Assembly: GCA_021850365.1 (NCBI GenBank)
Contig: JAJZMH010000002.1
Coordinates: 1 to 33,198, forward strand
Direction: 5' to 3'
DNA: 33,198 nt
Origin: a bacterium
GTDB lineage: Bacteria; Patescibacteriota; Saccharimonadia; Saccharimonadales; UBA4665
Position numbers and translations under genes: made by a program. Position 1 is the stretch's first letter. Each line of letters begins with the position of its first letter. The notes under the pieces are model-generated. The model ran no database searches and was not told the origin of the DNA. It saw nothing but the letters and a program-made list of their open reading frames with translations. Of the stretch, positions 1-33,198 are shown in pieces.

Positions 1-287
1 GCTACTTCGAAAAATTGGTTATTTAAAATCATTTCCTCGGCTTTTGGAAAATCTATAAAAAAATAATTACTATCCTCTGCCCCTTTTTGGCTAAATTGTC
101 TTGGTTTTCTGGTTGTATAAGTTTTAATTTTAATAAAACCAGAATCTTTCAAAATTTCATTTATTAAGGTATCTTTACCGGAACTAGTTGGTCCGGATAC
201 ACTAATTATGGTCTTATTTTTAAAAACATCATTGTATTTTCTGGGGATTGAATAATTCTTAATTAAATCTAACAAATTTTGATTCAT
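1..287 (-). CDS. gmk: guanylate kinase-like P-loop nucleotide kinase, 3' end beyond window
   Basis: The reading frame starts at ATG 287 and runs off the left edge, so only about 95 N-terminal residues are visible. A P-loop lies near residues 31-40 (SGPTSSGKDT) and a TTRKPR motif at 58-63. The latter is typical of guanylate kinases, where it contributes to GMP binding, and is followed by the expected acidic and aromatic stretch. The family phosphorylates GMP to GDP. The residue after the P-loop GK is Asp rather than Ser or Thr, a variant I associate with some PhnN-like kinases. It lies directly downstream of lepA on the same strand. The family call is fairly sure; exact substrate cannot be settled from a fragment. 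Confidence 0.72.
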   Translation of the reverse strand, partial: MNQNLLDLIKNYSIPRKYNDVFKNKTIISVSGPTSSGKDTLINEILKDSGFIKIKTYTTRKPRQFSQKGAEDSNYFFIDFPKAEEMILNNQFFEV

Positions 288-321
288 TTGGATTATTTAT
301 AGCAAAATATATAACCTAAAA

Positions 322-2097
322 TCAATTTCTTTTAATCATAACCGTAAAAACACTTGGAGGTAAATCAATTCCTCCAATATTTTTTAACCTTGCTTTCCCT
401 CTTTTTTGTTTGGCTAAGACCTTCTTTTTCCTGGTCACATCTCCTCCATATAATCCAGAAGTTACGTCTTTACGGTATGCAGATATATCTTCCCTAGCTA
501 TGAATTTTCCACCAATTGCTGCCTGTAAGGAAACTTTGAAATTCTGTCTGGGAATTATTTCTTTTAATTTAGATACTGTTTCTCGACCTATTTTATGGGC
601 TTCATTTTTATGTACTATAATCGAAAGCGAGTCAATCTTTTGGTTGGCAATATAGAAATCTACTTTAACTAGATTTTCTACCCTATAATCGTCCATTTCG
701 TAATTAAATGAGCCAAATCCTGATGAAATACTTTTTAATTGATCGTAAAAATCTGTTAAAAGATTAGCAAGAGGTGCATTGAAACTAATCAATGCCTGCT
801 CATTAATATAGCTAATATTTCTTTGAAGTCCTCTTTTAGAAATTATTAAATTAAGTACATCTCCAAGATACTCTTTCGGCACTACAATTTCTCCTTTGAT
901 CCAAGGTTCTTTTATCTCAGATATTAAAGAAGAATCTTTTAGTTCATATGCACTTTTAATATTAGTTGTCTCTCCATTAGTGTAAGTTACTAAATAATCT
1001 GTTGAGGGGTTAGTTACTATTAGATCTAACCCGTATTCTCTTTCAAGTCTTTCTTTAATTATATCCATATGGAGTAGACCTAAAAAACCGATCCGGATTC
1101 CAAATCCTAATATAGGTGAATTTTCTAATGAATAAGATATAGCGGAATCACTTAATGAAAGTTTGTTAATTGCTTCTTTTAAATCATTAAACTGTTCATT
1201 TGAGGATGGAAAAAAGCCAGCATAAACAAATGGTTGTACGTTTTTAAAACCACTTAATGGATTTGAAGATGGGTTATTTAGTAGGGTTATTGTATCTCCT
1301 ACCTTTGCTTCAGAGGTTGATTTAAAATTAGTGACTATATATCCTATTTCTCCAGAAGTAATTTCAGATTGAGCCGACATATTAGGAGCCAAAAAACCAG
1401 TTTCAAGACAAATTCCTTGTGCTTTTGAGCCTATCATTAATATCTGATCATTTTTTGAGATTTTTCCATCAAATAAACGGACGTATAGTATAACACCCCT
1501 ATAATCATCATAATATGAATCAAAAATTAATGCTCTGGTTGGACTTTTCTTATCAATTTTTGGAGCTGGAATTTGATCAATTAAACTATTTAATAATTCC
1601 TCAACACCTTCTCCGGTTTTAGCGGATATTTTAAGAATATCTTCATCCTTACACCCTAATAAATTAATTATTTGCTTTGAACAGCTTTGAATATCTGCCG
1701 CACTTAAATCTATTTTATTAAGAACCGGTATTATCTTTAGATCGGCATTAATAGCTAAATAAACATTAGCCAGTGTTTGGGCTTGAATTCCTTGGGTAGC
1801 ATCCACGATCAAAACTGCACCTTCACATGCTTCTAAGCTTTTAGAAACTTCATAACTAAAATCTACATGTCCAGGAGTGTCGATTAAATTTAATTCATAT
1901 CCAATGTATTGCATCCGAACTGGTGCAAGTTTAATAGTTATACCTTTTTCACGTTCTAAATCCATTTTATCTAGAACCTGATTTCTCATATCTCTTTTTG
2001 AAATGGTTCCGGTCAATTCTAGTAATCTATCCGCCAGCGTAGATTTACCATGATCGATGTGAGCAATGATGCAAAAATTTCTTATATTATTTTCCAT
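322..2097 (-). CDS. lepA: Elongation factor 4 (LepA), ribosome back-translocase GTPase
   Basis: Translational GTPase of about 590 residues, the usual LepA length. Counting from the upstream ATG at 2109, G1 is AHIDHGKS (16-23), followed by DTPGH (G3) and NKID (G4). The C-terminal domain ends in the lysine- and arginine-rich stretch typical of LepA. The family rescues mis-translocated ribosomes under ionic stress. I prefer the second ATG (2097): the first overlaps a perfect TATAAT box (2113-2108 on the minus strand) as TATAATG. The product then begins MENNIRNF, as LepA proteins normally do. The gene lies 38 nt downstream of murJ and stops with TGA. Confidence 0.95.
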   Translation of the reverse strand: MENNIRNFCIIAHIDHGKSTLADRLLELTGTISKRDMRNQVLDKMDLEREKGITIKLAPVRMQYIGYELNLIDTPGHVDFSYEVSKSLEACEGAVLIVDATQGIQAQTLANVYLAINADLKIIPVLNKIDLSAADIQSCSKQIINLLGCKDEDILKISAKTGEGVEELLNSLIDQIPAPKIDKKSPTRALIFDSYYDDYRGVILYVRLFDGKISKNDQILMIGSKAQGICLETGFLAPNMSAQSEITSGEIGYIVTNFKSTSEAKVGDTITLLNNPSSNPLSGFKNVQPFVYAGFFPSSNEQFNDLKEAINKLSLSDSAISYSLENSPILGFGIRIGFLGLLHMDIIKERLEREYGLDLIVTNPSTDYLVTYTNGETTNIKSAYELKDSSLISEIKEPWIKGEIVVPKEYLGDVLNLIISKRGLQRNISYINEQALISFNAPLANLLTDFYDQLKSISSGFGSFNYEMDDYRVENLVKVDFYIANQKIDSLSIIVHKNEAHKIGRETVSKLKEIIPRQNFKVSLQAAIGGKFIAREDISAYRKDVTSGLYGGDVTRKKKVLAKQKRGKARLKNIGGIDLPPSVFTVMIKRN

Positions 2098-2113
2098 TTG
2101 ATTGTCCATTATA
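2098..2113 (-). promoter_or_regulatory. -10 box overlapping a false lepA start
   Basis: TATAAT at 2113-2108 is fused to an ATG (TATAATG). Only 10 nt separate this box from the next in-frame ATG at 2097, implying a leader of about 3 nt. No clear -35 hexamer was seen. Confidence 0.5.
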
Positions 2114-2135
2114 ACAAAAGGTTAAAAGATAATTG

Positions 2136-3737
2136 CTATATTTCAAATTTAACTGGTTTGGTAATGATCTGTTTAATTCGTTTTAGAAGTGGTCTAACTT
2201 CTTCAACATCGAAGATTGCTGACATTAAAATATGAACCGACATTGTTACCCCTACAATTAATAACAGTCGGCTTCCTAGGATAAATATCCCTTTTTCACT
2301 TATATATAGTGGGAATAATGAAATCATAATAAAACCAGCAACCATACTAAATCCAGTTACCGATATTATTCGAATAAGACCACTAATAAATTGAAGATTA
2401 ATTAATTTATGATCTCTTTTGATCATAATGAGAAGAAGTATTAATACTTCACTTGCTGCAACTATTGACTGCGCTAAAGCAAGTCCAGTTACGCCGTACA
2501 TACTTGGCCTACTTAATACAATGGCTAAGAAAATATTTAAAGCTATGGTAAATATAGAGACAAATAAGGGAGTTTTTGTATCTTTATGAGCATAAAACCA
2601 TCTAGAAATTATTGAATAAAGAATCCCGAAAAAAATTGCTAGTGCTAAATATCCAAAGATATTAGATATTTGTTGGTTTCCTTGAGAATAAATTAATCGT
2701 GCTAGATAACCTCTACAATAGTATCCAACAACTACAACTGGTGCACTTAACCAAATCATTACTCTTAATACTTTCAGGAATTCTTTTCTAAATAAATCGG
2801 GTCTATTTTGGGAAAGTCTTAAACTTAATTTAGGAAATACTGCAGTAGAAATTGCAGTCCCTAAAAGCAGAATAGGGGCGGTGCTTAAAATATAAGCATT
2901 GTTATAATTTGTTATTGAGCCAACACCAAGGCCTGATGCAACCCTAGTTTCAACAATTGCCTCAATTTGATCCATACCTTGATCTAATGATCTTGGTGGA
3001 AGATTTTTGAGCACTGTTCTGAAATCTTTATTCCTCCACATAATTCTTGGATTCCAATGAAAATTAGAATTATATGCTCCAATAATTACAACTATGAGCT
3101 GTAATATTGCACCTACTAATGCTCCAATACCAAGACCGACTATTCCTATATTGTCTTTGAAAACAAATATACTAATTATGATTGCTGTGTTGTAGAAAAG
3201 TGGAGCTATGGCATAGAAAAAAAACTTCCCTAGTGACTGCTGAACGGATGTTAAAATTCCAGAAATTGTAAATAGCAAAGGATTAAACGCTAAAAATCTC
3301 ATTATATCTGCAGCTGTATTAATATCTGCTGGTGGTAAGTTTGGAGCAACAATATATTGGATTAATTGATGAGCAAATATTAAAGTTAAAAATCCAAGTA
3401 TAAACATAACGACTGCTAAGAGATTCAGAATTGATGTTGCAAGTTCCCATGCACTCTTAGATCCTTTAGAATGGATTCTATCGGATAAAACAGGTAAAAG
3501 AGCTACCCCTAATACCCCAGCGGATAAAGTAAAGAAAAATAAATCAGGTATGTTAAACGCAGCGAAATAGGCATCAGTGCTATGTGGACCCAATATTGGA
3601 AAGTTGGCATTTACTAATTTGGTTCTTAAGAATCCTAAAAGTTGACTAAAAAAAGTTGCAAACATTAACAACGCAGCAGCATTGGTAACATTAAACCTAA
3701 TTTTTTTTGTTTGGATACTTTTGGCTTGCTCTTCCAT
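2136..3737 (-). CDS. murJ: MurJ/MviN-family lipid II flippase
   Basis: A 533-residue, very hydrophobic protein with about 14 predicted membrane segments, the usual size and topology for the MOP-superfamily flippase MurJ. The N-terminal region shows the family pattern: FFSQLLGFLRTKL, then DAYFAAFNIPDLFF and GVLGVALLPVLSD. MurJ moves lipid II across the inner membrane for peptidoglycan synthesis, which fits murC elsewhere in the window. A TATACT box lies 8 nt before the ATG, so the mRNA is probably nearly leaderless. It sits between ftsH and lepA on the same strand, 52 nt downstream of ftsH. Confidence 0.9.
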   Translation of the reverse strand: MEEQAKSIQTKKIRFNVTNAAALLMFATFFSQLLGFLRTKLVNANFPILGPHSTDAYFAAFNIPDLFFFTLSAGVLGVALLPVLSDRIHSKGSKSAWELATSILNLLAVVMFILGFLTLIFAHQLIQYIVAPNLPPADINTAADIMRFLAFNPLLFTISGILTSVQQSLGKFFFYAIAPLFYNTAIIISIFVFKDNIGIVGLGIGALVGAILQLIVVIIGAYNSNFHWNPRIMWRNKDFRTVLKNLPPRSLDQGMDQIEAIVETRVASGLGVGSITNYNNAYILSTAPILLLGTAISTAVFPKLSLRLSQNRPDLFRKEFLKVLRVMIWLSAPVVVVGYYCRGYLARLIYSQGNQQISNIFGYLALAIFFGILYSIISRWFYAHKDTKTPLFVSIFTIALNIFLAIVLSRPSMYGVTGLALAQSIVAASEVLILLLIMIKRDHKLINLQFISGLIRIISVTGFSMVAGFIMISLFPLYISEKGIFILGSRLLLIVGVTMSVHILMSAIFDVEEVRPLLKRIKQIITKPVKFEI

Positions 3738-3789
3738 CTTAAAATAGTATACGTAAAAAATTCAATTTAAAATATAGGCTAAATTTAAT

Positions 3790-5655
3790 TTAATAAAGTT
3801 TTGCGGTTTTAGCCATTTTTGCGCCTTCTAGAATTTTCGCAACCTCCTTCGAATCTATAGTTTCTTTTTCAATTAATTTATCTTTTAGTTTTTCTAAATA
3901 ACTACCATTAATTTTTAGAACCTCTTTAGCTCGATAAGCTGCTTCAGTAATTAATGCTTCTACTTCATCATCTATTAATTTAGCTGTTTCGTCTGAATAT
4001 TCTCTTTCATGCATTAGTCGATCCATCATCATTCCGTCATCTAATTTAAAGACTTGGTTTCGTAGTTTATTACCCATACCTTGATTAACAATCATATCTC
4101 TAGCAAGTTCTGCAGCGGCTTGAAGATCTGAACTTGCACCAGTAGTAATATGATCTCCTCCAAAAATTAGTTCTTCGGCAATTCTTCCGCCTAAACCTCT
4201 TGCGAGCATATCTTTAAATTGGACTAAACTAACAAATACACGATCTTCTGGTGGAATAAACCAAGTAACTCCGCCGGTTCCACCACGAGGAATTATGGTC
4301 ACTTTATGAACCGGGTCACTATCTGGTAATACTTGACCGACAATAGCATGACCAGCTTCATGATATGCAGTAGTTTTTTTATCTAGTTCAGTCATTACCT
4401 TAGATTTTCGCTCAGGTCCAATGGCAACTCTTTCAAATGCTTCAGTTACATCCTCTTGAGAAATTTGGGTATGATTATTCCTGGCAGCTATAATTGCAGA
4501 TTCATTCGCAATATTTGCTAAATCTGCACCTGAAGATCCTGCGGTTTTAGCTGCTAACGCATCAAGATCTACATCCTTAGCTAAAGGTTTTTTAGCAAAA
4601 TGAACTTTCAAAATTGCTTCTCTATCTTTTCTATCAGGTAATCCAATATTGACTCTTCGGTCGAATCTACCGGGACGTAATAAGGCTGGGTCAAGAACAT
4701 CAACACGGTTTGTAGCGGCAAGTACAATTACACTTTGACCTTGCTCAAATCCATCCATCTCAACCAAAATTTGATTTAGGGTTTGTTCTCTTTCGTCGTG
4801 TCCACCACCCATTCCACTTCCTCTTTTACGACCAACCGCATCAATTTCATCAATAAAAATTATACAAGGAGAATTCTTTTTGGCTTTTGCAAATAAATCT
4901 CTTACTCTTGATGCACCTACACCCACAAACATCTCAACAAACTCAGAACCTGAAATACTAAAAAATGGAACATTAGCCTCTCCAGCAACAGCTCTTGATA
5001 ACATTGTTTTTCCTGTTCCAGGAGGACCAACTAGCAAAACTCCCTTTGGTATTTTGGCTCCCAATGTAGAGAATTTCTTTGGGAATTTAAGGAATTCTAC
5101 CACTTCTTGAAGGTCTTGCTTAGCTTCATCGGATCCAGCAATATCAACAAAATTAATTTTATCTTTGTCGTTTCCATACAACCTTGCTCTACTTTTTCCA
5201 AAACTCAAAGCCTGATTGCCTTGTCCTTGAGCGCTTTTCATCATTAGATAAAGAATAATTCCAATAGCAATCACAGGACCTACCGTTTCAAAAACTCCCA
5301 ACCATACCGATGATGATGAAGTAATTGGATTTGCAATAACTTCAACTTTTGAGTAATTTAATCCTTCTGTTTTTAGAGTTGCATTAGGTTCTTCATATGT
5401 TTTTAAGGTTGGCTGACTTTTTCCCTTTTTAGTTATATCTATTTCATTCCCATTCACTTTAAAGGACGTATATTCACCCTTATTGGCGTTATTAATTGCC
5501 GTTGTAATTGGTATAGTTTGAAGATTATTTGGTTGATTAAGTGCCGAATAAAGAATTAATCCAAATAAGACAATCAATGCAATGAAACCTGCATTTTTCA
5601 TACTAGATTTATTGGTCGGTTTTAAAATATTTGGTTTATTAGGCTTTTTTGGCAT
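3790..5655 (-). CDS. ftsH: ATP-dependent zinc metalloprotease FtsH
   Basis: A 621-residue membrane AAA+ protease. There are two N-terminal membrane segments (about 22-40 and 121-139) around a small extracytoplasmic domain. The Walker A is GPPGTGKT (210-217), Walker B FIDEID (267-272), and the second region of homology includes the arginine-finger segment RPGRFDRR (327-334). The zinc-binding HEAGH is at 432-436, and a GASSDLQAA segment downstream supplies the expected Asp ligand. FtsH degrades membrane and regulatory proteins. All key residues are present. A TATAAT box lies 9 nt before the ATG. It follows tilS by 35 nt on the same strand. Confidence 0.96.
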
Positions 5656-5690
5656 ATTTTAATAATTATATCCTTATTAATTTTATATTT

Positions 5691-6593
5691 CTAACTTTTA
5701 TGGTTTTTAAATAAAACCTTATCTTTATTTATTATAAAGAAATTTTGTTTTGATATTTCTATTGTAACATTGTTTGGTAATGTTTTTAAAGAATTTGTTA
5801 GTCTTTTAATAGTCTGAGTAGAATAATCATTGATTTTATTACTAATTAACAAATAGACAATAAATTCATTTTGAATTTCATAGTCTAGTGAACAAAACCA
5901 TAATCTTGAAAATTGATTTTTTTTAACTTTTTCAAAATATATTTTGGAGATAATTTTATCTATTTCTTGTCCGATAATACGATTTTTATTAATTAAATTA
6001 ATTATTTTAAGTCGGTCTTCTTCAGATAATTTAGGTAAAATATTAATTCTTAAATAATTTCTTAAATATTTCGTATTTTTGTTAGTAGAATCTTCGTTCC
6101 AAGATAATTTGTTTTTTATAGCATAATCAATGATTGTTTTCTTACTGTAGTTTAATAATGGTCGTTTAATGGTAGCATTATCTTTTAGAGAAAATAGTCC
6201 TCTATAGTGAGTTCCTCTTAGCATATTGATAAAAGCTGTTTCAATTAAATCATCCTGGTGATGGGCGGTTATAATTCCATCGGAATTAGCCTGTTTTTTA
6301 ATTTGACTAAGGAATTGATATCTTTTTTTCCTGGCCAAATCTTCACTAGTTGTTGAGGCTAATTTACCCTCCTTATAGTAAAATTTTAATCCGTATTTTT
6401 TTGAAAGTTTTTGAACTAATAAGCGGTCTTTTTTAGAGTCTTTTCTGATTCCATGATCATAATGAGCCACAATAATGTTTTTTTTAGATTCAGGATTAGA
6501 TCTAGCCATAAGATCTAAAAGCACCATAGAATCTACACCCCCACTGACCCCAAGCACATATTTACCAGATAACTTTTCTAGTTGAATATCCAT
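5691..6593 (-). CDS. tilS: tRNA(Ile)-lysidine synthase TilS
   Basis: A 300-residue N-type ATP pyrophosphatase with PP-loop SGGVDS at residues 17-22, followed by AHYDHGIR and TAHHQDDLIETAFINMLRG, the TilS signature. The enzyme converts C34 of tRNA-Ile(CAU) to lysidine so that it reads AUA as isoleucine. It is shorter than the E. coli enzyme and appears to lack the full C-terminal domains, as in other compact TilS proteins. A candidate substrate tRNA is at 20968-21043. A TAATAT box 7 nt before the ATG suggests leaderless translation. Confidence 0.93.
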   Translation of the reverse strand: MDIQLEKLSGKYVLGVSGGVDSMVLLDLMARSNPESKKNIIVAHYDHGIRKDSKKDRLLVQKLSKKYGLKFYYKEGKLASTTSEDLARKKRYQFLSQIKKQANSDGIITAHHQDDLIETAFINMLRGTHYRGLFSLKDNATIKRPLLNYSKKTIIDYAIKNKLSWNEDSTNKNTKYLRNYLRINILPKLSEEDRLKIINLINKNRIIGQEIDKIISKIYFEKVKKNQFSRLWFCSLDYEIQNEFIVYLLISNKINDYSTQTIKRLTNSLKTLPNNVTIEISKQNFFIINKDKVLFKNHKS

Positions 6594-6663
6594 ATACTTA
6601 ATATTAAACTAATTTATCTTTAATTAAATAAAGACTATAATTTAAATTAAATAATAAACAAAA

Positions 6664-7458
6664 ATGTTAATTAAAATAATTATATATATTATCGTTGGCA
6701 TAGTTTCTGGAGCGATCAATGCAGTTGCTGGAGGAGGAACAATTCTTGCCTTTCCAATATTCATGTTATTTGGAAACAGTGCCCTAGTTGCTAATGGAAC
6801 CTCTAATCTACCGATTATGTTAGGGCAACTTTCTTCTTCTATAGGTTATTTGAAACATCTTAAGAAAATACCCCTTAAATATTATCTTATAACTATTCCC
6901 TGTATAATTGGTGCTGTTTTAGGTGCATATTTGTTAGTAAAAACACCAAACCTAGAATTCGAAGAAATTACTCCTTTTTTAATTATTTTTGCTCTTGTAT
7001 TGTTTATTTTCCAACCATATATAGTTGCCAGAGTTTATAGAGCTAACAAGAAACAATATACTAAACTAAGTCCACCAATTTGGTTAATAATTATAACAGG
7101 AATATTATCGATTTATGCTGGATATTATGGTGGAGGATTTGGATTAACTATGTTAGTAATCCTAAGCCTTTCTAGTTTAAATAATATTCACCAAATGAAT
7201 GGTTTAAAAAATGTTCTTGGTTTTCTAGAAGCTCTCATTTCCATAATAATTTTAGGTAAGTATCATTTAATAAATCTAAATATTGGCTTACTTACTGGTT
7301 TTGGGGCTATATTTGGTGGATATTTTGGAGCTAAATTTGCAACCAAAATTTCTTTGAAATATCTTAGGATTATTATTATTTTAATTGGTATTTTAACTGC
7401 AGCTTATTTCGTTTTGATTAATCCTAAAGTTGGTCATATCCTTAAACATTTATTATAA
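6664..7458 (+). CDS. TSUP (TauE/SafE) family membrane permease
   Basis: A 264-residue protein with about eight hydrophobic segments. It has the TSUP pattern near the N-terminus (SGAINAVAGGGTILAFP) and a related glycine-rich repeat in the second half (YAGYYGGGFGLTMLV), reflecting the internal duplication of the family. TSUP proteins are thought to export sulfite, sulfoacetate or other organic anions. The substrate cannot be assigned here because the neighbours give no pathway hint. It is divergent from tilS. A TATAAT box lies about 25 nt before the start. The stop lies 16 nt upstream of a tRNA gene. Confidence 0.85.
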   Translation: MLIKIIIYIIVGIVSGAINAVAGGGTILAFPIFMLFGNSALVANGTSNLPIMLGQLSSSIGYLKHLKKIPLKYYLITIPCIIGAVLGAYLLVKTPNLEFEEITPFLIIFALVLFIFQPYIVARVYRANKKQYTKLSPPIWLIIITGILSIYAGYYGGGFGLTMLVILSLSSLNNIHQMNGLKNVLGFLEALISIIILGKYHLINLNIGLLTGFGAIFGGYFGAKFATKISLKYLRIIIILIGILTAAYFVLINPKVGHILKHLL

Positions 7459-7474
7459 TAACTATGGTTAATAA

Positions 7475-7551
7475 GGCGACGTAGCTCAGCTGGTTAGAGC
7501 ACAGGACTCATAAGCCTGGGGTCAGTGGTTCAAGTCCACTCGTCGCTACCA
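7475..7551 (+). tRNA. tRNA-Met(CAU), elongator type, CCA encoded
   Basis: Full cloverleaf: acceptor GGCGACG/CGTCGCT (G1-U72 wobble), D-arm GCTC/GAGC, anticodon loop CTCATAA, T-loop TTCAAGT, discriminator A and encoded CCA (7549-7551). The variable segment GGGGTCA matches elongator tRNA-Met rather than Ile2. The anticodon stem has an A31-G39 mismatch. The last codons of a serine recombinase gene lie antisense over its 3' half, which suggests that this tRNA is the integration site of the adjoining element. Confidence 0.9.
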
Positions 7552-9052
7552 AATCGTCTTTTTTTGCTTTTTTTTCAGTTATTTTGTTTAATAACAGATA
7601 AGAATCTATATCTTCTGTGGTTCCAAATCCGGTTTCAAAATCATAAGGTATTCCAAATGGAAAAAGTAATGACTGAATAGCTCGCCTACTTCTTGTACTG
7701 GCTCGGTTCCAGAAAATATCGGGAGTCTGGATAAAAGTCATAGCTTCATCTACGACCTGTTCTTTTTCTTTAACGTAACTGTCCATTTCGACCTTTTCTT
7801 GTTCTAAAGTTTCTATTTTTTCATCCAATCTATTTATTTGTTCATTCTTATCTTCTTCGGTAATCTTATCTGCAATAAATTTTTGATTTGTCGAGAATCT
7901 AAGCTCTTTACAAGTCTGTATCTCCCGATTAACTTGTGTAGCAGTTTCTAGAGCTTTTCCATACTCATCATTCCAGGCCTTCATTACTAAGGTCTTGTAT
8001 AGCCTTGCAATTCCTTTATTTAACGGTCTACGAGCCTCTAAGAGCTCTCTAAATTGTCTATGCACTTTATCTACGTCTACGCTAGCTTTTTTGCCTGTAA
8101 TGACTCTAGTACACGTCTTACGGCCACATTGGTATAATGAGTAGTTTCTACTTCTTCCTCTTGGTGCACTAGCCGTTAATTTATTTCCGCAATTAGTACA
8201 AAGCAATGTTCCTCTAAGAGAATAAAGATCGTCTCCTTTTATTACAATTATCTTCTTATTTTTGTTGATTATATCTATATTCTTATAAATAATTTCTTCA
8301 TCAACTAAGGGAATATGTCTGCCCTTTATAACCTTATCGCTAAGTTTATTTTTAGTATAACCAGAATAGAAGAAATTTATGAGGAGCTTTTTCATTGCCT
8401 CGTATGATTTTGGCTTACCGCTCTTTGTTTTAATGCCTATTTCGAATGCATAACGAGAAATATCGGTTACACTATAAAGTCCCGTTGCAAACTTATTAAG
8501 AACATCTTGTACTTTAGATCCATATACAGAATCAATAACTACGCTCCTGTTTCGTTTTATATAACCTATCGGTGCACTATGAGGCCATTCTCCTTGTTCA
8601 ACTCTTTGTCTCATGCCTGTTACACTTCTAATGGCTCTAATTTCATTATCAAATTGAGCTGCAGCAGCTAATATAGCTTCTAGAAATCTTCCTACTGGAT
8701 CATCATCTATAGGCTCTGTAACCGATACTATCTTTACTCCATACTTCCCAAGAGCAACCTTAATCCCATAATAGTCTCCTAAGTTTCTTGCTAATCTATC
8801 GATTTTCCAGATATATAAAACTTCTATCTTTCCCTTATTGTTTTTAACAAATTGGAGCATTCTCTGAAGTTCAGGGCGATCTGCAAATTTAGCAGATTCT
8901 CCTTTATCACTAAATATATTTATATCTGGAATTTGTATATTTTGTTGCTTATATGCAAATGCTTTGCACTCTTTTTCTTGGTTATCTAAACTTAATCGTT
9001 TCTCTGCCTGTTCTTTTGTTGAGACTCTTGTATAGATGATTCCTACGCTCAT
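7508..9052 (-). CDS. Large serine recombinase (resolvase N-domain, recombinase domain, zinc ribbon)
   Basis: A 514-residue site-specific recombinase. The resolvase domain begins IIYTRVSTKEQ with nucleophile Ser11 and includes DRPELQRML (58-66) and KIDRLARN (83-90). A recombinase domain follows (around PHSAPIGY, 157-164). Next come a zinc ribbon with C285, C288, C309 and C314 and a coiled coil (about 340-440). The last 14 residues (VATSGLEPLTPGL and the codons around them) are encoded antisense to tRNA-Met, with the stop in the tRNA anticodon region. This layout is typical of an integrase whose attachment site is the tRNA 3' part. It probably mobilises DNA lying to its right. Confidence 0.92.
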   Translation of the reverse strand: MSVGIIYTRVSTKEQAEKRLSLDNQEKECKAFAYKQQNIQIPDINIFSDKGESAKFADRPELQRMLQFVKNNKGKIEVLYIWKIDRLARNLGDYYGIKVALGKYGVKIVSVTEPIDDDPVGRFLEAILAAAAQFDNEIRAIRSVTGMRQRVEQGEWPHSAPIGYIKRNRSVVIDSVYGSKVQDVLNKFATGLYSVTDISRYAFEIGIKTKSGKPKSYEAMKKLLINFFYSGYTKNKLSDKVIKGRHIPLVDEEIIYKNIDIINKNKKIIVIKGDDLYSLRGTLLCTNCGNKLTASAPRGRSRNYSLYQCGRKTCTRVITGKKASVDVDKVHRQFRELLEARRPLNKGIARLYKTLVMKAWNDEYGKALETATQVNREIQTCKELRFSTNQKFIADKITEEDKNEQINRLDEKIETLEQEKVEMDSYVKEKEQVVDEAMTFIQTPDIFWNRASTRSRRAIQSLLFPFGIPYDFETGFGTTEDIDSYLLLNKITEKKAKKDDLVATSGLEPLTPGL

Positions 9053-9098
9053 GGAATCATTTTAACATTATTAGTCTTTTATTTGCATCTATCGATTT

Positions 9099-9254
9099 CT
9101 AATTTGGAACCGAATCAATTATTTTATCTATAGCAATACTATTTAATAAAGCTATCAAATCCTCTATTTGTCCATCTGCTAAATGCCTAAAATCTTTTCC
9201 TAATAATTTTCTGGCTTCTTTAATGGTTATAATTGGTTTATCGGAGATCAACAT
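9099..9254 (-). CDS. Small recombinase-associated protein, unknown function
   Basis: I choose the ATG at 9254 (51 residues) because a GGGGAG ribosome-binding site sits 8-9 nt upstream; an in-frame ATG at 9281 lacks one. The protein is helical with the pattern PIITIKEARKLLGKDFRHL, then a segment rich in Asp, Glu and Leu. Similar short proteins recur, from memory, beside recombinases in candidate-phyla genomes, but I cannot name a function. It overlaps the 3' end of the next gene upstream by 17 nt, indicating translational coupling, and ends 46 nt before the recombinase start. Confidence 0.65.
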   Translation of the reverse strand: MLISDKPIITIKEARKLLGKDFRHLADGQIEDLIALLNSIAIDKIIDSVPN

Positions 9255-9549
9255 TTTGTCTATCTCCCCTAATAAAACCATTGGCCTGATTTACGTAAGT
9301 AGTAAATAATCTCTCTGGGTATTTACCATCGCTTGCTCGAGCCATCCAATCACGGATTTGTTGAGCTCCAAACCTATAAATTGCTTTGCAATACCACTTT
9401 TTATAACTAGGGTTTTTGTAGAGCTTAACTAGTTCATCCGATAATCTATCGACTTCATCAAGTGAAACATTCTTAACTAAATCTCTTTTTTTAAATGAAT
9501 CATTTGCCAACTGAGAATTATTAAGTATTTCTTTAATGCCATTTGTCAT
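9238..9549 (-). CDS. Hypothetical protein, 103 aa, in recombinase operon
   Basis: A 103-residue, mostly helical soluble protein with a tryptophan- and arginine-rich middle (KKWYCKAIYRFGAQQIRDWMARAS). No membrane segment or catalytic motif is evident and I do not recognise the family. Its 3' end overlaps the following small gene, so the two and the recombinase probably form one accessory operon. A TATAGT box lies 7 nt before the ATG, suggesting a leaderless mRNA. A role in element transfer or recombination control would be inference from location only. Confidence 0.6.
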   Translation of the reverse strand: MTNGIKEILNNSQLANDSFKKRDLVKNVSLDEVDRLSDELVKLYKNPSYKKWYCKAIYRFGAQQIRDWMARASDGKYPERLFTTYVNQANGFIRGDRQNVDLR

Positions 9550-9642
9550 ACTACCGACTATAGGTTATTAGATAAGCTTAGTTAGGAAAGTCCGATTTTA
9601 AATCTTGGTCTAATACATAATTAAAGTGTTAATTTAGCAAAA

Positions 9643-10422
9643 CTATTTGTTTAAATCCGATTTGAGTCCGATTAAAAGATCTTTGAGATTCTCCGAAGCA
9701 ATATTTGATTTTATGTTCATCTTTACTTCCATAGAAGTACATATTGAAAAGAATAATTTCTTGAGTTTATTATTAAATCCCATAGCCCTAAAATCCTCTG
9801 AAAGATGACGTTTTTTGCTGTATCCTCTTGTATCTAGGTTTATTTGGTCTCTACTTATTATTTCGTTTTGATGAAGATAAACATAATCAAAAAGTTGCTC
9901 TAAGGGCGAACCCTCTTCAAATTCATGTAATTTAACATCGATCCCATCAGGCTCAATATTGATATAAATGCTTTGTTTTATCTTTTTAAGATTTACTATT
10001 TTTATATTTGAAGATTCTTCTTTTTTAAGTCTATCTATTATTATCGATAAAGCTTTTAGAGCAGCATCGAATGATTTGTTAATTAAATTTTCGCCTTGTG
10101 AAAAACTATTTGCTGAAAGTGCAAGATTAAGATTAATGCTAGAACTAGTCGACGAAAAATCATGTAAGTGCCTATGTGGAATAATAGGAAAATTGAGAGT
10201 AGCCAATACTCCCTCAAACCAATTACGATAGATAAATTCAAGTTCAGGGTCTTGTTTACCGCCACCCCTAATTATCCTAGGACTATATGTCCCATCTAAA
10301 TAATTATTCCAATCTTTTAGTACTCTTTTCTTAACAATCAATCCAATATCATAATTTATTTTTAACACCTTAATAACATCATTGAGCGTTGCATCCTTCG
10401 GCTCAGATAATGAACCTATCAT
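9643..10422 (-). CDS. Hypothetical accessory protein with winged-helix-like C-terminal part
   Basis: A 259-residue soluble protein that I do not recognise as a whole. Near residues 185-225 the sequence HQNEIISRDQINLDTRGYSKKRHLSEDF resembles the winged-helix output domain of OmpR-type regulators, where a similar 'sRdqL' segment leads into the recognition helix. No receiver or kinase signature is visible in the N-terminal part, which has a central Ser/Asn-rich linker (about 90-105). It lies between the TerS-like gene and the recombinase operon on the same strand. A regulatory role for the element is possible but not shown. Confidence 0.5.
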   Translation of the reverse strand: MIGSLSEPKDATLNDVIKVLKINYDIGLIVKKRVLKDWNNYLDGTYSPRIIRGGGKQDPELEFIYRNWFEGVLATLNFPIIPHRHLHDFSSTSSSINLNLALSANSFSQGENLINKSFDAALKALSIIIDRLKKEESSNIKIVNLKKIKQSIYINIEPDGIDVKLHEFEEGSPLEQLFDYVYLHQNEIISRDQINLDTRGYSKKRHLSEDFRAMGFNNKLKKLFFSICTSMEVKMNIKSNIASENLKDLLIGLKSDLNK

Positions 10423-10453
10423 AAGCTTAAAATGGAGTTATCGACAGGAGCAT

Positions 10454-10873
10454 TCATTTTTCTAATTGTTTTACTGTTTTTTTATCAAAAGAAGGTCTGG
10501 GAATATTATTCACAAAAACAACATTAACATTATCTAAATCAGGTTTAGAATTACGACCTATATAACCTTTAAGTTCCAGAGCGGTTACAAGGTATTTATG
10601 CCTTATAGCATAATCTGGCATTGAGTTAGATGAAAGATTTTTCTTGTTTCGGGTAATAATTTTAGTAGCATTTAATCCTTCTTTTAATGCTTTAGCCAAA
10701 GACTTATTATCTAATCCCATGTTTTCAATAATTTCTTTAAAAGCTTTTGATCTAGTTACTTTTTGAGGATTTTTAATCATAGCCCTAGAATACCCTGCTT
10801 TTCTAAGAGCAGAGGCCATAGTTCCACCATTTTCAAACAATTCTTTCGCTACTTTTCTTTGTTTAATAGTCAT
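10454..10873 (-). CDS. TerS-like (phage terminase small subunit-like) helix-turn-helix protein
   Basis: A 139-residue protein. The N-terminal 60 residues (KQRKVAKELFENGGTMASALRKAGYS) match the helix-turn-helix pattern of terminase small subunits and related phage DNA-binding proteins: a KQ start, a spaced G, then ALxKAGYS. There is no large terminase or other capsid gene in view. It may therefore be a domesticated or element-encoded DNA-binding protein. A TATAAT box (10888-10883) precedes the ATG by 9 nt. Its promoter and first codons are duplicated at 12303-12373. Family assignment is by motif memory only. Confidence 0.5.
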   Translation of the reverse strand: MTIKQRKVAKELFENGGTMASALRKAGYSRAMIKNPQKVTRSKAFKEIIENMGLDNKSLAKALKEGLNATKIITRNKKNLSSNSMPDYAIRHKYLVTALELKGYIGRNSKPDLDNVNVVFVNNIPRPSFDKKTVKQLEK

Positions 10874-10922
10874 AGTACTTTAATTATACTATTCAATTAA
10901 TTTAATTTTAGTCGTATTATAA
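10852..10922. repeat. 71-bp direct repeat, copy 1 (divergent promoter plus start of TerS-like gene)
   Basis: 69 of 71 bases are identical to 12303-12373. It contains the first codons of the minus-strand TerS-like gene and its -10 box. It also carries a good plus-strand promoter: TTCAAT (10892-10897), 17-nt spacer, TATTAT (10915-10920). It is therefore a bidirectional promoter module. Confidence 0.9.
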
Positions 10923-10961
10923 GGTTGTGCAATTTAGATCTATGTAGTAAAGAAGTATGAG

Positions 10962-12149
10962 ATGGTAAACGAAGCAAAATTTTCAGACATAAAACCAACA
11001 AAACAAATTGATAGATTAATATTTTGTTCAAATTGTGGAGAAAAACAACTAAAACTTGGCCAACTTCATTGTAGTAATTGTGGAGAACCATTTTATTCCA
11101 ACAAACAACAACCTTTATCAAATAAAACATATGAGAATAAATCAGGTCGTAATCTAAATACGATTGGTGGTTGGCTAACACTGCCGTATATAGGTTTTTA
11201 CATATGGGGCTTAGTAGCAATATATGGAATAATATTTGTACCATTTTATGGTAATGTTTCAATTGGTAAAAAATTCTTTGTTGAAATTTTAGCTATCTGT
11301 ATAGCTTTTACGGCTATAGCGAGTATTATTCAAATACATAAGCATAGTAAAGAACTAATTGGCACGGTAACTATATTGTATGTCTTGGGATTCATATTAT
11401 CTATTAACTCGGGATTGACTGCTCACAGTCTAGTTACTCCTATTACATATGCTGTAACGGCGAGTTTATGGATACTTTACTTTCATAAGTCAAAAAGAGT
11501 AGCTGCATTATTGAACAATAAAACAACAAAAGGTACTTCAAGTAACCATAGCTCAAATAGATTATTGGCCATAACGCTACCGATTGTTGCTATTGTGGTT
11601 TTAGTAATTATAGTAAGCATAGTAGTTTACTCCAATCACCAAAACAAGGTTGATCAGAATAAATTATTAAGTCTAAATAGTCAACTCCAATCTCAATATA
11701 ATCAACTAGCATCTTTACCCTCCTCCACGACTTATACTAAATCCGAATGGGATAGCTACTACCAAAATATTATAAAAAAGTTAAAAAATATTAATAATCA
11801 GGCCGATGCTTCTTATTCTAACCCAGCTATGAATAGTTTCGATTCGGCCATAGAAACTACTTCTAGTGATTTTATTAATTCCGTCATCTTGGCTCAATCT
11901 GCTTCAGACATGTCTTTCCAGATTCAGAGTGATCAAAACACAATTAATTCAGATAAATCTCTTATTATCGAGGACTCCCAGTTAGGTTCTTCTTATGTTC
12001 AGGCAGAAGAAATTCAATTAACTCAAGACGAGAAGCAACTCTCTAGCGATCAACAAACATATACGAGTCAAGAATCACAACTTAAAAATCTTGATAAAAC
12101 GCTATTGTCTGAATTATATAAATTAGATAGTGAAACATCTAGTATATAA
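10962..12149 (+). CDS. Zinc-ribbon membrane protein with extracytoplasmic coiled-coil domain
   Basis: A 395-residue protein. A cytoplasmic zinc ribbon (C22, C25, C37, C40) is followed by about four membrane segments (roughly 68-185) beginning IGGWLTLPYIG, reminiscent of the DUF2569 type. A fifth membrane segment lies near 205-228. The remaining 165 residues are rich in Ser, Gln and Asn and appear helical, possibly an extracytoplasmic coiled coil. Transcription is likely from the repeat-borne promoter at 10892-10920, with a leader of about 35 nt. It is the first of three plus-strand membrane-anchored proteins in the accessory region. The function is unknown. Confidence 0.7.
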   Translation: MVNEAKFSDIKPTKQIDRLIFCSNCGEKQLKLGQLHCSNCGEPFYSNKQQPLSNKTYENKSGRNLNTIGGWLTLPYIGFYIWGLVAIYGIIFVPFYGNVSIGKKFFVEILAICIAFTAIASIIQIHKHSKELIGTVTILYVLGFILSINSGLTAHSLVTPITYAVTASLWILYFHKSKRVAALLNNKTTKGTSSNHSSNRLLAITLPIVAIVVLVIIVSIVVYSNHQNKVDQNKLLSLNSQLQSQYNQLASLPSSTTYTKSEWDSYYQNIIKKLKNINNQADASYSNPAMNSFDSAIETTSSDFINSVILAQSASDMSFQIQSDQNTINSDKSLIIEDSQLGSSYVQAEEIQLTQDEKQLSSDQQTYTSQESQLKNLDKTLLSELYKLDSETSSI

Positions 12150-12272
12150 ATTTGGCCAACTACCAGACTACTATTCTTTGTAATAAGGTTACTCTATTTG
12201 TACAAACTTAAATATGAGATTAACACATTTAAGTCGTATAGTTTACATATTTTTACATTTCCTATGATTCAA

Positions 12273-12309
12273 GTCTACTGACTTATACATTTACTAGAGT
12301 TTCTTTTCT
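12273..12309. repeat. 37-bp direct repeat, copy 1
   Basis: 34 of 37 bases match 13942-13978, including 25 identical bases at 12285-12309. Its last seven bases (cttttct, 12303-12309) are also the first seven of the 71-bp repeat, so two repeats meet here at a microhomology. Confidence 0.8.
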
Positions 12310-12324
12310 TTGCTTAATGGTCAT
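12283..12324 (-). pseudogene. 13-codon in-frame fusion relic of two accessory genes
   Basis: This tiny frame reads MTIKQRKETLVNV then TAA. Its first seven residues equal the start of the TerS-like protein at 10873, and its last eight (RKETLVNV) equal the end of the small frame at 13952-14056. The join falls in the shared cttttct (12303-12309). It looks like the scar of a deletion that fused the first codons of one gene to the last codons of another. Confidence 0.7.
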
Positions 12325-12373
12325 AGTACTTTAATTATACTATTCAATTAATTTAATTTTAGTCGTATTATAA
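12303..12373. repeat. 71-bp direct repeat, copy 2 (promoter of the next gene)
   Basis: 69 of 71 bases match 10852-10922. The plus-strand promoter is retained exactly (TTCAAT 12343-12348, 17-nt spacer, TATTAT 12366-12371) and lies 11 nt before the ATG at 12383. The minus-strand start codon now opens only the 13-codon relic. Confidence 0.9.
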
Positions 12374-12382
12374 ACTTCAGTA

Positions 12383-12937
12383 ATGAGCGATAAGAAAACT
12401 AGTAGCAAGAAAGCAAGAATCATCGGCTTATTGATAATTATTCTATTAATTTTTGTATTATTCTGGGATATCTCTGTTTATCATAATCAGTACAGTATTC
12501 AAAATATAGTAAAAAATCAATTTAATCAAAATAGTAATAACATAAATAATCAGAATAATAATAACAATGTAGCATTGCAAAGTAGCTGTTTTAATAATGC
12601 GGATTCAAATGGAGGATCTACGCTAAGCTTTCTATACGATGAGGCAAAACTACCCAACAATAATGCCGAATCGACAATTCTAAATATTCTTCAGACACGT
12701 GTAAACAATGAAGGGAATTGCTTTAAAAACTATCCTGTTATACATTCAGAACAACAAAATGTTTCTCTTCAAAAAAATTGCATAAATTCCATGGATAGTT
12801 TTTATTCACAATTTGTCGGATTGGCTAACGCTCAGATGCTTGATCCTTATCAATTTCCCGATGCTAGTACTTATCTTGTAGATTTTCAGAATATACAGTC
12901 CCAAGCAGAACAAAATTGCAGAATGGCATATCCATAA
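12383..12937 (+). CDS. Single-pass membrane-anchored Asn-rich protein, unknown function
   Basis: A 184-residue protein. A lysine-rich N-terminus leads into a membrane anchor (about 12-30). An Asn/Gln-rich linker (45-62) and an extracytoplasmic domain with four cysteines (C69, C113, C133, C179) follow, enough for two disulfides. I do not recognise the domain. The promoter is the second copy of the 71-bp repeat, so it is probably co-regulated with the gene at 10962. Translation would start with a leader of only about 4 nt and no Shine-Dalgarno sequence is seen. The anchor and Asn-rich linker suggest display on the cell surface. Confidence 0.65.
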   Translation: MSDKKTSSKKARIIGLLIIILLIFVLFWDISVYHNQYSIQNIVKNQFNQNSNNINNQNNNNNVALQSSCFNNADSNGGSTLSFLYDEAKLPNNNAESTILNILQTRVNNEGNCFKNYPVIHSEQQNVSLQKNCINSMDSFYSQFVGLANAQMLDPYQFPDASTYLVDFQNIQSQAEQNCRMAYP

Positions 12938-13081
12938 ATAACAGCTTTTTTAAATTCAATTTAACCGAATGATTATGACAAATCATAAAATAATAGAAAA
13001 TAAATCGTTTGAAAATATGAAAAATGTTATATCAGGAGTACAATTTATTTAGAATTACACTATAGAAGTACAAAGCATTTT

Positions 13082-13786
13082 ATGAAAAAAGTTTTTGGAA
13101 TTATTGGAGGAGCATTATTATCATTATTGGTTATCAGTACTTTACTGACTCATATCCATAGTCCAAGCACAGTAAATATTAAAGATACCTCTTCTCACTA
13201 TCAGAAAAGTCAACAACCAAATGAAATAAATAAAAATTCTAACTCTACTACCCCTTCACCAACTAATCAACAATCTACTCTCCAACAAGAAGAAGCACAA
13301 TATCAACAAGATAAAGCTTTGGCACAAGAATACCAAAATCAGGCCAACCAAGATACTCTCAATGCTCAAAATGCTGCAAATCAACAACAAAACAACTATA
13401 ATCAGATGGAGCAAGAGATTCAACAAGAAGAAGCACAATATCAACAATATCAACAACAATATAGTACTGATCAACAAAACCTAAGTACTTATTCCTCGAC
13501 TACTTCAACAACGAACCAAAACCAAAGCGCAATACTATCTTGCTTAAATAACATACCGAATTATTCTAACTTTTCGAGCTTGGAACAGCAATTAACGTCA
13601 ACCGAAAACTCTTTAGCAAATCTTCCTAATGCAGTCAATCAAGAAAGTGGCTATTCAGGAGCAACTGCCGGTGAAATAACTCAAGCATATAGTAATCAAT
13701 ATGCCTCTTTAAGTGGTACTATAAATTCTTTGATAACTGAATTAAATCAAATTCAACAAGGAATTAACAATTGTGAAAGTTCATAA
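13082..13786 (+). CDS. Membrane-anchored Gln/Asn-rich coiled-coil protein
   Basis: A 234-residue protein with an N-terminal signal or anchor (about 4-22), then a strongly Gln/Asn-rich helical region (65-150). That region contains the element QQEEAQYQQ twice, encoded by an exact 26-bp direct repeat at 13283-13308 and 13421-13446. The C-terminal part is Ser/Asn-rich with two cysteines that could form a disulfide. No family is recognised. It resembles the other two anchored proteins in this accessory block in composition and likely surface location. No clear Shine-Dalgarno sequence precedes the ATG. Confidence 0.65.
   Translation: MKKVFGIIGGALLSLLVISTLLTHIHSPSTVNIKDTSSHYQKSQQPNEINKNSNSTTPSPTNQQSTLQQEEAQYQQDKALAQEYQNQANQDTLNAQNAANQQQNNYNQMEQEIQQEEAQYQQYQQQYSTDQQNLSTYSSTTSTTNQNQSAILSCLNNIPNYSNFSSLEQQLTSTENSLANLPNAVNQESGYSGATAGEITQAYSNQYASLSGTINSLITELNQIQQGINNCESS
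13283..13446. repeat. 26-bp exact direct repeat within Gln-rich gene
   Basis: Identical 26-bp units at 13283-13308 and 13421-13446 encode the repeated QQEEAQYQQ. Identity at the DNA level suggests recent duplication or gene conversion. Confidence 0.85.
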
Positions 13787-13941
13787 ACTAACCATTTTTC
13801 TATTGGAGAATTTAGGGTAAAGATTTTTGTCAAATCCCTCCACCTTAGTGCCAATTGTTTGTTTTATTAACTAAATCATTGAACACCTTTAATTCTTTTC
13901 CTAATAAATATTTTCCGCTTGGATAATTATCCATGGTTTAT

Positions 13942-13978
13942 GTCTATTCACTCATACATTTACTAGAGTTTCTTTTCT
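13942..13978. repeat. 37-bp direct repeat, copy 2
   Basis: Matches 12273-12309 at 34 of 37 positions and covers the last codons of the minus-strand frame at 13952-14056. Confidence 0.8.
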
Positions 13979-14056
13979 AACCTGTTTAGCTATTTGGTAC
14001 ATATCTATCAGCTCTCGTTTGATTTGGTTCCAATTCGTTCCTATTACGCCTACCAT
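13952..14056 (-). pseudogene. Short accessory gene remnant, 34 codons
   Basis: The frame reads MVGVIGTNWNQIKRELIDMY and ends QVRKETLVNV then TGA. The GTNWNQIKREL segment faintly recalls the C-terminus of MobC-like mobilisation proteins, but the likeness is too short to trust. An in-frame TAA lies eight codons upstream, so no full gene remains. Its last codons also occur in the fusion relic at 12283, showing that this sequence was once present in two copies. Confidence 0.45.
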
Positions 14057-14118
14057 TAACAGATAGTATTGATTAGTTTAATTAACCTATTTTAGGATTA
14101 TAGAATAATACTATTTTG

Positions 14119-14259
14119 CTACTTCTGAAGCCGTAAATATTTGTTTTCCAGCCTTTTTTGTCCAGCATTAGCAAACTTAGCCGCCTTAAAAAGTAGCTTT
14201 CTTTGTTCTTTTTTGGGTAATTTCAAGAAGTCTTGTTTTTCACTTCGTAGTAATCTCAT
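14119..14259 (-). CDS. 46-aa basic protein at end of pilin operon
   Basis: A short frame, MRLLRSEKQDFLKLPKKEQR and 26 more residues, ending in TAG. It is highly basic and helical, with no membrane segment. Its ATG overlaps the TGA of the preceding reading frame (ATGA), which supports translational coupling. It is the last visible gene of the minus-strand operon. No family is recognised. Confidence 0.5.
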   Translation of the reverse strand: MRLLRSEKQDFLKLPKKEQRKLLFKAAKFANAGQKRLENKYLRLQK

Positions 14260-14524
14260 TTTAATAACTTTTTTAAACTTTCTTTAGTATACGGAAAATC
14301 AATGCATTCTTTAACATTACTTACCTTATTAAATACTTTTTCAATATTATGTTTAGCTCGAGTAAATTCTGAAAAGGTATTATTTATGATTGCGCTTTGA
14401 TTATTATTATCTAGTTTTCTCAAAAATGATTTTAGCCTTAAGCAAATCTTCGTAAAATTCTATCTATTTTTAGTATTATCGAGTTATCTGTATCTAACAA
14501 CTCGAAATTTAGAGATTGATCCAT
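14256..14524 (-). pseudogene. Small helical protein gene interrupted by one frameshift
   Basis: A strong ribosome-binding site (GGAG, 6 nt before ATG 14524) starts a frame MDQSLNFELLDTDNSI that hits TAA after 28 codons. Skipping back one base near 14440 joins it to a frame that continues SFLRKLDNNNQSAIINNT to KKLLK and stops at the ATGA shared with the next gene. The repaired product would be 89 residues, helical and soluble. A single missing base, an assembly error or genuine decay would all explain it. The good ribosome-binding site and operon spacing argue that the gene was recently functional. Confidence 0.5.
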
Positions 14525-14537
14525 TAGATCTCCTTTT

Positions 14538-14969
14538 TTATTTTTTCTTCTTATGCCTTTTAGTATAGCTTATTTTAGGTTTTTTTTCAAGATTCTTTTT
14601 AGGTTTTTTTGAAGTTTTGGCTACTGTTTCTTCTTTATTAGGAGTAATTTCTTTCTTATTAGATTTGTTTTTAATAACTTTATTTCTACTTAAGATTAGT
14701 CCTAATATTATTATTAAAATAAGGCAACTTATAAATATGATTAAAATAAGACTGCCATTTAAATTATTGTTACTTGTCTTAGATTTATATGGATAAACGA
14801 TATTTGTGTTTGATTGATTTAAAGATATGCCAAAACTATTTGCATTTTGGTTAATAGAAGAAGAATTATTCGTTGAGTTTTGAATGTTAGTCTGAGGAGT
14901 TTGAATATTTCCATTAGAAAATGATTGTGGATTGGCTGTAGTGTTTTGGTTGGAAATGGAATTTTGCAT
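14538..14969 (-). CDS. Single-pass membrane protein with lysine-rich tail, pilin operon
   Basis: A 143-residue protein: an Asn/Gln/Ser-rich N-terminal 65 residues, one membrane segment (about 73-94), then a very lysine-rich C-terminal tail of about 45 residues. The charge distribution implies an outside N-terminus and a cytoplasmic tail. It starts 8 nt after the PilX-like gene and is followed after 13 nt by the frameshifted gene, so it belongs to the pilin operon. It has no prepilin motif. A role in pilus assembly is inferred from position only. Confidence 0.65.
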   Translation of the reverse strand: MQNSISNQNTTANPQSFSNGNIQTPQTNIQNSTNNSSSINQNANSFGISLNQSNTNIVYPYKSKTSNNNLNGSLILIIFISCLILIIILGLILSRNKVIKNKSNKKEITPNKEETVAKTSKKPKKNLEKKPKISYTKRHKKKK

Positions 14970-14977
14970 TATTTATA

Positions 14978-16534
14978 TTATGGACGAGTTAATATTTCTC
15001 GCCAAGACAAAATTGAATTTCCACCTATATTTGGGTAGTTTGGAGGGGGGTTATATTCCAAATTATAATCAAACTCAGTTGTGTTATTTTCAATTCCAGA
15101 TATGTATTCTCCACTTGCTGGATCAAGGGCCGCATTACCACAAGGAGAAGTTCCATCTAACCATGTCCAAGTCCAGGTTTGTTGAGTTGCTACAGACCCA
15201 TAGAATAAGAAGGTCTGATCTGAATTTGTCCAACCCATCGTACAAGCATATGGATTGTTTCTGTATGATCCTGGATACCAGACATCTCCATTGATTGCCA
15301 TCAAAGCACCGTCTACTTCGAAATTAAATGCACCACTTGCTGGAGGAGCGTAAGGAGCTAAAACGACAGAGTTTTGAGCTACCAAACCAATCGCATCAGA
15401 CCCATCTTTTGCTGTATAAACTAATGGTCCAGCTATTACAATATCTGCCTCTGTTAGTAGCGAAGAACTTGTCATTCTACCTGCCGCAATCGTTACTCTA
15501 CCAGTAAAAGTTGGGTTACTTAAGACCCAGACATTGTCTTCAGCAAAAATTACTCCCGATGATGGTATTGGGTTTTGAGTACTAACAACTTTAAGCGATA
15601 AAGCTGAAGTATATGGGGTTAGAGTATCGTTTTCATTATTTACGTCATATAAATCATAGGTATTATTATCATTAAGCATGATTAGATAGCCTCTTTGCTG
15701 GTCACTATAAAAACTCCTTCTAGGTAAATAGCTAGTAGTTAATGTTGATGGTGTTTGGGTACAAGCATTTGACATTGAACCATACGAGGAAGTGGCCGAA
15801 TTATTATCTAAAGCTATAATTTTAAGATTACAAAGAGTATTATTTAGTTGCGTAAAATCAATATTTGAGGCTGGATATATCCAACTGCTTTTTGATCTAG
15901 TACTACAATCTACTGGTGAAGTTACTGTTGTGCTACACCATACTCCAGGCTCTGATGTTACCCCATCACCACCTAATTCATAGCTTGGAACATAAGTTGA
16001 ATTTGCACTTGTGACCGTTGATGTATTTGGTCCATCCATTCTCACTCCTTGGTTAGAAAAGACTGGTCCATCTGCTGTTTCAGTATTACCGAACCATAGT
16101 GCTGAATTAGATACTACCCCAAAGCTTGCAAAAGATTTAGACCCAATGCTTGCCTGAATAGTCCTAGTAAAATTCGTTCCATTCACTTGACCTATGGAGG
16201 TAACGGTAACTACATTTGAGCCTAATGTTGCAGGAGGATTAATATATAACTTAAACGTTCCTTCGTCTACTCCATTTTGGTCAACAAATTGATGAGTATA
16301 TGGGCCATACCCGAGTCCGGAAGTAATACTTCCTCCAGTATTTCCGTCTTGATAATCTTTAGAATTATAGTCTAAGTGCCACATATAATAATTTATTCCT
16401 GCTTCTGCGATATTAAATGCTTGCTCCGTCTTTACGAGATTAGCAGCTACAGATAAATTAGTTAAAACAATATTGCCTACTGCCGTAGCCATTAGAGAAA
16501 AAGCAATGATTACAGAAAGTAATGCTGGAATCAT
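14978..16534 (-). CDS. PilX-like minor pilin/adhesin-sized surface protein
   Basis: A 518-residue protein whose N-terminus (MIPALLSVIIAFSLMATAVGNIVLTNLSVAA) is a hydrophobic helix. It is followed by KTEQAFNIAEAGINYYMW, a pattern common to PilX-type minor pilins. The charged leader with G/F cleavage site of normal prepilins is missing. The large exported part is Ser/Thr/Asn-rich. It contains a repetitive beta-rich segment (VFAEDNVWV to GLVAQNSVVL, about 325-390) of the type seen in polymer- or beta-helix-forming surface domains. Its ATG overlaps the stop of the PilW-like gene by 4 nt, so the three pilin genes are translationally coupled. Confidence 0.65.
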   Translation of the reverse strand: MIPALLSVIIAFSLMATAVGNIVLTNLSVAANLVKTEQAFNIAEAGINYYMWHLDYNSKDYQDGNTGGSITSGLGYGPYTHQFVDQNGVDEGTFKLYINPPATLGSNVVTVTSIGQVNGTNFTRTIQASIGSKSFASFGVVSNSALWFGNTETADGPVFSNQGVRMDGPNTSTVTSANSTYVPSYELGGDGVTSEPGVWCSTTVTSPVDCSTRSKSSWIYPASNIDFTQLNNTLCNLKIIALDNNSATSSYGSMSNACTQTPSTLTTSYLPRRSFYSDQQRGYLIMLNDNNTYDLYDVNNENDTLTPYTSALSLKVVSTQNPIPSSGVIFAEDNVWVLSNPTFTGRVTIAAGRMTSSSLLTEADIVIAGPLVYTAKDGSDAIGLVAQNSVVLAPYAPPASGAFNFEVDGALMAINGDVWYPGSYRNNPYACTMGWTNSDQTFLFYGSVATQQTWTWTWLDGTSPCGNAALDPASGEYISGIENNTTEFDYNLEYNPPPNYPNIGGNSILSWREILTRP

Positions 16535-17130
16535 GTTGAAACCATCCTATCTCTAATAGTAACAGTTGTGCTTAATGACTGCCCATTAGAATTGTGAGTT
16601 GCCGGTTCAGAAAGATTAATTGAAATACTCGTAATATCTTGTTCATTAGTTATTGGTTGAGATAATTCATTCCCTGAAGAATCATAATAACTGAAAAGTC
16701 CTTGGCCTGATGGTTGATAATAATTGCTAATAATAACATAAGTTTTTTGTTCAGAAGTTATTGGAGTACCTGTGGGTGGATTTGACGTCATTGGGGTTAC
16801 CGTTGCTAAGACTTGATTGCCGGAAGAATTAAGATAATAATTAATTAACGAAACATAGGTGTCATTGGGAGAAAAATAGGCATAGGCCGTTAAATTATTA
16901 GGAGTTGCTGAGGTTATGTCTGTTAACCCTCTCAACACCCCGGCTATTCTTTCTATTTCTTCAGCCATCTCGATTGAGTTTGAGGCATCACTCTGTAAAC
17001 CGTAGTAAAGTGTCATATAGTTAACAAAAAAAGTAGTAAATGAAATAAATAAAATTACAACTAAAGCAATCGAAACTAATAGCTCAACTAGCGTAAATCC
17101 ACTGTCTTTAATTTTATAACTATTGACCAA
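16531..17130 (-). CDS. PilW-like minor prepilin
   Basis: A 199-residue protein with a classical type III signal: a short leader, then G11/F12 and Glu at mature position 5 (GFTLVELLVSIALVVILF), followed by a single N-terminal helix. A prepilin peptidase would cut after G11 and methylate F12. The C-terminal part is Ser/Thr/Asn-rich and beta-rich, ending LSTTVTIRDRM as in many PilW-like proteins. It overlaps the upstream PilV-like gene by 11 nt and the downstream PilX-like gene by 4 nt. It is likely part of the tip complex that primes pilus assembly. Confidence 0.85.
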   Translation of the reverse strand: MVNSYKIKDSGFTLVELLVSIALVVILFISFTTFFVNYMTLYYGLQSDASNSIEMAEEIERIAGVLRGLTDITSATPNNLTAYAYFSPNDTYVSLINYYLNSSGNQVLATVTPMTSNPPTGTPITSEQKTYVIISNYYQPSGQGLFSYYDSSGNELSQPITNEQDITSISINLSEPATHNSNGQSLSTTVTIRDRMVST

Positions 17131-18676
17131 TGATAATTCCTCCTAGAGAGGGCGTAGCTGGCAGCGTTAATGTACCCCCACTGTTTTGTATAATTAACTG
17201 GGTATTGCCAATAGAAGCAGATGAGAGATTAACCGTGCAATTCATTGTCTCTCCTGATCCATTACCAGTACATGCTGCAACGTAATTATTTCCACTTTGA
17301 GTTAATGTAACCTTAGTTCCACAATTGCTTGGGTTTGGATTACAACTCAAATTTTCTCCTGTTATATTGAAGTTAAAGGTAGACAATGTCCCAGAAGAAA
17401 TACTACCGCTATATGGACTAAGTGAAAATACTCTAGGAAAAGTTGAGGATGTAGTTAACATTAGTCTGACTTCTTGGAGGTAATTATTGCCGTTATATCC
17501 AAAAGTCGTTGATGGTGGATTTGAGGCTAAATAGGTTGGAACAACGGTTGGGTCTAATGGATTGTTGCCAGAATAAGGTATAGCGGCTGCTAGATAGTAA
17601 GTTGTTCCATTTACTGAACATCCTGTTGATCCTGAATCTCCACAAAAGTAATATGGTCCCGGAACGAGATTGGTCATTCCAAATAATCCATTGCTATCAG
17701 TGGTAGGACTATTATTTTGATTTATGGTATCGAAATAATATTGGGTATCACTCGAGCTTGTATACATTTTATACCCTCCTTTAACATAAATCTGGGCATT
17801 AGGTAATGGATTTCCTGATGTATCTGTAGTTTGGAGCAATAAACTATACTCACCCTGTGGTTCAATCTCGAGAGTTACATATGATGATTGTTGAGCTAAT
17901 AATTTTTGATTAGGATATGTTGGATCTAAGTTTCCGCTCTGAGCTATTGTCGTTAATGATGAATAATTGGCCATTGAAGCAGAAATTACATAATCGTATT
18001 TAGAATCAGGTGGCAAATTATAAAAAGTCGCTATTCCATTTGAGTCAGAAGTAGAGGTTAAATCTAATACGGGACTAAAGTCATTGTTGACTATTTGGAC
18101 TGAAGCACCTTCTACAGGATTACCATTGTTATCTATGACTTTAACAAAAATTGATCCATTACTACCATTTGTACCATAAACTGATGGAGCAATATATGTA
18201 TCCAAATAAGCTAATTGAATCCCGGAATTACCGTCTGTAACAACAACCCTAACATCTTTATAATCCGTTGTATCTCCAGGATTTGGTGCTCCTGATGGTG
18301 GTGGATAATTTCTGCAATATTGTTCTTCTAAGGTTAGATTAGGATATGAACCGCATCCATCGTAAGCATCATCAACATATTGAATTGAGGTTGTTATTAC
18401 GTATTTAAAGCCATTTACAGTTTTATCAACAACTCCTGGAATGTATTCTGTTGAATATATTGGTCCACCTTCAACCGCTAGATTATTATATGGCAAGGAT
18501 TTAAGGTATTCCATTTGAGTATTAGCTAAGGTAAGTGCAGTAGTTTCTTTTTGAGATAAAACAGAACTGTTCAAAAGTGCATCAAAAAGCAGAAAGAAGG
18601 CATAAGCCAAAATTGCCAAAACGGCCAGACTTACCATCAATTCAATTAAAGTAAACCCACCATCGTTTCTTTTCAT
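17120..18676 (-). CDS. PilV-like minor prepilin with carboxypeptidase-regulatory-like domains
   Basis: A 518-residue protein with leader MKRNDGG/FTLIELMVSLAVLAIL (cleavage after G7, Glu at mature position 5). The exported part has two beta-sandwich repeats of carboxypeptidase-regulatory type (about 170-240 and 275-345, each with the NGxPVxxAxV and DSNGxxxFxNL patterns). A C-terminal segment (about 410-510) resembles an IPT-like beta domain with paired cysteines. Such multi-domain minor pilins can sit at a pilus tip and bind surfaces. It is the first gene of the operon, with a TATAAT box 11 nt before the ATG and a palindrome just upstream. Confidence 0.85.
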   Translation of the reverse strand: MKRNDGGFTLIELMVSLAVLAILAYAFFLLFDALLNSSVLSQKETTALTLANTQMEYLKSLPYNNLAVEGGPIYSTEYIPGVVDKTVNGFKYVITTSIQYVDDAYDGCGSYPNLTLEEQYCRNYPPPSGAPNPGDTTDYKDVRVVVTDGNSGIQLAYLDTYIAPSVYGTNGSNGSIFVKVIDNNGNPVEGASVQIVNNDFSPVLDLTSTSDSNGIATFYNLPPDSKYDYVISASMANYSSLTTIAQSGNLDPTYPNQKLLAQQSSYVTLEIEPQGEYSLLLQTTDTSGNPLPNAQIYVKGGYKMYTSSSDTQYYFDTINQNNSPTTDSNGLFGMTNLVPGPYYFCGDSGSTGCSVNGTTYYLAAAIPYSGNNPLDPTVVPTYLASNPPSTTFGYNGNNYLQEVRLMLTTSSTFPRVFSLSPYSGSISSGTLSTFNFNITGENLSCNPNPSNCGTKVTLTQSGNNYVAACTGNGSGETMNCTVNLSSASIGNTQLIIQNSGGTLTLPATPSLGGIIIGQ

Positions 18677-18687
18677 GCTTATGATTA

Positions 18688-18705
18688 ATTATATTTGATT
18701 AATCA
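18688..18705 (-). promoter_or_regulatory. Pilin operon promoter with adjacent palindrome
   Basis: A TATAAT box at 18693-18688 lies 11 nt before the ATG of the PilV-like gene. Immediately upstream is a perfect 10-bp palindrome, TGATTAATCA (18696-18705), placed where a dimeric regulator would control the promoter. No good -35 hexamer was found. Confidence 0.45.
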
Positions 18706-18771
18706 GAACAAATCTATACGGAATTATCAAAAATATAATTACAGAACAATAGTTGAACACTTAAGTCTGAA

Positions 18772-18885
18772 GCCTAGATACCGTTGCCCAACCTTCCTTA
18801 AAATAAGATGGTTTTGATGGCCGGGCTAGCAGATCGATCATTTCTCGAGATACTAGCCTGACCATCATTTTATGGGCAATCAGGC
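18772..18885 (-). ncRNA. Candidate structured small RNA of about 114 nt
   Basis: On the minus strand, an extended -10 (TGG then TATAAT, 18897-18892) is followed after 6 nt by G18885, the predicted first base. That base opens a foldable segment. GCCT/AGGC closes the ends, TTGCCCA pairs with TGGGCAA (18784-18790 with 18873-18879), and a 14-bp hairpin joins 18816-18829 to 18853-18866 with one mismatch and one G-U pair. The inner arm could instead pair with 18807-18812, giving a possible switch. No terminator T-run follows. I cannot match it to a known RNA class. Confidence 0.45.
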
Positions 18886-18891
18886 AAAATA

Positions 18892-18899
18892 ATTATACC
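18892..18899 (-). promoter_or_regulatory. Extended -10 promoter for the small RNA candidate
   Basis: The minus strand reads TGGTATAAT, an extended -10 element, and the expected start site 7 nt downstream coincides with the base of the RNA stem. The -35 region is poor, as often with extended -10 promoters. Confidence 0.45.
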
Positions 18900-19143
18900 A
18901 AGTAAAGCTCGAGAGGCATAAGTTGAGACTGATTTTACGACCAACATACTTATTTAGCTTGGTTGAGCATACCGGTCTGGAACCACCTCTGAGAAGTTAC
19001 CGTAAGATTTTCAACGAATTAAATGGTTCGTGCCACATAGGGGCAGGACTCGAACTGAGCCAAGCTATACTGTCATCGGATTAGCAACTTGTTTCATTCT
19101 AGAATAGGTTTTACCACTGTAAAGTCTTATTTTTATCGCTATG
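18900..19143 (-). other. Non-coding stretch with tRNA-like fragments
   Basis: No convincing gene is present on either strand. The minus strand contains GTTCGAGTCCTGCCCC (19038-19053), identical over 16 bases to the T-arm and acceptor of the initiator tRNA at 20326-20400. Near 18966 it also contains a TTCCAGA loop followed by an acceptor-like segment ending ACCA. Neither folds into a full cloverleaf by hand, so I read them as decayed tRNA genes. Confidence 0.4.
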
Positions 19144-19194
19144 AATATTAACAATCTTCTTGCTAATTGTTAATATTTTTGTTATAATTTCAGT
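19144..19194 (+). promoter_or_regulatory. Toxin-antitoxin promoter and inverted-repeat operator
   Basis: A perfect 12-bp inverted repeat, AATATTAACAAT (19144-19155) and ATTGTTAATATT (19166-19177), flanks the -35 box TTGCTA (19160-19165). After a 17-nt spacer comes TATAAT (19183-19188). The antitoxin ATG at 19195 is 7 nt after the box, the expected transcription start, so the mRNA should be leaderless. The repeat is well placed for autoregulation by the ribbon-helix-helix antitoxin. Confidence 0.8.
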
Positions 19195-19410
19195 ATGACA
19201 ACTCTAAGTATTTCATTAGACGAAAAACTAAAAAACGAGATTGATAGATTTTCTAAAGAAGATGGTGTATCTAAAAGCGTTGTAGTGCGTCGCTTACTGG
19301 AGCAAGCTACATGGGAGAGAACCTGGAAGGAAATGTCGGTACAAATACGTAAAAAGTTGGATAAACTTAATCTTTCTTCTGTAGACGATATTGAAAAATT
19401 CTTAGGATGA
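19195..19410 (+). CDS. Ribbon-helix-helix (CopG-type) antitoxin
   Basis: A 71-residue protein starting MTTLSISLDEKLKNEIDRFS. This is the beta-strand and first helix of a ribbon-helix-helix DNA-binding domain, followed by GVSKSVVVRRLLEQA. The C-terminal 25 residues would wrap the toxin. Antitoxins of this kind neutralise the partner PIN nuclease and repress their own promoter, where a 12-bp inverted repeat is seen. Its TGA overlaps the toxin ATG (ATGA), the normal coupling for such pairs. This overlap and the sensible stop also argue that UGA is not reassigned. Confidence 0.9.
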   Translation: MTTLSISLDEKLKNEIDRFSKEDGVSKSVVVRRLLEQATWERTWKEMSVQIRKKLDKLNLSSVDDIEKFLG

Positions 19411-19838
19411 AGCCTGTACGAGTAGTTTTAGATACTAATGTGTATATCGCGGCTGCTCTTAACCCACAGAGCGTTATATATAAAATAGTTGAAGACTCAG
19501 CCGCACAATACCTTGCCGAATATTACACTTCACCAGAAATATTACAAGAGCTACAAGATAAATTAGAGAATAAACTAGAGTTTTCTCGAGTTGAAGTCGT
19601 TAGATGGTTAAATCGACTAGAGAAAGCCGTTATTGTCATACGGCCACAGCAAAAAGTAGATGTGCTTACAGAACGTGATCCTTATGACAACAAGATACTA
19701 GAATGTGCCATGGAAGCTAAAGCTGACTTAATAATCACTGCAGATCGTGATTTGCTGGATCTTAAAGAGTTTAATGGCGTTAAAATTATGCACACAATGT
19801 CGGTAAAGTATTTGTTCCCTCAGTTAAAAGATATGTGA
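19407..19838 (+). CDS. PIN-domain ribonuclease toxin
   Basis: A 143-residue PIN domain. Metal-binding acidic residues are visible: D9 in VVLDTNV, a Glu in the SPEILQEL helix (44 or 48), D94 in DPYDN and D113 in TADRD. The pattern matches the 'PIN family toxin component' group usually paired with ribbon-helix-helix antitoxins. PIN toxins such as VapC cut RNA, often a single tRNA in its anticodon loop. It sits between tRNA-like fragments (left) and a run of divergent tRNAs (right), an arrangement discussed in the findings. All catalytic residues are intact. The true target is unknown. Confidence 0.9.
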   Translation: MKPVRVVLDTNVYIAAALNPQSVIYKIVEDSAAQYLAEYYTSPEILQELQDKLENKLEFSRVEVVRWLNRLEKAVIVIRPQQKVDVLTERDPYDNKILECAMEAKADLIITADRDLLDLKEFNGVKIMHTMSVKYLFPQLKDM

Positions 19839-19879
19839 GTCGTTACAGAAAGTTGTAGCCATTTAGCCCAAAAACATGC

Positions 19880-19915
19880 AAACCACGAAAGTTTCTTCGA
19901 GTACGGCTTTTTTAT
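19880..19915 (+). terminator. Possible terminator after the PIN toxin
   Basis: An imperfect stem around CGAA/TTCG is followed by a T-run (ggcttttttatt, ending near 19915). The stem is weak and bulged, so this is tentative. Confidence 0.3.
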
Positions 19916-19920
19916 TAACT

Positions 19921-19996
19921 TGAATCGATCGACAGGATTTGCACCTGCCTAGGAACTGTTTTGCCAATAGCTGCGTAGCTATTCCGCCACGATCGC
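19921..19996 (-). tRNA. Divergent tRNA-Cys(GCA)-like gene, probably degenerate
   Basis: The acceptor GCGATCG pairs with CGATCGA except for G1-A72. The D-arm is GCG/CGC with a 9-nt loop. The anticodon loop is TGGCAAA with GCA at 34-36, and the T-stem GCAGG/CCTGT is intact. The discriminator is U73, the Cys identity base, followed by TCA instead of CCA. The almost invariant U33 is G, U55 is G (loop TGCAAAT), and the anticodon stem has an A-C mismatch. It could be a pseudogene or a specialised tRNA-like RNA. Confidence 0.5.
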
Positions 19997-20008
19997 GTAC
20001 TATGTCTA

Positions 20009-20083
20009 TGGGGTGACCGACAGGTGCTGCCCCTGTGTCTTTAGCGTCACAAGCTAATGGTTTGCTGTTAAACTACGGCCAAC
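20009..20083 (-). tRNA. Divergent tRNA-His(GUG)
   Basis: The anticodon loop is TTGTGAC with a perfect 5-bp stem (TTAGC/GCTAA). The D-stem GTTT/AAAC and T-stem ACAGG/CCTGT are also perfect. G-1 opposite C73, the hallmark of tRNA-His, is present and CCA is encoded (20011-20009). Oddities are a T1-C72 mismatch, two bases between the D and anticodon stems, and a T-loop GGCAGCA in place of TTCRANY. Most stems are intact, so it may be functional. Confidence 0.65.
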
Positions 20084-20091
20084 AAACTATT

Positions 20092-20123
20092 AAAAAGCCC
20101 TCGTACCTTTATCTGGTAGGGGC
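20092..20123 (-). terminator. Intrinsic terminator overlapping the 3' end of the UCA tRNA
   Basis: On the minus strand, GCCCCTACC (the tRNA acceptor end) can pair with GGTACGAGGGC with a 2-nt bulge across an A-rich loop, followed directly by TTTTT (20096-20092). The terminator arm is thus the tRNA 3' end itself. Confidence 0.55.
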
Positions 20124-20187
20124 TAAATGAATCGAATGTTTACTTTTAGGTTTGAAATCTAACGCTCCATCATTACACTAAGTCCCC
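20114..20187 (-). tRNA. tRNA-like gene with anticodon UCA, Trp-like backbone
   Basis: The acceptor GGGGACT/AGCCCCT has one A-C mismatch. The anticodon loop is TTTCAAA, giving UCA. The T-loop is TTCGATT, the discriminator is A and CCA is encoded. Further A-C mismatches occur at 31-39, 53-61 and 52-62, all explained by G-to-A changes from normal pairs. The backbone resembles tRNA-Trp, and it is too short for tRNA-Sec. UCA would read UGA, which this genome uses as stop, so decay or a non-translational role is more likely. Confidence 0.5.
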
Positions 20188-20325
20188 TCACATGATGAGA
20201 GTTATGACAGTGGTGTATGTTGTGGCACCAATATTTCATGGTTTGTTTATACCATATACTCCCCTTCTCAACTCCGTCGATAGAGGTCGGTCATGGAACA
20301 CGGTCTCGTATTTTGGGTACATGTC
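20188..20325 (-). other. Spacer between UCA tRNA and initiator tRNA
   Basis: About 140 nt without a supported gene. It includes short inverted repeats (for example ACCA/TGGT near 20228-20265) and an ACCA that could mark another eroded tRNA, but no cloverleaf was found. Confidence 0.3.
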
Positions 20326-20400
20326 TGGTTGCGGGGGCAGGACTCGAACCTGCGACCTATTGGTTATGAGCCAATCGAGCTGCCACTGCTCCACCCCGCT
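20326..20400 (-). tRNA. Initiator tRNA-fMet(CAU)
   Basis: The acceptor (A)GCGGGG/CCCCGC(A) has an unpaired 1-72 (A-A), and the D-stem GAGC/GCTC gives A11-U24; both are initiator hallmarks. The anticodon loop is CTCATAA, the T-arm GCAGG TTCGAGT CCTGC is canonical, and A73 plus CCA are encoded. The anticodon stem is ATTGG/CCAAT, with only two of the three consecutive G-C pairs normally required for P-site entry. Confidence 0.9.
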
Positions 20401-20448
20401 ATATATTTATTTAGTTCATTGTAACATAAAATTACAGATATAGAAAGA

Positions 20449-20883
20449 TTAATTATGTTTTCCAAAGAAAAAATTCATCCAATCAGAAAAATTTGTGTTA
20501 TTCGTCTGTCTATTATTAGAATTAGTTGTTAGCGGTTTGGGACCATATTTCAAGGCAATGTTATCAGGGATTAATATTTCAGTTTCACCGGGATAACCTA
20601 AACCAAGATTTTCTCGAGCAACAATTTCTTGATATTGGCTACTACTATAATAATCATTCTGGAGAATAATATTGTTGTTTTGAAGTTTCAATATTATATT
20701 TTGTTGATTTATTTGATTAACTTCCTTTTGCAATTGGTAATTTTGTTGTATTGATCTTATACCACTCCAAAAAACAAGAATTACTAAAATTATAAAGACT
20801 ACTTGTCCAGAAAATCTAATATCTGAAAATCTACCAATAAATTCTTTGGAATATTTAATTAACTGGGTTATTTTAGGTTTCAT
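20449..20883 (-). CDS. FtsB/DivIC-like septum formation protein
   Basis: A 144-residue bitopic protein: a cytoplasmic N-terminus, a membrane segment (about 27-43), and a coiled coil (46-78) rich in Gln and Asn. The motif ARENLGLGYPGE (89-100) follows, corresponding to the conserved 'AR..lg.v.pgE' that ends the FtsB/DivIC/FtsL core. These proteins bridge FtsQ/DivIB to the septal synthase complex at division. It stands alone, next to tRNA genes. A TATACT box is 6 nt before the ATG, implying leaderless translation. Confidence 0.75.
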   Translation of the reverse strand: MKPKITQLIKYSKEFIGRFSDIRFSGQVVFIILVILVFWSGIRSIQQNYQLQKEVNQINQQNIILKLQNNNIILQNDYYSSSQYQEIVARENLGLGYPGETEILIPDNIALKYGPKPLTTNSNNRQTNNTNFSDWMNFFFGKHN

Positions 20884-20967
20884 AATTAAAGTATAATATT
20901 ATTTGGTTTTAAACTTAACTACTTAACATCTTTTACTTTTAAGGATAGAATATATTTGGGCATTATT

Positions 20968-21043
20968 GGGGGCGTAGCTCATCGGTTAGAGCAGGTGGCT
21001 CATAACCACTTGGTAGTTGGTTCGATTCCAACCGCCCCCACCA
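20968..21043 (+). tRNA. tRNA(CAU), probably tRNA-Ile2
   Basis: Clean cloverleaf: GGGGGCG/CGCCCCC acceptor, D-arm GCTC/GAGC, anticodon stem GGTGG/CCACT around CTCATAA, T-arm GTTGG TTCGATT CCAAC, A73 and encoded CCA. The D-loop and variable region (GGTTAGAGCAGG and CTTGGTAG) match the Ile2 type that TilS modifies rather than elongator Met, whose likely gene is at 7475. The identity call is by pattern comparison only. Confidence 0.8.
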
Positions 21044-21050
21044 CTAAGTA

Positions 21051-22001
21051 TTAAAGTAATTTATCTAGTTTAGTTTTCAGCTCGGTTACCGATTTACTTT
21101 CCATAAGATCTTGGCGAATATCTTTAGATCCACTAAAATTGCTAATATAAATCTTACAAAATTTGTTAAGTAATACTATTGGTTTTTTACCTTCCCAATA
21201 TTTTTCAAACAGATTGATATGCTTTTTAAATAATTCAATTTTTTGATTAACCGAATACTTTGTCCATGGACTTATCGGACTAAATGCAAATGGATCTTGA
21301 AATAAACCTCTTCCAATCATAATTCCATCAAGATTGTATTTCTTTGCTAGATCTATCCCCTGTCTATAATTTAAAATGTCACCATTAGCAATTATTTTGG
21401 TTTGAATATTAATTTTATCTCTTAATTTAATGATGTCTGTAAAATACTGATAATGGGCAGGAACCTTGCTCAACTCTTTTTTTGTCCTGGCATGGATGAT
21501 TAGATAATCTAATTTTTGATTAAGTAAAAACTCTATCCAAGTTAAATCAACTTGGTTATACCCCAATCTTGTTTTAACACTAATTGTTAAGCCTTTACTT
21601 AAGCCCTTTTTGGTTTGTTCTATTATTTCTTTGGCTAATTCTCTATTATTGATTAGAGCACTACACGCTCCGTTTTTAGTAACTGTTTTATCTGGACAAC
21701 CCATATTTAAGTCGATACCCAAAAACTGTCCATATTTTTGATTAGATATTGCACGAGCTGTTTTATAAAAGTTTTCTGGTTTTAATCCCCACAGTTGGGC
21801 TATTAAATTGTTTTCTGTTTTTGGATGAATTAACCTATCTTTGGTGTTCTCTACTCCAACACTATTAAGTCCGTCAACATTGGTAAATTCCGTAAAAAAT
21901 AGATCTGGTGGGCAACATCCTTTGATGATCTGACGGAATGCCCTATCGCTAATACCATCCATTGGAGCAAGTATAAATATTGGTTTTTTTGTTTTAGACA
22001 C
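21051..22001 (-). CDS. tRNA-dihydrouridine synthase (Dus family)
   Basis: A 316-residue TIM-barrel flavoprotein. It begins FILAPMDGISDRAFRQ and has the catalytic cysteine in NMGCPDKTVTKNGACSAL (C102). SVKTRLG, IHART, IANGDI and GIMIGRGLFQDPF supply the FMN-binding loops. The family reduces uridines in the tRNA D-loop with NADPH. The last part of the catalytic motif is GACSAL rather than the common GAGAAL. The start codon is GTG at 22001, 11 nt after the upstream gene. It converges on the tRNA at 20968 with only 7 nt between them. Confidence 0.92.
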   Translation of the reverse strand: MSKTKKPIFILAPMDGISDRAFRQIIKGCCPPDLFFTEFTNVDGLNSVGVENTKDRLIHPKTENNLIAQLWGLKPENFYKTARAISNQKYGQFLGIDLNMGCPDKTVTKNGACSALINNRELAKEIIEQTKKGLSKGLTISVKTRLGYNQVDLTWIEFLLNQKLDYLIIHARTKKELSKVPAHYQYFTDIIKLRDKINIQTKIIANGDILNYRQGIDLAKKYNLDGIMIGRGLFQDPFAFSPISPWTKYSVNQKIELFKKHINLFEKYWEGKKPIVLLNKFCKIYISNFSGSKDIRQDLMESKSVTELKTKLDKLL

Positions 22002-22012
22002 TTCTTAAATTT

Positions 22013-22519
22013 TTATTTTTTAGAATAAGGAGTATATATTTTCATAGCTAACTTTTCTGTTCTATTTTCATAATATTCTTTAGCTAAAGAGGTATAGTCC
22101 AGCCAAACTTTTTTATTTTTTTTTGGATCTCCCAATTGATAAATCATATTATTGACCATATTTTTTATATCTTCGTTCGGAAAATTTAAGCTATATAAAT
22201 TCGTAAAAAAATCTTCTAAAACCTGTTTTACATTTTGGTTTTTGGTTTCAGATAATTCAGGATCAGAATTATCGTCATCATTAAATAAATCTATTTTTGC
22301 AATATTTAAGCTAATTTCTGAAAGTTCATTAATTAATTGAAGTTGATTGACTCTCTCGTTATTCTCAATAGATTTAATAATATTTGATGGATGTCTGCAT
22401 ATTGAATTCTGTAATTCATTTTTTCCATTAATAGTTTTCTGCGTATGGTCATCAATGGGCCTATTTCCTGACTCTGCTGATCCACCTGGAAACGAATATA
22501 TATTATTATCAGCACCCAT
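22013..22519 (-). CDS. Hypothetical soluble protein, 168 aa
   Basis: An acidic and Asn-rich protein of 168 residues with a Gly-containing N-terminus (NIYSFPGGSAESGNRP) and a largely helical C-terminal half that includes KQVLEDFFTNLYSLNFPNED. There is no signal peptide, membrane segment or known motif. Its start overlaps the end of the preceding 88-aa gene by 11 nt, so the two are probably co-translated. The dihydrouridine synthase follows after 11 nt. Function unknown. Confidence 0.6.
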   Translation of the reverse strand: MGADNNIYSFPGGSAESGNRPIDDHTQKTINGKNELQNSICRHPSNIIKSIENNERVNQLQLINELSEISLNIAKIDLFNDDDNSDPELSETKNQNVKQVLEDFFTNLYSLNFPNEDIKNMVNNMIYQLGDPKKNKKVWLDYTSLAKEYYENRTEKLAMKIYTPYSKK

Positions 22520-22775
22520 CGTTACTAGCTCCTTTTACTTGTTTGAGAAGAAGTTTACAAAAACTAGCTTGGTAACCGGGATAGTTATTAACATTTTCCT
22601 TTTTCAAGTCGATTTCCTCACCGTTTCTTATTCTTTCTTCAAGATTTTCAAGTCTTGTTTTAGCTTCATTCTTCCTTATTATATCCATTTTCTGATTAGT
22701 TTCTTCTGATACCTGATGATTCGGACCAAAATATCCTATTTGTTCGTAAGCAGACTGTTCGCCATTTTTATCCAT
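22509..22775 (-). CDS. Hypothetical soluble protein, 88 aa
   Basis: I start at the ATG at 22775 (MDKNGEQSAYEQIGYFGP). The in-frame ATG at 22784 is fused to the -10 box as TATAATG (22788-22783), and only 7 nt separate the box from the second ATG, so the mRNA is likely leaderless. The product is a charged, helical protein with KMDIIRKNEAKTRLENLEER and no known domain. It overlaps the next gene by 11 nt. Together they form a small two-gene unit ahead of the dihydrouridine synthase. Confidence 0.6.
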   Translation of the reverse strand: MDKNGEQSAYEQIGYFGPNHQVSEETNQKMDIIRKNEAKTRLENLEERIRNGEEIDLKKENVNNYPGYQASFCKLLLKQVKGASNDGC

Positions 22776-22808
22776 GCAATACATTATACAATATTGTTTA
22801 TATTTTGT

Positions 22809-23924
22809 CTACTCCCATTTAAATACTCTAAAGGCAATAACATATATAATTACTAGCCAAATCAATACAAGCCCTAACTGTGGTCCTATTTGCAAAAGAT
22901 TTTTTCCATCTGTTGTCAGGAGGCGAAGTCCATCGATTACTGGCGTTAAGGGTAAATATTCGGTTATCTTTTGAAGCCATAAAGGCATATCAAACCTTGG
23001 GAAAAAAGTTCCAGATAAAAACAACATCGGGAAAACGATTATGTTACTCAGTGGAGCGGCTTGCCTTTCGTTTTTAGCCCATCCACCAATAGCAAGTCCA
23101 ATACCTAGAATCATGAAAATAGATAAAATAGTGTAAATTAAAATATTAATAAAGTTCCCATCTATCTTTAAATGAAATACCTCAAGTGCCACGATAAATT
23201 GGATACCTATCGATACAACCCCAGTAATAGCTTGAGAAAACATCGTAGCCATAAAATATTGCCATACTTTGAGGGGAGTTGTGTGTAATCTGCGTAAAAT
23301 ACCTTGTTTTTTTAGTTCTGGGAAAACATTGATTGGACCAAATATTCCGATACCAATAATTGAAAAACCAAGTAAGCCAGAAAATGTGTAGTCAAACGTG
23401 GTTAAGCTTTTTTGAGATAACTGCTTAGATAAAACCTTAAAAGGTTGATTAACTTTTACAAATTTTTGATTAATTCCTTTCAGTTGAGCATCTATTAAGG
23501 TTGAAATTGTCTGGCCAGATATTTGATCGTTTTGGGTATAGAGAACTTGAATAGTACCATTAGGAATGTGCTCTGCATTGATTTCACCGAAAGAAGGAGG
23601 TAATAGAATTGTGCCATCAATTTGACCATTCTCCATTGAATTTTCGGCAAGTTTTAGGGTATTTAAATTAGGATTAGTTTTAAAAATTTTGGATTTGTTA
23701 AATTGACTTACTAACTCTTTAGAAAATACTGAATTGGATTGGTTGATTATAGCAACATTGAATGATATATGACTATTTCCATTTGCAATTTCACCAAAAA
23801 CGAACAAAAAGATTAATGGGAAAAGAATTCCAAAAAAGATAGCAAGACGATCTCTGAAAAATCTTTTAGTACCAATTTTTGTAAAAACAAGTACCGTATA
23901 AAGCTGTTTTTTAAGATCTTTCAT
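22809..23924 (-). CDS. ABC-2 type transporter permease
   Basis: A 371-residue permease: one N-terminal membrane segment (about 25-45), a large extracytoplasmic loop (about 45-175), then five C-terminal membrane segments. This is the ABC-2 layout of drug, polysaccharide and lipid exporters. The segment RLHTTPLKVWQYFMATMFSQ near residue 216 resembles the conserved ABC-2 cytoplasmic helix, and LPLTPVIDGLR near the end is also typical. Its start overlaps the stop of the ATPase gene by one base. The substrate is unknown; drug or lipid export is inference from family. Confidence 0.88.
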   Translation of the reverse strand: MKDLKKQLYTVLVFTKIGTKRFFRDRLAIFFGILFPLIFLFVFGEIANGNSHISFNVAIINQSNSVFSKELVSQFNKSKIFKTNPNLNTLKLAENSMENGQIDGTILLPPSFGEINAEHIPNGTIQVLYTQNDQISGQTISTLIDAQLKGINQKFVKVNQPFKVLSKQLSQKSLTTFDYTFSGLLGFSIIGIGIFGPINVFPELKKQGILRRLHTTPLKVWQYFMATMFSQAITGVVSIGIQFIVALEVFHLKIDGNFINILIYTILSIFMILGIGLAIGGWAKNERQAAPLSNIIVFPMLFLSGTFFPRFDMPLWLQKITEYLPLTPVIDGLRLLTTDGKNLLQIGPQLGLVLIWLVIIYVIAFRVFKWE

Positions 23925-24682
23925 TAATCCCTTAATGCCTTTCCTGTTAAATCAATAAAGACATCGTCTAAACTAGCTTGTTCGACTTTTTGTGCCTTCT
24001 TAAAGCCCCTTTTTAGAAGTTGCATAATTAAATTTTTCGGTGAATCAAGAGCAATAATTTTACCATGATCCATAATCGCTACACGATCACATAATAATTC
24101 TGCTTCGTCTAGATAATGAGTTGTCATTATTACGGTCACACCTCTATCTCTTACCATTTTAATTAATTCCCAAAGATTTCTTCTAGCTTGTGGATCAAGC
24201 CCTGTTGTTGGCTCGTCCAAGAAAAAAGCTTTAGGGTTGTGTACTAAAGCAACGGCAATACTTAGTCTTTGCTTTTGGCCACCACTTAACTGTTCTGCAT
24301 AACTGTTAGCTTTTTCACCAAGCTGAACTTCGTTTAAAAATTCTTGAGCATTAACTTTCTCACCATATGCTGCCGCAAACATCTCAATTATTTCAGTAAG
24401 TTTCTGTTTATCCTGGAAAGCCGGAGTTTGGGGTTGAACACCAATAATTTTCTTAATTTTATCTGGATGTTTGGAAATGTCTATTCCGGCAAGAGAAATA
24501 GAACCTCCGTCTATTGTTCGCATTGTTTCGATCATTTCTAGAGTAGTTGTTTTACCTGCTCCATTAGGACCTAGAATCCCAAATATCTCTCCTTTTTTTA
24601 CTTCAAGATTGATTTCATTGACGACCGCTTTATTGTCATATATCTTCTTGAGGTTTTTGATTCTTAAAATAATTTCTGACAT
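23924..24682 (-). CDS. ABC transporter ATP-binding protein
   Basis: A 252-residue ABC ATPase with Walker A GPNGAGKT (38-45), a Q-loop (GVQPQTPAF, 81-89), signature LSGGQ (132-136), Walker B AFFLDEP (152-158), and an H-loop in MTTHYLDEAELLCDR. The TTHYLDEAE pattern is typical of DrrA/Nod-type exporters. The C-terminal ~30 residues (KKAQKVEQASLDDVFIDLTGK) match the conserved tail of that group. It forms an exporter with the overlapping permease gene. It is preceded by a terminator, so the pair is an independent operon. Confidence 0.93.
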   Translation of the reverse strand: MSEIILRIKNLKKIYDNKAVVNEINLEVKKGEIFGILGPNGAGKTTTLEMIETMRTIDGGSISLAGIDISKHPDKIKKIIGVQPQTPAFQDKQKLTEIIEMFAAAYGEKVNAQEFLNEVQLGEKANSYAEQLSGGQKQRLSIAVALVHNPKAFFLDEPTTGLDPQARRNLWELIKMVRDRGVTVIMTTHYLDEAELLCDRVAIMDHGKIIALDSPKNLIMQLLKRGFKKAQKVEQASLDDVFIDLTGKALRD

Positions 24683-24711
24683 TTAAAGATTGATTATATA
24701 GTATTGTCTAT

Positions 24712-24749
24712 AATAAAACAGCCCGAGTATTTATTTACCCGAGCTGTTT
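24712..24749 (-). terminator. Rho-independent terminator of the 64-aa gene
   Basis: Two 14-base arms, 24716-24729 and 24736-24749, pair fully on the minus-strand RNA with two G-U wobbles, followed by TTTTATTA. The same wobbles become A-C mismatches on the plus strand, so the signal is directional. Confidence 0.8.
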
Positions 24750-24766
24750 ATTGTTTAATTTTTTGA

Positions 24767-24961
24767 TTATTTTCTTTTAACAGTCAAAAATCCGTTTCTT
24801 GGATTTTCGTTTACTTCAAATCCTGAAGGAAGATCAGTTCCCTCTGGTCTTTGATCCTTACTAAAATAATAAATAGTTTGTTTCTTTCCACCACGGAGTA
24901 CTACATCTTTTGAGTTAAGATAGTAAGTTACACCTTTAGAGTTTGTGTGCTTATATGCCAT
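24767..24961 (-). CDS. Small conserved-looking basic protein, 64 aa
   Basis: A 64-residue protein, MAYKHTNSKGVTYYLNSKDV, with alternating beta-strand-like stretches and many Lys, Tyr and Gly residues. A strong ribosome-binding site (GAGGGAG, 6 nt before the ATG) and a clear terminator show that it is a real, separately transcribed and probably well-expressed gene. The pattern GVTYYLNSKDV and TIYYFSK recalls short proteins that I have seen in Saccharibacteria-type genomes. No function is known to me. Confidence 0.75.
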   Translation of the reverse strand: MAYKHTNSKGVTYYLNSKDVVLRGGKKQTIYYFSKDQRPEGTDLPSGFEVNENPRNGFLTVKRK

Positions 24962-25176
24962 TTTTGCTCCCTCTCTTTAAAATTAATAATGTACCCTTAA
25001 GATACTCTTGAATAGTTTTAGTTGTCAACAGTTTTTATTAATATTTAGTCAATTTTAAGATAATAAACAGATTAAAACGCATTCTTATATTTATTACTCT
25101 TTAGGTGGAATAATTTAACTAGTTATTATTATTTTTCCCTTGATTTAGGTTTTACTCTATATTAAACTTAAACTTA

Positions 25177-25203
25177 GTATAATTTAAGTAAAGGTGGAGG
25201 AAC
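25177..25203 (+). promoter_or_regulatory. -10 box and strong Shine-Dalgarno site
   Basis: TATAAT (25177-25182) is followed by GGTGGAGG, with GGAGG 5 nt before the ATG at 25204. This is one of few genes here with a full ribosome-binding site, in contrast to the many leaderless starts. Confidence 0.6.
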
Positions 25204-25842
25204 ATGGACTTAAGTAGTCGTAATCAGTATTCTAATTCGGTTAAACCAAATATTCAAAGCAGTAATCCAAATCAAGGATTCGAACATAAACCATCCTTGG
25301 CAAAATCTAGAAATGATGATAGTAAAAACGCTTTGATGAGATGGTCTCAGGTAATCTTAACCGGATCTATAACTATAGTGTTAATAGCTTTAATTGTTTT
25401 TCTAATTTATGGTAATTATTCTACAAATGAAAATAAATATATCAATACTTCCGATATGCAAGCAGTATTTCTAAATACAGGGCAAGTGTATTTTGGAAAT
25501 ATTAAAGCAATTAATAGTCAATACTTTGATCTAGTTAATATCTTTTACTTGCAATCTTCTTCTAGTAGTTCTTCGAGCTCTTCTAATGCAAATTTGACTC
25601 TAATTAAATTAGGTTGTGAGTTGCATGCTCCTCTTGATCAAATGCTTATTAACTCTTCTGCTGTAACTTTTTGGGAAAATCTCTCTCCTGCAGGACAGGT
25701 TTCTAAGGCTGCTGCAACATACTGGAAAGAATATCCAAATGGTCAAAAATGTGTAGACCAAACTGCTGCACCTAGTTCGGGTACATCTTCGACACAATCA
25801 ACTACTCCAAATACTCCTTCTTCAACAATTAAAGCTAAATAA
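25204..25842 (+). CDS. Single-pass membrane protein with extracytoplasmic domain, 212 aa
   Basis: Asn/Ser-rich cytoplasmic N-terminus, one membrane segment (about 50-69), then an extracytoplasmic domain beginning NTSDMQAVFLNTGQVYFGNI. A nine-serine run follows (118-126), then a second part with two cysteines (C137, C182), and a Ser/Thr/Pro-rich tail. The AVFLNTGQVYFG pattern recurs, from memory, in small membrane proteins of candidate-phyla bacteria, but no function is known to me. It has a strong ribosome-binding site and leads a short plus-strand run with the 73-aa gene and tsaC. Confidence 0.7.
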   Translation: MDLSSRNQYSNSVKPNIQSSNPNQGFEHKPSLAKSRNDDSKNALMRWSQVILTGSITIVLIALIVFLIYGNYSTNENKYINTSDMQAVFLNTGQVYFGNIKAINSQYFDLVNIFYLQSSSSSSSSSSNANLTLIKLGCELHAPLDQMLINSSAVTFWENLSPAGQVSKAAATYWKEYPNGQKCVDQTAAPSSGTSSTQSTTPNTPSSTIKAK

Positions 25843-25894
25843 ACTTTAGCACTCTCTTTTGGAGTAGATGTGCATTGATTTCACTGTTTAGGTT

Positions 25895-26116
25895 ATGACT
25901 GAACCAAAATTAATTCAAGAAATTAAGCCAAACAGTAGATATGTCCAAAATAAAAATAGCGCTTCTAGTTTATCTCCTGTCAACCGATCATCAGTCCACC
26001 AGAAAAATATTTCACTAAATAACGAATCTAGTACCAGTAAGATTATATTTGTAACAATTATTGTTTTTATTGTTCTGTTAATTTTAAGCATTTATTCATA
26101 TATTAAGAGTAGATGA
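25895..26116 (+). CDS. Small C-tail membrane-anchored protein, 73 aa
   Basis: A 73-residue protein with a polar Ser/Asn-rich N-terminal 47 residues and one C-terminal membrane segment (about 50-68), ending YIKSR. It is probably tail-anchored. Its stop overlaps the tsaC start (ATGA), so it is translationally coupled to that gene. No family is recognised. Confidence 0.6.
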   Translation: MTEPKLIQEIKPNSRYVQNKNSASSLSPVNRSSVHQKNISLNNESSTSKIIFVTIIVFIVLLILSIYSYIKSR

Positions 26117-26673
26117 TAGGTTCAGATGTAGCTATTAAACTTTTAACTAAACCAAATGCTGTTGGGGTAATACCAACTGATACTGTATATGGTATTGTTA
26201 GTAAGGCATCTGATCAAAATGCTGTTCAAAGACTATATCAATTAAAAAGCAGGATCCAAAAACCAGGAACATTATTGGCCTATGATATCGATCAACTAGT
26301 CCAATTGGGCTTAAAGAGGAAATATCTTACACCCTTTACAAAGTATTGGCCTAATCCTCTAAGCGTAGTTATACCTTGTAATAATTTAAGCTACTTACAT
26401 CAAGGTTTGAATTCGCTTGCAGTGCGTATACCCAAGAATGAGTTTTTAAGGAATATTCTCCAAAAAACTGGGCCTTTAATGAGCACCTCTGCCAATCTAC
26501 CATCTCAGCCTGAGAGTAAAACAATTCAAGAAGCGAAGGCTTACTTTGGGGATAAAGTAGATTTTTATTTAGATGGCGGAAATTTATCTAACAATAAACC
26601 CTCTACGATTATTCAATTGATTGATGATGAAGTAGTTATTCTTCGACAGGGAGAATATATTTTTAAGCCTTAA
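26113..26673 (+). CDS. tsaC: L-threonylcarbamoyladenylate synthase (TsaC/YrdC family)
   Basis: A 186-residue YrdC-type protein. PTDTVYGI (21-28) and the KSR..KPG segment (45-52) form the ATP/threonine pocket. YWPNPLSVVIP, LAVRIP and MSTSANLPSQPE follow, all family hallmarks. It makes threonylcarbamoyl-AMP for the t6A37 modification of ANN-decoding tRNAs. It would therefore act on the CAU tRNAs in this window. It lacks the extra Sua5 domain. Its 3' end overlaps the convergent murC by 11 nt. Confidence 0.92.
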   Translation: MIGSDVAIKLLTKPNAVGVIPTDTVYGIVSKASDQNAVQRLYQLKSRIQKPGTLLAYDIDQLVQLGLKRKYLTPFTKYWPNPLSVVIPCNNLSYLHQGLNSLAVRIPKNEFLRNILQKTGPLMSTSANLPSQPESKTIQEAKAYFGDKVDFYLDGGNLSNNKPSTIIQLIDDEVVILRQGEYIFKP

Positions 26674-27961
26674 ATTCTTTGCGTATCCATTCATCCAGAC
26701 TATTACCTCCACCTCCAGATATAGCCAGAACTAAATCCTTTTGATCGAGATGGTTTTGAATTTTATTTTTTAAATTAGCATCAAGTTTAGAGGGTTGAGC
26801 AATGGCTGGATTTTTTAAATAGTTAATTAATTCTTTTGGTGTCAAAATTGCCTGTTTAGGATCTTCTCTGGCTAAATAACTATCAACCCAATAGATTTTA
26901 TCGACATTTCTAAATAGATTCTCATATTGCTCTTTAATATAGTATTGTCTTCTATTTGTTAAAGGTTCATATATTATAATAATCTTTTGGTTAGTTAATT
27001 TAGTCATTTCTTGAGCTAAATTTAGAACCGCATTAATTTTTTCTGGGGTATGAGCATAGTCGCTATAAAGATTTGGGATAATTTCTTCCATTCTTCTTTG
27101 CAAACCGGGAAATTGCGATATAAGGGGAAATACTTTTGCAGGATCTATTCCAAATAGCTCTTCAATAGCTCTTACACCCAAATATCCATCCATTCTATTA
27201 TATTTTCCTAACAAACTAATTTTTGATAGTTCTGTGGCTGAATATTGGACAGTTTTAATATTATTTTTAGTTGTCAATTCTAGAGTTCTATAGTCAGTTT
27301 CGTAGATAATTGTTTTTTTAGAGGCATCAATGAAATCTCTAAATGCTTTATTATAGTCATCTTTTGTTTGATATATTTCATGATGATCCCAGGAAATACC
27401 ACTAATTATGCTTAAAGTGGGTTTAAATGTTAAAAAGTTTCTATCAAACTCATCTGCTTCATAGATAAAATATTCCGAACTAGGATTATATTCTGCTTGA
27501 TCTGCATAATTAACAACCGTGGATAAGACATAACTAGTTGGAATATTTAAGGCCTTAAACAGCCATACTAACATTGCGGTTGTTGTTGTTTTACCGTGGG
27601 TTCCAGCAATAGCAATTAATTTTAGTTTTTTGTTTTGGATAAAATAATCGACAAATTGGTCTCTTTTTGTAATCTTCAAACCATTTTTTTTAGCAAATTC
27701 TGCTTCTTGGAAATCTAAATTTTCGTACGTAAGTGCTGAACTATAAACAATCCAATCTATTTTATTTTCATTTTGCCTATTTTGGAGGCTTTTTAAAGTA
27801 TCTCCTATATCAATATTTGTAATTCCGTGATCTATTAAATACTTAATGTTTTTGGAATTTTGTTTGTCTGATCCACTTACTTCAAATCCCGATTGTTTAG
27901 CAAGCAAAGCTAATGGGGTAATACCTGCTCCACCAATTCCTAAAAAATAGATATGTTTCAT
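26663..27961 (-). CDS. murC: UDP-N-acetylmuramate--L-alanine ligase (MurC-type Mur ligase)
   Basis: A 432-residue Mur ligase: an N-terminal nucleotide-binding fold with GIGGAG (8-13) and SGSD, a central ATPase domain with AGTHGKTTT (119-127), and EADEFDRNFL and SWDHHEIY. A C-terminal domain with SDYAHTPEKI and IYEPLTNRR completes it. It adds L-alanine to UDP-MurNAc at the start of the peptide stem. An Mpl-like role is less likely but possible. TATACT (27973-27968) is 6 nt before the ATG, so the mRNA is probably leaderless. It is divergent from the membrane-protein gene at 27986. Confidence 0.9.
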   Translation of the reverse strand: MKHIYFLGIGGAGITPLALLAKQSGFEVSGSDKQNSKNIKYLIDHGITNIDIGDTLKSLQNRQNENKIDWIVYSSALTYENLDFQEAEFAKKNGLKITKRDQFVDYFIQNKKLKLIAIAGTHGKTTTTAMLVWLFKALNIPTSYVLSTVVNYADQAEYNPSSEYFIYEADEFDRNFLTFKPTLSIISGISWDHHEIYQTKDDYNKAFRDFIDASKKTIIYETDYRTLELTTKNNIKTVQYSATELSKISLLGKYNRMDGYLGVRAIEELFGIDPAKVFPLISQFPGLQRRMEEIIPNLYSDYAHTPEKINAVLNLAQEMTKLTNQKIIIIYEPLTNRRQYYIKEQYENLFRNVDKIYWVDSYLAREDPKQAILTPKELINYLKNPAIAQPSKLDANLKNKIQNHLDQKDLVLAISGGGGNSLDEWIRKEFKA

Positions 27962-27985
27962 AAATTAAGTATATAATTTAATTAA
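27962..27985. promoter_or_regulatory. 24-bp divergent intergenic with overlapping -10 boxes
   Basis: The minus-strand TATACT (27973-27968, for murC) and plus-strand TATAAT (27972-27977) share two base pairs. Each is 6-8 nt from its start codon. Polymerase cannot occupy both at once, and both mRNAs should be leaderless. Confidence 0.6.
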
Positions 27986-28579
27986 ATGATCAAAAAATTA
28001 TCTTTTTTAAAAAAAATAAAAGCGAGATATTTATTAGTTCTAACTTTGTTATTTCTCGTAATCTCTTTATTTGCTCTTAGAGCTAATTATGAGCAAATGG
28101 TTTCGCTTAGGAACGCTTTGTATAGTGCAGATAAAAATAATGGCAACGTTAGTCTAGCTCTAAATAATCTTCAAAAATATGTCACATCTCATATGAACAC
28201 TAATTTATCTACAGGGAACGGATCTATATATCCACCAATCCAATTAGAATATACCTACCAAAGACTTCAAGATCAGTTAAGCCAACAAGCCAGTTCTTTA
28301 AATACCAATATATATACTCAGGCAGAAGATTATTGTCAGGCTAAAATCCCTACTGGATTCTCGGGAAGATATAGAATATCGTGCGTAGAACAATACATCA
28401 ATACTCATGGTTTAGAAAGTCAACAAATTCCTAAGTCTCTTTACGAGTTCGATTTTGTAACACCCCTTTGGAGTCCAGATTTTGCGGGCTGGATGACTTT
28501 AACTACGGCTATCTTTGGTGTTTTATTTATATTTCGTATCTTAATAAATTTCTGGGATTCTTATTTTAATTCTAAGTAA
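27986..28579 (+). CDS. Two-pass membrane protein with extracytoplasmic domain, 197 aa
   Basis: A 197-residue protein with a lysine-rich N-terminus, a membrane segment (about 15-31), an extracytoplasmic helical domain, and a second membrane segment near 172-190. Inside the domain, MVSLRNALYSADKNNGNV, LNNLQKYVTSHMNT and two cysteines (in EDYCQAK and RISCVEQ) stand out. I recall similar helix-pair architectures in candidate-phyla genomes, but no function. The start is leaderless from TATAAT 8 nt upstream. It converges on the 661-aa gene with one base between stops. Confidence 0.7.
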   Translation: MIKKLSFLKKIKARYLLVLTLLFLVISLFALRANYEQMVSLRNALYSADKNNGNVSLALNNLQKYVTSHMNTNLSTGNGSIYPPIQLEYTYQRLQDQLSQQASSLNTNIYTQAEDYCQAKIPTGFSGRYRISCVEQYINTHGLESQQIPKSLYEFDFVTPLWSPDFAGWMTLTTAIFGVLFIFRILINFWDSYFNSK

Positions 28580-28580
28580 A

Positions 28581-30566
28581 TTAATTTAGAGACAAATAAC
28601 TTCCCACTAATAACGGAGTATTATTACTTCCTGTTATAGCAGCTACGTACAGATTATTTTTCTTAGAGACTAATATATATTGATCATTATACCAGGCGAC
28701 GAATGAATATCCTGTTAGATTACTTAGTTGAGTTTGATTATAACCGTTTTGATCACCTATAAATAGCGTTGGGGATCCGTTTTGAATTTCAGACCAAGCA
28801 GTTTTAGTAGCTGATGGATTAAGAACTGCAGTTTGGTTGGATAGGTTTTGAAAATTAGTATAAGCATTAGGTGAGTTATCTTCTGACAAAGATCCATTTA
28901 AATATTGGTATACAGAATTATTATTACTTGCATTATCAAACGTTAACACATAGGCAGAATTAGGATATGGCTGAATGATTTGAGAGATATATCCAGTGCT
29001 ATTAGAAATAGAGAAAATGTCTTTTTTGGAAAATTGATCTAAAGAAGTAACTCTGATTGTATTATCTGGCATCGTACCAACGTAAGAACCAGATTGCAGC
29101 CAATCAGTTATGTAAAGAAGTTGATTTCCAACAATTACAGGGTTCTGAAAACTCTGATAAACATAATTGGACTGTGTTCCTTGAATTTGACTTTGATCAA
29201 TAATATTCAGTTGATTAGTGTCTAAACTATAACTCTTTAATTGATTATTGCCTGGATTATATTCTAAATTGTATGGTCCATTATTTTGATAAATAAATTG
29301 ATCATTGTACCATCCGACAGGATTAATAGTGTTCAAGGATGAATCAATTTCACTACTTTGCCCATTACTTGGATCAACAACGTAGACTCCTTGATTTGGT
29401 CCAGATCTATTGGTAATAAGAATTAACTTATTCCAATTTGGTGAAGGATAAAGAAAAGATCCTTGAGCATTTTCATTACCTGTACCGCTCAATATAATTT
29501 TTTGATTAGATCCATCTAAGTTTGAACCAACAACATCCATGACTCCATTAATTTGTTTTAGATAATAAACCGTTCCCGAAGGTACTAAACTTAGGGTTTC
29601 ATTTAAAATTTTATTATCTGTCTTAACGATCAAATTTGTTTGATTATATCCATTAGCAGACACTAAGATATTATCCGTAGGATTTTTATTTGGAATAACG
29701 ATATTTGCAACCCCAAATGAATTAGTTTGTGAAGATGTCCCGCTATAACTTATTGTTCCATTTTCGATAGGTTGACTAGTTATAACATTAAGAAGTTTAA
29801 TACTTAATTGCCTACCTGTTGGCATTAAACTAATATTGTCAACTGGGTTAGAAGTAAATCCAACAAAGATTCTTTGATAATAAGTTTTATAATAGGCCTT
29901 TGAAATTTTTACTTGATATGGTCCAACACCCAAATTAAAGCTTGCTTCGCCCGATGAATTCGTATAATGATTTTGACCATTAATACTGATTAATACATCA
30001 CTTACCTGGTCTTTTGTAATTGAATCTGTGATAGATATAGATACTTCTTTTTTAAGAATATATCCTAAAATCTTATATCTAGTATATGGAATTGAAAAAA
30101 CTATTAGTAAGATTAAAACAATCAAATAAAATATTTTACTTTTAAATAATCTTTTTAAGAACTTCTTTTTGGGTTTTTTGTTAGAAGCTAAAAGTTTTGG
30201 GGTTTCTAAAGCCTGATCACTTTCTTTTGAGACTATATCATCAACTGCCTTATTAACGCTCTCATTATCTAAATTATCTTTATCGATAATTTTTTGATTA
30301 TCATCTTTAACTGGTTCTTTGTCTAAATCAGTCTCGTCCGGTTTTTCGGAAAGATCATCATCTATTTTTAGAGTCTTAACTTTAGGCGTATCATCTTCAA
30401 CGTTTAAATCTTTTAATTTATTGTTTAATTCTTTAAATTCAGAAGGTGTCTCTTCTAATTGTTCGTCTTCTTCTGGCTTGATCTCTACTGACATCATTTC
30501 ATCAACTTTTTTTTCTAAAAGCTCATGCTCAGACAATTTTTTAGAGTCTTTTTTAAACAATTTCAT
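28581..30566 (-). CDS. Membrane-anchored protein with CarboxypepD_reg/PEGA-like repeats and beta-propeller-like domain
   Basis: A 661-residue protein. The first 130 residues are acidic and cytoplasmic, followed by a lysine patch and a membrane segment (about 145-160). Two beta-sandwich repeats of the carboxypeptidase-regulatory/PEGA type follow (about 175-240 and 255-325, e.g. TNSSGEASFNLGVGPYQVKI). The rest shows repeating blades such as VDPSNGQSSEIDSSLNTI and WYNDQ(F/Y)I, suggestive of a TolB-like propeller. Such anchors may bind wall or surface ligands. No enzymatic motif is seen. Confidence 0.7.
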   Translation of the reverse strand: MKLFKKDSKKLSEHELLEKKVDEMMSVEIKPEEDEQLEETPSEFKELNNKLKDLNVEDDTPKVKTLKIDDDLSEKPDETDLDKEPVKDDNQKIIDKDNLDNESVNKAVDDIVSKESDQALETPKLLASNKKPKKKFLKRLFKSKIFYLIVLILLIVFSIPYTRYKILGYILKKEVSISITDSITKDQVSDVLISINGQNHYTNSSGEASFNLGVGPYQVKISKAYYKTYYQRIFVGFTSNPVDNISLMPTGRQLSIKLLNVITSQPIENGTISYSGTSSQTNSFGVANIVIPNKNPTDNILVSANGYNQTNLIVKTDNKILNETLSLVPSGTVYYLKQINGVMDVVGSNLDGSNQKIILSGTGNENAQGSFLYPSPNWNKLILITNRSGPNQGVYVVDPSNGQSSEIDSSLNTINPVGWYNDQFIYQNNGPYNLEYNPGNNQLKSYSLDTNQLNIIDQSQIQGTQSNYVYQSFQNPVIVGNQLLYITDWLQSGSYVGTMPDNTIRVTSLDQFSKKDIFSISNSTGYISQIIQPYPNSAYVLTFDNASNNNSVYQYLNGSLSEDNSPNAYTNFQNLSNQTAVLNPSATKTAWSEIQNGSPTLFIGDQNGYNQTQLSNLTGYSFVAWYNDQYILVSKKNNLYVAAITGSNNTPLLVGSYLSLN

Positions 30567-30744
30567 AACAATATAGATATAATAGCATAAGAATTAAATA
30601 AGTTTTAGATCTTTTAATCTTTAATTATGTTGAATAATGTTTAGCATTATTGATTGAATAATTTTTTTGGTTGAATAATAAATTGTCATATTTTTGTTTT
30701 AGTTGTCCTAGATATATTAATACGCTTCTTATTATTTTTGTCAA
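30567..30744. repeat. AT-rich spacer with three TTGAATAAT repeats
   Basis: The nonamer TTGAATAAT occurs at 30630-30638, 30654-30662 and 30671-30679. The first copy overlaps a 7-bp hairpin (AATAATG/CATTATT). No T-run terminator follows, so its role is unclear. Confidence 0.4.
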
Positions 30745-31584
30745 CTAGGAAAATTGAAAAGATTTTAGAATATCTAGGATTGGATTAACAAAATTAGACT
30801 CATTCCAACTTTTGGAGTTTATAGTTAAGGGCAACAGTTCACTACATTGAGTGTTTTTGCATTGTTGAAAAGTTATTCTTACTAAAGGATCAATGCTTGC
30901 TAAATCAGTTTGAGTGATGTATTGACCCACCAGATAACCATAGTTGCCTGTTATATAAATGCCGTCAAGGCCATTGCTATTTGTGGTTGAAGCATATTGT
31001 AAGAAACTAAGATAAGTTTGTGCATCTTGGGCGGGAGTTGGATTAGTGTAAGTAATCAGATCAGAATTCAAAACAGCAGTTGCGGATTGATTTCCTAGGG
31101 CACTAGGAAGCTTTCCTTGGGGTCCAACTGTTATTATAATCTTTCCTTGAACTTCCTGATTATTGTCAGATGCTAGGCTGGTAATAGGTGAGGTTATGTC
31201 TAGCTCTGTAGGTGTATCGCTTATTACCCACTTATTCGGATAAGTAACAGTTAGGCTAAAATTGGTTGAACTATATGTTGTAGTTTGTCCGGTAGGAGTT
31301 ATGGATATTAAACTAGGGGTAGTTATTTTGGTAGAAGAGCTTTTGGAAACTTGTTTTGATGGATTGTTTTTCGACTTTTGATTAAATAGATATAGACCAG
31401 ATAAGATAATTAATATTAAAAGAATAAGTCCAATAATAATTTTTGTTTGGTTTGCTCGTTTTGGTTTAATTTTTGAAGGTGTAGTAAAACTAAAGTCTTT
31501 AATAGGAACAGAATCTCCAACAAAATCTGTAGGATTTGGTTTTTCGTCTTTATGGACGTTAAATCGAGGCTGATATTTGTCCAT
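30745..31584 (-). CDS. Single-pass membrane protein with PsbP-like exported domain, 279 aa
   Basis: Cytoplasmic N-terminal 46 residues, a membrane segment (about 48-66), a Ser/Thr linker, then an exported domain. Its start (SLTVTYPNKWVISDTPTELDITSP) resembles the PsbP-like fold found in many bacterial lipoproteins and anchored proteins. Two cysteines lie in TFQQCKNTQCSELLP. The rest is consistent with an alpha/beta domain. TATTAT lies 6 nt before the ATG, suggesting leaderless translation. The role is unknown. Confidence 0.65.
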   Translation of the reverse strand: MDKYQPRFNVHKDEKPNPTDFVGDSVPIKDFSFTTPSKIKPKRANQTKIIIGLILLILIILSGLYLFNQKSKNNPSKQVSKSSSTKITTPSLISITPTGQTTTYSSTNFSLTVTYPNKWVISDTPTELDITSPITSLASDNNQEVQGKIIITVGPQGKLPSALGNQSATAVLNSDLITYTNPTPAQDAQTYLSFLQYASTTNSNGLDGIYITGNYGYLVGQYITQTDLASIDPLVRITFQQCKNTQCSELLPLTINSKSWNESNFVNPILDILKSFQFS

Positions 31585-31633
31585 AAGTATATAATAGTAC
31601 TCTTTTACTTAATTTAGGCTTAAAATATTAAAA

Positions 31634-32239
31634 ATGTTCAAAGATTTTGTTTTACATATTAATCGAAATGATTTACGTATATCTAAATTAATCGAAAAAT
31701 ACGGGGATGTTGATCTTAAAGAATCAAAACATAAATTTAAAAGTTTAGTTAATATAATAGTCTCTCAACAATTAAGTACTAGCTCTGCTCAAAAAATATT
31801 TAATAAATTAGCATCGAGATTAAATAATAACTTTGATCCAAATTTAGTCTTAAATCTTAATGACCAGGATTTTAAAGAAATAGGACTTAGTAAACAAAAA
31901 ATTAAATATATTAAAGGGTTATCTTCCGAGATTATTAAGAAAGAATTGATTCTTGATGATTTGAAATCAAAACCAGATAAGTTAATTCATCAACGTTTAC
32001 TTAAGTTAAATGGCTTTGGGAATTGGTCGGCAGATATATTTCTTTTATTTGGGCTTGGAAGAGAAAATGTATTAGTTAGTTCCGATTATGGGATTCGTAA
32101 AGCTATCCAAAGTTTATATAAATTAAAGCAATTACCTAGCCCTGAACAAGTCTTTAAAATAGCTAAAGAACGGCGATGGGAACCATATTGCTCTTATGTT
32201 TGTCTTTATCTTTGGAAATCTTTAGAAAATAGTTCTTAA
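31634..32239 (+). CDS. HhH-GPD DNA glycosylase (AlkA/3-methyladenine type)
   Basis: A 201-residue base-excision glycosylase: an N-terminal IIVSQQLSTSSAQKIF helix (41-56), a helix-hairpin-helix with LKLNGFGNWSADIFLLF (123-139), and the catalytic aspartate D151 in SSDYGIRKA. There is no iron-sulfur cluster motif, and the residues favour the 3-methyladenine glycosylase II group over Nth/MutY. It removes alkylated purines. A TAAAAT box is 7 nt before the ATG. Its 3' end overlaps the convergent aspS by 18 nt. Confidence 0.88.
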   Translation: MFKDFVLHINRNDLRISKLIEKYGDVDLKESKHKFKSLVNIIVSQQLSTSSAQKIFNKLASRLNNNFDPNLVLNLNDQDFKEIGLSKQKIKYIKGLSSEIIKKELILDDLKSKPDKLIHQRLLKLNGFGNWSADIFLLFGLGRENVLVSSDYGIRKAIQSLYKLKQLPSPEQVFKIAKERRWEPYCSYVCLYLWKSLENSS

Positions 32240-33198
32240 ACCAAGTTCTTTTAACTGTTTATCATCAACTACGCTTGGGGAATTCATCATTAGATCAACT
32301 CCAGATCCGTTTTTTGGAAATGCTATAATTTCACGAATATTAGGTTCATCAATTAAAATCATCAGTATTCGATCAACCCCAAAGGCACAACCTCCATGAG
32401 GTGGAGCTCCATATCTAAAAGCATTAACCATTGCACCAAATTTTTGATCAACAACTTCTTTTGAATAACCAATATTTTCAAAAGCTTTGTACATAATTTG
32501 TGGATCATGATTTCTAATTGCTCCTGAACAAATTTCATATCCGTTCATAACCATGTCATATTGATCGGCAGAAACTGAAAGTAAATTATCTGTGTTTAAG
32601 GCTTCAAGTCCTCCTTTTGGCATAGAAAAAGGATTATGGCCAAAATCTATTTTTTGATTTGTTTCATCCCATTCATAATACGGAAAATCTACCACCCAAA
32701 CTAAAGAAACAATACTGTTGTCTTTAAGATTTAAATCAGTGGCGATTTCATTTCGAAGCTTCCCTAAAACTTTGTGAACTATTTCAGCTTTATCTGCACC
32801 AAAAAAAATTAAATCTCCATCAGAAAGTTCCATTTTTTGAGTAATTAAATTAATCTCGTCTTCACTTAAAAATTTTGTTATTGGGGAACGTAATTCATTT
32901 CCTTCTTTAAGAATATAGGCTAATCCTTTAGCTCCTTCTTCTTTGGCAAGATCGGTATAATGATCAATTTGAGATCTTGAGAGCTTGGATCCATTAACTA
33001 CCTTAATAGCCTTAATAATTCCTCCTGACTGTAGTGCATTTTTAAATACTTCAAAATTTGTGTTCTTGAAACAATCATTTAAATTAATTAACTTTAGGTC
33101 AAAACGCAAATCTGGTTTATCTGAACCATAGTTTTCGATAGCTTCTTGATAACTTAAGATTGGTGTTTCTTCAGATAATAACTTCTTAGATGCAAAAT
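32222..33198 (-). CDS. aspS: Aspartyl-tRNA synthetase, 5' end beyond window
   Basis: Class II synthetase, C-terminal 325 residues visible. The frame is open to the right edge. The apparent TTG start at 33109 is internal, because upstream codons give YGSDKPD and continue into LRFDL, a conserved AspRS segment. The GAD insertion domain, DFGHNPFSMP, NGYEICSGAIRNHD and motif 3 (GGCAFGVDRILMIL) follow. The enzyme charges tRNA-Asp; whether it also charges tRNA-Asn is undecided. The common HHPFT motif here is GHNPFS. Confidence 0.93.
   Translation of the reverse strand, partial: FASKKLLSEETPILSYQEAIENYGSDKPDLRFDLKLINLNDCFKNTNFEVFKNALQSGGIIKAIKVVNGSKLSRSQIDHYTDLAKEEGAKGLAYILKEGNELRSPITKFLSEDEINLITQKMELSDGDLIFFGADKAEIVHKVLGKLRNEIATDLNLKDNSIVSLVWVVDFPYYEWDETNQKIDFGHNPFSMPKGGLEALNTDNLLSVSADQYDMVMNGYEICSGAIRNHDPQIMYKAFENIGYSKEVVDQKFGAMVNAFRYGAPPHGGCAFGVDRILMILIDEPNIREIIAFPKNGSGVDLMMNSPSVVDDKQLKELGLRTIF

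Follow-up and report, generated by a model that had tools for sequence, protein, structure and literature searches.

Saccharibacteria may possess a cassette-capture system of their own, a reading to which we give about even chances: the 3' end of tRNA-Met would be its entry site, a 122-nt repeat with coding-like selection its cassette-end site, and a recombinase other than an integron integrase its enzyme, and it would spread toxin–antitoxin and membrane-protein genes. The repeat came to light at a rearrangement scar in the window, by which we mean the whole stretch of 33,198 nucleotides analysed here, from a bacterium of the Saccharimonadales. The scar by itself is an ordinary rearrangement; the cassette array is apparently new, and the repeat that it exposed suggests that these bacteria, with their small genomes, maintain cassette arrays behind a tRNA gene. 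If true, this would provide a concrete gene-exchange route among these bacteria and a defined site pair for finding the enzyme. Those parts of the open literature on integrons, cassettes and islands in Saccharibacteria, Patescibacteria and the candidate phyla radiation that we consulted contain no description of such tRNA-anchored arrays.

The joint is a real join of two DNA pieces having seven letters in common (Table 1). As predicted, two repeats meet here: CTTTTCT is the exact overlap of the direct repeats 10852-10933/12303-12384 and 12257-12309/13926-13978, and the same 7-mer is also present at 10852 and 13972. A copy of the start and promoter region of a TerS-like gene (12303-12373) is fused to sequence copied from the end of the 13952-14056 frame, and the in-frame minus-strand join of the two that had been proposed is indeed there, reading MTIKQRKETLVNV* from 12324 to 12283. 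The two source frames share their phase at the joint (AGA AAA G), for which the chance is one in three, and the 13-codon chimeric frame is best taken as a by-product of the joint, for which no function is needed. The first repeat pair (10852-10922 versus 12303-12373) is 97% identical over 71 nt, with similarity lost sharply on the far side, and the second (12264-12309 versus 13933-13978) is 87% identical over 46 nt. An overlap of at least 7 nt was found at 0.10% of 394,428 random junctions (scored within 9-16 kb); with a short identity beyond chance (7 nt) and long homology absent, the joint has the marks of a microhomology-mediated rearrangement. It took away one cassette end (the TACCA side) and put a spare TerS promoter fragment ahead of gene 2. 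Searched against the genome's own assembly (35 contigs, 653 kb), the TerS start had one further match, a weak one (contig C35, E 7e-4, 42 nt), and the 12257/13926 repeat had none. The original prediction also proposed a look for other scars with the same microhomology, and no second scar was found in this assembly.

Table 1. Features of the window around the joint and the evidence for each.
Feature	Position	Strand	Evidence or remark
tRNA-Met(cat), chromosomal anchor of cassette region, 3' end CGTCGCTACCA	7475..7551	+	ARAGORN, Rfam; tRNA-Met upstream of repeat in relatives
Large serine recombinase, 3' end overlaps tRNA	7508..9052	-	Pfam Resolvase 1.9e-31, Recombinase 8.7e-6; PHROG integrase 7.2e-73
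TerS-like gene	10454..10873	-	Homologs G002 64%, G010 59%, G047 42%; start MTIKQR
Block-left end copy 1: TerS-like first 7 codons and promoter region	10852..10922	-	97% to 12303-12373; longest exact run 54 nt
Gene 1, zinc-ribbon and membrane protein	10962..12149	+	N-terminal part 42% over 193 aa to L029 TerS-neighbour gene
Cassette-end repeat stub, 44 of 122 nt, gene-proximal end	12266..12309	-	Ungapped alignment to full repeat
13-codon chimeric frame MTIKQRKETLVNV	12283..12324	-	Spans joint
Microhomology at joint, 7 nt	12303..12309	.	Repeat-pair comparison
Block-left end copy 2: truncated TerS-like start and promoter region	12303..12373	-	Both differences from copy 1 synonymous
Gene 2 (unit 2), of no confident family; by eye a hydrophobic segment at the N-terminus	12383..12937	+	Sequence, Pfam, PHROGs
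Gene 3 (unit 2)	13082..13786	+	Homologous stretch before repeat in G002, 74% over 729 nt (DNA)
Full 122-nt cassette-end repeat, contains 34-codon frame 13952-14056	13935..14056	-	nhmmer 90.3 bits; sequence-only model E 5.5e-26

The TerS-like gene has no named match in Pfam or PHROGs, and its protein is found in 6 of 98 relatives (own genome included), at 2 loci in the genome_contigs set and 1 in viral contigs. A 39% homolog in IMG/VR precedes a long ORF, which by eye is a candidate large terminase. Since the TerS-like gene of G002, a genome of the same genus, also starts MTIKQR, the start in the window is native. An insertion into an interrupted TerS gene was considered, as the flanks join into one open frame, but was rejected because G002 and G010 natively start MT(I/L)KQR. 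The two synonymous differences between the block-left copies suit a functional allele from another strain, though they are two letters only.

A look for relatives carrying the intact block had been proposed, and one single undisrupted block (TerS-B-cargo-gene3-repeat) stands on contig C28 of G002, made up of recombinase DNA with small genes and one gene of 258 aa, the TerS-like gene together with its promoter region, and three short ORFs, a homolog of gene 3 and the full frame; an intact double block was found in none of the three genus genomes (own included), a small sample. The first 20 nt of the recombinase contig of G002 match the tRNA-Met 3' end exactly, and the tRNA-Met of this genome lies beside a permease-like gene, followed by a different cassette. 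In G001, of the same genus, tRNA-Met, one C39-peptidase-like gene and the frame are present without the recombinase block. In locus L029 (a Candidatus Saccharibacteria MAG, with the coordinates of family contig G125:C7) a gene-1-like protein directly adjoins TerS. From these comparisons, gene 1 and genes 2-3 look like two cargo versions for one block type. The 259-aa island gene is present in 2 of 93 family genomes, own included, and its protein has no relative among the viral contigs. As a separate observation, the stretch of G002 between the TerS promoter region and the cargo (L012, about 1960-2080, before a 38-aa ORF) contains by eye an inverted repeat, GTCTTACG...CGTAAGAC, which has no Rfam match at gathering score.

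The 13952-14056 frame, originally taken as a second minus-strand gene, turned out not to be an ordinary gene and to form the coding-like core of a multi-copy cassette-end repeat. With its 34 residues as query, 30 of 93 family genomes gave matches, and in several of them many copies stand one after another. The repeat spans the frame; in the alignment, read in gene direction, it starts on the gene side with GGTTCAA-like letters and finishes on the far side with ...CGCCTACCA. With a sequence-only model and a limit of E ≤ 1e-3, the repeat is detected in 38 of the 93 family genomes and in 54 of the 392 from the order; some of these matches are weak, and strict search filters lose weak ones. At E ≤ 1e-10 it is detected in 24 of 93 family genomes, as counted among the matches listed. 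The alignment covers 28 of the 49 places listed, and a further alignment, A1, has 16 copies; the profile was built from 14 of the 28, the degenerate ones being left out (all of G114, G118 and G122, the one of G020, two of G025, and one each of G117, G007 and G124). A reading of the 12257/13926 repeat as a decayed tRNA attR belonging to the serine recombinase was rejected, because its GGTTCAA-like end is part of the end that the 122-nt repeat conserves in relatives. Shuffling gives p 0.0024 for the gene-proximal end and p 0.045 for the far end when compared with the tRNA 3' part, a hint of likeness. A lone copy in G001 (L033, G001:C4, 1553-1656) is without the first 17 positions of the profile (the far end), and no tRNA is present in this 3.2-kb stretch.

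The repeats separate small units. In L066 nine copies enclose eight gaps, each with an ORF, of which one is oppositely oriented, and L067 has four repeats with two toxin–antitoxin-type operons between them, one of PemK with a sub-cut-off MazE match and one of PIN with a partner without assignment. Other cassette proteins match BrnT, CopG antitoxin, PIN beside an HTH protein, GNAT acetyltransferase, Peptidase_C39, AAA_18 and transglutaminase, and for 8 of the 20 scanned Pfam gives no match at E ≤ 0.01. We also saw a transposase-like ORF (by eye) between two cassette repeats in G117 (L071:2568-3740).

The position of the repeat was analysed at 40 loci from 38 of the 54 repeat-matching genomes, the remaining ones having mostly weak matches; L034 and L137, where nhmmer finds no repeat, were left out. 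A same-direction ORF stops between -30 and +80 nt of the gene-proximal end in 24 of 40 copies of at least 40 bits, as compared with 169 of 2000 random placements, and an opposite-direction stop falls there in 2 of these 40. The counts for all 60 copies are 33 in the same direction and 4 in the opposite direction, with 257 of 3000 at random. The 16 strong repeats without a same-direction stop in the interval used for this count speak against the cassette reading. A tRNA-Met lies upstream on the same strand within 7 kb at 19 of the 40 loci, for which the chance, estimated from three tRNA-Met genes per about 1 Mb, would be near 1%. Its distance to the repeat is 6.4 kb in our window, where the recombinase block stands between, below 1.7 kb in 17 of the 18 others and 3.1 kb in one. 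The insertion point lies at an intact tRNA 3' end, as in tRNA islands: the tRNA-Met is complete through CTACCA in 8 loci, and in a ninth, L069, its halves flank unknown bases, so that it was counted as none. Against this stand the 21 loci without an upstream tRNA-Met, of which some are cut by the end of the contig or locus and several have about 3 kb clear; one of the loci, L133, has tRNA-Arg in place of tRNA-Met.

Comparison between genomes indicates that a gene and its 3' site are exchanged as a unit. A PIN-type cassette is found behind tRNA-Met in G002 and behind a repeat in G122, the 669 nt that start at the junction being 84% alike. A different cassette stands behind tRNA-Met in G113 and behind the fourth repeat of a G114 contig (82% over 1366 nt from TACCA on); the G113/G114 pair was set aside as an example of an empty site, the same cassette being found at another array position. 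The tRNA of G123 and a repeat of G098 are followed by a common stretch of 73% over 532 nt, and the 40 nt to the left of these three junctions are only 44-53% alike. The PemK/MazE cassette together with its own repeat lies behind tRNA-Met in G122 and behind a repeat in G114 (87% over 712 nt), and this match ends within 3 nt of the far end of the repeat. It begins some way inside the junction, at about 18 nt in G122 and 11 nt in G114, which counts against a precise start, and the stretch common to a G124 repeat and the G118 tRNA starts 74 and 33 nt in, not at the junction. Several common stretches thus start off the junction, and provide no evidence of precision.

A separate question from that of the scar is whether the repeat is instead a dispersed small gene family, its rows having arisen by ordinary duplication and homologous recombination. 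This is favoured by the coding-like pattern: in the frame, 50 synonymous and 70 non-synonymous codon changes were counted, as compared with 27/84 and 17/101 for the two remaining forward frames; the minus frames, for which the count covered the opposite end of the repeat, have 66/135, 15/173 and 39/147. The codon-position entropies are 0.63, 0.35 and 0.84, with p 0.001 for the excess at third positions, and in 22 of 28 copies the frame stays open for 24 codons. Such coding-like constraint speaks against a pure recombination site, which would not need it. We nevertheless regard a gene family as doubtful, given that the copies lie at the 3' ends of unrelated genes, are anchored at tRNA-Met and delimit common cassettes starting at or near TACCA, and that 6 of 28 copies have a stop within the 24 codons. 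The pattern could reflect a translated peptide or a trace of gene descent.

Integrons have attI and attC sites, the tyrosine integrase IntI, and an attC that folds into a long imperfect hairpin. The arrays resemble theirs in several respects: each unit carries one gene or toxin–antitoxin operon, gene 3' ends bear a repeat of about 120 nt, the anchor is fixed, and the same cassette stands at differing array positions between genomes, so that the logic of the array, as judged from sequence comparison, appears integron-like. In contrast, the anchor here is a tRNA gene, not all genes point away from it, and no integron integrase exceeds the TIGR02249 cut-off in any of 12 genomes; sub-threshold matches occur in 10 of these 12, and also in 14 of 14 control genomes. 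The tyrosine-recombinase places below the cut-off (one each in nine of the 12 genomes, four in G117, none in two) are in our reading Xer-like. No attC-like hairpin was found either, as RNAalifold on 16 copies gave 10 pairs and a consensus of -0.99 kcal/mol. With neither integrase nor fold, we rejected an identification as integrons. The tycheposons of marine bacteria are tRNA-targeted islands, and with such islands the arrays share insertion at a tRNA 3' end and serial accretion of small units, whereas here the units are separated by a conserved 122-nt repeat with a coding-like frame, and not by a mere tRNA 3' fragment.

As for the enzyme, the recombinase genes end inside tRNAs in the window and in L029, where a gene of the serine-recombinase kind (by eye) ends inside tRNA-Glu, and such enzymes may therefore use tRNA 3' ends. 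A PF00239 serine recombinase is present in 11 of 15 repeat-bearing genomes and absent from the other 4; with no integron integrase above the cut-off either, no dedicated recombinase was found in the genomes searched, which counts against the cassette reading. A serine recombinase is found in the units of the window and of G002, and not among the 20 cassette proteins scanned in relatives.

We think it probable that the locus is a cassette region behind tRNA-Met to which a second block, or an allele of it, was added by an illegitimate join. Units of one or a few genes with a 3' 122-nt repeat would insert behind the tRNA 3' end, ...CTACCA, or behind the repeat, with the same ending, of a unit already present, being cut and joined at the ...TACCA end common to both. 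The first unit in this genome would have comprised the serine recombinase, the TerS-like gene and cargo. A second copy of the block, or the allele of another strain, would then have been added by illegitimate recombination, its incoming TerS-like start being joined at CTTTTCT to the repeat that already stood after gene 1. That resident repeat would have been cut to its 44-nt stub, a full repeat being left after gene 3. The observed order follows in one step when the right end of a block is joined to the left end of a second one. The most natural route would be a transformation-type recombination with a homologous right flank and a microhomologous left one, or an unequal exchange between sister islands. 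We infer both the site-specificity of insertion and the order of events at the scar, and all genomes compared are draft assemblies. The first of these routes resembles homology-facilitated illegitimate recombination, in which one end is joined by homology and the other illegitimately (PMC3240628); here, in contrast, the product alone is visible.

The original prediction held that a second copy of both minus-strand genes must once have existed and then collapsed. This necessity is not supported, as a one-step join yields the same product and G002 carries a single block. In its fuller form, two complete units, from recombinase to repeat, would have stood in tandem, and a microhomology deletion would have removed the rest of the first repeat together with the recombinase-to-TerS part of the second unit. 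In relatives, units do stand in rows at this locus, each with a repeat of its own (nine copies in L066), and the recombinase contig of G002 and the cassette behind its tRNA-Met look like two units in a row; moreover, the stub and repeat diverge more than the TerS starts (6/46 versus 2/71, Fisher p 0.056), which would fit two distinct repeats. We still hold this course of events to be unlikely: it requires two events, the small sample of genus genomes contains no intact double block, and the stub and the full repeat are identical at 25 of 25 nt over 12285-12309, so that they look like one copied repeat. These 25 include three positions where G002 differs from both, while 6 of 21 differ over 12264-12284 (Fisher p 0.006).

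A simple tandem duplication of 10852-13978 within one chromosome via CTTTTCT, followed by loss and replacement of cargo, is a special case of the added-block reading. It predicts the exact product and the ends are sister-like, but the two scar ends are unequal in divergence, so that a single duplication would not be clean, and no similarity was found between gene 1 and genes 2-3 or their flanks, though the block ends are 87-97% alike. As the cargo differs between the blocks, tandem duplication alone is insufficient, and we consider it quite unlikely. A chimeric assembly of two strain alleles is very improbable: the genome is a draft and the 54-nt exact repeat in the TerS start could confuse a short-k assembly, but the 7-nt overlap at the joint would be too short for a k-mer misjoin, and a swap at the 54-nt repeat would leave the joint in place.

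Both 7475-10873 of the window and L029:8001-10927 have a recombinase gene ending in a tRNA 3' end and a TerS-like gene, with no capsid genes by eye; the block sits at tRNA-Met in the former and at tRNA-Glu in the latter, and could be a phage-satellite-like element. Elsewhere in the window, a second tRNA-Met lies at 20326-20400 (minus strand), followed downstream by two weak tRNA matches at 20012-20082 and 20117-20187 (34 bits), past which a toxin–antitoxin-like pair was seen by eye at 19195-19838 on the plus strand.
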